Of a stretch of 51,779 bases of DNA, positions 1 to 51,779 are shown in pieces. Location of the stretch: contig CAMCYR010000023.1 in assembly GCA_945885475.1 (NCBI GenBank), positions 1 to 51,779 on the forward strand, given 5' to 3'. Source of the stretch: Chitinophaga pinensis (GTDB taxonomy: Bacteria; Bacteroidota; Bacteroidia; 2-12-FULL-35-15). The notes below the pieces were generated by a model that was given only the letters and a program-made list of their open reading frames with translations, was not told where the DNA came from and made no database searches. The position numbers and the translations under genes were made by a program. Position 1 is the stretch's first letter. Each line of letters opens with the position of its first letter.

Positions 1-173
1 TATTTATTTTTAATCGTTTCAGCACATTAACAATTTTCAAAAATATAATTTGTGATTTACCACAGATTACTCAGATTTTCACGGATAAATTTCTATTATT
101 ATTCTGTACTGTGTGTTGTATTTATTTTTAATTGTTTCATCACATTAACAATTTTCAAAAATATAATTTGTGA
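1..173. repeat. 55-bp direct repeat, two copies
   Basis: Positions 1-55 and 119-173 are the same 55-bp sequence with only two mismatches (C/T at repeat position 15, G/T at position 22). The 63-bp spacer begins with CCACAGATTAC (60-70), whose reverse complement GTAATCTGTGG lies at 182-192, so the second copy sits between the arms of an 11-bp inverted repeat. The block lies just downstream of the 3' end of the IPExxxVDY gene. The left copy starts at the window edge, so further copies may lie outside. Confidence 0.85.
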
Positions 174-198
174 AAACCCTTGTAATCTGTGGCGCACT

Positions 199-618
199 CT
201 ATAATATTAAATTCTGTTTTGATTTGAGTGCTTTTACATCAACCCTAAAAGCGGTCTGCACCAAATTACTTTCCTTTATTTGTTTGATAATCTCCATTAC
301 TTTTTCGTCTTCGATTTCACCGCGGATAATAAAAAAGTAATCTATTTGTTTTTGTTCGGGAATCAGCAATCCTTTTTCGCTTCTATTCGCGATCATAAAA
401 TATTCCATGAACTCATCCGGTTGTTCGAAACAAAATAAAGAGAAATGAGAAGGTTCATCCTGCTTTTTATCCTTTATTTCTAAGGCCTCGGTTTTGATCA
501 GGTTTAATCCTAATTTATTATTTATAGCCCAACAAATACGATAATCCTTTTCGTGCGAGGAAATTCCTATCAGCACAAAATCGTAATCATATTCTATCTC
601 AAGGGTATACTTTCCCAA
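199..618 (-). CDS. IPExxxVDY family protein
   Basis: A 139-residue protein of a small Bacteroidota-specific family named after the motif seen here as IPEQKQIDY (residues about 86-94). The family has no established function. The N-terminal part (DYDFVLIGISSHEKDYRICWAIN) is also typical of the family. No signal peptide or membrane segment is seen, so it is probably cytoplasmic. The frame starts with TTG at 618: an in-frame stop lies shortly upstream and the first internal Met is too far into the conserved domain, so TTG is the best start. Its 5' neighbour on the same strand is rnc, 96 bp upstream. Confidence 0.85.
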   Translation of the reverse strand: MGKYTLEIEYDYDFVLIGISSHEKDYRICWAINNKLGLNLIKTEALEIKDKKQDEPSHFSLFCFEQPDEFMEYFMIANRSEKGLLIPEQKQIDYFFIIRGEIEDEKVMEIIKQIKESNLVQTAFRVDVKALKSKQNLIL

Positions 619-714
619 AACTGTACAATTAAACTATGGTAAATTTATAAATCTAAAATGAAGAATGCTTGTAAAACGGTATTATTTTTATGTTGTCAAA
701 TTTAAAGCAACAAA

Positions 715-1470
715 TTAAATCCCTAATTCGGTACATGCAAGTTCCGAAACCAGCTGTTCCGCGCGCTTTTTTGAATAATGTTGCGCTTTACCAAGCGATT
801 TGTCATTTAACAAAAGTTGAATGCAATATTGCTTATCTTCAGAAGTTGCTCCATCGGTAAGTGTTTCGAAGCGAAATTCTTTTTTTTCTTTTTGAGCCCA
901 TTCAATAATTTTACTTTTAAAATCCACTTCTTTCATTTCCACTTCATCCATATCAATGTGAACATTTACAATTCTTGTCAGGATAAACTGTTGTGCGAAC
1001 TTAAAGCCTTTATCCAGATAGATGGCTCCTATCAATGCTTCGTATGCATCACCATTAATGGAACTCGGTTTATGTCCTTGCCTATCGTTACTAACTTCAA
1101 TAAAATTATTGAGTCCCAATTTAACAGCAAGCTGATTGTGTTTTTGTCTACTAACCATTTTCGAACGCATTTTGGTTAAGAAACCTTCGTCTTTGAAAGG
1201 AAATTTTTTAAACAAGTAATCCGCTACCACTGTTCCGATAACAGAATCGCCAAGAAACTCTAATCGTTCATTACTATCTTTTATTCCTTTTTTGATAAGC
1301 TGGGCAACGGAGCTATGACGGAAAGCCAATTTATATAAGGCAATATTAGTTGGATAAAATCCAAGAATGTTGTGAAGTGATTCGTGTAATTTTTTGTCGG
1401 GCGAAAAATATACCCTTATGGATTTTATGAATATTGGCAAGAGGTGATTAAGCTGTGTATTTTTTAACAA
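715..1470 (-). CDS. rnc: ribonuclease III
   Basis: Double-strand-specific endoribonuclease for rRNA and mRNA processing. The signature NERLEFLGDSV is at residues 67-77 with catalytic acidic residues, and the second acidic cluster is in GDAYEALIGAIYLDKG. A double-stranded-RNA-binding domain occupies about residues 180-250. Length (about 250 aa) fits the family. No ATG is available before the catalytic domain. The assigned start is TTG at 1470, inside the last codons of fabF, giving a 23-bp overlap. The acpP-fabF-rnc order is common and supports co-transcription from the promoter at 2994-3023. The exact start is less certain than the identity. Confidence 0.95.
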   Translation of the reverse strand: MLKNTQLNHLLPIFIKSIRVYFSPDKKLHESLHNILGFYPTNIALYKLAFRHSSVAQLIKKGIKDSNERLEFLGDSVIGTVVADYLFKKFPFKDEGFLTKMRSKMVSRQKHNQLAVKLGLNNFIEVSNDRQGHKPSSINGDAYEALIGAIYLDKGFKFAQQFILTRIVNVHIDMDEVEMKEVDFKSKIIEWAQKEKKEFRFETLTDGATSEDKQYCIQLLLNDKSLGKAQHYSKKRAEQLVSELACTELGI

Positions 1471-2704
1471 TTACGGAAGCGTTGTGTCCACCGAAGCCGA
1501 ATGTATTGCTTAGTGCGGCGCGTACAACACGTTTTTGAGCTTTATTGAATGTAAGATTTAACTTATTATCCAAAGCCGGGTCATCGTTAAAATGGTTGAT
1601 AGTAGGAGGAATAATATCATTTTGACAAGCCAAAACACAAGCAATTGCTTCAATTGCACCTGCAGCACCAAGTAAGTGTCCGGTCATTGATTTGGTTGAA
1701 CTGATATTTAATTTGTAGGCATGTTCACCAAAAACACCAAGGATGGCTTTCGTTTCGGCAACATCACCTAAAGGTGTAGACGTTCCGTGAACGTTCACAT
1801 AATCGATATCTGAAGGGTTCATTTCAGCATCTTCCAATGCATTGCGCATCACTCTCAAAGCACCTAACCCTTCGGGATGTGGGGCCGTAATATGATTTGC
1901 GTCAGCGGTCATTCCACCACCAACAACTTCAGCATAAATTTTTGCGCCCCGTTTTAAAGCATGTTCCAATTCTTCAAGGATTAAACATCCTGCTCCTTCA
2001 CCCAAAACAAACCCGTCACGATCAACATCAAAGGGACGTGATGCGGTTTCCGGAGCATCATTACGAGTTGAAAGCGCATGCATTGCGTTGAACCCACCGA
2101 TACCGGCTTCACAAACAGCAGCTTCAGATCCACCTGTTACAATAATATCCGCTTTACCTAATTTAATGTAAGTGGCAGCGTCAATCAGGGCATTTGTAGA
2201 AGAAGCGCAGGCAGAAACGGTAGTAAAATTTGGTCCACGCATTCCAAAACGAATGGAGATATGTCCTGAGCAAATATCGGCAATCATTTTAGGAATGAAG
2301 AAGGGGTTGAAACGCGGAGTTCCATCGCCTTTGGCAAAACCAAAACATTCATCCTGAAAAGTTTGCAGTCCACCGATCCCTGAGCCCCAGATAACACCAA
2401 CTCTATCCGGGTCAAATGCGTTTTCTCCATCTAATCCGGCATCTTTAACAGCCTGTATAGCGGAACATAAACCATATTGGGAAAACGGATCGAGCTTGCG
2501 GGCCTCTTTTCGGTCGAGGTAATCTTCAGGATTAAATCCTTTTACTTCGCAAGCAAATTGAGTTTTAAACTTTGAAGCATCAAAACGAGTAATAGGAGCA
2601 GCTCCGCTAACACCATTGAGAAGATTGTTCCAATAATCTGAAACATTATTACCAAGCGGGGTGATAGCACCAAGACCTGTGACTACTACTCGTCTAAACT
2701 TCAT
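1448..2704 (-). CDS. fabF: 3-oxoacyl-[ACP] synthase II
   Basis: Condensing enzyme of type II fatty-acid elongation; it joins malonyl-ACP to the growing acyl chain. The thiolase-fold catalytic triad is visible: Cys166 in TTVSACASS, His in NVHGTSTPLGD and His in KSMTGHLLGAAGA. The length of 418 aa is normal for FabF. The ATG at 2704 follows acpP by 21 bp, and its substrate carrier is encoded directly upstream, a classic pairing. The 3' end overlaps the rnc start. Confidence 0.97.
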   Translation of the reverse strand: MKFRRVVVTGLGAITPLGNNVSDYWNNLLNGVSGAAPITRFDASKFKTQFACEVKGFNPEDYLDRKEARKLDPFSQYGLCSAIQAVKDAGLDGENAFDPDRVGVIWGSGIGGLQTFQDECFGFAKGDGTPRFNPFFIPKMIADICSGHISIRFGMRGPNFTTVSACASSTNALIDAATYIKLGKADIIVTGGSEAAVCEAGIGGFNAMHALSTRNDAPETASRPFDVDRDGFVLGEGAGCLILEELEHALKRGAKIYAEVVGGGMTADANHITAPHPEGLGALRVMRNALEDAEMNPSDIDYVNVHGTSTPLGDVAETKAILGVFGEHAYKLNISSTKSMTGHLLGAAGAIEAIACVLACQNDIIPPTINHFNDDPALDNKLNLTFNKAQKRVVRAALSNTFGFGGHNASVIVKKYTA

Positions 2705-2725
2705 TAAATAAATCTTTTTTGAGAA

Positions 2726-2962
2726 TTACTTTGCGTTTGCTTCAATATAAGAAATTGCATCACCTACTGTACCAATCTTTTCAGCTTGATCATCAGGGAT
2801 AGCGATGTTGAACTCCTTTTCAAATTCCATGATTAATTCTACAGTATCCAAAGAATCTGCTCCTAAATCATTTGTAAAGCTCGCTGCTGGTGTTACTTCT
2901 TTTTCGTCAACACCTAATTTATCAACGATGATAGCTTTTACTTTTGTTGCAATGTCTGACAT
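2726..2962 (-). CDS. acpP: acyl carrier protein (fatty-acid synthesis)
   Basis: A 78-residue acidic carrier protein. Ser37 in the motif [11 protein letters not shown] is the attachment site for the 4'-phosphopantetheine arm. Length and sequence are those of the housekeeping ACP of type II fatty-acid synthesis, in contrast to the divergent ACP at 46385-46636. It is the first gene of acpP-fabF-rnc and has a good promoter about 26 nt upstream of the expected transcript start-to-ATG distance. Confidence 0.97.
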
Positions 2963-2993
2963 TTTTTTAAATGTTTTGGGGTTAATTTGGGTG

Positions 2994-3023
2994 CAAAGAT
3001 ATAGTTATATGCATAATTACAAA
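2994..3023 (-). promoter_or_regulatory. promoter of acpP-fabF-rnc
   Basis: On the minus strand TTTG (3023-3020) is followed after 18 bp by TATCTTTG (3001-2994). This matches the Bacteroidota -33 TTTG / -7 TAnnTTTG pattern. The predicted leader to the acpP ATG at 2962 is about 26 nt. Confidence 0.7.
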
Positions 3024-3360
3024 AAAATATACCACTTATTCACAAAAAACATATGTTAGAATTTATGATTCCATCTTAAAATCAGACACTTGCGTGTTTT
3101 TGGGATGCATTATTAACGAAATAGCTCAAAAGGGAGGTAAAACTCCGATCTGTCAATAAAATCGAATAAAAAAACCCGAAAAGGCTAATTGTTTATGGCC
3201 TAGGTACTTTATAACATAGATGGCAACCGTCAATCTTTCGGATTGAGGAAGAAGCGATTTTTTCAATAAATAACTATTCTTTCTCGGAATATCCCATTAA
3301 AAATTGATCGTAATTATTAATTTCTACCTATAGTAAGAATTTGAATTTGTCTTTTACTAG
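3024..3360. other. spacer between acpP and purN, no gene seen
   Basis: About 340 bp between divergent genes. No reading frame looks coding. I looked for a purine riboswitch before purN and did not see its conserved loops. A short stem-loop (TCAATC tttcg GATTGA) is near 3230-3247, and on the minus strand an AGGC/GCCT stem precedes a T-rich run (about 3165-3205), too weak to call a terminator. Confidence 0.5.
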
Positions 3361-3387
3361 TTGCTTTTTGTAAAAACACTACTTTTG
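3361..3387 (+). promoter_or_regulatory. promoter of purN, likely leaderless
   Basis: TTG at 3361-3363 and TACTTTTG at 3380-3387, 16 bp apart. Only four bases (TGGC) separate the -7 box from the purN ATG at 3392, so the transcript is expected to start at or next to the start codon. Confidence 0.6.
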
Positions 3388-3391
3388 TGGC

Positions 3392-3964
3392 ATGATTAAA
3401 AATATTGTCATTTTTGCTTCGGGCGAGGGAAGCAATACTCAAAAAATTATCGATTATTTTAGGTCGTCTGAGAAAGTGAATATTTCACTTATTGTTTCCA
3501 ACAAAGCAAGTGCGAATGTTTTAAATAGAGCGAAAAACAATACGATTCCAACCTTGGTGCTTGACAGAGATTTATTTTACAAGGGCAATACACTCATAGA
3601 AGAACTAAAAAGCATGCAAACCGATCTCATCGTTCTTGCCGGATTTTTATGGATGATTCCCGAGCAATTAATCAAAGCATTTCCTAATAAAATAATCAAT
3701 ATTCACCCTTCCTTGTTGCCAAAATTCGGTGGTAAGGGAATGTATGGCACGAATGTCCACAAAGCCGTAATAGCATCAAATGAAAAAGAAAGCGGTATTA
3801 CTATTCATATAGTAAATGAACAGTATGACGAAGGAAAAATTATCGCCCAACATGCTTGTTCCATTTCAGAAAATGAAACAGCAGAATCGTTAGGGGAGAA
3901 AATTCATAAATTAGAGTATGAATATTTCCCAAAAGCGATTGAATTTTTTTTATCAGAAAAATAA
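3392..3964 (+). CDS. purN: phosphoribosylglycinamide formyltransferase
   Basis: Transfers a formyl group from 10-formyl-tetrahydrofolate to GAR, the third step of de novo purine synthesis, in the cytoplasm. The conserved formyltransferase residues are Asn103 and His105 in INIHPSLLP and Asp146 in YDEG. The N-terminal phosphate-binding loop is FASGEGSNTQ. At 190 aa it has normal length. The ATG at 3392 begins the conserved first strand, so the very short distance to the promoter box is not due to a wrong start. purD and purQ are elsewhere in the window as separate loci. Confidence 0.96.
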   Translation: MIKNIVIFASGEGSNTQKIIDYFRSSEKVNISLIVSNKASANVLNRAKNNTIPTLVLDRDLFYKGNTLIEELKSMQTDLIVLAGFLWMIPEQLIKAFPNKIINIHPSLLPKFGGKGMYGTNVHKAVIASNEKESGITIHIVNEQYDEGKIIAQHACSISENETAESLGEKIHKLEYEYFPKAIEFFLSEK

Positions 3965-4046
3965 TAGATGATAGCGATGCGGATTTCGGATTCCTGCATT
4001 TTTATTTTAAACCTTTTTTACTAATTAACTTAATTAACTTCATCAA

Positions 4047-4613
4047 ATGAATTTTGACTTTAAACAAATTGCGACTATCAGCATGATCCTATTTGCTGTA
4101 ATTGATGTCATCGGATCACTGCCTGTTCTAATTGATCTGCAAGGCAAACAAGGCAAAATTAAATCAGAGAAAGCAACGCTTGTTTCCGGAATTATCATGA
4201 TCGTATTTTTATTCATCGGTGAACAAATTTTAAATCTGATCGGTATTGATGTAAGTTCATTTGCAATTGCGGGATCTTTTATCATTTTCTTTTTAGCATT
4301 AGAAATGATCCTTGGAGTTAAATTTTACAAAGAAGAAACGGCAGCTACTGCATCAGTCGTGCCTATAGCATTCCCGCTAATTGCGGGGACTGGTACCTTA
4401 ACTACGTTACTTTCACTGCGTGCAGAATATTTTATTGAAAACATAATTATAGCAATTCTTATCAACTTAATTTTTGTTTATGCAGTACTTAAAAACACCT
4501 ATCGACTTGAAAAAATATTAGGTGTTGGAGGAATCAATATTCTACGGAAAGTATTTGGAGTGATTCTATTAGCTATTGCCGTTAAGTTATTCAGAACGCA
4601 TGCAGGAATATAA
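4047..4613 (+). CDS. MarC family integral membrane protein
   Basis: A 188-residue, very hydrophobic protein with about six membrane segments, typical of the MarC/UPF0056 family of inner-membrane proteins. The family was named from the E. coli mar locus, but a role in drug resistance was not upheld and the function is unknown. Family-typical stretches include FPLIAGTGTLTTLLSL (about residues 109-124) and a conserved DVIGSLPVL near the N-terminus. It is 15 bp upstream of rnhA on the same strand and may be co-transcribed with it. Confidence 0.85.
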   Translation: MNFDFKQIATISMILFAVIDVIGSLPVLIDLQGKQGKIKSEKATLVSGIIMIVFLFIGEQILNLIGIDVSSFAIAGSFIIFFLALEMILGVKFYKEETAATASVVPIAFPLIAGTGTLTTLLSLRAEYFIENIIIAILINLIFVYAVLKNTYRLEKILGVGGINILRKVFGVILLAIAVKLFRTHAGI

Positions 4614-4628
4614 TACAGCAGACAAAAG

Positions 4629-5105
4629 ATGATCAAAATATATACAGATGGAGCTTCTCGTGGAAATCCAGGTCCGGGTGGATATGGCGTAGTAATGCTG
4701 TATGGGGCTTTGCGAAAAGAAATTGCAGAAGGCTTTCGATTGACCACAAACAACCGCATGGAGTTACTGAGTGTTATTGCTGCTTTAGAATCTTTAAAAA
4801 AAGAGGGAGCAGTAGTTACTGTTTATTCAGACTCAAAATATGTTGTAGATTCGGTTGAACTCAAATGGGTTTTTGGCTGGGAAAAAAAACACTTTAAAGA
4901 CAAAAAGAACGAAGATCTTTGGAAGCGTTTTTTAAAGATCTACAGAAAACATGAGGTTAAATTTATATGGGTTAAGGGACATGCATCCAACAAAGAAAAT
5001 AACCGATGTGATGAATTGGCAGTTGAGGCAGCAATGGGAAAAGAGCATCAGATTGACCATTGGTATGAAGAAGAACACAAGAAAGACAAAGAAAAACTTT
5101 TCTAA
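4629..5105 (+). CDS. rnhA: ribonuclease HI
   Basis: Cleaves the RNA strand of RNA-DNA hybrids, removing R-loops and primers. The DEDD active site is complete: Asp7 in IYTDGASRGNPGPGG, Glu45 in NNRMEL, Asp68 in YSDSKY and Asp128 in NRCDELA, with the basic/aromatic handle region (KWVFGWEKKHF) between them. At 158 aa it matches the bacterial type 1 enzyme. It ends 41 bp before the 3' end of the convergent SDR gene. Confidence 0.96.
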   Translation: MIKIYTDGASRGNPGPGGYGVVMLYGALRKEIAEGFRLTTNNRMELLSVIAALESLKKEGAVVTVYSDSKYVVDSVELKWVFGWEKKHFKDKKNEDLWKRFLKIYRKHEVKFIWVKGHASNKENNRCDELAVEAAMGKEHQIDHWYEEEHKKDKEKLF

Positions 5106-5146
5106 GTTCCTATTCGGATTTCGTCGGGTACTCCTTCAAAGGCAAA

Positions 5147-5935
5147 CTAAAGACTTCCTGTTCTTCCTCCATCCACGGGAACATTAATTCCAGTGATGTA
5201 AGACGCAGCAGGTGAAGCTAAAAAAGCAACAGCATTTGCAATTTCAGACGGTTCTGCAAAACGCCCTAGTGGAATTTCACTCTCCATTTCATTTTTAATT
5301 TCATTCAGTGACTCTCCGGTATTCTTCGATTTATTTTCAATGATCGTACTTAAACGACCGGTTAATGTTGCACCAGGCAGAACGTTATTAACGGTAATAC
5401 CGTAGGATGCTACTTCATTAGCTAATGTTTTACTCCAATTAGCAACAGCTGCTCGAATCGTATTGGATACACCTAAATTTTTCAAAGGCACTTTAACAGA
5501 GGTACTGATGATATTAATAATACGACCATACTGTGCTTTTTTCATTCCGTCCAATAAAGCCTGAACCAAGATATGATTACAAACCAAATGGTTATTAAAT
5601 GCCTGCAAAAACTCGTCAACCTTTGCATTCTGAATTAGTCCGCTTGGGGGGCCACCAGTATTATTTACCAAGATATGAATATCACCATGTGTGACGATGT
5701 AACTTTCCAATTTTTCTTTCAACTGATTCGATTGCTGGAAATCAGCACAAAGGAAATTATGCTTTTGGCCTTTGGAATCATCCAACTCTTTTAATGTCAC
5801 TCTTAATGATTCCTCATTACGTGCTACAAGAACCACATTTGCGCCTAATGTAGCCAACTCAATAGCTGTTGCTTTTCCTATACCTTGGGTGCTTCCGCAA
5901 ACCATCGCCGTTTTTCCTGTTAGATCTAAATTCAT
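5147..5935 (-). CDS. SDR family oxidoreductase with atypical active site
   Basis: A 262-residue short-chain dehydrogenase/reductase fold: the nucleotide-binding motif GSTQGIGKA is at residues 14-22, the NNTGG motif at 91-95, and the C-terminal PVDGGR motif is present. The catalytic Tyr-x-x-x-Lys is absent: after the Ser region (S144-S146) the aligned stretch reads SNTIRAA (157-163), with Arg161 where Lys would be. It resembles a FabG-annotated subgroup with this change. The substrate is unknown. It lies 201 bp upstream (same strand) of the 3' end of the type III PKS cassette and may or may not belong to it. Confidence 0.8.
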   Translation of the reverse strand: MNLDLTGKTAMVCGSTQGIGKATAIELATLGANVVLVARNEESLRVTLKELDDSKGQKHNFLCADFQQSNQLKEKLESYIVTHGDIHILVNNTGGPPSGLIQNAKVDEFLQAFNNHLVCNHILVQALLDGMKKAQYGRIINIISTSVKVPLKNLGVSNTIRAAVANWSKTLANEVASYGITVNNVLPGATLTGRLSTIIENKSKNTGESLNEIKNEMESEIPLGRFAEPSEIANAVAFLASPAASYITGINVPVDGGRTGSL

Positions 5936-6136
5936 ACTGTAAAATTAGTAAAATAAATCAAACTAGTTTTTTAAGAGAAGAGGAAATGAAAAAATTTTAA
6001 GCACAGACTGCTCACTATCTTTCATTGATACATCGTGGCATTATAGCGTGTGTCAAAATAAAAATAAATTATAATTTTCTCTTCAATTACTATTTTGTGA
6101 ATTTTATTTTCATCGGAAACGGAAAATCTGCAATTT

Positions 6137-7288
6137 TTAGAATGGTTTCCCATGCGTGGATTTCACAATGCTGTTTCTTAAAAACGGAATTGCTTTTAAC
6201 AGCATTATTGCAAAATTTGTCATAGTAGTATTCTTTAAAAGTCTTTGTAAGAAGACGGAAAACGCTACCCGTTTTTTAAATTGTTTCATCCAAAAGTGCT
6301 CGTAAGTAGTTTCCAGTTCCGAACGTGAATATTTTCCATTAAAATAATCAACGAGGAGCTGGTTCATAAAAAACGAGCTCCGCATCGCCATACTCATACC
6401 ATTTCCATTTAGTGGGGCAATGTTTCCTGCGGTATCTCCCAACATCAAAATATGATTTTCAACTGCATTCTTAAAGCCGATTTTAATTTGTGAAATGGCT
6501 AAAGGTTCTTCAAATAAAAATTCAGCCTTTTGAAAATAATCTTTTATGAATGGATTTTTGAAAAGCACTTCTTTTTCCATCTTTTTTATATCCCCATTAT
6601 ACTTTTTAAGATTTTCAGAATCTGATAAATAACACAAACAGAATTTGTTTTTTTCTATTTTAGAGATCCCGCAATAGCCGTTTTTAAAATTGTGCAGTTC
6701 TATCAAATCATTTGGGAAATCAATATTAATATGGTACTTGATGCCTATATAATTCTTTCCCGATTTCGCTTCTTTAGTAAATTCACGATTGAGTTTTGTA
6801 TCGAGATTACTCTTTTTTCCCCAAGCACCCACACATACTTCAGAAGTATAACTTCCTTTTGCTGAATTAATAGTAAATTGCGACCCATCAAATTTCACAT
6901 CATTTACTCTGCAATCATCCAACAACAAAACACCTTTCTCCGAAGCGATTTGTGCCAGTTTGGAATCCAATAAATATCTGCTGATTCCGAAGCCTCCCAA
7001 ATCCAATTGGTGTTTTAATACTTTTCCGGAGGGGGATGAAACATGCAACTGATTTATTTTTGGCAGATTCAATTCAAATAAATTTATTCCCAACCTTTCC
7101 AAAAAACCCCATGACTCCATCGAAATATATTCGCCGCAAACTTTATGAAAGGGATACCTGTTTTTTTCAAATAACACACACGTATAGCCCGCATCAGCTA
7201 ATTGAATCGCCAATGTTAAACCTGCTAATCCTCCACCAATAATAGAAACCTGATATAAATTGGTATTATTCATCTTTTCTTTATTCAT
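6137..7288 (-). CDS. FAD-dependent oxidoreductase, geranylgeranyl-reductase-like
   Basis: A 383-residue flavoprotein. The dinucleotide fold GGGLAG is at residues 18-23, followed by KVCGEYIS, typical of the geranylgeranyl-reductase/FAD-monooxygenase superfamily, and the second FAD motif GDTAGNIAPLNGNG is near residue 280. Such enzymes reduce isoprenoid double bonds or hydroxylate aromatic rings. It is the last gene of a four-gene minus-strand cassette after a UbiA prenyltransferase, type III PKS and methyltransferase, so either a prenyl-chain reductase or a phenol hydroxylase would fit. Starts at 7288 or 7273 (Met6) are both possible. Confidence 0.85.
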   Translation of the reverse strand: MNKEKMNNTNLYQVSIIGGGLAGLTLAIQLADAGYTCVLFEKNRYPFHKVCGEYISMESWGFLERLGINLFELNLPKINQLHVSSPSGKVLKHQLDLGGFGISRYLLDSKLAQIASEKGVLLLDDCRVNDVKFDGSQFTINSAKGSYTSEVCVGAWGKKSNLDTKLNREFTKEAKSGKNYIGIKYHINIDFPNDLIELHNFKNGYCGISKIEKNKFCLCYLSDSENLKKYNGDIKKMEKEVLFKNPFIKDYFQKAEFLFEEPLAISQIKIGFKNAVENHILMLGDTAGNIAPLNGNGMSMAMRSSFFMNQLLVDYFNGKYSRSELETTYEHFWMKQFKKRVAFSVFLQRLLKNTTMTNFAIMLLKAIPFLRNSIVKSTHGKPF

Positions 7289-7334
7289 TTCTATAATTCC
7301 GAAATTACATTAAAGTAAATTATAAAGTTATTGA

Positions 7335-8048
7335 TTATAAATCTGTAACAGAATTTGTAACAATCAAATATCTGAATGCCCATCTCCACTTAACACTATA
7401 TTTAGTAACAGAGGCTTTTTTCAGAAAACTACTCAACTCGTTTTTTCTAAAACCCCTCAATACAGAAAGCGGTGCATCATTTTTTACCAATGTAGAACCA
7501 TTTAACAAACGGGTTAAATATTTTATGCTGTAATATGCAAACCAATTTCGCTGGAGGTCATTGATTACAAAACCCGTTGCTGTGTATTTATTAAGATATT
7601 GAAACAACTCTATCAGTTCGTCATCTTTTAAATGATGGCAAAACAATGAACAATGAACAATATCAATGGTGCTGTCCAATTTTAAAAAATCACGGTAATC
7701 ACTGACCACACCTGAAATATTTGAAAATTCCTTGCAACACTCCTTCATGAACTGTATTGCATCGGCATTCATATCCACACCGACCAGGTCCACATTAAAA
7801 TTATTTTTTTTTGCCCATAAAGCAATATGTTTCATGGCATCACCTCCGCCACAACCAACATCAACGATACGATAAGTTTTGTTTTTATCCGTAACTAATT
7901 TTTTTATCCCTGCAAGTGTAATAGCATGTCCGCCTAACAAACGGTTCACCACATCCAATTCGCGAAGATTTTTGAAAAGTAATTCTTTGGGAATGTTTGG
8001 AGCATCCAGCAATTCGGGTTCATAAGAGCGATGAGAAAATTTACTCAT
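7335..8048 (-). CDS. class I SAM-dependent methyltransferase
   Basis: A 237-residue protein with the SAM-binding motif I IVDVGCGGGD at residues 61-70, an acidic motif II (VDLVGVDMNADAI) and a predicted motif near DIVHCSLFCHHL. It probably O- or C-methylates the product of the type III PKS encoded immediately upstream (77 bp gap). The arrangement T3PKS-methyltransferase-flavoprotein recalls the Streptomyces srsABC operon for methylated phenolic lipids; this parallel is inferred from gene content, not from shown homology. Confidence 0.85.
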   Translation of the reverse strand: MSKFSHRSYEPELLDAPNIPKELLFKNLRELDVVNRLLGGHAITLAGIKKLVTDKNKTYRIVDVGCGGGDAMKHIALWAKKNNFNVDLVGVDMNADAIQFMKECCKEFSNISGVVSDYRDFLKLDSTIDIVHCSLFCHHLKDDELIELFQYLNKYTATGFVINDLQRNWFAYYSIKYLTRLLNGSTLVKNDAPLSVLRGFRKNELSSFLKKASVTKYSVKWRWAFRYLIVTNSVTDL

Positions 8049-8125
8049 AGTAATAGGAATGCAGATTTATATGATTCGTTTTTGATAAAAGAAGATCTAT
8101 TTATTAATAGCATTTATGATACGAT

Positions 8126-9208
8126 CTATTCATATGCAAATAATGCGGTTTCAATACTCAATCCCGGACCAAATCCAATTGAAAAAACAGATTCATCCCC
8201 CTTCGAATTTTCCATCAATTCATTCAAAACAAACAAAATGGTAGGCGATGACATATTGCCAAATTCATCCAGAATTTTATAGGACGCGGCAGTATCCGCA
8301 TTACTTAATTGGAGTTTTTCTTTTATTACATCCACAATCCGTTTTCCTCCGGGATGTATTGCCCAGTTGGTAATTGAATCGGGAGCAATCTGAAATTTTT
8401 CTGAGGCGCTGATCAAGATATTAACTACTTCCTCACCGATAACCTCTGGAATTTTCGCGTCCAGAATCATCTCGAAATTAAGTGGAGTAATATTCCAACC
8501 CATCAGCTCCTTTCCTTTATTAAGGATCAAGGAATAAAATCCCTTGATTAAAAAACCTTTTCTTTCAGAAAGATCAGCAGTGACAATTACGGCTGCTGCA
8601 CCATCACCAAAAATTGTGTTCGATAACAAATTGTCGTGATTGTTTTTTGCCTGAAAATGCAAGGTGCATAATTCGACACAAACAACAAGAACCTTTGCAG
8701 CCGCATCCGACTTGGTGATCATATCTGCAATTTTTAAAGCATGAAATGCCGCATTGCAGCCTAGAAAATTTACAGACGTATGAAAAATATCTTTGGGCAG
8801 ATCAAGCTTTTCAATCAAACCGGCATCCAAACCAGGTGCATACATGCCGGTGCAGGAAACGGTAATTAAATGTGTGATACCAAAGGAACTTATATGCGCA
8901 TCTATTTTTTCAAATGCACAATTTATTGCCTGAACTGCCAGCGGAATTGCTTCTTCTTTGAAAATATCCAATCGGCTTTGCACATCCGTTAAACGAGGCA
9001 TTCCGTTAAAAAAAACATGCTGATTATTACTCTTATCGAAATCCGGAATAACGGAATAACGCGAGCTGATGCCGCTATTATTAAACAAGACGCTGAGTTT
9101 ACGGGAAGCAACATCATCTGCATATGCATCCTGCATAAACTCGAGTATCGTTGGCTGTAGCGAACGATACTGCGGCACTGCTGTACCTATTGAAATAATT
9201 TTGCTCAT
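8126..9208 (-). CDS. type III polyketide synthase
   Basis: A chalcone/stilbene-synthase-fold homodimeric enzyme that extends an acyl-CoA starter with malonyl-CoA and cyclises the product without an ACP. The Cys-His-Asn triad is intact: Cys151 in NFLGCNAAFHAL, His285 in AIHPGGKR and Asn318 in FGNMSSPT. Length (360 aa) is normal. No starter unit can be read from the sequence; in Bacteroidota long-chain acyl starters giving alkylresorcinols or alkylpyrones are plausible. The UbiA gene is 42 bp upstream and the methyltransferase 77 bp downstream, all minus strand. Confidence 0.95.
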   Translation of the reverse strand: MSKIISIGTAVPQYRSLQPTILEFMQDAYADDVASRKLSVLFNNSGISSRYSVIPDFDKSNNQHVFFNGMPRLTDVQSRLDIFKEEAIPLAVQAINCAFEKIDAHISSFGITHLITVSCTGMYAPGLDAGLIEKLDLPKDIFHTSVNFLGCNAAFHALKIADMITKSDAAAKVLVVCVELCTLHFQAKNNHDNLLSNTIFGDGAAAVIVTADLSERKGFLIKGFYSLILNKGKELMGWNITPLNFEMILDAKIPEVIGEEVVNILISASEKFQIAPDSITNWAIHPGGKRIVDVIKEKLQLSNADTAASYKILDEFGNMSSPTILFVLNELMENSKGDESVFSIGFGPGLSIETALFAYE

Positions 9209-9250
9209 ATACTATTATTTTCCTCTCATCAATCTGATCCTCATCAAAGA

Positions 9251-10156
9251 CTAAAACCAATTAAAACTACGATTCAATATCAAAATAAAGAAATACGCAT
9301 TCATACAAGCGGACGCCATTAAATTCATACGCATTGTATTTTCAAAATTGGCATGCATACTGTCCTTTCGCACTTTATTAAACCAAAAAAGCAATCTGAT
9401 TACAACAGGGAACATCAGTGTAAAAAAAAGAATCAACGCTATGATCTGATCTTTTTTATCAAAGTAATAGTAAAGTAATGCGCTTGCAATACCAAACATT
9501 ACGGAAGAAAAAACAAATGTTCCGAAATATCCCAATTTATAACTAATGGTTGTTACCCCGTCTTTTTTATCTGATTGATGCTGATAGATTTGCGTAAGTG
9601 GATAAACACTGCCAATAAACAAACTGGCGACACTCATGCAAATCAGATTATTCGCAGTAAAAAAAAGCGCGAAAGAAAATTCTGTTAATGCCGAAGAAAC
9701 CATCAGATAGCTGAATGCTCCCTGAAAAATGAAAACGGTTAAAAACCCAATTATGGCATACTTCTTCAAGCGAAGTTTACGATAACTGTATGCTCGAGAG
9801 ATCAGCACATACAAGAATACAAACAGAGAAAAGTTTAAGGACACGAGTAGAGCTAAAACAATACCTGCAAGATCAAAAAGCAAGGTGACATAAAATAAAT
9901 TCTCTGAAACTTTTGGGGGATATTTCAATCCTCCGATGCTGGTTTCATCTTTATCCTGATAACTATTGTAGCCATTACTTGAAGGATAAATAAGGATGTG
10001 TAAAATCAAGAATGCAAGGGTAGTATTTTTCCAGTTTATGGTCCCAGCCTGACTTAAGGCAAATAAAAATACAGGCATGAGGTGAAAAGAAAATGGAAAG
10101 CGCAAATGCTTCACAGTGCTTTTATCAAACCACGATATGATATTCAACTTTCCCAT
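9251..10156 (-). CDS. UbiA-like polyprenyl/aromatic prenyltransferase
   Basis: A 301-residue membrane protein with about eight or nine hydrophobic helices. Both UbiA-superfamily acidic motifs are visible: NxxxD at N64-D68 (in NGYNSYQDKD) and DKKDG at D197-D200, with the YSYRKLRLKK loop near 125-133. These bind Mg-prenyl diphosphate. UbiA enzymes attach prenyl chains to aromatic acceptors; here the acceptor may be the product of the adjacent type III PKS. It is the first gene of the cassette. Homologues also include menaquinone MenA and digeranylgeranylglyceryl-phosphate synthase; the gene context argues against MenA but does not exclude it. Confidence 0.85.
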   Translation of the reverse strand: MGKLNIISWFDKSTVKHLRFPFSFHLMPVFLFALSQAGTINWKNTTLAFLILHILIYPSSNGYNSYQDKDETSIGGLKYPPKVSENLFYVTLLFDLAGIVLALLVSLNFSLFVFLYVLISRAYSYRKLRLKKYAIIGFLTVFIFQGAFSYLMVSSALTEFSFALFFTANNLICMSVASLFIGSVYPLTQIYQHQSDKKDGVTTISYKLGYFGTFVFSSVMFGIASALLYYYFDKKDQIIALILFFTLMFPVVIRLLFWFNKVRKDSMHANFENTMRMNLMASACMNAYFFILILNRSFNWF

Positions 10157-10163
10157 AAACGCA

Positions 10164-10189
10164 CAAAAATAACAGAATGTAATTTCAAA
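10164..10189 (-). promoter_or_regulatory. candidate promoter of the UbiA-T3PKS cassette
   Basis: On the minus strand TATTTTTG (10171-10164) lies 7 nt before the UbiA ATG at 10156, with TTTG (10189-10186) 14 bp further upstream. The -7 box is good, but the spacing is shorter than usual, so the -33 assignment is weak. Confidence 0.45.
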
Positions 10190-10292
10190 GAAAGTGACTT
10201 TTATAACTGCTTATTAAATGACTTCAGCATTTTACGAAGTTACAGAAAAATCAGTAAAAAAACGGAAAGAAGATTAAACAAACCGAATGGCA

Positions 10293-11666
10293 TTAACCGA
10301 ATAGCAGACTAAACACCTCTTCAATTTTACCAACCATTGTAATTTTAATATGATGCGCTTTCAGGTCTAATCCTTTTTTATTGTATTTCGAAATAAAAAT
10401 ATGTTCAAAACCTAACTTCTCCGCTTCAGAGATCCGTTGATCGATTCTGTTCACTGGACGAATTTCACCACTCAAGCCAACCTCACCGGCAAAACAAACT
10501 TTAGGTGAAATGGGCATATCTTCATTGCTCGATAAAACAGCACATACCAAGGCAAGATCAATACCGGGATCTTCCACTTTAATTCCACCGGCAATATTCA
10601 AAAAAACATCTTTCACTCCCAATCGGAAGCCGCAACGTTTTTCTAAAACGGCCAGCAACATCGACAATCTCCGAAGATCAAAGCCTGTTGAAGAACGTTG
10701 TGGTGTTCCGTAAGCAGCACTGCTAACAAGGGCCTGTGTTTCGATCAACATTGGTCGCATGCCTTCCATTGTTGCTGCAATTGCTACTCCGCTTACCAAC
10801 TCCTCACGTGCCGTTATCAATATTTCAGAAGGATTACTTACTTCTCTTAATCCACTTCCCTGCATTTCATAAATTCCTAATTCATTTGTTGAACCGAAAC
10901 GATTTTTAGCTGTCCGTAATAAACGGTATACATGATTTCTATCTCCTTCAAACTGAAGAACAGTGTCCACCATATGTTCCAACACTTTTGGTCCTGCCAA
11001 ACTTCCGTCTTTGGTAATATGCCCAATCAAAAAAACAGGAGTACCACTTTCTTTTGCATAGCGCAAAAGCTCGGCAGTACATTCACGAATTTGTGAAACA
11101 CTACCGGGTGATGATTCGATATGAGCAGAGTGTAAAGTTTGAATGGAATCAATGATCACAAAATTGGGCTCCAGTTGTTCGATCTGCTTAAAAATATTTT
11201 GGGTAGCAGTTTCCGTTAAAATATAACAATTGGGATTTTGCATTCCGATACGTTCGGCACGCATACGGATTTGCTGTTCACTTTCTTCGCCCGAAACATA
11301 AAGCACCTTCAGGTTTTTCATGTTTATCGCTACTTGCAACATCAGCGTAGACTTCCCGATGCCGGGCTCACCGCCAAAAAGTGTTAATGAACCAGGAACT
11401 AATCCACCACCCAGAACGCGTGAAAGTTCTTTGTCATACAGTTCGATACGGTGATGTTGCTCTAAATTAATTTCAGTGACCAATTGTGGCTTTGAAGCGC
11501 GTTGATTGCTTGTACTTGCAATACCAGGTGTTTTTGCGTCATCTCCTTTTGAAACAACTTCTTCAACATAGGTATTCCATTCATTGCATGAAGGACACTT
11601 CCCGATCCATTTTGCAGATTGAGTTCCACAATTTTGACAAAAAAAGGATGTTTTAGTTTTAGCCAT
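10293..11666 (-). CDS. radA: DNA repair protein RadA
   Basis: RecA-related ATPase that promotes branch migration in recombination. Domains in order: four-cysteine zinc finger (C10, C13, C24, C27), RecA-like core with Walker A GGEPGIGKST (98-107), the RadA-specific KNRFG motif (254-258), and a C-terminal Lon-like domain. The length of 457 aa is normal. Its ATG at 11666 overlaps the end of the nucleotidyltransferase gene by 8 bp, so it is translationally coupled at the end of the panC-panD-UPF0104 run. Confidence 0.97.
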   Translation of the reverse strand: MAKTKTSFFCQNCGTQSAKWIGKCPSCNEWNTYVEEVVSKGDDAKTPGIASTSNQRASKPQLVTEINLEQHHRIELYDKELSRVLGGGLVPGSLTLFGGEPGIGKSTLMLQVAINMKNLKVLYVSGEESEQQIRMRAERIGMQNPNCYILTETATQNIFKQIEQLEPNFVIIDSIQTLHSAHIESSPGSVSQIRECTAELLRYAKESGTPVFLIGHITKDGSLAGPKVLEHMVDTVLQFEGDRNHVYRLLRTAKNRFGSTNELGIYEMQGSGLREVSNPSEILITAREELVSGVAIAATMEGMRPMLIETQALVSSAAYGTPQRSSTGFDLRRLSMLLAVLEKRCGFRLGVKDVFLNIAGGIKVEDPGIDLALVCAVLSSNEDMPISPKVCFAGEVGLSGEIRPVNRIDQRISEAEKLGFEHIFISKYNKKGLDLKAHHIKITMVGKIEEVFSLLFG

Positions 11667-12198
11667 TTTTTATTTTATTCTCGATAGCAGTCGTTGAAAA
11701 TCCTTCTAAAAAAGCAATTGTTTTAACTTCTCCTCCATTTGCTTTCACATCATCTGAACCCACAATATATTTTTTATTTTCCTTATCTGATTCTGTTGCA
11801 TCATAATCAGCGCCTTTTACCAGCACATCAGGCTTCACGAATGAAATCAGATCCAAAGGAGTCTCTTCATCAAAAAGAATCACACCACTAACAAAGTGTA
11901 AAGATGCAAGAATAAGAGCACGTGTTTGTTCATCTTGTAAAGGGCGGGAAATACTTTTACCTAATCTTTTTACCGAGGCATCACTGTTTATTCCCACAAT
12001 AAGTTGCCCGCCTAAGTCACTTGCTTTTGCAAGATAATCGATGTGTCCACGATGAATAATGTCAAAGCACCCATTCGTGAAAACAATTTTATCGCCTTTA
12101 AATTTCCAAACGATCAAGGGTTTAAACAATGTTTCTTTTGTAAATATTTTTTCCTGAATAACTTCCAAGGAAGGACGTTTATGTGTAAATGGAACCAT
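11659..12198 (-). CDS. rfaE2: heptose 1-phosphate adenylyltransferase-like (RfaE2/HldE C-domain)
   Basis: A 179-residue nucleotidyltransferase with the HxGH motif (TNGCFDIIHRGH, residues 41-52) and the downstream features KGADY and EGFSTT that characterise the RfaE domain II family, which makes ADP-heptose for lipopolysaccharide core. The stand-alone form without the kinase domain is common in Bacteroidota. A glycerol-phosphate cytidylyltransferase-type role is possible but less likely from the EGFSTT ending. It overlaps radA by 8 bp and follows the UPF0104 membrane protein by 39 bp. Confidence 0.88.
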   Translation of the reverse strand: MVPFTHKRPSLEVIQEKIFTKETLFKPLIVWKFKGDKIVFTNGCFDIIHRGHIDYLAKASDLGGQLIVGINSDASVKRLGKSISRPLQDEQTRALILASLHFVSGVILFDEETPLDLISFVKPDVLVKGADYDATESDKENKKYIVGSDDVKANGGEVKTIAFLEGFSTTAIENKIKNG

Positions 12199-12237
12199 TT
12201 TTATAGCTTAAAAATATGAGTACTAAGAATATTAAAA

Positions 12238-13254
12238 TTACTTTTCTGTCTTTATTTCTTTATTCATTGCAGCCAAAAGTATGAATGAAATGAGTCCAAC
12301 CGACATAATAAGTACAAATTGAGAAGTCCAGACAGCCCAAGCAAATGCAAATGCAACAGGCTTTCCAATCAAATAAACGGTTGTAAGAATTTGAATGACG
12401 ATGAGTTGATAGGCGCCTGTGCCTCCAGGAACAGCAATAACACCTAAACTGCCAAATACAACAATGACAACTGCAACCATCACAGAAAGATGTGCTGTTT
12501 CTTCAAAAGCAAAAAAGCAAACATATACTTGCAAAACGTACATGATCCAGATAAGAATTGTATAAAGGATAAACCAAACAGGTTTGTTTACATTTTTAAT
12601 ACTTAACAAACCATCCCACAATCCTTTGATAAATCCTTTTGCCTTGCCGGAAATAAGAGATTGTATTTTTTTACGAAAATAGAAAAAGGCGGCAGCACAG
12701 ATTAGAAGGCATATTATGGCAACGATAACAAAGGTTTGCTTTTGCATCAAAGCATGAAATTTCTCGGAGACCGTATTAAAAATCAAATCGTTGGCAATAC
12801 CGGAAATACGTCCGAATTCGAGGCCTAATGCTGCAAAAAAGATCAGGATCAAACATACAACATCCAATGCTCTTTCGGACAGCACAGTGCCAAATCCAAC
12901 AGTGAAAGGGATCTTTTCGTATTTTGTCATCAGTCCGCAGCGCGAAATTTCACCTAATCGGGGCAAAGCAAAATTAGCAAGATAACCTACCATTACCGAA
13001 AAAAAAGTATTTGAAGTTTTAGGTTTATATCCCAGAGGATCCAGAAGAATTTTCCATCGAAGAGATCTGAAGTAGTGACTTAAGCCACTAATTATGATTG
13101 AAGCAAAGATCCAGAAATAATTCGCATTTGCCAGAGACGTTTTAATATTCGCAAATTCTTCATCGGAGGTGTTCCGCAATGCTAACCATATTAGTGCAAT
13201 TCCTAATCCTAAAAAAAAAAGGAATTTTAAGATGGTGAGTATTTGTCTTTTCAA
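12238..13254 (-). CDS. UPF0104/YbhN (lysylphosphatidylglycerol synthase TM region) family protein
   Basis: A 338-residue protein with about eight membrane segments, matching the flippase-like membrane part of MprF. No aminoacyl-transferase domain is attached, so lysyl-PG synthesis cannot be inferred; lipid translocation is a possible role. Family-typical stretches are SHYFRSLRWKILL, YLANFALPRLGEISRC and GSLGVIAVPGGTGAYQ. The start is TTG at 13254, four bases after the panD stop; no ATG lies near the conserved N-terminus. It is part of the panC-panD-radA run. Confidence 0.85.
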   Translation of the reverse strand: MKRQILTILKFLFFLGLGIALIWLALRNTSDEEFANIKTSLANANYFWIFASIIISGLSHYFRSLRWKILLDPLGYKPKTSNTFFSVMVGYLANFALPRLGEISRCGLMTKYEKIPFTVGFGTVLSERALDVVCLILIFFAALGLEFGRISGIANDLIFNTVSEKFHALMQKQTFVIVAIICLLICAAAFFYFRKKIQSLISGKAKGFIKGLWDGLLSIKNVNKPVWFILYTILIWIMYVLQVYVCFFAFEETAHLSVMVAVVIVVFGSLGVIAVPGGTGAYQLIVIQILTTVYLIGKPVAFAFAWAVWTSQFVLIMSVGLISFILLAAMNKEIKTEK

Positions 13255-13258
13255 AATG

Positions 13259-13609
13259 CTATCTTAAAGAATTCGTTTTTGCATCCGGAAAAACAACAGT
13301 AGGCTTATGTGTTTTCGCTTCTTCGAAATCCATCGTTGCATACGAAACGATAATTATTTCATGTCCGACTTTTACTTTAAGGGAAGCAGGTCCGTTCAGA
13401 CAAATAACGCCTGAGCCGCGCTCACCTTTTATAACGTAGGTAGTAAAGCGCTCACCGTTATTATAATTGAAGATATCAACCTTTTCATTTTCAATAAAAT
13501 TAGCTGCATCCATTAAATTTTCATCAATGGTAACCGAACCGATATAATCCAGATCGGCTTGCGTAACAGTAACGCGATGTATTTTTGATTTCAGAACTTC
13601 TATTTGCAT
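13259..13609 (-). CDS. panD: aspartate 1-decarboxylase proenzyme
   Basis: Pyruvoyl enzyme making beta-alanine for pantothenate and coenzyme A. The self-cleavage site is Gly24-Ser25 in YIGSVTID; Ser25 becomes the pyruvoyl group. Conserved [17 protein letters not shown] and the 116-aa length match the family. panC, encoding the enzyme that uses beta-alanine, is 66 bp upstream on the same strand. Confidence 0.97.
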
Positions 13610-13675
13610 AACGGAAGCAAAACTAAATAAATAAATTTAATTGAAGGGTAGCTTTTTAGACGGAATACTGATTTA

Positions 13676-14563
13676 TTAATATAAAACCACATTATCGATT
13701 AAACGCACCGCGCCAAGTTTAACTGCAATACAAACAACTGCGCTTTTGGAAGGATCTATCGCGTTTATAGGCTGTAACGTTTCCGAATCGACTATTTCAA
13801 GGTATTCTAGGGTCAGTAAGGGCTGGGACCGAATCAACTCCTCCGCACCTTTCAGTAGATCGGAAATTGGTTTTAAAAAACAATCCGCTTTAATTTTAAA
13901 AAGGGTTTTAGAGATGACTGCGGCCAAGACTCTTTCCTCTTTTGTGAGCCGTTCATTTCTGGAACTCATAGCCAATCCATTGGGTTCACGCATAATCTCG
14001 CATGCAATAATCTCGATGGGCATTTCCAATTGTTTCACCATACTTCTGATGATTGCCAGCTGCTGAAAATCCTTTTGACCGAAATACGCTTTGTCGGGCT
14101 CAACAATCCGGAATAGTTTGCTGACAACCTGAGCAACACCATTAAAATGCCCGGGGCGCTGGGCACCTTCCATCACTTTTTCTAGATCACCAAAATCAAC
14201 TGTTTTCCCCTTGGTCCAGCTTTTGTCCTCTATTTTTTGTTTTTTAAGTTCCAATTCCTCTTTTGTGTACAATTCAAGCACTTCAGGAGCAAAAACGCTA
14301 TCACATTTGGCTGTCTCAAGCAACTGACAGTCAGTAATTAAGGTTCTAGGGTATTTTTCAAGGTCAGAGAGATCGTTAAACTGGGTCGGATTGACAAAAA
14401 TGCTACAAATCACAACATCACAAACAGTCTTTGCACGCTCGATAAGTGAAATATGACCTTGGTGGAGCGCGCCCATGGTGGGCACAAAACCAATTATTTT
14501 TTTTTGGTCCCGAATACGATTCAGGTGATTTTTAAGTTGTTCTATTGAATTTATGATCAGCAT
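13676..14563 (-). CDS. panC: pantoate-beta-alanine ligase
   Basis: Joins pantoate and beta-alanine with ATP to give pantothenate. The nucleotidyltransferase HIGH-like motif is PTMGALHQGH (residues 28-37), followed by FVNPTQF and the KMSKS-like MSSRNERL. The ATG at 14563 gives 295 aa starting MLIINSIEQL; an upstream TTG is less likely. A degenerate -7 box (TGTTTTTG) ends 4 nt before this ATG. First gene of panC-panD-UPF0104-rfaE2-radA and divergent from the half glycogen synthase, an arrangement seen across Bacteroidota. Confidence 0.96.
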   Translation of the reverse strand: MLIINSIEQLKNHLNRIRDQKKIIGFVPTMGALHQGHISLIERAKTVCDVVICSIFVNPTQFNDLSDLEKYPRTLITDCQLLETAKCDSVFAPEVLELYTKEELELKKQKIEDKSWTKGKTVDFGDLEKVMEGAQRPGHFNGVAQVVSKLFRIVEPDKAYFGQKDFQQLAIIRSMVKQLEMPIEIIACEIMREPNGLAMSSRNERLTKEERVLAAVISKTLFKIKADCFLKPISDLLKGAEELIRSQPLLTLEYLEIVDSETLQPINAIDPSKSAVVCIAVKLGAVRLIDNVVLY

Positions 14564-14648
14564 CGGGCAAAAACACAAGTTAACATACGTAAAATCAGCT
14601 TAAACAAGGCTGTTTCAAGGTAAAAGTAGCCAAATCTAATATTAATAC

Positions 14649-14680
14649 TTTGAAATTACGGAAATTTTTACTTACTTTTG
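14649..14680 (+). promoter_or_regulatory. promoter of the glycogen-synthase-like gene
   Basis: TTTG at 14649-14652, then 20 bp, then TACTTTTG at 14673-14680. This is the best match to the Bacteroidota consensus in the window. The leader to the ATG at 14717 would be about 30 nt. Confidence 0.75.
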
Positions 14681-14716
14681 TATACTTTTTTAAAAACCTA
14701 ACCTTAATCCGATCTT

Positions 14717-15553
14717 ATGAAGAAGAAAGCTAGAGTTCTTTTTGTATCTCAAGAAGTTACACCCTATTTAGATGAAACACCTATGAGTGTTATCGGACGA
14801 AAATTACCACAAGGAATTCAGGAACGAGGCAAAGAAATAAGATTATTCATGCCAAAATTCGGAATCATCAATGAGAGACGGAATCAGTTGCACGAAGTGA
14901 TCCGTTTATCCGGGATGAATTTAATCATTGACAATAACGATCACCCGCTGATTATCAAGGTTGCTTCCATTCAGGCAGCACGAATGCAAGTCTATTTTAT
15001 TGATAATCAAGAGTATTTTGAGCGTAAACATATTTTAACGGACAAAAAAGGCGATCATTTTGCAGATAACGATGAGCGCGCTATCTTCTTTTGCAGAGGC
15101 GTTATAGAAACCGTTAAAAAGCTAGGCTGGTCTCCTGATATCGTTCATCTTCATGGTTGGATGACAAGTTTAACAGCTTTGTATCTAAAAAAATCATTCA
15201 AAGACAATCCTCTGTTTGCTGAAACAAAAATTGTTTATTCGGTTTATGATGATGAATTCAGCACTCCGTTAAACAAAGATTTCGCTAAAAAAATGCTTCA
15301 CGAAGGAATTGAAAAAACAGATGTAGAACATTATAAAAATCCTACCTTTGTAAACGTAAGTAAAGCGGCTATCGACTTGGCGGATGGTATTATCAAAGGA
15401 AGTGCAAAAATTAATTCGGATGTAGAGAAGTATATCAAAAAATCGGGCAAACCATTTTTGGATTTTGTTTCCGGTGAAAATAACGAATACATTGATGCAT
15501 ACTCCGATTTTTATGATGCTGTGTTGGAAGAAGTAGCAGAAATGGTTGACTAA
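14717..15553 (+). CDS. glycogen/starch synthase N-terminal-domain-like protein (half-length)
   Basis: A 278-residue protein that aligns with only the N-terminal Rossmann half of GT5 glycogen synthases (LFVSQEVTPYL..., VHLHGWMTSLTALYL). Full GlgA is about 480 aa. The ADP-glucose-binding K-x-G-G loop is replaced by DETP (19-22), and the HDWH-type motif reads HGWM (146-149). The C-terminal GT-B domain is missing with no sign of a frameshift: the frame ends cleanly and a strong terminator follows at 15593. Catalytic glycogen synthesis is therefore unlikely. Half-length versions beside panC are common in Bacteroidota; their function is unknown to me. Confidence 0.8.
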   Translation: MKKKARVLFVSQEVTPYLDETPMSVIGRKLPQGIQERGKEIRLFMPKFGIINERRNQLHEVIRLSGMNLIIDNNDHPLIIKVASIQAARMQVYFIDNQEYFERKHILTDKKGDHFADNDERAIFFCRGVIETVKKLGWSPDIVHLHGWMTSLTALYLKKSFKDNPLFAETKIVYSVYDDEFSTPLNKDFAKKMLHEGIEKTDVEHYKNPTFVNVSKAAIDLADGIIKGSAKINSDVEKYIKKSGKPFLDFVSGENNEYIDAYSDFYDAVLEEVAEMVD

Positions 15554-15562
15554 AAATTTTTT

Positions 15563-16963
15563 ATGACTATACATAACAGCAGCATACCTCAGATTTTGTC
15601 CCGATTGATCGGGACAAAATTTTTTTTTATACTTTCTTTGGGTGTAAGTATTTCTTTTACATCCTGTAATGAATCAAGCGTTGTCGGACTGGATGTTCAA
15701 CCCTCCAACGACCTACTGAATGTGGGTTTTGAGGATACTACCTCCATTAATACCCGAACGGTAAAAGGTGATTCACTAATTACAGACGAAACACTTATTT
15801 CGAGTGGAAATGTATTGATAGGTAAATACATCGATCCTGTTTTCGGAACATCAATTGCATCCATTTATACCCAATTGCGTTTACCGACAAATATCGTAGC
15901 AACATCTTTCGGAACAGCTCCCGTTTGTGATTCAATTATTATTTCACTTATTTATGAAGGCACGGCGTACGGTAAAAAAGACAAGAAACTGCAGAAATTA
16001 AATGTTTATCAGTTAAGTGAAAGTATGAGCACCGCAAGCACATACTATTCGAATTCAACTTTATCAAAATTTTCAACCGACTTGACTGCTGCAGACGGTT
16101 ATGTTTTTCAACCTCGAACAGGAAGCAGCACGTCAGACAGTGTGACCGTTTTAGGTGTGAAACTGAAACCACAACTGAGAGTTCCGCTTGATAATGCATT
16201 CGGACAATTACTTTTAAATAATCAAGGAACAGGGAATATTGCTACAAATACTGATTTTCAAAACTTTTTTAAAGGAGTTTATATTACAACTGAAAACACA
16301 AGCACTTTGCCTGGAGAAGGAAACATTCTTCATTTTAAATTTGGCGAATCAAAGGTCACGCTTTACTATCACAACAGCACAACTGATTCATTAAAATATG
16401 ATTTCAACTTAGGAAGTGTAGCACGTTTTAATCATTTTGAACACGATTATGCAGGAGCGAGTTCAGATCTTACAAATCAATTCAGCACACCTTCTCAAAC
16501 ACAAAACAATACAGTTTATGTGCAGTCGATGGCGGGAGCAAAAACTAAAATTGAATTTCCATACTTAATGAATTGGTTAAAAAACGGAATGATCGGAGTG
16601 AACAAGGCAGAGTTGGTGATCAGTGTGGACACCACCGTATCAACTTATATGATCGACACATTTGCCGCTCCAGCTGCCTTAATACTTTTCGGAATCAATG
16701 ATGACGGAACAACGTACGCGATCCCGGATGCATTTGAAGGAGCTACTTATTTTGGCGGGACATTAAATTCAGGAACGGTTCAATACCGCTTCAACATTGC
16801 TCGTTACATTCAGCAAGTATTGGATGGCGACAGAAACAATAACGGCTTATACATTTTGGCTTCAAACGGAGCGGTATACGGCAACAGAGCTGTAATCAGC
16901 GGAGGGCAGTCAACAAGTGCCAGACCAATGAAATTAAATATAACCTATACAAAACTACATTAA
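15563..16963 (+). CDS. DUF4270 family lipoprotein
   Basis: A 466-residue predicted lipoprotein: a hydrophobic stretch (about 20-33) ends in a lipobox-like SFTSC with Cys35, followed by a beta-rich exported domain of the Bacteroidota DUF4270 family, function unknown. The ATG at 15563 is the only one before the signal sequence, but codons 11-22 coincide with a strong terminator-like hairpin (15593-15628), so expression must read through it or start at an unusual codon. The stop is 3 bp before glmS, suggesting coupling. Confidence 0.8.
   Translation: MTIHNSSIPQILSRLIGTKFFFILSLGVSISFTSCNESSVVGLDVQPSNDLLNVGFEDTTSINTRTVKGDSLITDETLISSGNVLIGKYIDPVFGTSIASIYTQLRLPTNIVATSFGTAPVCDSIIISLIYEGTAYGKKDKKLQKLNVYQLSESMSTASTYYSNSTLSKFSTDLTAADGYVFQPRTGSSTSDSVTVLGVKLKPQLRVPLDNAFGQLLLNNQGTGNIATNTDFQNFFKGVYITTENTSTLPGEGNILHFKFGESKVTLYYHNSTTDSLKYDFNLGSVARFNHFEHDYAGASSDLTNQFSTPSQTQNNTVYVQSMAGAKTKIEFPYLMNWLKNGMIGVNKAELVISVDTTVSTYMIDTFAAPAALILFGINDDGTTYAIPDAFEGATYFGGTLNSGTVQYRFNIARYIQQVLDGDRNNNGLYILASNGAVYGNRAVISGGQSTSARPMKLNITYTKLH
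15593..15628 (+). terminator. strong hairpin with T-run inside the DUF4270 5' end
   Basis: Perfect 13-bp stem ATTTTGTCCCGAT (15593-15605) / ATCGGGACAAAAT (15608-15620), followed by eight T residues (15621-15628). It is 40 bp after the stop of the half glycogen synthase and fits as its Rho-independent terminator, yet lies within codons 11-22 of the DUF4270 frame. It could act as terminator or attenuator. Confidence 0.75.
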
Positions 16964-16966
16964 CAG

Positions 16967-18808
16967 ATGTGTGGAATAGTTGCTTATATCGGAAATAAAC
17001 AAGCCTATCCTTTTTTGATAAAAGGACTACAGCGCCTTGAGTACAGAGGCTACGACAGTGCCGGTGTCGCTATGATAGATAATGGCGAACTGAACGTATA
17101 CAAGTGCAAAGGAAAGGTGGTTGATTTGCATAATTTTATCGGAGATAACAATAAAGGTGGTACGATCGGGATTGGTCACACCCGCTGGGCAACACATGGT
17201 GTTCCCAACGATGTAAATGCTCATCCGCATTATTCCGCATCCAAAAACATGGTGATGATCCACAATGGAATCATCGAGAACTATGGTCCGCTGAAGGAAG
17301 AATTAAAAAAACGTGGACATGTTTTTCTGTCTGATACCGATACGGAAGTATTGATCCATCTTATTGAAGACATTAAAGAAAAAGAAGATGTACGTTTGGG
17401 TGAAGCAGTTCGAATCGCATTAAATCAAGTTGTTGGAGCTTACGCCATTGTAATCCTTTCGAAAGAAAACCCGGATGAATTATTTGCTGCTAAAAAAGGC
17501 AGTCCGATGGTGATTGGAATCGGAAAAGATGAATTTTACATTGCATCAGATGCGACACCAATTGTTGAGTACACAAAAAATGTTGTTTACTTAGAAGATG
17601 AGGAAATCGCTTTTATTGAACGTGGCAAAGAATTAAAAATAAAAACGATCAAGAATAAAGTAAAAACGCCCTATGTTCAAGAACTGGAGTTGAAATTGGA
17701 GGCATTGGAAAAGGGCGGTTACGATCACTTTATGTTGAAGGAGATCTACGAACAACCCCGTTCAATCAAAGACAGTATGCGTGGAAGATTGAGCTCCGAA
17801 AAAGGCGTTGTAAATCTGGGAGGAATCACGGAGTATGAACAAAAGTTCATCAATGCAAAACGCATCATCATTATTGCATGTGGAACATCATGGCATGCTG
17901 GATTGGTAGCAGAATATTTATTTGAAGATTTAGCACGCATACCTGTTGAGGTGGAATATGCATCTGAATTTCGTTACAGAAATCCTATTGTTTATGAGGA
18001 TGATGTGGTGATCGCTATTTCCCAATCAGGTGAAACTGCGGATACATTGGCAGCAATTGAATTGGCGAAGTCGAAAGGTGCAACCATCATTGGTGTTTGT
18101 AATGTAGTAGGATCATCCATTGCGCGTGCTACACATGCAGGATCATATACACATGCAGGACCGGAAATAGGCGTTGCATCCACAAAAGCATTTACAGCTC
18201 AAGTAACTGTGCTTACATTAATGGCATTAAGAATTGCATATCTCAAGGGAAACATTTCGAATTCCCGTTTTCATACCTTGATCAGTGAATTAGAAGCTGT
18301 ACCTGAAAAAATCGAACGTGTATTACAAACGAATGATAAAATAAAATACATTGCCGAAATTTACAAAAATGTGAGTAACGCATTATACCTTGGCCGTGGA
18401 TACAGTTTCCCTGTTGCATTGGAAGGCGCTTTAAAACTAAAAGAGATTTCTTATATCCATGCGGAAGGCTATCCTGCTGCGGAAATGAAACACGGTCCGA
18501 TCGCCTTGATCGATGAAGAGATGCCTGTTTTTGTTATTGCAACAAAAGGAACTTCATACGAAAAAGTAGTAAGTAACATTCAAGAAGTAAAAGCACGTAA
18601 AGGAAAAATTATTGCCATTGTAACAGAAGGTGATACGCAAGTAAAAGAGATGGCGGATTACACCATTGAAATTCCAGAGACAGATGAAATATTGGTTCCT
18701 TTAGTTTCAGTTGTTCCCTTGCAACTGTTATCCTACCACATTGCTGTTATGAGAGACTGTAACGTGGACCAACCAAGAAATTTGGCTAAATCGGTAACTG
18801 TTGAGTAA
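16967..18808 (+). CDS. glmS: glutamine-fructose-6-phosphate transaminase (isomerizing)
   Basis: Makes glucosamine-6-phosphate from fructose-6-phosphate and glutamine for peptidoglycan and LPS. The N-terminal nucleophile is Cys2 (MCGIVAYIG) of the glutamine-amidotransferase domain, with RWATHG and GIIENY motifs. Two SIS sugar-binding domains follow (about 285-420 and 455-595; SQSGETADT and the C-terminal VDQPRNLAKSVTVE). The length of 613 aa is normal. No glmS ribozyme is expected here and none was seen; the gene starts 3 bp after the DUF4270 stop. Confidence 0.98.
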   Translation: MCGIVAYIGNKQAYPFLIKGLQRLEYRGYDSAGVAMIDNGELNVYKCKGKVVDLHNFIGDNNKGGTIGIGHTRWATHGVPNDVNAHPHYSASKNMVMIHNGIIENYGPLKEELKKRGHVFLSDTDTEVLIHLIEDIKEKEDVRLGEAVRIALNQVVGAYAIVILSKENPDELFAAKKGSPMVIGIGKDEFYIASDATPIVEYTKNVVYLEDEEIAFIERGKELKIKTIKNKVKTPYVQELELKLEALEKGGYDHFMLKEIYEQPRSIKDSMRGRLSSEKGVVNLGGITEYEQKFINAKRIIIIACGTSWHAGLVAEYLFEDLARIPVEVEYASEFRYRNPIVYEDDVVIAISQSGETADTLAAIELAKSKGATIIGVCNVVGSSIARATHAGSYTHAGPEIGVASTKAFTAQVTVLTLMALRIAYLKGNISNSRFHTLISELEAVPEKIERVLQTNDKIKYIAEIYKNVSNALYLGRGYSFPVALEGALKLKEISYIHAEGYPAAEMKHGPIALIDEEMPVFVIATKGTSYEKVVSNIQEVKARKGKIIAIVTEGDTQVKEMADYTIEIPETDEILVPLVSVVPLQLLSYHIAVMRDCNVDQPRNLAKSVTVE

Positions 18809-18872
18809 GTTTCGGCGCCATTGCGAGTAGCACTCTTCGCGCGCTGTATTAATCTTAGGCTATTATTGTATT

Positions 18873-18904
18873 AAACGCTTCGTAAAAACACGAAGCGTTT
18901 TTTT
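18873..18904 (+). terminator. Rho-independent terminator after glmS
   Basis: Perfect 11-bp stem AAACGCTTCGT (18873-18883) / ACGAAGCGTTT (18890-18900), 6-nt loop, then TTTT. It lies 64 bp after the glmS stop. Confidence 0.85.
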
Positions 18905-19176
18905 ATGTAACCACTCCTACGTTTTCAGCATCAGTACTAAAATTTAAATTGATTTTTTCAATGTATCGAAACAATAAACTTTTAGTAAAGCGTAGCCTTT
19001 TTTTATTTTTATTAATTAATAGATCTGCAGAATTGTTTACGGAAATAAATCTAACCAAAAAGTAAACAAGGAGTTTTTACTAAACATCCCATTTCTACAC
19101 CCAAGTAATTATACACACCATCTTACAACAATAAGTGGAATAAGTTTAAATAAAAAACTTGTAGTACAAAAATAAT
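18905..19176. other. spacer between glmS terminator and haaO, no gene seen
   Basis: AT-rich, with stops in all frames at short intervals. I see no reading frame with protein-like composition and no convincing hairpin. It separates two convergent genes. Confidence 0.5.
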
Positions 19177-19713
19177 TTAATGTGAACTCTCTGCTTTCAC
19201 TGCCACAGGAGGCTCCATAACTGCTCCACATTTTTTGCAGGTACGCAAGTCAATGCTTCCATAAAAGTGCACGAAAGTTTCCTGAAACTGAGTCATAATA
19301 TTGGTCAGTTTAAATTTTTTCACAAATAAAGGCTCGTTGCATGTTTCACAAAACCACATCAAACCATCTTCTTCCCCTTCTCTGCGTTTACGCTCAATAA
19401 CCAATCCAATCGTATTGGGCCCTCGCATGGGATTATGCGGCACGCGGGGAGGTAGAAGAAAGATTTCCCCTTCATTAATGGGAACAGTTACTGCTTTCCC
19501 ATCTTCCTGAACTTGCACAGCTATATTCCCTTCTAGCTGATAAAAAAATTCTTCACTTTCATTGTAGTGATAATCTTTACGGGCATTCGGACCACCAACG
19601 ACCATAATAATAAACTCGGTATCTTCATAAACAACTTTGTTATTTACGGGTGGCTTTAAAAGATGACGGTTGTCGTCAATCCATTTTTTGAAACCAAAAG
19701 GACGTGTAATCAT
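19177..19713 (-). CDS. haaO: 3-hydroxyanthranilate 3,4-dioxygenase
   Basis: Cupin-fold non-haem iron dioxygenase that opens 3-hydroxyanthranilate on the way from tryptophan (kynurenine pathway) to quinolinate and NAD. The iron ligands are His49 and Glu55 (in DYHYNESEEFF) and His93 (RVPHNPMR). A rubredoxin-like C-terminal metal site is formed by C122, C125, C159 and C162, typical of the bacterial enzyme. The length of 178 aa is normal. No other kynurenine-pathway gene is in the window. It starts only 12 bp after the stop of a TonB receptor gene, so the two are probably co-transcribed. Confidence 0.95.
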   Translation of the reverse strand: MITRPFGFKKWIDDNRHLLKPPVNNKVVYEDTEFIIMVVGGPNARKDYHYNESEEFFYQLEGNIAVQVQEDGKAVTVPINEGEIFLLPPRVPHNPMRGPNTIGLVIERKRREGEEDGLMWFCETCNEPLFVKKFKLTNIMTQFQETFVHFYGSIDLRTCKKCGAVMEPPVAVKAESSH

Positions 19714-19725
19714 AATTCTATATTT

Positions 19726-22032
19726 TTAAAATTTAACAGTCAACTGAACGGCATACACCCTAGGAGCCTGAATATCCATAGGTCTTCCCATCACTTCTCG
19801 ATTAAACATATTGTTTATGATGAAAGAAAGTTTGGCCGTTTTGTGCAATTGATAAGAGATTCTATAATCAAAAATATAATCCCCTTGATCGTGTGCCGCA
19901 CGGTATTCTTTCATACCAGGGAATGCAACTACAAAAAATGCATCTACATTTTCCATAAAACTATTTGCACGCATACTAATACCGGTACTGAAATTTTTAT
20001 AGCCCAATTGAATGTCTGCTTTTCCGGTGTGTTTGTAACGGTATTTTAACAAATTATTTTTTGACGTATTAAAAATAGTATCTCTCTCAGCATCAAAATC
20101 AGTTTGTATCGGATCAATATACGTATATCCCAGCAACATGGAAACATCGATAGGGCCCATCTTTCCGGCTCCAATAATTGAAACATCTATTCCTCTGATT
20201 CTGGTATTCCCAATATTTTGGGATTGAAATCCGAAACCTACAGTATTGAAAGGATCATTTTGGTTTTCATATTTACCAAAAGAAAACTCCATCATATTAT
20301 TATATTCTGTCCAGAAAGCAGCCACATCAATATATCCTTTCCAGTCACCAATTTTTACACCTTGTTTAATTCCAATTTCAGTACTCCAGCCACTTTCCGG
20401 GCGCAAACTATCATTTGGATAAATATCCAATCCGCTTGCACTGGTTTTGATATATTTTTCGGCAACGGAAGGAAAACGGAAACCTTGTCCGAAAGATGCT
20501 CTGATATAGGTTGCTTTAAATAAATGGTAATTAAGTCCGGCACGAAAAACGGGCTTCACTTTTGATTGTTTGGCGATAGGTTTTGATTTATCTAGCAGCA
20601 AATAAAGATTTTCTTTCGTTTCTACCGAATCGGTTTTAAAATATTCACCTCGGCCGCCGAAGGAAATTGTTAACTTTTTCCACTTCTTATCAATCTGGGT
20701 AAACAAGGAAGCGTTTGTACTAAAATGCGTTCCATAGAGCGGACCCGATCGCACTTCATTGTAATTATAAACAGCACCTATAGTCCATGTAAGTCCTTTT
20801 TCGAAACGTTTTTGAAATTGATATTCGGAATAATAAACATCAGCTGTGGATTCCTGATTGGTGTTGTTCAGATTTTTTGTTCTAAAAAAGCGACCGCGTA
20901 AAGTATGCCTTGAATCGTTTTTTGTGTTGTATGTTATATAAGGATCGATATTGGTACGATAGGTTGTATAATGGCTCAAATCACCACCAGCAGGCCGCAA
21001 AGAACCCGTTGTGTCATTATCCCAAATTAAAAACAAACCACCTTTTGTACGCATCGTATTCGCATTCACACCAATTTGCAATCCCTGCAATTTTTTAGAA
21101 AAACGATACCGTAAATTTGTATTTGCACGATACCGTTGCTCTTTTTCTAAGTAACGATAGCCATCATCATTATAAATATTTCCACCAAGAACAATATCAA
21201 ACTGCTTGATTTTTTGCGCATGATAAAAATTCAAGCCACTGTATGTTGGGTTTCCATCCTGCCACCAAACCATTTCTTTCCTTCTTGGTTTATCATAAGC
21301 GCCACCATAGAAATTAATTTTTGTTTCCGGGTCTTCTTTGGCATAAGCCGTTCTAAAGTTAATTACACCATTCATAGCAGAAGAACCAAACAATGCGGAA
21401 GAGGCACCTTTGATCACTTCAATCTGTTCGCAATTTTCAATTGGAAGAAACGACCACTTTACATCGCCTGCATCGGCGGTAAGCATCGGCATTTCATCCA
21501 CCATCACCAAAACACGACTACCGGCTCCGTAACTAAATCCGCTACCACCACGAATATTTGCCTGTCCATCAATCACGTTCACTCCCGGCACCTGATCTAT
21601 TGCTGTCTCTACCGATTGAATACTTTTATTTTCAATTAGAGAAGGTTTTAAAACTTCCATGGAAACCGTTACTTCACTCAAATTCTGTTCGAACTTACCT
21701 GCAGATACAACCACAATACCCAATTGCTTCGCATCACTTTCCAAAATAATATCGGTCGAAAGTGTATCATTTGCTTTAAGTTCAATCATTTTAACCTGGC
21801 TTTTGAATTCGAGCGATTTGAATTCTAACTTATGTTTCCCTGCTGTTGTTTTGAAAAAGTAATTTCCATTTACATCTGTTACGGTACCCGTGTTATTGTC
21901 TACAATTACAGAAGCACCTACAATGGTTTCTTTACTCTTTACGTCAGAAACCTTCCCTTTCAGATAGGCATCCTGGGCAAGTAGAGAAACAGAAATTAGA
22001 ATAAAAAAAAGGGGAGTAAGGATTTTTTTCAT
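19726..22032 (-). CDS. TonB-dependent outer-membrane receptor
   Basis: A 768-residue outer-membrane active transporter. A signal peptide (1-19, ending SLLAQ) is followed by a carboxypeptidase-regulatory-like domain (about 20-105), a plug domain (about 118-230, with VDGQANIRGGSGFSYGAGSR and the IEVIKGASSALFGSSAMNGVIN motif) and a beta-barrel ending in the aromatic-terminated YAVQLTVKF. No SusD partner is adjacent, so a polysaccharide-utilisation role is not supported; siderophore, metal, cofactor or small-aromatic uptake are all open. It is the first gene of a likely two-gene operon with haaO. Confidence 0.9.
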   Translation of the reverse strand: MKKILTPLFFILISVSLLAQDAYLKGKVSDVKSKETIVGASVIVDNNTGTVTDVNGNYFFKTTAGKHKLEFKSLEFKSQVKMIELKANDTLSTDIILESDAKQLGIVVVSAGKFEQNLSEVTVSMEVLKPSLIENKSIQSVETAIDQVPGVNVIDGQANIRGGSGFSYGAGSRVLVMVDEMPMLTADAGDVKWSFLPIENCEQIEVIKGASSALFGSSAMNGVINFRTAYAKEDPETKINFYGGAYDKPRRKEMVWWQDGNPTYSGLNFYHAQKIKQFDIVLGGNIYNDDGYRYLEKEQRYRANTNLRYRFSKKLQGLQIGVNANTMRTKGGLFLIWDNDTTGSLRPAGGDLSHYTTYRTNIDPYITYNTKNDSRHTLRGRFFRTKNLNNTNQESTADVYYSEYQFQKRFEKGLTWTIGAVYNYNEVRSGPLYGTHFSTNASLFTQIDKKWKKLTISFGGRGEYFKTDSVETKENLYLLLDKSKPIAKQSKVKPVFRAGLNYHLFKATYIRASFGQGFRFPSVAEKYIKTSASGLDIYPNDSLRPESGWSTEIGIKQGVKIGDWKGYIDVAAFWTEYNNMMEFSFGKYENQNDPFNTVGFGFQSQNIGNTRIRGIDVSIIGAGKMGPIDVSMLLGYTYIDPIQTDFDAERDTIFNTSKNNLLKYRYKHTGKADIQLGYKNFSTGISMRANSFMENVDAFFVVAFPGMKEYRAAHDQGDYIFDYRISYQLHKTAKLSFIINNMFNREVMGRPMDIQAPRVYAVQLTVKF

Positions 22033-22118
22033 TTTATAAATTTGGATTTAGATTGCTATGTTTTTTAGTAATTACAATCTATTCATTTATAAAATACAGT
22101 TCAGCATTTATAAATTAA

Positions 22119-22126
22119 TAGATTTG
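22119..22126 (+). promoter_or_regulatory. -7 box of dprA
   Basis: TAGATTTG at 22119-22126, about 35 nt before the dprA ATG at 22162. No clear -33 TTTG is present. Confidence 0.4.
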
Positions 22127-22161
22127 CAAAAAGTACATGTGCAATATACAAATTTAAAATT

Positions 22162-23259
22162 ATGGATGAAAGTTTGAAATATAAAATTGCAATCAGCCTG
22201 ATCCCAAACATCGGGGATGTCCGCGCAAAGCGATTAATTTCTTATTGTGGAAGCGCTGAAGCTGTATTTAAAGAAAAGCAGCATGCCCTAGAAAAAATTC
22301 CCGGCATCGGAAATTTTAATGCAAAAGCGGTAGTGACACACAATGTATTCAACCGTGCGGAAGAAGAAATAAAATTCATTGAGAAGAATAACATCACGGC
22401 ACTTTTTTATCTTGATAAAGAATATCCAAAACGATTGACACATTGTGAAGACAGCCCCGTTCTGTTGTATTTTAAAGGCAAAGCAAATCTGAATTCAGAA
22501 AAGATAATCAGTATCGTAGGTACGCGGGAAGCAACGGATTATGGTAGGCAGCAATGTGAAAAATTAATTGCTGAATTGGCCGTTTACAATCCTATTATTG
22601 TGAGCGGATTGGCCTATGGAATTGATATCTGTGCGCACAAAGCTGCAATGGATCAGAACCTCACAACCGTTTGTGGCTTGGCACACGGTCTCGATAAAAT
22701 ATATCCGGCAATACACAGGCAGACTGCAGAAAAGATGTTGGATAATGGCGGATGGCTAAGTGATTTTACGAGTAAAGTAATTCCTGACCGTGAAAACTTT
22801 CCTCGAAGAAACAGAGTTGTTGCTGGTATGTCGGATGCGACTATAGTAGTTGAATCAAAAATTAGCGGAGGATCATTAATTACAGCAGACATCGCAAATA
22901 GTTATAATCGCGATGTGTTTGCTTTTCCGGGTCGTGTGAATGACGAATGCTCCAAAGGGTGTAACAATTTAATAAAACAAAACAAAGCAGCATTAATTCA
23001 ATCGGCTGCGGATATTAGTTATATCATGGGCTGGGAACAGAAAACGAAAAATGCACCGATACAAAAACAATTGTTTGTTGAATTAAAACCAGAAGAAGAA
23101 GTTTTAGTGAATTTATTGAAGGGTAAAGACAACCTGAATGTAGATGATATTTGTCTTTTTGCAAAAATGCCGATGAGTAAAGTGTCTTCCCTATTGCTTA
23201 CACTAGAATTTTCAGGAATTGTGAAATCGCTTCCGGGAAAAATATACAAGCTGAATTAA
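22162..23259 (+). CDS. dprA: DNA processing protein DprA
   Basis: Loads RecA on incoming single-stranded DNA during natural transformation. A helical N-terminal region is followed by the Rossmann-like core with SGLAYGIDICAHKAA, HGLDKIYPA, FPRRNRVVAGMSDATIVVE and SGGSLITADIA, and a C-terminal winged-helix-like domain (about 305-365). The length of 365 aa is normal. Presence of dprA alone does not prove competence. It is monocistronic, transcribed toward a repeat cluster and a bidirectional terminator. Confidence 0.95.
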   Translation: MDESLKYKIAISLIPNIGDVRAKRLISYCGSAEAVFKEKQHALEKIPGIGNFNAKAVVTHNVFNRAEEEIKFIEKNNITALFYLDKEYPKRLTHCEDSPVLLYFKGKANLNSEKIISIVGTREATDYGRQQCEKLIAELAVYNPIIVSGLAYGIDICAHKAAMDQNLTTVCGLAHGLDKIYPAIHRQTAEKMLDNGGWLSDFTSKVIPDRENFPRRNRVVAGMSDATIVVESKISGGSLITADIANSYNRDVFAFPGRVNDECSKGCNNLIKQNKAALIQSAADISYIMGWEQKTKNAPIQKQLFVELKPEEEVLVNLLKGKDNLNVDDICLFAKMPMSKVSSLLLTLEFSGIVKSLPGKIYKLN

Positions 23260-23263
23260 CGCT

Positions 23264-23373
23264 TCTCGACTCCGCTCAAAGTGACAAACGGAGTCAGTTT
23301 GAGCGGAGTCGAGAGCGAGACTAATATAAGTAAGAAAAGTGTTTGTCCTAAGTCAGTTCGAGCGGAGTCGAGA
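23264..23373. repeat. three copies of a 22-bp palindrome-forming repeat
   Basis: The core GAGCGGAGTCGAGA occurs at 23301-23314 and 23360-23373 in direct orientation and inverted at 23264-23277. The full 22-bp units (23264-23285 inverted, 23293-23314, 23352-23373) each differ by one base or two. The first two copies form a 17-bp perfect stem (23264-23280 / 23298-23314). The core is of the kind of interspersed repeat found between convergent genes in many Bacteroidota genomes. Confidence 0.85.
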
Positions 23374-23417
23374 ACCGATGAATCAATCCCCCAAGCCATC
23401 CTTTTACATGGAGGAAT

Positions 23418-23453
23418 AAAAAACTCCCGTCACTTTCGAAACGGGAGTTTTTT
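23418..23453. terminator. bidirectional terminator between dprA and the next gene
   Basis: Perfect 13-bp stem AAAAAACTCCCGT (23418-23430) / ACGGGAGTTTTTT (23441-23453) with a 10-nt loop. The A and T tracts make it functional for both convergent genes. Confidence 0.85.
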
Positions 23454-23480
23454 AATTTGAAATCTGAAATTTGAAATCTT

Positions 23481-24149
23481 TTACTCTACAGATTTCAATT
23501 TTTTATCAATTTCAGCAACTACTTTTTTCTGCGCTTCGATCTCCGACTTTTTTTTGTCCTGATCCGATTTGTTTTTCACAATATCATCCTCTGCTTTTTT
23601 GATCTTCTTTTTATAATCTTCGATGTCCTCATTCAGATTTTTATTGTCTTTTTCCAAAGATTTTTGATCGTCTTCAAAATTCGATTGGATTTTTTGTGCT
23701 GCCTTTAATTTTTCCTCAATAGCATCTGTGGTCGCTTTAATAGCAAATTCTTTTACCATTTTTTCTGCTACATCATATTGACTTTTATGATCGCTAGAAT
23801 TTAAGAAGGCGCCACCTAAATCAAAAGCAACAACAAATACAATTTCAGGATCTCCTTTTTTACCTTGCGCTTTTCCGTATATGTCTATTGTATTGTTTCC
23901 CATTTCTTTGATGGTTGCATGGTCTACAAAAATAGCTCCATCCTTAGATGAACGTTTTCCATCATATTTTTTCATAAAAGAACGGAAAGAATCTTCCGCA
24001 TCTGATGGATTGATACCATATAAAGTAACAACTAGGGCATTGTGACTGCCTCCTCCGATATTTTCGTTGGATTGCTTCACTTTTATTTTTTGGGCAGAAA
24101 CAGAGAATGCGACTGTAAAAGCAAATGCGAGAGTGAATAGTTTTTTCAT
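23481..24149 (-). CDS. exported protein with C-terminal coiled coil, unknown function
   Basis: A 222-residue protein. A signal peptide is clear (about 1-19, ending in FSVSAQ). A globular middle region (20-135) has alternating hydrophobic patterns. The C-terminal third (about 138-222) is rich in Lys, Glu and Asp with heptad-like spacing, a predicted coiled coil. I do not recognise the family. The location is likely periplasmic. A run-out of repeated AATTTGAAATC (23454-23464 and 23468-23478) lies between its stop and the terminator. Confidence 0.75.
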   Translation of the reverse strand: MKKLFTLAFAFTVAFSVSAQKIKVKQSNENIGGGSHNALVVTLYGINPSDAEDSFRSFMKKYDGKRSSKDGAIFVDHATIKEMGNNTIDIYGKAQGKKGDPEIVFVVAFDLGGAFLNSSDHKSQYDVAEKMVKEFAIKATTDAIEEKLKAAQKIQSNFEDDQKSLEKDNKNLNEDIEDYKKKIKKAEDDIVKNKSDQDKKKSEIEAQKKVVAEIDKKLKSVE

Positions 24150-24226
24150 TTTAGCGATTTTATGATTGCAAAGACAAGATACAACTATTCTACCAAATTA
24201 AAAAGTAAACAATAAAATTACTGATT

Positions 24227-24802
24227 TTAGTCATCAATATCCGTCACACCACCTGATACGATGAACTTCATGACTTCGGTAGAACTCGCTTCAACACGCG
24301 TAATGTGATCGACTGGAACAATCAATAAGTTTCCGGAAAAAGAATAAGAAAGAGGAACATAAACAGCCATGGCACCCTTCGCGATCTTTAATTCGCTCAG
24401 ATCCTCTTGGGTAATAAATCCCAATTGTTGAATATTGTTTTCCTTATTGATTGTAACTAAAACGGGTTTATTGAATCTCTTTTTACTTCCAACAAAAGCA
24501 GATAGAAAATCTTTGATCGAAGAATAAATTGTTTTAACAACAGGAGTATTTTCTAAAGCATGGTCAAGCATGCTAAATAAAGGTCGTAAGATAATAGAGG
24601 ACCCCAACAGTCCCATCAAAAAAATAAGGCTTAATGTTATAGCAATGACAATGAACGGATCAATGATGGGGCTTACTATTGTTCCGAAGAGATACACAAA
24701 AGAGCCAATAATAGAAATTATCTTATAGAATACAAAGGCTGTGATTGCAACAGGAACTGTAATAATTAGTCCCTGAACAAAATAAATTAAGATCTTTTTC
24801 AT
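24227..24802 (-). CDS. DUF502 family membrane protein
   Basis: A 191-residue protein with two N-terminal membrane segments (about 7-29 and 44-72) and a soluble C-terminal domain. Family features are the PVVKTIYSSIKDFLSAF region (about 87-103) and the YVPLSYSFSGNLLIVPVDHI region (about 148-167). DUF502 proteins are widespread with unknown function. A -7-like box TATTTTTG (24831-24824) lies 21 nt upstream of the ATG. Confidence 0.85.
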   Translation of the reverse strand: MKKILIYFVQGLIITVPVAITAFVFYKIISIIGSFVYLFGTIVSPIIDPFIVIAITLSLIFLMGLLGSSIILRPLFSMLDHALENTPVVKTIYSSIKDFLSAFVGSKKRFNKPVLVTINKENNIQQLGFITQEDLSELKIAKGAMAVYVPLSYSFSGNLLIVPVDHITRVEASSTEVMKFIVSGGVTDIDD

Positions 24803-24853
24803 CTGTTGCTAAGCATATTTAAACAAAAATACTTAATAAATTCCGCATCGGTA

Positions 24854-25213
24854 TTATAAAGTCTGAGATAGTTCTTTTTGCAAACTCTTTGGAAGGCCTG
24901 AAACAACAAGGGCGTAGGAATCGGAGATCCATTCTCTCAACAGTTCATCGGAAGCCGTTCCATCACTAATAATTGTATTCCAGTGTTTCTTATTCGCGTG
25001 GTAACCCGGCAGAACACAATTAAATTGTTCCCTCAGAGAGATCGCTTTTTCAGGAGCGCACTTGACGTTAAATTGCAGTGGAGCAGCATCCAAACTGCAA
25101 AGCAAAAAAACTTTCCCCATAATTTTAAACACTAAAATATCAGGTCCGAATGGCAATGATTCTTCAGTCCTTTTTTTGGAAAGACAATAATCTCTGATTT
25201 CTTCAATGTTCAT
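24854..25213 (-). CDS. MmcQ/YjbR family DNA-binding-like protein
   Basis: A 119-residue CyaY-like-fold protein of the MmcQ/YjbR (DUF419) family. Typical features are the start MNIEEIRDYCLSK, the central KVFLLCSLDAAPLQFNVKC and the NKKHWNTIISDG segment near residues 75-86. A role in DNA binding was suggested from structure only; the true function is unknown. It follows the Lrp-type regulator by 44 bp on the same strand. Confidence 0.85.
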   Translation of the reverse strand: MNIEEIRDYCLSKKRTEESLPFGPDILVFKIMGKVFLLCSLDAAPLQFNVKCAPEKAISLREQFNCVLPGYHANKKHWNTIISDGTASDELLREWISDSYALVVSGLPKSLQKELSQTL

Positions 25214-25257
25214 TTTTTTACTCTCTTTCAGTTTTTGAAAAGCGGAATCGACGAAGA

Positions 25258-25728
25258 TTAATAATTCAAGGGCAGCACTTTGGAATCTTTTAGTTTTGAA
25301 AGAATTACCATCGTTTGCATTTGTCCGATCTCTTCCATTTTACTGAGCCGCTGTGAGATGAGCGATTCAAAATCACGGATATCTTTAAGCATGACAATTA
25401 GAATATAATCGGCATTACCGGTAACCTGATAACACTGCATAATTTCAGGAATTTTATTGATCTCCTTTTTAAAATTCGCGATAGCGTTTTCGATCTGGCG
25501 CGTTAATGTTATCTGGATAATAGCTTTAATACCAAGTCCAAGCGCCTCTTCGTTTACTTCAGTATAATATCCTTTAATGAGTTTAGCATTTTCCAACTTT
25601 TTCACTCGCTCCAATGTTGGCGCTGGCGAAAGGCCAACCTCTCCCGATAATTGCAAATTTGTAATTTTTGCATTTTCTTGAAGGATTTTCAAAATTTTGA
25701 GATCTATTTTATCGAGATTGTAGTTCAT
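25258..25728 (-). CDS. Lrp/AsnC family transcriptional regulator
   Basis: A 156-residue regulator: an N-terminal helix-turn-helix (LDKIDLKILKILQENAKITNLQLSGEVGLSPAPTLERVKKLE, about 5-45) followed by the AsnC ligand-binding domain (about 70-150). Such proteins form octamers and usually sense amino acids or keto acids. It is divergent from the acyl-CoA carboxylase gene with 96 bp between the ATGs, so control of that gene or autoregulation is plausible but not shown. Confidence 0.92.
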   Translation of the reverse strand: MNYNLDKIDLKILKILQENAKITNLQLSGEVGLSPAPTLERVKKLENAKLIKGYYTEVNEEALGLGIKAIIQITLTRQIENAIANFKKEINKIPEIMQCYQVTGNADYILIVMLKDIRDFESLISQRLSKMEEIGQMQTMVILSKLKDSKVLPLNY

Positions 25729-25745
25729 TGAATTCGTAATTTAAT

Positions 25746-25791
25746 CAAAGTTAAAAAAATAAAAAAGAACCTGTAATTTTTGTTACTTTTG
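25746..25791. promoter_or_regulatory. divergent -7 boxes of the Lrp gene and the carboxylase gene
   Basis: Minus strand TAACTTTG (25753-25746) is 17 nt before the regulator's ATG. Plus strand TACTTTTG (25784-25791) is 33 nt before the carboxylase ATG. Neither has a clear -33 TTTG. The two boxes are 30 bp apart, so a bound Lrp-type protein could affect both. Confidence 0.5.
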
Positions 25792-25824
25792 GTACTCTTA
25801 TAAATCAGTATCATATTTCTTATT

Positions 25825-27369
25825 ATGAAAAATAAAATCCTGGACCTTGACAAAAAGATAGCCGAAGCTCAATTGGGCGGAGGAGAAAAACGTATTGAAT
25901 CACAACATAAAAAAGGGAAATTAACGGCCCGTGAGCGCTTGCATTTTTTAATGGATGAAGGCACTTTCGAAGAAATTGGAATGCTTGTAACACATCGTTC
26001 AACAGAGTTCGGACTCGATCGTGAAAAATATTTGGGGGATGGTGTTGTTACCGGCTACGGAAACATCAATGGCAGATTGGTATATGTTTTTTCACAGGAT
26101 TTTACCGTATTCGGCGGGTCATTGTCCGAGACGCATGCTGAAAAAATCTGCAAAATAATGGATCTGGCTATGCAAAACGGAGCACCGGTAATAGGGCTGA
26201 ACGATAGCGGTGGCGCACGTATACAGGAAGGAGTTGTTTCATTGGGCGGTTATGCTGATATTTTTTACCGCAACACCTTAGCATCGGGAGTGATACCACA
26301 ACTTTCTGCAATCATGGGACCATGTGCCGGTGGAGCCGTTTATTCTCCGGCTATTACCGATTTTATTATGATGGTGGAGAACACTTCCTATATGTTTGTA
26401 ACCGGTCCGAATGTTGTAAAAACGGTAACACACGAAGAAGTAACTTCAGAAGAACTGGGTGGCGCATCAACACATTCTACAAAATCGGGTGTGACGCATT
26501 TCTCCTGTGCAAATGAAATTGAGTGTATCAACAATATCAAAGCGTTGTTGAGTTATATGCCACAAAATTGTGAGGATGACGCACCAAGTGTACCATACGA
26601 AAATGGAGGAAACGAGAAGCGTCCTGATTTGAATAAGATTATTCCAGAAAATCCGAACCAGCCTTATGATATCCGGGAAGTAATTTCGGGAGTAATCGAT
26701 ACCGATTCGTTTTTAGAAGTACATAAAAATTTCGCTGAAAACATTGTTGTCGGCTTTGCCAGATTAGCCGGAAAAAGTATTGGTATTGTAGCAAATCAAC
26801 CCGCATTTTTAGCAGGAGTCTTGGACATTAATTCCTCAACAAAAGCAGCTCGTTTTGTGCGCTTCTGCGATAGCTTTAACATTCCTCTATTAGTATTTGA
26901 AGATGTTCCCGGATTCTTACCAGGCACCGATCAGGAATGGCATGGAATCATCACAAATGGCGCTAAATTATTATATGCCTTCTGTGAAGCGACCGTTCCA
27001 CGAGTTACCGTGATCACCCGAAAAGCATATGGAGGAGCATATGATGTAATGAATAGCAAGCACATTGGTGCGGATATGAATTACGCATGGCCCACTGCAG
27101 AGATCGCGGTAATGGGTGCAAAAGGTGCAGCAGAAATTATTTTCAAAAATGAAATTGCTGCATCAAAAGATCCTGCTGCGAAGTTGGCCGAAAAAGAAAA
27201 GGAATATATTTTACACTTCGCGAATCCATACCGTGCAGCTGAAAGAGGTTTTATAGATGAAGTTATTAATCCCGAAGATACACGCGAAAAATTAATCAAA
27301 GCATTTAGTATGCTGAAAAATAAAGTAGCGAAATTACCTAAGAAGAAGCACGGGAATATTCCTTTGTAA
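25825..27369 (+). CDS. pccB: acyl-CoA carboxylase beta subunit (propionyl-CoA carboxylase type)
   Basis: Carboxyltransferase component moving CO2 from biotin to an acyl-CoA, usually propionyl-CoA giving methylmalonyl-CoA. The crotonase-like fold has two halves. Motifs include [15 protein letters not shown] near the N-terminus, [25 protein letters not shown] (oxyanion loop) and the C-terminal [33 protein letters not shown]. The length of 514 aa is normal. The biotin carboxylase subunit and biotin carrier are not in the window. The 3' end overlaps the convergent pgeF by 32 bp. Confidence 0.93.
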
Positions 27370-28096
27370 TTCCAATCACTGCCATCATTCTACCTGTAAC
27401 ACCTTTTTCTTTTCTATGAGAAAAAAAGGTGTTATTATTTTCTACCGTACAGAGAGTTGATATTTCAATATTTTCTTTTTTCAAACCAAAATGAAGAAGT
27501 TGTTGTTCATTGGCTTTTTTCAAATCTACCCGCCATTTCTGCTTCTGGTGATCAAAATTTTTGAAAGTCTTGTCAAAATTTTCTGCCACCTCATCACCTA
27601 CTTCAAAATTTTGTGAGGAGATGCATGCACCAATAAATGCTTTACAGTCCCTCCCGTTTGTTCCATAATTTTTGTTCATCGCTCTCAAGGCATTCTCGAC
27701 AATTTTTGATGCCGTTCCTCGCCAGCCTGCATGAATTGCTGCCACAGCATTATTTTTTACATCATGAATTAAAACGGGAGTACAATCAGCAATTGAAACA
27801 GCTAAAAACACGCCTGGAATATTCGTGATTTGTGCATCGTATTTATCGTTTGTAACCGGCTTGGTAACGGTCAGCACCTCCGCACCGTGAACCTGGTAAC
27901 ACCGGGAAACGTCATTAATATCAATCCCTAATTTTCCAAAAAATAACGCTCTATTCTTCCATACATTTTGCTCATCATCATTCACAGACAAACCCAAATT
28001 CAGTGAAAGAAATGGTGCCGGACTAACTCCGCCATTGCGCGTACTTTGTGCCGCAATGACTTTTGAAGGATCAAATATTTTTGGTTGAAGAAGCAT
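27338..28096 (-). CDS. pgeF: purine nucleoside phosphorylase/laccase-domain protein YfiH
   Basis: Multi-copper-polyphenol-oxidase (YfiH/DUF152) fold; members act on purine nucleosides or, as PgeF, edit peptidoglycan precursors. The metal ligands are His70 (CYQVHGAEV), Cys105 (IADCTPVL) and His122 (HAGWRGTA). The ATG at 28096 gives 252 aa starting [11 protein letters not shown] 28-residue upstream extension from GTG is not family-like and would cover the promoter box. The gene overlaps the end of the carboxylase gene by 32 bp, tail to tail. Confidence 0.93.
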
Positions 28097-28100
28097 TCGA

Positions 28101-28124
28101 CAAAGATAATCCAATATGGCTTTC
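28101..28124 (-). promoter_or_regulatory. promoter of pgeF, likely leaderless
   Basis: On the minus strand TATCTTTG (28108-28101) ends exactly 4 nt before the pgeF ATG at 28096, with a TTTG about 15 bp further upstream. The arrangement is the same as at purN. Confidence 0.55.
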
Positions 28125-28292
28125 AAAGAACTATTGCTTCTGCTGAGTTTTATGGATGCTATCCGAATTATTCCTTTCACTCTTCAAACTTAGAAATGCA
28201 GCTCGATGAATACAGCAATAAAAAGCGCGTAAAACAGATCGCGGGAGTAAAGGGTGAACTCTTTTTTCGTTTCTTTGCAAAAAATTATCACT

Positions 28293-29579
28293 ATGAATAT
28301 TTTAATTCTGGGGTCGGGTGGACGCGAACATGCATTCGCATGGAAATTAGCTCAAAGTAAAAAATTAAAAAATTTATTTATTGCTCCTGGAAATGCAGGA
28401 ACAGCGAGCGTTGGAATAAATGTAGAAATATCTGTAACGGACTTTGAAGTAATAAAAAAGTTTGTTCTGGAGAACGATATAAACATGGTTGTTGTAGGTC
28501 CTGAAGATCCTTTGGTAAAAGGCATTTTTGATTATTTTGAAGCCGACAATCAATTAAAAAACATTCCTGTGATCGGCCCTCAAAAGGCGGGAGCGCAATT
28601 GGAAGGAAGCAAGGATTTTTCAAAAAAATTCATGATTCGCCATAACATTCCAACCGCACGATACGAAACATTCACAAAAGAAACATTGGCAGCAGGGCTC
28701 GCTTTTTTAGAAACACTAGAGCCACCCTATGTTTTAAAAGCGGATGGATTAGCTGCAGGAAAGGGAGTTGTTATCCCAACTACATTAGCTGAAGCGAAAG
28801 AAGAGTTGACTGAAATGCTAGCTAACGCTAAGTTTGGTGCGGCATCCGCAAAGGTAGTGATTGAGGAGTTTTTAAAAGGAATTGAACTTTCTGTCTTTGT
28901 ATTGACGGATGGAAATTCCTATAAAATATTACCCTCGGCAAAAGATTATAAAAGAATTGGAGAAGGCGATAAAGGATTAAATACAGGTGGGATGGGCGCC
29001 ATATCTCCTGTTCCATTCGCTGATGAAGCGTTTATTAAAAAAGTAGAGGAGCGTGTGATCATTCCAACGATAAATGGTTTAAAAAAGGAAGGGATAGTTT
29101 ACAAAGGATTTATTTTTATTGGTTTAATGAATAACAATGGCGATCCCCAGGTAATCGAATACAATGTTCGGATGGGTGACCCTGAAACGGAAGCAGTGAT
29201 TCCGAGAATCAAGTCTGATCTGCTGGATCTGTTTGAAGGAGTTGCAAATGGTAACTTACAGGATAAAACATTTGAGGTGGATGAGCGCTTTGCAACAACC
29301 GTTATGATGGTTGCCGGGGGATATCCTGAAGCATATGAAAAAGGAGATATAGTGTCTGGACTTGAATTGGTGGAAGGAAGTATTGCCTTTCATGCGGGGA
29401 CAAAACAAGATGGCAACAATATAGTAACAAACGGAGGGAGAGTTATTGCAATTACTTCCTTTGGAAATACGATGGAAGAAGCACTAAAAAAATCATTTGT
29501 AAATGCTGAACGCATTCAATATAAAAACAAATATTACAGGAGAGATATTGGGAAAGACCTGGAAGTGTATTACAAATAA
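28293..29579 (+). CDS. purD: phosphoribosylamine-glycine ligase
   Basis: ATP-grasp enzyme making GAR from phosphoribosylamine and glycine, the second step of purine synthesis and the step just before PurN. The start [15 protein letters not shown] at the ATG 28293 is family-typical; an upstream GTG at 28254 would add 13 unlikely residues. ATP-grasp motifs [12 protein letters not shown] and [12 protein letters not shown], and the C-terminal [12 protein letters not shown], are present. The length of 428 aa is normal. The gene is divergent from pgeF across a 196-bp gap. Confidence 0.97.
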
Positions 29580-29604
29580 AAGGTTTGATCAAAAATAATA
29601 AAAC

Positions 29605-29636
29605 AAAAGCCCTTACATAGATGTGTAAAGGCTTTT
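29605..29636 (+). terminator. hairpin after purD
   Basis: Stem AAAAGCCCTTACA (29605-29617) / TGTAAAGGCTTTT (29624-29636), 13 bp with one mismatch and a 6-nt loop, 26 bp after the purD stop. The T-run is within the right arm. Confidence 0.6.
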
Positions 29637-29710
29637 ATTATTTAGAGCGATTGAACGGAATGAAATCCTTTTGTTTACTGATATTTCCAAAGAATCAGAA
29701 TGGTAAAATA

Positions 29711-29748
29711 TAAAAAGCTCCTCAATCCGATATCTCAGAATAAGGAGC
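29711..29748 (-). terminator. hairpin after the DUF6341 gene
   Basis: On the minus strand AGCTCCT and AGGAGCT (29749-29743 and 29722-29716) form a 7-bp stem with a 20-nt loop, followed by TTTTTATATTTT. It lies 19 bp beyond the stop at 29768. Confidence 0.45.
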
Positions 29749-29767
29749 TCCTTTATAAAATTGAATA

Positions 29768-29953
29768 TTATTTTAAAGTGCTGTTCTTTTCCGCTTCCTT
29801 GTTAAATTTAGCTTGCATACGCAACCAAACAAAAAGAAGAGAGACAATGATAATCCAGAAAATTACGTTCGGTCCATTACCTAATCCTTCCATGAATGTA
29901 AATGTCCATTGAAAAAAATTTCCTATTCCGTTAAAAATATCTGTCGAAGTCAT
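29768..29953 (-). CDS. DUF6341-like small membrane protein
   Basis: A 61-residue protein with one membrane segment (about 29-44, NVIFWIIIVSLLFVWL) and a charged C-terminus. It resembles the small Bacteroidota family DUF6341, which I recall being found beside DUF6427, as here (divergent, 84 bp). The function is unknown. The ATG at 29953 is preferred over an upstream start because the promoter at 29977-30004 lies between them. Confidence 0.65.
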   Translation of the reverse strand: MTSTDIFNGIGNFFQWTFTFMEGLGNGPNVIFWIIIVSLLFVWLRMQAKFNKEAEKNSTLK

Positions 29954-29976
29954 GCTAATGATTTTTTTATTGCCCT

Positions 29977-30004
29977 CAAATGTACAAATTTTATTCAAAA
30001 GCAA
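29977..30004 (-). promoter_or_regulatory. promoter of the DUF6341 gene
   Basis: On the minus strand TTG (30004-30002), 17 bp, then TACATTTG (29984-29977). The leader would be about 18 nt to the ATG at 29953. Confidence 0.6.
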
Positions 30005-30037
30005 TAATTTTTTAAGCTAATTTTAACCTTTGAAACT

Positions 30038-31012
30038 ATGATCATACGATTTTTAAAATCCAATAATGCCTCTGCATTGCTTTTTTTACCGCTGATTGCT
30101 ATTGTGATCTGGGTTTTTGGTTTTTTCGATCCGATTATCATACCCCTTAAACACGCGATGCCATTGTATGAAATGGTAGCCGGAATTTTCATTAATACCC
30201 CCTGGTTATCAACACTTATAGGACTTGTTCTGGTAATTTCGGAGGCATTTTTACTGAATTATATTGTAAATGAAAATGAAGTTTTATCGAAGCAAAGTTA
30301 CCTTCCTGCACTTTTTTATATCGTTTTTATGAGCAATAACAAGGCGATGCTCACACTTCACCCACTGTTATTCGGAAACCTTTTCATATTATTTGCCGCT
30401 CATAAACTGTTAAGTTCCTATCGCAAAGACAATACTTTTTCACAAGCTTTTGACGCTGGAATGCTTATTTCAGTTGCGACACTTTTTTATTTCCCCTTCA
30501 TTGTTTTTTTACCTCTTTTGGGTATCGGATTAATTATTTTGCGTCCGTTTAGCTGGCGGGAGTGGTTGATATCCTTTTTGGGTGCAGCACTCCCCTACTT
30601 ATTTGTGATCTGCTATTATTTCTGGTACGATATTTTAAATTACCTTTTTTATGATAAAATGTTTTACTCGTTTTTAAGGGAAAAGCAAAATCTTGACAAC
30701 TCAAAAAGTTTTTATTTTATGATTGGGTTTGGCTGGCTTTTACTATTATTATCAATGGGAAAGATTCTGCTTGGCGGTGAAATAGGATCTCAGCGTACAA
30801 AAAAATCAATCATTTTTCTTGTCTGGTTTTTCTTTTTATCAGCCTTATCCATGAGCCTTGCTCCGGAAATTTCAACAAAATATTTTTCAGCTTTGGCAAT
30901 TCCGGGGGCGGTATTTTGTGCCAATTATTTTTCAAATATAAAAAAAGGATGGTGGGCCGAATTTTTGTTTCTACTGTTACTAAGCTCCCTTTTTATCAAT
31001 TTGCTGGCATAG
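30038..31012 (+). CDS. DUF6427 family membrane protein
   Basis: A 324-residue polytopic membrane protein with about nine hydrophobic helices and a start (MIIRFLKSNNASALLFLPL) typical of the Bacteroidota DUF6427 family. Conserved HPLLFGNLFILFAAHKL and FSQAFDAGMLISVATLFYFP are seen. The function is unknown. A degenerate -7 box (AACCTTTG, 30025-30032) ends 5 nt before the ATG. purQ follows on the same strand after 83 bp. Confidence 0.75.
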   Translation: MIIRFLKSNNASALLFLPLIAIVIWVFGFFDPIIIPLKHAMPLYEMVAGIFINTPWLSTLIGLVLVISEAFLLNYIVNENEVLSKQSYLPALFYIVFMSNNKAMLTLHPLLFGNLFILFAAHKLLSSYRKDNTFSQAFDAGMLISVATLFYFPFIVFLPLLGIGLIILRPFSWREWLISFLGAALPYLFVICYYFWYDILNYLFYDKMFYSFLREKQNLDNSKSFYFMIGFGWLLLLLSMGKILLGGEIGSQRTKKSIIFLVWFFFLSALSMSLAPEISTKYFSALAIPGAVFCANYFSNIKKGWWAEFLFLLLLSSLFINLLA

Positions 31013-31095
31013 GCTTTTTTGAACAATCTATAAAGAAACAGCATTTAGGCTTGTTTTATTTCTAACTTTACATCTCAATTTTTATAATTACTATT

Positions 31096-31791
31096 ATGAG
31101 CAAATTTGGAGTTGTTATTTTTCCCGGATCGAATTGTGACCAGGATATGATTTATGTTTTAAGAGACATCATGGGACAGGAAGTGGTTGAATTGTGGCAT
31201 AAAGATACAGATCTGAAAGGATGTGACTTTATAGTGCTTCCGGGAGGATTTTCTTATGGCGACTACCTTCGTTCGGGAGCAATCGCGCGTTTTTCGCCAA
31301 TTATGGAAAAAGTAATTGAATTTGCAAATAAGGGCGGATATGTGCTTGGTGTGTGTAATGGTTTTCAAATCTTATGCGAAGCGGGGTTGGTACCGGGTGC
31401 ACTTTTACACAATAACGACCGTAAATTCATTTGTAAAAATGTATTCATTAAGGCTGAAAATAATTCTACACTTATTACATCTGAAGTTCCTACAGGCAAA
31501 GCACTAAAAATTCCAATCGCTCATGGCGAAGGAAAATATTATGCGGATGCAGAAACCATTAAACAGTTAAATGAAAATGGGCAGATCATTTTCCGCTATT
31601 GCGATGAAAATGGAAATGTTACTGATGCAGCTAATCCGAATGGAGCAACCGAAAATATTGCCGGGGTCTGCAATGCGGGGAAAAATGTATTTGGAATGAT
31701 GCCTCACCCCGAAAGAGCTACTGATGGCGAATTAAGCAATATTGACGGTCGTTGGATCTTTGATTCTTTGCTTAGCATGGTTAAAAACTAA
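31096..31791 (+). CDS. purQ: phosphoribosylformylglycinamidine synthase subunit PurQ
   Basis: Glutaminase subunit that supplies ammonia for FGAM formation. The nucleophile is Cys87 in GVCNGFQIL; the partners His204 and Glu206 lie in MPHPERA. The oxyanion region is LPGGFSYGDYLRSGA. It has 231 aa, the small stand-alone form rather than the fused long PurL, so separate purL and purS partners are expected elsewhere. An 18-bp perfect hairpin follows. Confidence 0.96.
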   Translation: MSKFGVVIFPGSNCDQDMIYVLRDIMGQEVVELWHKDTDLKGCDFIVLPGGFSYGDYLRSGAIARFSPIMEKVIEFANKGGYVLGVCNGFQILCEAGLVPGALLHNNDRKFICKNVFIKAENNSTLITSEVPTGKALKIPIAHGEGKYYADAETIKQLNENGQIIFRYCDENGNVTDAANPNGATENIAGVCNAGKNVFGMMPHPERATDGELSNIDGRWIFDSLLSMVKN

Positions 31792-31815
31792 TTTTACACC
31801 GACTTCATTTTTCTC

Positions 31816-31882
31816 AAAAAGGAGCAAAAAGACTGTTTTTTATTCGATTTTGGTAAATAATAGGTCTTTTTGCTCCTTTTTT
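31816..31882 (+). terminator. long perfect hairpin after purQ
   Basis: Perfect 18-bp stem AAAAAGGAGCAAAAAGAC (31816-31833) / GTCTTTTTGCTCCTTTTT (31864-31881) with a 30-nt AT-rich loop; the right arm ends in a T tract. It is probably the purQ terminator, though the loop is unusually large. Confidence 0.65.
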
Positions 31883-32032
31883 CTGATTTTTTTCAAAAAT
31901 CAGCTTATCAACATTTATTCAACAAGTCATTTACCAGCTGTTCATATTTTAGCCTTCTATTTCCATGATTAATAGTTTAACTTTATACTGGTTATTTAGT
32001 ACGATTATTCAAACGATTTAAAAAAATTTGCC

Positions 32033-32398
32033 ATGAGTTTTATGAACGAAGCTACACCAGCAGTAACAATGAAGAAAAAAAGTCTTTCTCCATTGATTGA
32101 ATACTGCATCGAAAACAAAATCGACTTTACCCTGAAATCAAAATCAAATGACGATTTCGATTTGGAGTTCATTCTAACAAATACAACAAAAGCGATTGCT
32201 TTGGGTATGTGTTTAAAAGAACTTAAACTAGAGTTAAACGGAATTAGCATTACATCTGTTGCGAGCATAAAAGCGAGTAAAAAGGTGATTCCTGCAAAAG
32301 AAACCGGATTAACTATTGGATACGGTATTGTTGCTGAAGGCGACACAGAAATGGCCTTTGAGGATGCTTTAAAATTTGATCTGGGTACTTCGAACTAA
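32033..32398 (+). CDS. hypothetical protein
   Basis: A 121-residue protein not recognised as a known family. No signal peptide or membrane segment is seen. Charged segments alternate with beta-like hydrophobic strands (DFDLEFILTN, LGMCLKELKLELNGISITSV). Codon use resembles its neighbours, a TAACTTTA box lies at 31978-31985, and a textbook terminator follows 24 bp after the stop, so it is a real single-gene unit. It is flanked by purQ and the convergent nadD. Confidence 0.75.
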   Translation: MSFMNEATPAVTMKKKSLSPLIEYCIENKIDFTLKSKSNDDFDLEFILTNTTKAIALGMCLKELKLELNGISITSVASIKASKKVIPAKETGLTIGYGIVAEGDTEMAFEDALKFDLGTSN

Positions 32399-32422
32399 GA
32401 AGTTCGTAAATTATTTAAGGAT

Positions 32423-32453
32423 GTCAGGAGTTAACAACTCCTGACTTTTTTTT
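32423..32453 (+). terminator. Rho-independent terminator after the 121-aa gene
   Basis: Perfect 10-bp stem GTCAGGAGTT (32423-32432) / AACTCCTGAC (32436-32445), 3-nt loop, then eight T residues. Confidence 0.9.
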
Positions 32454-32490
32454 GGGTGAATCTCAAAAGCAATGATCGTACAATCGAATT

Positions 32491-33066
32491 TTATTTTTCA
32501 TAAAAATGCATTTCGCGCATGTATTCCCACACAGCCGGAGGAACAAAATAACGAACATCCTTTTTCTCTTTTACAGCTGTTCTGATGGCAGTTGAAGATA
32601 ATTCCATTAAAGGAGCATCAAAAAATTGGACCTTCTTATGATTCATCAACGCTGTCTTCCGGTTTTCCGGTCGCTGGTATATGTATAATTCGTGGTGTTT
32701 AAGAATCTCTTCTGCATTTTTCCATTTATGAAAACTTTCTAGATTATCGCTCCCCATGATCAGAACGAATTCGCTGTTGGGGTATTTTTCTTTTAGATAA
32801 GCAAGGGTATTTATTGTATAGGAGGGTTGCGGCAATTTAAATTCAATATCACTTGCTTTCATTTTGGAGTTATCTCCAATGGCAAGCTGCACCATTTGTA
32901 AACGTTGCTTTTCGTCCAAAAGGGTATTTTTTTGTTTTAAAGGATTGTGTGGTGAAACAATAAACCAAACGCGATCCAGATCAGTATATGTGAGCATATA
33001 ATTAGCGATAACCATATGTCCGACATGAACCGGATTAAAAGAGCCAAAAAACAAACCTACCTTCAT
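32491..33066 (-). CDS. nadD: nicotinate-nucleotide adenylyltransferase
   Basis: Converts nicotinate mononucleotide to deamido-NAD, common to de novo and salvage NAD synthesis. The nucleotidyltransferase motif GSFNPVHVGH is at residues 8-17, the ISSTAIR-type motif appears as LSSTAIRTAV near 155-164, and the length of 191 aa is normal. It could act downstream of HaaO-derived quinolinate, but the genes are not linked here. Confidence 0.95.
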   Translation of the reverse strand: MKVGLFFGSFNPVHVGHMVIANYMLTYTDLDRVWFIVSPHNPLKQKNTLLDEKQRLQMVQLAIGDNSKMKASDIEFKLPQPSYTINTLAYLKEKYPNSEFVLIMGSDNLESFHKWKNAEEILKHHELYIYQRPENRKTALMNHKKVQFFDAPLMELSSTAIRTAVKEKKDVRYFVPPAVWEYMREMHFYEK

Positions 33067-33093
33067 CTTTTAAATAATTTCATTAAAGATACA

Positions 33094-33528
33094 CTACTTG
33101 AGCCACATGAATATAGCCGAATTGTCCTCATATTTAGAAATATCCTTAGAAAAAGTGATCACAAAAAAATCGATCAGAGGAATCACACCAAAACATCCGC
33201 CAAAAGTAACAACATATACAACAGGCACCCAGGGTTTTGTTCCAAGCATGACACGATGGGCGCCCATAAATCCAAAAGGAAATGGAAATGCAAAAAGTGC
33301 AGAAACAAATTTCTTCCTGCTTTTATCCTTTTTATTGTCTTTTTGAATCAGCAGCGTATCCGCTCCGATGAGATCAGGGCTAAAAAAAATTGTGTCTGCG
33401 GATTTAAAGGAAATGCTGCCTGGCAGGTCAAGATGTTGTTTCTCTGATACAATCGTAGTTGAAGTTGCGCAGAGATCGGCAAGAAAAACAAAAGACAGCA
33501 AAAGGATCAGTTTCGAGTATTTCAACAT
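33094..33528 (-). CDS. TM2 domain-containing protein
   Basis: A 144-residue protein from the ATG at 33528: a signal-type hydrophobic N-terminus (about 5-20), a polar periplasmic-like segment, and a C-terminal TM2 domain with two helices (FPFGFMGAHRVMLG followed by VIPLIDFFVITF). The TM2 function is unclear. The frame opens 12 codons earlier at 33564, but that extension lies within the terminator of the upstream sodA gene (33541-33567), so the internal ATG is preferred. nadD follows after 27 bp. Confidence 0.75.
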   Translation of the reverse strand: MLKYSKLILLLSFVFLADLCATSTTIVSEKQHLDLPGSISFKSADTIFFSPDLIGADTLLIQKDNKKDKSRKKFVSALFAFPFPFGFMGAHRVMLGTKPWVPVVYVVTFGGCFGVIPLIDFFVITFSKDISKYEDNSAIFMWLK

Positions 33529-33540
33529 TATGAAAGCATA

Positions 33541-33567
33541 AAAAAAGGGATGTTTAAAATGCATCCC
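33541..33567 (-). terminator. terminator after sodA
   Basis: On the minus strand GGGATG (33567-33562 side) pairs with CATCCC (33552-33547 side) around a 9-nt loop and is followed by TTTTTT. It lies about 19 bp after the sodA stop and overlaps the upstream extension of the TM2 frame. Confidence 0.7.
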
Positions 33568-33585
33568 CTTCTGTATTAATTAAAA

Positions 33586-34191
33586 TTATTTTGCTTCGTT
33601 AAAACGCTTAGAAACTTCCGCCCAATTAACAACGCTCCAAAATGCAGCGATATAGTCGGGACGTTTATTCTGATACTTTAAATAATAAGCATGTTCCCAA
33701 ACATCCATTGCTAAGATCGGAGTTCCCTTTACTTCAGCAATATCCATTAAAGGATTATCCTGATTGGGAGTTGAACATACAGCCAGTTTTCCTTCTGCCA
33801 CTATCAACCAAGCCCATCCGGAGCCAAAACGAGTTGTACCAGCGGTAGAAAATAATGTTTTGAATTCAGCAAAAGATCCGAATGCGCTATTGATAGCTAC
33901 AGCTAATTCCCCTGTAGGTTCACCACCGGCATTTGGAGCCATTATTGACCAAAAAAGTGAGTGATTAAAATGTCCGCCACCGTTATTTCTGACTGGCATC
34001 GGGTATTTTGATATATTTTTACAGATCTCCTCAATGCTTAATTTTTCAGTATCAGAACCAGCGATAGCTGCATTTACATTTGTAACATATGCCTGGTGGT
34101 GTTTTGAATGATGGATTTCCATCGTCAGAGCATCTATATGAGGCTCCAGTGCATTGTATGCATAAGGTAATTTAGGTAATTCGAAAGCCAT
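33586..34191 (-). CDS. sodA: superoxide dismutase, Mn-type
   Basis: Converts superoxide to hydrogen peroxide and oxygen. Metal ligands are His27 (EIHHSKHH), His77 ([11 protein letters not shown]), Asp163 and His167 (DVWEHAYY). GGGHFNHS and the Gln in TPNQDNPLM match the Mn-dependent E. coli SodA pattern rather than SodB, so Mn or cambialistic use is likely. The ATG at 34191 ([15 protein letters not shown]) gives 201 aa; a 23-residue upstream extension is not family-like. There is no export signal, so it is cytoplasmic. Confidence 0.95.
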
Positions 34192-34234
34192 ATTTATCGT
34201 TTTTAAAAGGTTAATTTTTTGATTAATTGAGCAA

Positions 34235-34260
34235 CAAAGATATATCTTTTTATGCGTCAA
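34235..34260 (-). promoter_or_regulatory. promoter of sodA
   Basis: On the minus strand TTG (34260-34258), 15 bp, then TATCTTTG (34242-34235). The leader would be about 38 nt to the ATG at 34191. Confidence 0.55.
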
Positions 34261-34348
34261 TTTTGTAAAATGCAGCTTAAAGAATTACCCTTTTAAGGTT
34301 TTTAACATTGTTTTGTTTAAATAATTATCGGGAAGATTCATTTTACAT

Positions 34349-34378
34349 TTTGAAGATGTTGATTTTTAACTACCTTTG
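34349..34378 (+). promoter_or_regulatory. promoter of the small lipoprotein gene
   Basis: TTTG (34349-34352), 18 bp, then TACCTTTG (34371-34378). The leader would be about 40 nt to the ATG at 34424. Confidence 0.65.
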
Positions 34379-34423
34379 TACTAGATACTAGTATAAATAA
34401 AACAAAAACAAAAACAAACCAAA

Positions 34424-34633
34424 ATGAAAAAATTATTTTCTTTATTGTTCGTTGCTGGTGCATTAAGCATCATGTCATGCGGACCATCTGCTGAAGAACA
34501 AGCTAAAATGGAAGCTGAAGCAAAAGCAAAAATGGATTCTTTATTCAATGCTGCTAGCGCTGCTGTTTCAACTGAAGTAGCTCCTGACTCTACAGCAACT
34601 CCTGATTCTGCTGCAACTCAACCTGTTCACTAA
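34424..34633 (+). CDS. small Ala/Glu-rich lipoprotein
   Basis: A 69-residue predicted lipoprotein: signal peptide with lipobox SIMSC (Cys19), then a helical charged stretch (EEQAKMEAEAKAKMDSLF) and a disordered Ala/Ser/Thr/Pro tail. A strong promoter upstream and a strong terminator downstream make it a complete monocistronic gene despite its size. I do not recognise a family. Abundant small lipoproteins with this composition often coat the outer membrane, but this is only analogy. Confidence 0.8.
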   Translation: MKKLFSLLFVAGALSIMSCGPSAEEQAKMEAEAKAKMDSLFNAASAAVSTEVAPDSTATPDSAATQPVH

Positions 34634-34649
34634 TTAGTGAATTGAAAAC

Positions 34650-34686
34650 AAAAAACCTCTTACATTCATTTGTAAGAGGTTTTTTT
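34650..34686. terminator. bidirectional terminator between the lipoprotein gene and the S41 peptidase gene
   Basis: Perfect 15-bp stem AAAAAACCTCTTACA (34650-34664) / TGTAAGAGGTTTTTT (34671-34685), 6-nt loop, then T. It serves both convergent genes. Confidence 0.9.
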
Positions 34687-34699
34687 ATTTCCTTCATCT

Positions 34700-36301
34700 T
34701 TATTTCATGAGTTCGATAGCCTTTATCAGAACATTGTCCTGACTTTGAATTACCTGATAAAACCCTTCCCCGTTAAAAATATTTCTTGCAATCAGCGCCT
34801 TCAATTGATTTTTAAGGATCTTTTCCGAGATAGCCAAATCCTTATCATTCCGCTTGATCTTGTTCTTCTCAGCGTAAACAATAAATTCATTCAGGATAGC
34901 TGGTGTAACCTGAAATGATCTATTAAAAGTATCTACGGTTTTGTATCCTTTAAGCTTCAATCGTACTTTATCTGAATATTCGAAAGCGAAATCGTTTAAC
35001 ACGCCGGAAAACAAGATCTCCGTTAAATAAAGTGAACGGCCTATGGTATCAAGCCCTACAAATACATCGGGAATAATTCCACCACCACCATATACAACCT
35101 TTCCAGAAGGAGTTGTGAACTTTATTGAGTCGGTAATTTTAATACTATCGGCACTCTCGAGTTCTCCCTTAGCATAGCGATTATTTTCTTCTTCGTAGTA
35201 AGCATCCAATCCTTCGGAATAAGATTTTTGGATACACCTACCGGTTGGGGTATAATATCGCGCAATAGTAAGACGAATGGCAGAACTATCGGAAAATTCG
35301 CTTTGTTCCTGAACGAGACCTTTTCCAAATGATCTTCTACCCACAATGGTTGCTCTGTCGTTATCCTGCAATGCTCCCGCTAAAATTTCACTGGCAGACG
35401 CGGAACCATCGTCAATCAGAACCGTTAATTTTCCATTTTCAAAATTTCCTTTTTGTGTCGCTTTGTAATCCTTCCGCGGACGTGCTTTACCGATCGTATA
35501 AACTATTTCCTTGCCAGCACCTAAAAATTCATCGGCAATGTCAACCGCCGTATTCAAATAACCTCCGCCATTACCACGTAAATCGATTATCAACTGTTGC
35601 ATCCCTTTCATTTGTAATTTTTCGAATGCGTTCAAATACTCGTCATAGGTCGTTGCACCAAATCTACTTATTTTAATATATCCTATTTTAGGAGAAACCA
35701 TATACGCAACATCGATACTATAAATCGGAATTGTTCCGCGTGTAATTGTAAAGTCGATTAGCTCGCGCTTTCCTCTTCTCATCATGCTTACTTTCACTTT
35801 CGTTCCCCCTTTTCCTTTCAGATTTTCCATTACCTGTTTGTTCGTAATTTTCACACCGGCAACGGTCTTTCCATCTACTTTAATTATTTTATCACCTGCC
35901 TGTATGCCTACCATTTCAGATGGGCCTCCGGGAATAGACGAAATAACGCGAATGGTATCTTCTACAATATTAAATTCAACACCGATACCTTCGAAATTTC
36001 CTTGCAAAGGTTCATTGCTTGCTGTTAACTCAGCGGCAGTGATATAACTTGAATGGGGATCCAGATTGGCAAGCAGAGAAATAATTGTTTTGTCCACCAA
36101 CTCTTTCGAATTGATTGTATCCACATATTGTTCCTGAATGTATCTTAAGATCTGATCTACTTTACTGTATCGGCTATCCCCATCGAGAGCGATTGTACCG
36201 TTTTGTTTTTTTAGACTGAAAGTAGTACCGATAAAAATTCCCAAAATAAGAACTAGGGAAAATATGATAGGCAAATAAATATAGAATTTAGGACGGTTCA
36301 T
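34700..36301 (-). CDS. S41 family C-terminal processing protease
   Basis: A 533-residue periplasmic protease of the CtpA/Prc type, anchored by an N-terminal membrane segment (about 8-27). A PDZ domain (about 100-180; GIGVEFNIVEDTIRVISSIPGGPSEM...GDKIIKVDG) precedes the catalytic domain with Ser302 (DGSASASE) and Lys327 (RSFGKGLV), whose 25-residue spacing matches characterised family members. The C-terminal region is longer than in minimal CtpA. It follows the dCMP deaminase gene by 14 bp, likely one operon. Confidence 0.92.
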   Translation of the reverse strand: MNRPKFYIYLPIIFSLVLILGIFIGTTFSLKKQNGTIALDGDSRYSKVDQILRYIQEQYVDTINSKELVDKTIISLLANLDPHSSYITAAELTASNEPLQGNFEGIGVEFNIVEDTIRVISSIPGGPSEMVGIQAGDKIIKVDGKTVAGVKITNKQVMENLKGKGGTKVKVSMMRRGKRELIDFTITRGTIPIYSIDVAYMVSPKIGYIKISRFGATTYDEYLNAFEKLQMKGMQQLIIDLRGNGGGYLNTAVDIADEFLGAGKEIVYTIGKARPRKDYKATQKGNFENGKLTVLIDDGSASASEILAGALQDNDRATIVGRRSFGKGLVQEQSEFSDSSAIRLTIARYYTPTGRCIQKSYSEGLDAYYEEENNRYAKGELESADSIKITDSIKFTTPSGKVVYGGGGIIPDVFVGLDTIGRSLYLTEILFSGVLNDFAFEYSDKVRLKLKGYKTVDTFNRSFQVTPAILNEFIVYAEKNKIKRNDKDLAISEKILKNQLKALIARNIFNGEGFYQVIQSQDNVLIKAIELMK

Positions 36302-36315
36302 GATTCTGGAGTCAA

Positions 36316-36786
36316 TTAAACAGTAGGCACTTTTTTTGAGTAACGGACAACTTCTACACCAAATTTTTGCAGAAAATCAACTCCTTCATCACTTTTAAGT
36401 CCTTTAAAATCGGCATACGAATTCAGGTAATAAACCTTCTTTATCCCGGTTGTATATATAACACGTGCGCAGGAAATACAAGGGGAAAGTGTAACGTACA
36501 AAGTGGAACCTTCAATTGTAACATTATTTTTAGACGCATAAAGGATTGCATTTTGTTCTGCATGTAATGCCAATGAACAGCTACCTTTACTATCACGCGG
36601 GCAACCTTCCTGAGGCCATTCGATATCACAATTATGTGTTCCTGCCGGTGGACCGTTGTATCCCAGAGAAACAATACGGGTATCTTTTGTGAGCACAGCG
36701 CCAACTTGCGCTTTTACGCAATGTGAACGTTTGGCAAGATTTACTGCCAACTCCATATAAATTTGATCAAAACTCGGCTTACTCAT
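36316..36786 (-). CDS. dCMP deaminase family protein
   Basis: A 156-residue cytidine/deoxycytidylate deaminase-fold protein with the zinc site His75-Ala-Glu77 (HAEQNAI) and Cys103/Cys106 (SPCISCARV). Conserved LGYNGPPAGTHNCD and the zinc-binding-like C53...C62 insertion are typical of ComEB-type dCMP deaminases that make dUMP for thymidylate synthesis. ComEB in Bacillus lies in a competence operon, but no other com gene is next to it here. Confidence 0.92.
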   Translation of the reverse strand: MSKPSFDQIYMELAVNLAKRSHCVKAQVGAVLTKDTRIVSLGYNGPPAGTHNCDIEWPQEGCPRDSKGSCSLALHAEQNAILYASKNNVTIEGSTLYVTLSPCISCARVIYTTGIKKVYYLNSYADFKGLKSDEGVDFLQKFGVEVVRYSKKVPTV

Positions 36787-36916
36787 GAATAAATGAATAT
36801 ATAAAAATCGATTTGAAAGGAATGTAAAGTTACGAAGAAATACAACAGAAATAGTAATAAAGCCGATCTGCAGCTAAATAAAAAGCCGAGCATAGTACAG
36901 CAACGATTACCGTTAT

Positions 36917-37735
36917 TTATTTCACTTGGCTTAACATTAAGGCATCGAACAGCCTGTCGGGAAGTATCGTTTTTATGACTAAGATCAATCTTGCTCCTGC
37001 TCCCGCAACGTATCTTACTTTAGGTTTATTAGTCAAAGCGACCTTTACAATTGTTTTGGCGATCACAAGCGGATGAGAACCTCTTGCATCTGCTTTTGCA
37101 AGCAGCCTGACATGCTTTTTAGCCAGATCAGCATAAGCAGTATTCCCGGAAACAGTGATCAGATTTTCACGGGCAATGGTATTCAACTCCGTTAAAATTG
37201 CACCCGGTTCAATGATTACTACATCTATCCCGAACTGTTTTAACTCCATGCGCAAACAATCGCTTAAGCCTTCCAAAGCATATTTAGTAGCGTGATACCA
37301 GGCACCATGAGGTTCACCAAATTTTCCGCCCATTGAAGAAATGTTGATAATCGTCCCCGCCCTTTTCTCGCGCATATGTGGAAGAATCAGTTGTGTTAAT
37401 CGTGCTAGACCAAATAGATTAACCTCAAATTGATACCTGGCTTCAGACAATGCTACATCTTCCAATGAGCCGTAGGAGCCATATCCGGCATTATTAACCA
37501 AAATATCAATTTGTTTTTCGTTTGACATAATTTCCTCAACAGCCTTTGTAACTGAATCGTCGAGGGTAATATCCATGTGCAGAAGTTTTATTCCCAAGGT
37601 TTTCAGATCCTGCATTTTATCTAATCTTCGCGCTGCAGCGTAAACAACAAACCCTTCACCAGCAAGTAATTTAGCGGTTTCTTTTCCAATTCCGGCAGAT
37701 GCTCCAGTAATTAATACAACCTTTTTCATTTTCAT
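36917..37735 (-). CDS. SDR family oxidoreductase (classical)
   Basis: A 272-residue short-chain dehydrogenase: cofactor loop GASAGIGKE (11-19), NNAG (81-84), catalytic Ser134, Tyr147 and Lys151 (WYHATKYALEG), unlike the SDR at 5147-5935 where these are missing. The C-terminal region suggests the retinol-dehydrogenase/YDL124-like group acting on lipophilic alcohols or ketones; substrate unknown. It follows the M24 peptidase gene by 13 bp. Start at 37735 or Met3 at 37729. Confidence 0.88.
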   Translation of the reverse strand: MKMKKVVLITGASAGIGKETAKLLAGEGFVVYAAARRLDKMQDLKTLGIKLLHMDITLDDSVTKAVEEIMSNEKQIDILVNNAGYGSYGSLEDVALSEARYQFEVNLFGLARLTQLILPHMREKRAGTIINISSMGGKFGEPHGAWYHATKYALEGLSDCLRMELKQFGIDVVIIEPGAILTELNTIARENLITVSGNTAYADLAKKHVRLLAKADARGSHPLVIAKTIVKVALTNKPKVRYVAGAGARLILVIKTILPDRLFDALMLSQVK

Positions 37736-37748
37736 TGTTCGTTAATTA

Positions 37749-38429
37749 TCAGATTAAAAAACGTTCGTAAAATCCACCAATTTCTTTCTGTGTATCGATA
37801 AAGTGAATTTCATAGATCCAGAAACGTTCATTTCCATGCTGATCCTTTTCAGCCATCCGATGACGATTTTCGGGGTGGATATAGTTGATCAGTTCCTCAC
37901 CAACAATTTCTTCATGAGGGAAATTACCAATCAAATGACCGCAATGGACATTACCATAATCCCAGCCATATTCAGAAGCAAGTTTTTTCGTATAATCATA
38001 AAAATCAGCTCCTGTCAATACCTCTTTATTTTTCAGATAGAAGGCCCTTCCTTCAGCCCAAGCCTGCTCAACATCTTTTTTCAATTTTAATTTATCGGCA
38101 TTTGTTCCGATCACATAGGTATTACCAACATCCGCTTCCCAATCTTCAAACACCGGTCCGAAATCAACAAATAAAATATCATCTTCTGTAACGATTAAAT
38201 CCGGGGGATTCTCTTTGTATGGGAATAAGGTATTTTTTCCGGACCTCACGATTCGTTTGTGCCAGAATTTTTTGATGCCGAACAATTCAAATGCTAGATT
38301 GTATAGTTTCGTATTTATTTCCTTTTCTGTCTGGCCGGGCGAAAAAAAGTTCCGCTGCTCGGCAACGGTAAACAGTTGATTGGCGAACTTTTCCGCCTCA
38401 TTTAACTTAAGCACATTAGAATTATTCAT
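37749..38429 (-). CDS. M24 family metallopeptidase
   Basis: A 226-residue pita-bread-fold protein related to methionine aminopeptidase and Xaa-Pro peptidase. Metal-ligand candidates are Asp89 and Asp100 (VDFGPVFEDWEAD), His165 (CGHLIGNFPHE), Glu207 (WIYEIHFID) and the Glu in the C-terminal GGFYERFLI. It lacks the N-terminal creatinase domain and may act on small substrates. Some M24 proteins have lost peptidase activity; here all expected ligands seem present. It is coupled to the SDR downstream. Confidence 0.85.
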   Translation of the reverse strand: MNNSNVLKLNEAEKFANQLFTVAEQRNFFSPGQTEKEINTKLYNLAFELFGIKKFWHKRIVRSGKNTLFPYKENPPDLIVTEDDILFVDFGPVFEDWEADVGNTYVIGTNADKLKLKKDVEQAWAEGRAFYLKNKEVLTGADFYDYTKKLASEYGWDYGNVHCGHLIGNFPHEEIVGEELINYIHPENRHRMAEKDQHGNERFWIYEIHFIDTQKEIGGFYERFLI

Positions 38430-38526
38430 TTATAAAAGGAATAAGAGGTGATGAATTCAATAGCAATCCAATGGCGATGAACAGCAGTTGCCGATTTAAA
38501 AATGAACATCAAAAAATAACAATTGT

Positions 38527-41028
38527 TTAAAAGGAAAACTTAAAAGAAGGTTTCACAATAAAGTAATAAACACCTGGATTATAAATATCGGTCATTCGCC
38601 AGATAAAGTCGATTCTTGAAATTTTAAAAATATTTTCAATCCCAAAGCCTACTTCATAATAAGGTTTATTTATTTTATTCAGGTTTTCAGGAAACCGATA
38701 CTGCGCATTGTAATTAGCATCACTTATCGTTCCGAAATAGCCTTTAGCAAAAACAAAGTTCCTCCATTTTAATTTGTTGATAAGGGGAATTCTATCTAAC
38801 AACAGACCTTCAATATGTTGTTCCAAGTGAACCGAAACATACTGATCGGAGGCATACTCCAGAAAATTCATTAAATTAAATGCATACTCATCCATAATAA
38901 CGAGTTGATTCGCGAAAGGAAGATCCAAATACATATAAGGAACCGTATTGAATGTTTTCCCTGCTTCAATGTAATATTTTAAATAGCCCAATTTCTGAGT
39001 TCTGATCTGCTGCTTAAAGGAGATCTTTATTTTCTGAAAATTAAATTCTGAGCCAAGATTTTTATCTGCTAATTTCCACTGAACGGCAATGTCGGGGAAT
39101 TTTTTAAAGGTGTTTTTATAATCCTCTTTATTATAAAAATTGCCATTCACATTTTTGTTCTGCCAACTGAATTTTAAGGTAAGATCAATACCTGAAGTAA
39201 AATAATTGGAGGTGCTGTCCAACTGATTATTCTCAGCAAGAGATTTAAAAACCCCATTATTTACGGGTGTAATAACCGAATTAAAATAATTCAGCTTAGT
39301 TGCAAACCCGGTAGTCCATTTGTTTTCAAAATAAAGATTAAAATCCCTCACATAATTTTTGGATGCACTTGTTGCTCCAACCTGAATAAAAGAAGACAAT
39401 ACATGATCCAATTCGATGCTATTAAAACTTCTGCTGAGTTGTTCAATATCATCACGATAATAAATTCCTAATTTGCTTTTTATTTTTTTTGTCCGGCCAA
39501 AATTTAATTCGGGATTAATTTTATATTTCCATTTTTTATCCAATGTTCCATACGCAACATAAGTTGATAATGACAAAGGACCGGAGAGACGGTCATTGGT
39601 TTTGAATCCCAGCTTCATTCTTGATTTTTCGATAGTATTATAACTGTAAAAAGAATATACATCTCCGATGTCAACTGACAGAATCGGGTAATAGCCTGTA
39701 GCGATTCCTTTCCCAATATTTTTTCTCAGAATAAACCGGGGGTCATCTTCCAATTGATCGGCCATTTTAAATACACCCTTGTCCTTTTCAGACAAATCAA
39801 AATGACGCGCTTGTTTCCAGTAATCCTCTGATCGGAGAGCTGAACTATCCGATTCAACAACAATACTACTTCCCTTGAAGATCTTTTTAGGTAAAACGGT
39901 ATCTATCTGATAATTTATAAAGCTGGCATTTTTACGACCAAAAAACCCTGTCAGATCAGATGAATTTTCTACTACCGTAAAGTCGCCTATCACATCCGAT
40001 TCTTTCAGCATCCAATGGGAAGAAGTCTGCCGCTCATACTTTTGGTTGATCCAAAAACTACGGACAAAATTAACATTGGCCATGATATCGAACCGAACAG
40101 TTATCTCTTTGAGAGCAGCATCCGCGGAATCAATGATCATTTCGCCAATGAAGGCCAAATCTCTTTTCTGCTTCGGCAAAAATATAATTTTATATACTTT
40201 GCCTCTGCCTTTACCGAGACTGTCAGTTAAATAAAATTTATAATTGAATTTATAATTATCATTTAACGGACTAGGAAAACTCTTATCTAAAATGGTGACA
40301 TAGTTGTCGTAAAAATTGGGCGCCTGATAGAGGTCTTCCACAAACTTCATAATCTTCGGCCCTTCCAATCCGGTTGTATTTACTGCCGTTACATAATCTT
40401 TTCTTTCGCTAGGGGAACTCTTATAATAATGTTCCACTACTTTTTCAATTAGTAGCACTGGCAAGTAAGTAATTCCATCCGTAGTCGTATCAACATTATT
40501 CCAAATAAAATCAAAAGGGCGAAGTAAAATATTCTTCTTTATTTTATCAGTAAAATGATTGAGATCAAATCGGATTTTCGAATACTCTTCACAGAAATAG
40601 TTTACTTTATTATCCGGGTTATTTTCCCCTTTATTATCGATGATTCTCCTGAGTATAGGCCAAGCAGGATTTTCACCCGGCTTTACAACAAACTCGTTAA
40701 GTTGATAAAATTGCGGTGAAATTTCTACCGTTACTTTTTGACGTTGATTAACTTTAAATCCAATCTTTTGAGTGAAATAACCTAAAGAAGAAATAACAAG
40801 AGAATCTTCATTTAAATCAACGGTATTTATCGTAGCTACGAAATAGCCCGAAGTATCGCTTATTGTTCCAATTTGAGTTCCTTTAAAAAAAATATGAACA
40901 AAAGGAATTGATTCTTTACTCCCTTTTTCTACAATGAAACCTTCAACTGTGGTTGTTTGAGAGTAACCAAACGAAACACATGACAGTAAAGCCACAGAAA
41001 AAAGCAAACAGCGTTTTAGCAAGGTCAT
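38527..41028 (-). CDS. DUF5686 outer-membrane protein with carboxypeptidase-like regulatory domain
   Basis: An 833-residue protein: signal peptide (1-23, ending FGYSQ), a carboxypeptidase-regulatory-like beta-sandwich (about 26-105), then the DUF5686 region, mostly beta-strand and ending in VKPSFKFSF, consistent with an outer-membrane barrel. Members are common in Bacteroidota with unknown function. No TonB plug domain is visible, so it is distinct from the receptor at 19726-22032. It is transcribed divergently from the sulfotransferase. Confidence 0.85.
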   Translation of the reverse strand: MTLLKRCLLFSVALLSCVSFGYSQTTTVEGFIVEKGSKESIPFVHIFFKGTQIGTISDTSGYFVATINTVDLNEDSLVISSLGYFTQKIGFKVNQRQKVTVEISPQFYQLNEFVVKPGENPAWPILRRIIDNKGENNPDNKVNYFCEEYSKIRFDLNHFTDKIKKNILLRPFDFIWNNVDTTTDGITYLPVLLIEKVVEHYYKSSPSERKDYVTAVNTTGLEGPKIMKFVEDLYQAPNFYDNYVTILDKSFPSPLNDNYKFNYKFYLTDSLGKGRGKVYKIIFLPKQKRDLAFIGEMIIDSADAALKEITVRFDIMANVNFVRSFWINQKYERQTSSHWMLKESDVIGDFTVVENSSDLTGFFGRKNASFINYQIDTVLPKKIFKGSSIVVESDSSALRSEDYWKQARHFDLSEKDKGVFKMADQLEDDPRFILRKNIGKGIATGYYPILSVDIGDVYSFYSYNTIEKSRMKLGFKTNDRLSGPLSLSTYVAYGTLDKKWKYKINPELNFGRTKKIKSKLGIYYRDDIEQLSRSFNSIELDHVLSSFIQVGATSASKNYVRDFNLYFENKWTTGFATKLNYFNSVITPVNNGVFKSLAENNQLDSTSNYFTSGIDLTLKFSWQNKNVNGNFYNKEDYKNTFKKFPDIAVQWKLADKNLGSEFNFQKIKISFKQQIRTQKLGYLKYYIEAGKTFNTVPYMYLDLPFANQLVIMDEYAFNLMNFLEYASDQYVSVHLEQHIEGLLLDRIPLINKLKWRNFVFAKGYFGTISDANYNAQYRFPENLNKINKPYYEVGFGIENIFKISRIDFIWRMTDIYNPGVYYFIVKPSFKFSF

Positions 41029-41177
41029 TAATTAAAAATAAGTTCCGTAAAATGATACTGTAAAAATAGGAAAAAAGCGCCTGAATTTGATGAATATTTC
41101 CGATTTCATTCAAAATCAAGTCCCCTAAAAGTGTTTTGTATCGGGGGTTAAAATAAAATGCATGCCTTATAAATTTG

Positions 41178-41185
41178 TATATTTG
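41178..41185 (+). promoter_or_regulatory. -7 box of the sulfotransferase gene
   Basis: TATATTTG at 41178-41185, 81 nt upstream of the ATG at 41267. No well-spaced -33 TTTG is visible. The sulfotransferase thus appears to have its own promoter, opposite to the biosynthetic operon. Confidence 0.4.
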
Positions 41186-41266
41186 TCGTCCTTAATGCCA
41201 TAGACTTAAAACGTCAAAAGTGATGTTTAAAAATTGTTTCAGGGAATTTTAAAATGCGCATTTGAA

Positions 41267-42397
41267 ATGAATATAAAATATAGCAAAAAAAACTATTTTA
41301 ATTTAACTACCCACACTGCTTTAGGAATGAGCATGGCCGTTTGGATCAGACTGTTGATCAAAAACAAACTTGCGATCGATATTCGTGTTTTACCAAAAAT
41401 GCTATTTTTGACAGGTAACATTCTTATAAATATTCCCTTTCAATTATATGAATCGCTACGTTATAATAGGAAGATAAAAAAAACAATTGTAAAAAGTCCG
41501 ATTTTTATTTTGGGTCATCCAAGAAGTGGAACAACTTATTTACATTATGTATTAAGTAAAGATCCGGCTTTTTCATTCTGCTCGACTAACGAGGCACTTA
41601 TCCCGAATACATTTTTAAGTATTGGAAAATTTACGACTAAGATCCTTGAGATGACGATGCCCGAAACAAGACCACAGGACAATGTAAAAGCAGGTGCAGA
41701 AAAACCAAAGGAAGAAGAATTCGCGATGGGAAATATCAGCAACACCTCCATGGTGCATGGCTTTTATTTTCCAAAAAGTATCTATAGGGTTTTTGATGAA
41801 ATAGTAACTTTTGAAAAAGGGGGTCCGGATATCCTTTCTCATTGGAAAAACAGATTATCTTTTTTTATAAAAAAATTAAGCTATAAACATACAGGAAAAA
41901 GAATTTTGCTCAAGAGTCCATCAAACACAGGAAGAGTTAAGGAACTACTTGAATTGTATCCGGACGCATGTTTTATTCACATCCACCGCGACCCATTTGA
42001 AGTGTATCAATCAAATGAAAAATTATATGAAAAAATACTTCCTTTGCTTAGCTTTCAAAAAGTAGAAAATAAATTTATAGAAGATTACATCCTTTATTCC
42101 TATGAAAAGATTTACCGAAAATATTTAAAGGAAAGATCAATGATTCCAGAAAAACGATTGTTTGAAGTCTCTTATTCGGACTTTGTATCTGCACCGATTG
42201 AATACACAGAGAAAATTTATGCGCATCTGAATTTGGGGGATTTCGAAAAAGCCCGTCCGTTTTTAAATGAGGAAGTGCAGTCTGTTAAAAATTATCAGAA
42301 CAATTTATATTCTGGAATCTCTGAAAAAACAAAGAGCAAAATTAAAGAAAAATGGGCGTTCTTCTTTGATGCGTTCGGATATGACAAAAACAAATAA
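41267..42397 (+). CDS. sulfotransferase family protein
   Basis: A 376-residue PAPS-dependent sulfotransferase. The 5'-phosphosulfate loop is PRSGTTYLH (85-93); the 3'-phosphate site is LLKSPSN (214-220) with HRDPFEVYQSN (240-250). It resembles the Sulfotransfer_3 type acting on small molecules or lipids. An N-terminal region rich in basic and hydrophobic residues (about 20-75) may contact membranes. The ATG at 41267 is chosen over a TTG 33 bp upstream. It ends 9 bp from the 3' end of the convergent acyl-ligase gene. Whether it belongs to that pathway is inferred only from position. Confidence 0.88.
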   Translation: MNIKYSKKNYFNLTTHTALGMSMAVWIRLLIKNKLAIDIRVLPKMLFLTGNILINIPFQLYESLRYNRKIKKTIVKSPIFILGHPRSGTTYLHYVLSKDPAFSFCSTNEALIPNTFLSIGKFTTKILEMTMPETRPQDNVKAGAEKPKEEEFAMGNISNTSMVHGFYFPKSIYRVFDEIVTFEKGGPDILSHWKNRLSFFIKKLSYKHTGKRILLKSPSNTGRVKELLELYPDACFIHIHRDPFEVYQSNEKLYEKILPLLSFQKVENKFIEDYILYSYEKIYRKYLKERSMIPEKRLFEVSYSDFVSAPIEYTEKIYAHLNLGDFEKARPFLNEEVQSVKNYQNNLYSGISEKTKSKIKEKWAFFFDAFGYDKNK

Positions 42398-42406
42398 AGA
42401 ATAAGT

Positions 42407-43843
42407 CTAAACTCTTTTTATTTTACCGCTGCCTGTCAATTCAATCTCATCAACAAACGTAATGAATTGCGGCAACTTGAAAGCGGACAATCCTTTTCTA
42501 CAATAACTGATAAGTGCTTCCTTATCAATTTCCTGATTTTTTTCAACTTCAATTTCCACCGCAACAACTTCACCCATCAAGGGATGAACCTTCGCAAATG
42601 CTTTGGAGTTTTTCACCCCTTTATATGTATTGATAATTTCCTCAATCTCATCCGGGAAAACTTTATTTCCCGAAACGTTGATCACATTCTTTTCTCTTCC
42701 TTTAATGATTATCAAGCCATCTTTTTTGCGGACAGCATAATCACCGGTCATGAACCAACCATTTTTTAATACGTCTTTTTTTAATACAGGAGGACTTAAA
42801 TATCCATCAAACATTCCTGGACCTTTAATACCTAAAAGTCCGATCTGGTCATCAGGCAAGGGATTCATATCTGCATCTAAAATCTCGACATCATAAGCAG
42901 GAAGTGCATAACCAACTGCTTCCGGAAACTCCTTTGAACGTTTCAGGTTCAGTATCGGCAAGCCAATTTCTATAATCCCATACGCCTGACTAACAGAAAT
43001 TGAATATTTTTTTTCGAAAGCATTACAAATTTCTACACTTATTGCAGTTGTAGTGGAAACAACTTTTGTTAAACCGGGAAGTTCAATCTGTGGTGCGTAA
43101 GATGCTAGAAGTTTAATATGCATGGGCGAAGCATATAAAAATGTTCCCTTTTTATCCAGTACACTTTCGATAATGCTTTCGGCAAGAAAATTAGTATTAA
43201 CAATAATTCCAACACCATACTTTATATATAAAACAATGGAAACAACAAAATGATATGCCATTGGAAGCACCCAAACAACTCTGTCGTTCTCAGAAAGCTG
43301 AAGCTGCTCATTGGCCGCATCCACTCTTTCCAATGCGGAAGTATGTGAAATTAGTACCCCCTTGGCTTTACCTGTAGTACCCGAAGTAAAACGCATAAAA
43401 GCAATATCTTCCATAAAATCAACAACAGGATCTTTTTCAGATCTTTTTGTTTGACTGATAAAAAGTGGATCATCAAAAAGTGAAATTCTATTGCTGTTTT
43501 CTCCGACAGAAGCATGCTGTTCAGAATCAGAAATAATCAAATGAATTTTTGCATCCTCCAATGCATTGATAATTTCACGTTCTTTTTGTTGATGAGAAAT
43601 TGGCATTGCAACTGCATTACAGCCCACACTTGCATATAAAGAAATAATAAAATAACGACTATTACTGGTAATAATTCCCACACCAATTCCTGAACTTACA
43701 CCCCTACTTTTCAAATAATCTTTTAGCAATTCTGTTTGTGCAAATAATTCAGAATAGGTTAAAGAGCCATATTCATCAAAAATAGCCGTTTGATTGGGCC
43801 AGTTTTTTGCTGCATTGATTAATGTGTTATATATATTATTCAT
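42407..43843 (-). CDS. AMP-forming acyl/aryl ligase
   Basis: A 478-residue ANL-superfamily enzyme activating a carboxylic acid as acyl-AMP and loading it on CoA or an ACP. Core motifs are all present: TSGTTGKAKG (153-162), YGIIE (288-292), TGD (366-368), a hinge region GREKNVINVSGNKVFP and the catalytic Lys474 in GSGKIKRV at the very C-terminus. The ATG at 43843 overlaps the stop of the FAD oxidoreductase by 8 bp (ATGAATAA). The ACP in the same operon is its likely partner. The substrate cannot be read from sequence. Confidence 0.9.
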   Translation of the reverse strand: MNNIYNTLINAAKNWPNQTAIFDEYGSLTYSELFAQTELLKDYLKSRGVSSGIGVGIITSNSRYFIISLYASVGCNAVAMPISHQQKEREIINALEDAKIHLIISDSEQHASVGENSNRISLFDDPLFISQTKRSEKDPVVDFMEDIAFMRFTSGTTGKAKGVLISHTSALERVDAANEQLQLSENDRVVWVLPMAYHFVVSIVLYIKYGVGIIVNTNFLAESIIESVLDKKGTFLYASPMHIKLLASYAPQIELPGLTKVVSTTTAISVEICNAFEKKYSISVSQAYGIIEIGLPILNLKRSKEFPEAVGYALPAYDVEILDADMNPLPDDQIGLLGIKGPGMFDGYLSPPVLKKDVLKNGWFMTGDYAVRKKDGLIIIKGREKNVINVSGNKVFPDEIEEIINTYKGVKNSKAFAKVHPLMGEVVAVEIEVEKNQEIDKEALISYCRKGLSAFKLPQFITFVDEIELTGSGKIKRV

Positions 43844-45089
43844 TGCCAAATAATAATTCTTTATTTAATAAAGCAATCATTTCTTTCTGCCCATCTGATG
43901 TTTCACAAGTCGCTATTTTACCTGCCGCGTAGCCGGTTTGTAAACACGTTCCCATCACCCTTGCGCTTGCAATTGCTTTTGTGGTTGCTGAAATATTTTT
44001 TCCTGCAAAATATAAATTATCCAATGTAAATGAAATCAGACAATCGGCGGGAATCATATAACCATCGTCCGGTTCAAAATATTCCATCGACACATTTCCA
44101 TCACTTTGCCATTCTTCAATCGGCCACGTTCCAATAGCAATTCCCGATTCCATTTTTTTACACGAAAGTACATCTGATTCTGTAAGGATGTATTTACCCT
44201 TTGAACGTTGTAATGTACGAATTCCTAATTTAGGAAAAATGTTTTCGATGGAGGCGGACCGTAAACTTTCAACCTCCTCTGTTAAAAATGGAAAAACTGT
44301 TTCAATACTTGTTCGTCCTTTTAAATATAATTCATTGTTCGTCCCATCAAAATCGGTGATCGTATCTGGGAATGTAATTTTAAAATCCGCTTGTTTATTT
44401 TTTAATGAGCCGGGAACAACACTCAAATATGTAAAACTTAGTGGCCAATTATTTTTCTTCACCAACATTGACATGGCTTTTTTTAAAGACATATTCAACG
44501 AAAACTCCGAGTCAGACAAAAGTCCTCGCACTCTGAAAATTTGTGATGCGGATTGATAACTTGGACTAGCGATCCTTTCTAATCCCGCCAATTGAGAAAC
44601 AATTCCGTTTCCACTACAATCAATTACGGCCTTAGGAAGTATTTCTAAGCTTTCTTGCCCACTTGTTATTATCAGCCTATTAATAGAATTCATTTTTGTA
44701 TCCACGCGGATTATTTCGGATGACTTCATGATCCGGATACCATTAGCAAGAAGTTCCATTTCTAAAAAAGACTGCAAAATGGACCATTCATAAGAAAGAA
44801 TATACAAGCCTTTGTGATAATTTTTTGGAGCTTTTTCAACAGACAAAGAAGTAAGTTTATTCAAAAAAGCAGTTGAAAAAGAGTAGCCGACAATCCGGGG
44901 ATATTCGAAAAATGTGCGGTAATACGCACCGCAAATTGTACCTACATTACTTTGCGTAGCGTTGCCTCCGAGTGCATCGCTCTTTTCTATAATAAGTACT
45001 TTTTTGTTTTCTTTTGCCGCAGCAATTGCCGCAGAACAGCCTGCAATTCCGGCACCAACAATTACAACATCTGCCTCCAAAGAAATCAT
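43836..45089 (-). CDS. FAD-dependent oxidoreductase (FAD_oxidored type)
   Basis: A 417-residue flavoprotein: GAGIAGCSAA dinucleotide fold (12-21), GGNATQSNVGTICG, DCSGNG, and a C-terminal IPADCLISFTLDNLYFAGKNISATTKAIASARVMGTCLQTGYAAG typical of the family with proteins of unknown substrate (Pfam 12831-like). It is not related to the CrtI-type desaturase downstream. The ATG at 45089 overlaps the preceding stop by 4 bp and its own end overlaps the ligase start by 8 bp, so translation is tightly coupled. It probably oxidises the ACP-bound or released intermediate. Confidence 0.88.
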   Translation of the reverse strand: MISLEADVVIVGAGIAGCSAAIAAAKENKKVLIIEKSDALGGNATQSNVGTICGAYYRTFFEYPRIVGYSFSTAFLNKLTSLSVEKAPKNYHKGLYILSYEWSILQSFLEMELLANGIRIMKSSEIIRVDTKMNSINRLIITSGQESLEILPKAVIDCSGNGIVSQLAGLERIASPSYQSASQIFRVRGLLSDSEFSLNMSLKKAMSMLVKKNNWPLSFTYLSVVPGSLKNKQADFKITFPDTITDFDGTNNELYLKGRTSIETVFPFLTEEVESLRSASIENIFPKLGIRTLQRSKGKYILTESDVLSCKKMESGIAIGTWPIEEWQSDGNVSMEYFEPDDGYMIPADCLISFTLDNLYFAGKNISATTKAIASARVMGTCLQTGYAAGKIATCETSDGQKEMIALLNKELLFGNE

Positions 45090-46381
45090 TCTATAAATTT
45101 TTTACCATTTATTAATTCGAATTTCAATTGCTTTTCCAAATGAATGATTTCTGATTCTGAAAGCACTTCCTTGTAATACAAAACCATTATCTGTAATCGG
45201 CCTTCAAACCGCATAAATGCGGTTGTTAGTCCGGGAGGATAAATATTAGGTGGAAAACTCAAGGCATCTAACACATTCAAACCATCAAATTTTAAAAGCT
45301 CTTCGGGATGATCTTCCGCAATCGTAAATAAAAATCCGGAAAGCGCAGCTCCTTGCGGACCCCTTATTAACTGATAATACAAGCTGGATGGAACCCTTCT
45401 TAAAAAATGCATCAACACATCGTATGCGCGTGGAATACCTTTCCGGATCTGATCTACCATTTGATCATTGATCGATTTTACAGCATGCTCCAGTGATTCC
45501 AACACAACAGAATTTAGTCTGTAAAACAGAAAGGACAGGTGATTTCCCAAAAGAGGACCAACAGCACCCTTTTTGCGTTTATTCTGCGGTACTGGAATCC
45601 AAAAATTACTAATTGTTGATTTACGCTGGATCAAAATTTCTTTTACGGCTCTAGCGCTGCAGGCGATATAAAAAGGGCTTCGTCCGAATTTCGCTCCAAG
45701 TTTTGGCGCATTCAAATCGATTTGTATCGTCTCTTCTTTCGTAAAGCGGATCACTTTTATTTTTTGATCCACTTCGGGATGTCTTTTTTCAGGACTAACA
45801 CCGGAAGTTGGTTTTTTTGAAGATGCAGCTAAAAAGAACATCGCTTTCACAGCTTCTTTAAGTGTCGAGATATTTAATTTAATTTTAGTATCATCTGAAA
45901 TGTATCCACTACGATTCTCCGATTCATTTAGTTGTTTAAGAAACAATACTGCTCCATAACTATCCATGATCAGATGATTCCAAGAAAAGATAAGCGCAGT
46001 ATTCCCCTCAGGTCTTCTAATAATATCAAAAGAAAAAAGCGGAGAATTTTCAGTAGGAATTTTTTTATTGATCAGCAGATCCGGAAGAAATGAATCGTCT
46101 TCATGAACAGTTACATCGATTTTATTACCCTCTTTCGATTCCCATCTCGGAAGTGAAAACATTCTATTTCTATTGATTGAAACGGAAGCAAGATAGTGTA
46201 ATGCTTGATTATTTTTAATTTTATTTTTAAAATCAACAACATTTAATTCCCCTTCTAGCTCCAGCAGATAGCGACACGTATTACCGGATAAACCTTTATG
46301 ATGATCATGTTTTTCTAAGGCCAATATAAAACAATCTGCAGCCGTTAAGGGAACACTGTTTTTTTGCTTATAATTATCCAT
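45086..46381 (-). CDS. stand-alone condensation/acyltransferase-like protein
   Basis: A 431-residue protein of the chloramphenicol-acetyltransferase/condensation superfamily. The catalytic HxxxD is HLIMD (136-140), followed by SYG where condensation domains have G. A C-terminal region with a latch-like pattern is seen (PPNIYPPGLTTAFMRFEG). It has no fused carrier or adenylation domain. With the ACP 3 bp upstream it likely transfers an ACP-bound acyl group to an amine, alcohol or sugar acceptor. Wax-ester-synthase or alcohol-acetyltransferase relatives are alternatives. Confidence 0.75.
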   Translation of the reverse strand: MDNYKQKNSVPLTAADCFILALEKHDHHKGLSGNTCRYLLELEGELNVVDFKNKIKNNQALHYLASVSINRNRMFSLPRWESKEGNKIDVTVHEDDSFLPDLLINKKIPTENSPLFSFDIIRRPEGNTALIFSWNHLIMDSYGAVLFLKQLNESENRSGYISDDTKIKLNISTLKEAVKAMFFLAASSKKPTSGVSPEKRHPEVDQKIKVIRFTKEETIQIDLNAPKLGAKFGRSPFYIACSARAVKEILIQRKSTISNFWIPVPQNKRKKGAVGPLLGNHLSFLFYRLNSVVLESLEHAVKSINDQMVDQIRKGIPRAYDVLMHFLRRVPSSLYYQLIRGPQGAALSGFLFTIAEDHPEELLKFDGLNVLDALSFPPNIYPPGLTTAFMRFEGRLQIMVLYYKEVLSESEIIHLEKQLKFELINGKKFIE

Positions 46382-46384
46382 AAA

Positions 46385-46636
46385 TTAAAGATACTTAAAA
46401 GTACATTCGGCCAATGTTTGAATAGATTTTAAATTCTCGGGAGTCAGGTCTTTTTCAGAAATGGCAACTTCAAATTTCCTTTCGATAAACAAAACCAATT
46501 CAATGATAGACATTGAATCTATTCCAATATCGCTGAAGCGCGTATCAGGAGTAATACTTACGGAGCTATCTAAAATAGATGACTGAACAAATAAAAGAAG
46601 TTCGCTGCAAATAAGCTCTTCGCTAATCTTTTCCAT
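46385..46636 (-). CDS. acyl carrier protein, cluster-specific
   Basis: An 83-residue carrier protein with phosphopantetheine site Ser41 in IGIDSMSIIEL and helical architecture. It is divergent from the housekeeping AcpP (S37 in [11 protein letters not shown]) and lies within an operon with an AMP ligase and a condensation-like enzyme, so it is probably a dedicated carrier. It starts 8 bp after the permease stop and ends 3 bp before the condensation-like gene. Confidence 0.92.
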   Translation of the reverse strand: MEKISEELICSELLLFVQSSILDSSVSITPDTRFSDIGIDSMSIIELVLFIERKFEVAISEKDLTPENLKSIQTLAECTFKYL

Positions 46637-46644
46637 TATAAAAA

Positions 46645-47922
46645 TTAATTAATGCGCGTTTTAAGTTTATATAAACGATAAGAGATCACGATGGAAAAAA
46701 CAAAGAAAAGTCCGAGTTTTAAAATCTGGTATTGGGTCGCATACCAGTCGCCACCCTTAATAAATAACTCATAATAACCTGTGAGTGCCCAGTTAAGGGG
46801 AGATAGAGAACTGATGGTTTGCATAACAGGGGGCATAATATTTACGGGCACCCAGATACCACCAAGGGCAGACATTATCAGAATGCTGATACCGCCAAAT
46901 ACTGCAGATTGCTGTGGCGTGTTGAATAATGTTCCGATCAATAAGCCATAACTAACTGCAGCCAAGGATAGCATCATCGTGAGTGCGGTCAATGCGAACC
47001 AATGCGTTCCAATATCTAAGACAGGTAGACCTAACAGCGGCATCACATACTTTCCGAGTAAGATGATCATTACAAATTGAATAATTGCAACTATAAAATA
47101 AACCAAAAGTTTACCCGATAAGATTGAAAGAAAATTACCGGGAAATGTTCTCAACCGGATAAACATCCCTTCCGAACGTTCATAAATGATACTACCTGCC
47201 AAAGGTAAAACGATAAAAAATATTGAAAAAATAGCCCAAGCAGGAATGTTATGCTGAACAGCACTTGGCTGATATGTTTTTTTTAGATCTCTGACAGCAT
47301 ATGCTTCCTCATAAACAAAAAAATCAGAATCGGGTAGCACCGCTTTTGAATCTGATTCCAACAGCTGAGCAATTTTTTCACCCATTATTTGAAATAATAA
47401 CTTCGTTTTTATGGAAGAGATCAACTCTTTTAATCCACTATTGATAGCCATTACAAAAGATTTGTTTGCCGTAGGATCGATAATGATCTCTACTTTCACC
47501 TGTTCTGGATTTTTTAATACCGTGCTTTTCTGATCAAAAAAAACGTTCACCAATTCGTCCACATTACCACGCAGTATGTTTGTCGCATTTTTGGGTATCA
47601 CTAATGCTGCGAGAAATTCTCCCTCTACAATTCTCTTTTTGATGTCATCGGATGATTTATATATTGTTCCGTCATCAACTGTTAATTCACAAATTCCGAA
47701 TTGCTTAAACCCGTTTTCGATTGCAAATCCAAGGCTGTCATTGTCATTGTTAACCAGTAATACAGGGATTCCGGACTGAGAAAGACTTTTATATGCCTCA
47801 TGTTGAATGAGCGTCATAATGAACACAAGCAAAACTGGCATCACAAAAAGAACCGTGATACCGGTTTTGTCAACAATCAGCAATTTGACTTCTTTAATTA
47901 AGGTTGAAATTAATCGATGCAT
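46645..47922 (-). CDS. ABC-2 type transporter permease
   Basis: A 425-residue permease: an N-terminal membrane helix (about 20-40), a large extracytoplasmic domain (about 45-225), then about five membrane helices, as in ABC-2 (YhiH/DrrB-like) exporters. Conserved GGIWVPVNIMPPVMQTISSLSPLNWALTGYYE lies in the last third. It pairs with the ATPase gene directly upstream (1 bp gap). Location in the operon suggests it exports the cluster product to the periplasm or outer leaflet. Confidence 0.92.
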   Translation of the reverse strand: MHRLISTLIKEVKLLIVDKTGITVLFVMPVLLVFIMTLIQHEAYKSLSQSGIPVLLVNNDNDSLGFAIENGFKQFGICELTVDDGTIYKSSDDIKKRIVEGEFLAALVIPKNATNILRGNVDELVNVFFDQKSTVLKNPEQVKVEIIIDPTANKSFVMAINSGLKELISSIKTKLLFQIMGEKIAQLLESDSKAVLPDSDFFVYEEAYAVRDLKKTYQPSAVQHNIPAWAIFSIFFIVLPLAGSIIYERSEGMFIRLRTFPGNFLSILSGKLLVYFIVAIIQFVMIILLGKYVMPLLGLPVLDIGTHWFALTALTMMLSLAAVSYGLLIGTLFNTPQQSAVFGGISILIMSALGGIWVPVNIMPPVMQTISSLSPLNWALTGYYELFIKGGDWYATQYQILKLGLFFVFSIVISYRLYKLKTRIN

Positions 47923-47923
47923 A

Positions 47924-48676
47924 TTAGTCCCTTATTTTTCTTCCTGTAAATTTTAAAAATACATCTTCCAAATCAGTTCCATTCTCTTGTCGGATCAGAT
48001 CAAGTGGACTTCCCAAACAAAGTATTTTCCCTTGATCCATGATTGCAACTCTATCACAAAACAATTCGGCTTGTTCCAGATAGTGGGATGTATAGAGAAT
48101 CGTCATCTTTTTATTTACATTCAGTTCTTTTAAATATTCCATCATAGATGTTCGCGTCTGAACGTCCATTCCAACTGTTGGTTCATCGAGCAATAAAATG
48201 CTAGGTTCGTGTAATATTCCACCGATGAGATTTATTCTGCGTTTCATTCCACCGGAATAATTTTTGACTGGTTCATCACTGTTTTTATCAAATCCGAATT
48301 TTGACAAACATTCCTGGACCCTTTCTTTCAAGACATTCCCTTTTAGGCCATACATCCTTCCAATAAAAAGAAGATTGTCCCTACCGGATAAGGTTGGATA
48401 CAGTGCGATATCCTGAGGAACCACACCAATTATTTTTTTAATAGATTCCAGATTTTTACTGATCGAGTATCCTGCAATTTCGGCATTTCCGCTACTTGCT
48501 TGGAGTAAACCACAAATGATCGAAAAGAAAGTTGTTTTTCCAGCTCCGTTTGGTCCCAACAATCCAAATATTTCTCCATTGAAAATATCCAGATTCATTT
48601 CCTTGAGGGCAAAGGAATCATTCCCAGAATATTTTTTGGATAAATTTGAAATCTGTATGCAGCAATCCGCCTTCAT
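47924..48676 (-). CDS. ABC transporter ATP-binding protein
   Basis: A 250-residue ATPase with Walker A GPNGAGKTT (41-49), Q-loop VPQDIALYP, signature SGGMK (141-145) and Walker B LLLDEP (161-166). Such ATPases drive ABC-2 exporters. It is the first gene of the six-gene operon. The ATG at 48676 is preceded by a -7-like box TAATTTTG at 48706-48699. Confidence 0.95.
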   Translation of the reverse strand: MKADCCIQISNLSKKYSGNDSFALKEMNLDIFNGEIFGLLGPNGAGKTTFFSIICGLLQASSGNAEIAGYSISKNLESIKKIIGVVPQDIALYPTLSGRDNLLFIGRMYGLKGNVLKERVQECLSKFGFDKNSDEPVKNYSGGMKRRINLIGGILHEPSILLLDEPTVGMDVQTRTSMMEYLKELNVNKKMTILYTSHYLEQAELFCDRVAIMDQGKILCLGSPLDLIRQENGTDLEDVFLKFTGRKIRD

Positions 48677-49025
48677 TTATTTGATTTTTTAAGAAAAACA
48701 AAATTAGCTGTTTTAAAATAAAATAGAGTGTTTTTCCTGATTTAAATAAAAGTAAATATGGCAGAACGACAATAATAAAATTTGCCATCGTACAGATAAT
48801 ACATACCGGGATGAACAAAATCATTTGACTGTTTGAAGAATCTTCATTAGAAAAGCAAGGTGTTTTAAGGTACACGGATCATTCAAAAAGATAACCGACA
48901 AAGAAAAACAGTTTCTCAACAAGAAGTCGGACTCTATAAAAGCGCTAACAGCCCTTACAAAAGATTTTTAAATAAAATTATTAAAATTCCGTATTTTTGT
49001 AACTCAAAATTATTTGCTGGTTAAA
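48677..49025. promoter_or_regulatory. divergent intergenic region between the ABC operon and the carotenoid desaturase gene
   Basis: 349 bp without a gene. Minus strand TAATTTTG (48706-48699) lies 22 nt before the ABC-ATPase ATG. Plus strand TATTTTTG (48992-48999) lies 26 nt before the desaturase ATG. No convincing -33 boxes, hairpins or inverted operators were seen. An 85-codon frame on the minus strand is only an extension of the ATPase region in another frame. Confidence 0.45.
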
Positions 49026-50513
49026 ATGAAGAAATCGTGTGCGGTAGTTGGTTCGGGAATTGCAGGATTAGCTGCTGCAATCCGGATAGCATCAAAAGGT
49101 TATGCCGTTGATGTTTATGAGGCGAATGATTATGCAGGAGGAAAAATGAAGGAACTACGAAAAGAAGGATATCGTTTTGATATGGGTCCGTCTATTTTTA
49201 TGTTACCCGGACTTATTGATGAATTATTTGAACTCTGCCACAAAAACCCGCGCGATTACTACACCTACAACCCGGTGGATATTTCATTTAAATATTTTTT
49301 TGAGGACGGTTGCGTCATAAATGCATTTACAGATGTAGAAAAATTCGGAGGAGAAATAGCACTCAAAACACTTGATACCAAGAAAGCGTTTGACAATTAC
49401 CGAAAGGATATTGAAACGAAATACAAGATAACAAATTCGATTTTCATTGAAAATTCATTACATGTATTCCGTAATTTCATTAATTGGAAAACAGTATACG
49501 GTCTGCTCAACTTTCACAAAATCGATGCATTCAAGTCGATGAACAAAGGAAATAGATCTTTTTTTAAGGATCCTCGTTTGGTTCAACTGCTCAATAATTT
49601 CGCAACGTATATCGGATCAAACCCTTTTGCTGCACCTGCCACACTAAACGTTATCCAACACTTAGAAATCAATTTGGGCATTTATCTGCCTGAAAAGGGG
49701 ATGTATTCAATCGTTTCTGCATTAGTAAAATTAGCAGAAGATATGGGCGTAAAATTTCATTACAACACCACTGTTGAAGAAATTATTACAGGTGGAGGAG
49801 ACAATGGATGGAAAAAGAAAAAAGTGATCGGCATAAAAACAAAAAAAGCTGAACTTATTTCTTACGATCGTGTGATAAGCAACATGGATATCTACTACAC
49901 ATTTAAGAGATTATTGCCTAAAGAACTTGCGCCTAAAAGAATTCTGGAACAACCAAAATCAAGTTCAGTAATTGGATTTTTCTGGGGAGTAAATAAAAAA
50001 CATGAAACGTTAGGACTACACAACATGCTTTTTTCAAATGATGATGAAGGGGAATACAAAGCAATATTCGACAACAAAACAGTATGTGACGACCCCTCTA
50101 TTTACATTTCCGTTTCTTCAAAAAAGAATATAGCCGATGCTCCAAAAGATTGCGAAAATTGGTTTCTATTTGTAACGGTTCCCAATGATCAAGGTCAGGA
50201 TTGGGATGAATTAGTAAATCGGACACGTAAAAATATTTTTGAAAAAGTAAACAGGATGCTTAAAACAGATATCGAAAAGCATATTCAGTTTGAGGAGTTG
50301 TTGACGCCACAGATAATTAAGAAAAATTATTCCAGTCCGTTTGGCGCCCTATACGGTAATAGTTCTGATGATAAATTTGCCTCTTTTTTTCGGCATTCAA
50401 ATTTTTCAAAAAATATAAGTGGACTTTATTTTGTTGGAGGAAGTGTGCATCCCGGAGCAGGAATACCAATGTGTTTAAATTCCGCAAAAATAATGGATAA
50501 GGTTTTTTCTTAA
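49026..50513 (+). CDS. carotenoid desaturase, CrtD/CrtI family
   Basis: A 495-residue FAD-dependent carotenoid desaturase: GSGIAG fold (9-14), GGKMKELRKEGYRFDMGPSIF, a central NNFATYIGSNPFAAPATLNVI and the C-terminal GGSVHPGAGIPMCLNSAKI. From memory of Bacteroidota homologues the central and C-terminal parts fit 1-hydroxycarotenoid 3,4-desaturase (CrtD) better than phytoene desaturase (CrtI), but this needs alignment. The ATG at 49026 is used; an upstream TTG at 49014 is less likely. It is convergent with the crtZ-like gene (30 bp apart). Confidence 0.88.
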   Translation: MKKSCAVVGSGIAGLAAAIRIASKGYAVDVYEANDYAGGKMKELRKEGYRFDMGPSIFMLPGLIDELFELCHKNPRDYYTYNPVDISFKYFFEDGCVINAFTDVEKFGGEIALKTLDTKKAFDNYRKDIETKYKITNSIFIENSLHVFRNFINWKTVYGLLNFHKIDAFKSMNKGNRSFFKDPRLVQLLNNFATYIGSNPFAAPATLNVIQHLEINLGIYLPEKGMYSIVSALVKLAEDMGVKFHYNTTVEEIITGGGDNGWKKKKVIGIKTKKAELISYDRVISNMDIYYTFKRLLPKELAPKRILEQPKSSSVIGFFWGVNKKHETLGLHNMLFSNDDEGEYKAIFDNKTVCDDPSIYISVSSKKNIADAPKDCENWFLFVTVPNDQGQDWDELVNRTRKNIFEKVNRMLKTDIEKHIQFEELLTPQIIKKNYSSPFGALYGNSSDDKFASFFRHSNFSKNISGLYFVGGSVHPGAGIPMCLNSAKIMDKVFS

Positions 50514-50543
50514 ATTATATATTTAAAAATCAGTTCATTATTT

Positions 50544-51029
50544 CTATGGTTGTTTTTTCAATTTTTTTGCCTTTAAATAATATTTAAGGGGCACCCAAAG
50601 CATACCATAACAAACGTCATCCTCTTTTTTATAATCCGGCTTACCATCGTGTTGATGATGCGCAAGGTGTCCATATTTTAGTGCTAGCAGATGAGGGCTT
50701 TTTGTTTTTGCTAATACATTTATTCGCTTATGAATCAAGCCATCGTGAATAAGCGCGTAACATGCACCATAAAGAGTAACTCCAATTCCAATATAAAACT
50801 TGTAATCATAGCCATGCATGACACCAAACATCATTAACAACCAACATGGAATTACAAATATTAGCGCAAAAAAATCGTTTTTTTCAAATTTCTTATTGTG
50901 AGAAATGTGATGATCACGATGCAAATTCCAAAGAAATCCATGCATAACAAAGCGGTGCAAAATCCATGCAACAATTTCCATTAAAACAAATGAAACAACT
51001 ATTATAAGGGCATTCCAGAGATATATCAT
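50544..51029 (-). CDS. crtZ: CrtZ-type carotenoid hydroxylase (fatty-acid-hydroxylase superfamily)
   Basis: A 161-residue membrane protein with the di-iron histidine clusters of CrtZ: H25/H30 (HRFVMH), H37/H40/H41 (HRDHH), H95/H100 (HDGLIH) and H121/H124/H125 (HLAHH), separated by two membrane hairpins. CrtZ adds 3-hydroxyl groups to beta-ionone rings, giving zeaxanthin-type carotenoids. crtB, crtY and idi are not in the window, so the rest of the pathway should be encoded nearby or elsewhere. Confidence 0.9.
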   Translation of the reverse strand: MIYLWNALIIVVSFVLMEIVAWILHRFVMHGFLWNLHRDHHISHNKKFEKNDFFALIFVIPCWLLMMFGVMHGYDYKFYIGIGVTLYGACYALIHDGLIHKRINVLAKTKSPHLLALKYGHLAHHQHDGKPDYKKEDDVCYGMLWVPLKYYLKAKKLKKQP

Positions 51030-51510
51030 TATTCAAAAATTTGTTCAATCAGCAATATTATTCCTATCCTATTATTCCATTAATTCTAAAACCGAAAAAA
51101 ATCGTATTTGTTTTCCAAAACAAATTTATTTTAGAAAAAGAAATGCAAAATGCACTGTTTATGAACGTAAAAAATTGGCATTTCATTAACTGCATCCAAC
51201 TTCATGAAGCAAATGCTCCATTAAATCAAAAATCAGAAATGAGAAGGAAAACCATTTAAATTCGTTTGCTAAATTACAAAAAAAGAAGCAGAGATTACAT
51301 TCTTTGCATTTGAAGGGAATGTGACGAATTTCATTATAAATCACTTCATTTCTTAAACAGTATATACCCGAATTTTAAATACTACAAATAAATATGTTTT
51401 TATACTTTTTCTAGTGATATCTAATCTCGAAGTGTAATTAAAAAATAAAACTTTTGTGAAATTTATGAAAATTTTAATGTGGAAATTTTTCAGTGTATTA
51501 GAAATTCCGC
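51030..51510. other. AT-rich spacer right of crtZ, no gene seen
   Basis: About 480 bp with no convincing frame; a 72-codon frame at 51041-51259 has no protein-like features. A possible -7 box for crtZ on the minus strand is TAAATTTG (51128-51121), about 90 nt upstream of its ATG. Confidence 0.45.
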
Positions 51511-51515
51511 ACCGA

Positions 51516-51629
51516 GAGCCCCCACTTGACCACCATTTTTTGCCCCCACCATTAAATAGGTAAAATTACTTTGAAATTAGTATTTTTAGGTTCCCTTTTG
51601 CGGGGGATGTTTTAAGTGGAATGGTGGGG
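51516..51629. mobile_element. possible IS21-type element end (remnant)
   Basis: G/C-rich patches stand out from the AT-rich surroundings. CCCCACCATT (51544-51553) and AATGGTGGGG (51620-51629) are a 10-bp inverted repeat. Read on the minus strand, the block contains GGTGGTCAAGTGGGGG and GTGCGGAATTT, which resemble the multiple terminal repeats of IS21-family elements in Bacteroidota. No istA/istB gene is visible, so this is either a remnant or an end whose body lies outside the window. Confidence 0.35.
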
Positions 51630-51638
51630 TCTGAAAAA

Positions 51639-51779
51639 ATGAAATTTACAACTAAGAGAGCTTATGAATTCTTCAAGTTTTTGAAAATCGAACATTTCTA
51701 TAATTTAAGAGCGAGAAACAGAATGAGAATGAAGAAAAATCAGAGTGCAAAACTTCGCTCTCGCTCTGTTTCTCACTCT
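51639..51779 (+). other. open frame running off the right edge
   Basis: From ATG at 51639 there are 47 codons without a stop up to the last base. The predicted peptide is very basic. A 15-bp imperfect inverted repeat (AGAGCGAGAAACAGA 51708-51722 and its partner 51765-51779, 14 of 15 pairing) lies within it, which argues against ordinary coding sequence. Real coding status is doubtful. Confidence 0.15.

Follow-up and report, generated by a model that had tools for sequence, protein, structure and literature searches.

A half-length, very probably non-catalytic relative of bacterial glycogen synthase encoded next to bamH in Bacteroidota

The 278 aa protein encoded at positions 14717-15553 of a 51,779-nucleotide contig of Chitinophaga pinensis (CAMCYR010000023.1, analyzed over its whole length and hereinafter the window) belongs by descent, judging from its sequence, to the GT5 lineage, but none of the catalytic features tested marks it as a glycogen synthase. 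We favor, with moderate confidence, the view that this protein, denoted half-GT5, is an exapted, non-catalytic descendant of GlgA that has lost a domain by excision and is tied to envelope biogenesis, with an operon and a hairpin as parts of the mechanism. The case is of general relevance in that the name glycogen synthase is attached to a gene in the core set of a major phylum of gut and marine bacteria although the gene product lacks the donor domain and key residues. The locus (here and below, the class is Bacteroidia) is organized as follows.

13676-14578, minus strand: panC, divergent, a neighbor within the class that does not occur in the half-GT5 loci read outside the class
14649-14680, plus strand: promoter candidate of the Bacteroidota type, TTTG-N20-TACTTTTG, 36 bp upstream of the start codon, conserved in the relatives L002-L013
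14717-15553, plus strand: half-GT5 (pseudo-glycogen synthase) open reading frame, ATG at 14717, stop codon at 15551-15553
15563-16963, plus strand: bamH-family (DUF4270) outer-membrane lipoprotein gene, 466 aa, lipobox Cys codon at 15665-15667
15591-15628, plus strand: hairpin resembling an intrinsic terminator (15591-15622; 14 pairs, loop of 4) with a T run (15620-15628) in the signal-peptide codons of bamH, a candidate attenuator
16967-18808, plus strand: glmS, starting 3 nt past the bamH stop, likely the last gene of the unit
18873-18900, plus strand: terminator-like hairpin 3' of glmS

In a Pfam search, the only match above the cut-off in the 278 aa protein is PF08323 (Glyco_transf_5; residues 6-236, E 4.6e-48, 164.4 bits against a cut-off of 22.7), and there is no match to a C-terminal donor-binding domain of the PF00534 type, which is found in the full-length GlgAs of loci L200 and L172. 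The preliminary description of a genuine gene for a GT5 relative without the ADP-glucose domain is thus borne out. The match to TIGR02095 (glgA) is confined to the N-terminal half of the model and scores 108.2 bits, compared to the cut-off of 328.45. The best NCBIfam match, to NF010698 (PRK14098, “starch synthase”; a family that we take to be that of Chlorobi), spans residues 3-232 and is likewise partial, covering the N-terminal half only at 158.9 bits, far under the cut-off of 754. The N-terminus enters the first strand of the fold directly (model residues 6-11), and neither a signal peptide nor a lipobox is discernible by eye. Four segments of the protein are pertinent to its relationship with GlgA.

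14771-14782, plus strand: codons 19-22, reading DETP where E. coli GlgA has, in the alignment, the K-T-G-G donor loop
14873-15007, plus strand: codons 53-97, the most conserved block, with 30 of the 57 invariant columns of alignment A3 (71 sequences), a share that is inflated because A3 rows were fetched with two patterns from this block; the pattern-free A1 shows the same block
15152-15163, plus strand: codons 146-149, HGWM in place of HDWH in the alignment with E. coli GlgA
15476-15547, plus strand: codons 254-277, encoding a C-terminal helix that corresponds to the final helix of GlgA (structure strong, sequence weak), the preceding donor domain apparently excised

The AlphaFold2 model of half-GT5, built from a 71-sequence alignment, has a mean pLDDT of 89.9 and a pTM of 0.90. 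The first 17 Foldseek matches in the PDB are all starch or glycogen synthases, and so are the 12 top entries of the VIA structural alignment (Z 22.7-27.3), in which the synthase chains are matched at their two termini by the termini of the model (residues 1-5 and 267-273). Model residues 5-271 pair with residues 1-477 of 1rzu_A, and residues 5-269 with residues 1-476 of 3cop, where each range denotes the first and last aligned residue only. Given this end-to-end pairing, the C-terminal helix appears to be retained and the domain in between to be missing, such that half-GT5 is predicted to consist of the N-terminal domain of the GT-B fold and the C-terminal cross-over helix, with the intervening donor domain cut out. 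The assertion of the preliminary description that only the N-terminal GT5 domain is present accordingly holds with respect to the donor domain but overlooks the helix. By sequence profile, homology of the helix is weak (best score 5.4 bits); some match is found in 145 of 162 halves, and in 118 of these the best match begins within the last 60 residues. A pairwise comparison of E. coli GlgA with L174, a less derived half, agrees with the model: the aligned parts are stretches of GlgA residues 1-215 and then residues 455-477, plus two short scraps in between.

As noted in the preliminary description, the K-x-G-G loop of GlgA reads DETP and HDWH reads HGWM. The positions of D137 and H161, which we take to be active-site residues of E. 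coli GlgA (the roles of the compared residues in GlgA are likewise assumed), are occupied by G147 and Y177, respectively. The K, G and G of the loop, D137 and H161 are all present in 30 of 30 full-length GlgAs from other classes of the phylum. Among 144 halves of the class, the D137 position holds G in 143, the H161 position holds Y in 134, and the position of K15 holds P in 56, D in 28 and E in 26 (110 rows together), with K in 15. The 18 halves from outside the class are intermediate, with K in 5 and R in 5 at the first position (K15), G in 10 and D in 8 at the second (D137), and H in 7 at the third (H161). Two full-length GlgAs of family f33 (L172 and L173; 488-489 aa), presumably Chlorobia, have lost KTGG (the loops are RVSS and RTSA) and kept D137 and H161, and only one GT5 was found in each of these genomes.

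In the C. pinensis genome (3.06 Mb, 84 contigs, 99% complete), the half-GT5 frame is the single PF08323 match, a profile search yielded no GT3 glycogen synthase (PF05693), and the C-terminal part of the full-length L200 GlgA, used as the query, picked up no more than two open frames, of 394 and 396 aa, both of them weakly (23 and 27% identity; E 4.2e-4 and 0.15). Therefore, the genome shows neither a GT5 or GT3 glycogen synthase nor a clear second half, so that the search for a full GlgA proposed in the preliminary description came back empty, and the contrary finding it had envisaged, a C-terminal half encoded elsewhere, did not materialize beyond the two weak matches. Half-GT5 has in common with GlgA (GT5; TIGR02095, PF08323 plus PF00534) the fold and sequence of the N-domain, the C-terminal helix and the descent of the gene, but, unlike GlgA, it lacks the donor domain and scores far below the TIGR02095 cut-off. 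Because the KTGG, D137 and H161 positions are replaced, the C-domain is absent and the genome shows no clear complementing half, half-GT5 is very probably non-catalytic, in agreement with the preliminary description; the loss of enzyme activity that we infer from these features appears to be well supported.

Half-GT5 is nevertheless maintained rather than decaying, as the preliminary description had it, because its dN/dS values are 0.019-0.037 in comparisons with seven relatives (NG86, first 250 codons; dS is saturated, at 4.5, for L013, and an eighth relative, L022, has no computable dS) and because a half-length form is the best match in each of the 73 class genomes sampled. Purifying selection on the gene is strong. 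A protein search recovered it in 38 of 41 genomes (C. pinensis and its relatives) and in all 32 of those with at least 90% completeness. Profile A1 matches 294 of 296 genomes of the phylum, full-length GlgAs included, and in each of the 73 class genomes (72 drawn plus the C. pinensis genome), its best match is the half-length form, with an open frame of 258-397 aa, which makes half-GT5 a core gene of the class. In nine of these genomes (G146, G324, G308, G320, G316, G304, G249, G052 and G134), the profile match crosses one TAA, which may reflect the match overrunning the protein end. Near the old active site, G147, W148 and S175 are fixed in A3, and D141 and H144 nearly so; by analogy with GlgA, all five presumably line the cleft.

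The half-GT5 stop codon ends 9 nt before the ATG of the next gene, the product of which is the sole DUF4270 (PF14092) match in the genome (191.7 bits, cut-off 27). This gene is denoted bamH-family because it misses the cut-offs of the NCBIfam BamH equivalogs (NF053686, 102.6 of 420 bits; NF053687, 38.3 of 670); its single copy and the gene order suggest that it is the BamH orthologue. A bamG gene is found on a different contig (368.8 bits). Both BamH and BamG have been described as subunits of the BAM complex of Bacteroidota (PMC12611786; PMC12578637). In F. johnsoniae, both are reported to be essential, and they are conserved across the phylum (PMC12611786), whereas BamH of B. thetaiotaomicron is important but not essential (PMC12578637); the respective BamH genes are Fjoh_0823 and BT_4306 (PMC12611786; PMC12578637). 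Although bamH is a genetic neighbor of half-GT5, as is bamG in the cluster outside the class, BamG and BamH are outer-membrane or surface proteins, unlike half-GT5, which has no signal peptide by inspection of the sequence and the model.

Same-strand bamH directly follows half-GT5 in 65 of the 75 named and 29 of the 30 unnamed loci of the class, in all 29 loci of the relatives set and in all 18 half loci outside the class, the last being hand-picked from short-frame matches in 14 families (in L189, the bamH frame overlaps the half). The corresponding counts for adjacent divergent panC are 46 of 72, 29 of 30, 27 of 27 and 0 of 18; all these denominators refer to loci with enough flanking DNA, and the C. 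pinensis locus is counted in both the relatives and the unnamed class sets. The conserved partner of half-GT5 is therefore not panC, to which the preliminary description had assigned a constant position and which does adjoin it in C. pinensis, but bamH. That half-GT5 is linked to bamH, both within the class and in further classes of the phylum, is well supported. Adjacent bamH was not detected in 11 class loci (L049, L061, L074, L081, L089, L090, L093, L103, L107, L109 and L144) and, among five extra class loci, in L194, and bamG is not within 3.5 kb downstream in any of 85 class loci, some of which end sooner. The whole arrangement at 10293-18808, radA - rfaE2-like - LPG_synthase_TM - panD - panC divergent from half-GT5 - bamH - glmS, recurs entirely or in part in many named class loci. 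The rfaE2-like gene scores 168.2 of 181.5 against TIGR02199; we assume that rfaE2 in this cluster and GmhB outside the class both represent ADP-heptose steps. A gene of the 3-hydroxyanthranilate 3,4-dioxygenase family (PF06052) is located nearby, at 19177-19713 on the minus strand.

In a tree of 81 N-domains rooted with E. coli GlgA, obtained in a quick search without bootstrap, 28 class halves and 16 of the 18 outside halves form one clade (SH-aLRT 100) that is nested among the full-length GlgAs of other classes. The nearest full-length proteins belong to families f33, f31, f44 and f64 and share with the halves the block N-[DE]-R-[RK]...LH-[DE]-V-[IL]-R-L. Thirteen regions around full-length GlgAs (L200-L212, 12 families outside the class) were read for gene order. 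A bamH-type gene lies downstream on the same strand in 12 of the 13 with the L200-seeded profile (the exception is L211, family f33) and in 10 with the window-seeded profile; bamG is nearby in 8 and a GmhB-like phosphatase in 10. NCBIfam models support one such operon, that of L200, in which GlgA scores 604.6 (over the cut-off) against TIGR02095 and BamG 257.5 (cut-off 250), the GmhB-like protein falls just short for PRK08942 (171.5, cut-off 178), and a DNRLRE-domain protein matches the bamH profiles. The 6 kb GlgA loci of other GT5 lineages, L177 and L178, show no bamH. Thus, in other classes an intact-looking GlgA heads a glgA-gmhB-bamH-bamG cluster, and the halves of family f54 keep the order gmhB-bamH-bamG-rpiB-glyA. 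The GT5-bamH order is found with 12 of 13 full-length GlgAs, 18 of 18 outside halves and in 72 of 85 class loci, and the other neighbors vary. Since bamH lies downstream of full-length GlgAs, the glgA-bamH(-bamG) linkage appears to predate the excision. The linkage, seemingly older than the loss of the enzyme, offers a direct, testable starting point in the search for a cytosolic player or regulator that is missing from the newly described Bacteroidota BAM system. Two independent excisions, in the main clade and in family f54, are hinted at by the quick tree, the gene order and the nearly intact loops of L175 and L176 (KTGS and KTSA); however, a single origin survives the AU test (p 0.311), and accordingly two events are not claimed.

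The preliminary description credited half-GT5 with the best promoter in the window. The candidate at 14649-14680 is indeed the sole exact TTTG-N20-TAnnTTTG in the window, but 0.83 such matches are expected by chance. The support for this promoter comes from its conservation in relatives, given that a single match in the window is near chance: a looser motif, with N17-23, is found within 150 bp upstream of half-GT5 in 24 of 30 loci of the relatives set (C. pinensis included), but in none of these 30 loci within the initial 150 bp of coding sequence. Outside the relatives set, the looser motif is present in 17 of the 71 named and a single one of the 28 unnamed class loci, and in none of the 18 loci outside the class. 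Over the whole window it occurs 4 times, compared to 5.7 in Markov sequences, so that the motif by itself proves nothing. A generic sigma-70 scan of 12000-18000 gave 14 sites (17.4 in shuffles), none of them at 14649-14680.

The strong terminator ascribed to half-GT5 in the preliminary description is a real hairpin (15591-15622; -18.4 kcal/mol, z -6.1); however, it is not the 3' end of half-GT5 itself but falls after the bamH ATG, in signal-peptide codons, with 42 nt between the hairpin and the lipobox Cys codon. At most 205 nt from the half-GT5 stop, a hairpin plus T run is found in 25 of 29 loci of the relatives set (controls, 2 and 0), 25 of 78 named class loci (1 and 1), 10 of 30 unnamed class loci (1 and 0), 0 of 5 extra class loci (0 and 1) and 3 of 18 loci outside the class (0 and 0). 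Given the low counts outside the relatives set, any attenuation would be lineage-limited. All 21 same-genus loci examined (including that of C. pinensis; the half-GT5 gene search covered 25 such genomes) have the hairpin, with loops of up to 16, compared to 3 of 21 on the opposite strand. Among 44 named loci with contiguous half-bamH-glmS, it is present in 11, whereas none has one at the bamH-glmS junction and 5 have one on the opposite strand. Among 147 loci with adjacent bamH (the C. pinensis locus being included twice), the hairpin was scored as located inside the coding sequence 33 times and upstream of the ATG 7 times; its placement was unclear in 3 loci, no hairpin was found in 69, and the rule used detected no lipobox in 35. 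“Inside” means that an in-frame Met comes earlier and that none of the Met residues after the hairpin start precedes the Cys by 13 residues or more, GTG and TTG starts being ignored; L004, L022 and L023 are among the few rows in which the Cys was probably taken too early.

In 23 aligned stems, 96.3% of the cells pair, a share that is inflated inasmuch as the rows were picked for having a hairpin and are related; 9 of the 14 pairs have changed on both sides, and no measure was reached in any of 500 shuffles. As a result of the double changes, the signal peptide itself differs in amino acids (SR..GT to PR..GA, among others); the hairpin is an example of an RNA constraint that shapes the sequence of a signal peptide. 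The maintenance of the stem by compensatory changes across the genus suggests an attenuator, and we read the hairpin as a putative partial terminator within bamH that would lower the expression of bamH-glmS relative to half-GT5. Among other elements searched for, Rfam yielded only RsaF for 14200-19200 (21.7 bits, gathering threshold 60, E 0.84), which is taken to be a chance match, and the possibility that CCCGAT...ATCGGG is a dispersed repeat was rejected given its single copy in the window. In family f18 (L146, L147, L148, L150, L151 and L152), a different hairpin with a T run is located at the bamH start and was scored inside the signal-peptide codons in 4 of the 6 loci; this may be a parallel case. 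A further terminator-like hairpin, at 47835-47864 on the minus strand, lies within about 90 nt of the start of the open reading frame at 46645-47922 (minus strand).

Under the scenario that we favor, the ancestor of half-GT5 would have been an ADP-glucose-dependent GT5 GlgA encoded by the first gene of an operon that also included bamH and bamG. Excision would then have removed the C-terminal domain that binds the donor nucleotide, leaving the N-terminal Rossmann domain together with the C-terminal cross-over helix, and the active site would have been rewritten. The resulting cytosolic protein would be a non-catalytic binding partner or sensor that serves envelope or outer-membrane biogenesis, a role favored here because the most lasting neighbor is bamH. 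Half-GT5 would be co-transcribed with bamH and glmS from its own promoter, and the hairpin would pass only part of the transcripts into bamH-glmS, perhaps those with the bamH leader under translation, such that half-GT5 protein would be made in excess. Direct contact between half-GT5 and BamH is unlikely because BamH is exposed on the cell surface, and the link may consist only in shared transcription.

The main rival to this scenario, which we consider unlikely but deserving of serious attention, is a co-transcribed housekeeping role, whereby half-GT5 is a core protein unrelated to the outer membrane that adjoins bamH only through a shared need for a constitutive promoter. Compatible with this possibility, bamG is missing downstream in the class, where panC and glmS adjoin instead, and in some class loci no adjacent bamH was detected, that is, the cluster is not inviolate. 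The persistence of the GT5-bamH order with full-length GlgAs, outside halves and most class loci, while the other neighbors change, argues against it.

Rather improbable, in our assessment, is a ligand-sensing regulator that would bind a nucleotide-like, cobamide-like or glucan ligand in the old cleft and signal carbon or cofactor status to envelope synthesis. The fixed or nearly fixed residues near the old active site are in line with such a role. So is a result for BT_4307 of B. thetaiotaomicron: in a screen with a vitamin B12 photo-probe, 16 proteins, this one included (log2 2.61 and 1.05), were enriched in each of the two replicates (PMC8941943, Table 1), which is a lead for ligand binding by half-GT5; the same table, however, contains likely bystanders, e.g., trigger factor (PMC8941943). 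Moreover, BT_4307 is placed in the half-GT5 family by locus number and name, not by sequence: BT_4307 and Fjoh_0824 adjoin the BamH genes BT_4306 and Fjoh_0823 by number, as half-GT5 adjoins bamH, which suggests that both are the half-GT5 gene, and BT_4307 has been named a putative or potential glycogen synthase (PMC10797578; PMC8941943). If BT_4307 is indeed the half-GT5 gene, its interpretation as a hint of glycogen storage (PMC10797578) is not supported. A bolder combination, on which we would place little weight, is a universal cytosolic pseudo-glycogen synthase of Bacteroidota that would control the construction of the outer membrane without catalysis: it would bind a metabolite in the vacated cleft, the attenuator in the bamH signal-peptide codons would make the supply of BamH and GlmS depend on the metabolic state, and the protein would be a relic of an ancestral glycogen-BAM operon.

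Two further explanations are barely tenable. A still-active glycosyltransferase with a donor domain supplied in trans would draw on the fact that GT-B domains can in principle be split, but it is already disfavored by the loss of the donor loop, D137 and H161 and by the mere two weak C-domain matches in the genome. A reading frame that serves only as a leader bringing ribosomes to bamH, with an irrelevant protein product, would fit the short gap before the bamH ATG and the hairpin that follows but is at odds with the strong constraint at the amino acid level (dN/dS; 57 invariant columns in 71 sequences) and the confidently predicted GT5 fold.

A literature search, mostly in open-access main text, found no account of the half-GT5 architecture, the bamH linkage or the hairpin, and searches for truncated or inactive GT5 and for terminators in signal-peptide codons found nothing relevant. 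The word “glycogen” is absent from the main texts of both BAM papers (PMC12611786; PMC12578637), and Bt4307 from that of the B. thetaiotaomicron one. A single sentence in a review states that Bacteroidetes kept a GlgA-GT5 fragment (PMC11046441); this fragment very probably is half-GT5, the architecture, neighborhood, age and function of which are not given in that sentence. The main text of a P. gingivalis essential-gene paper contains nothing on the half-GT5 locus. In the same species, PGN_1734, numbered beside the BamH gene PGN_1735, is listed under transport (PMC6706054) and for this reason may not be the half-GT5 gene, and a “glycogen synthase” orthogroup reported to be under positive selection (PMC10394638) could be the half-GT5 gene.
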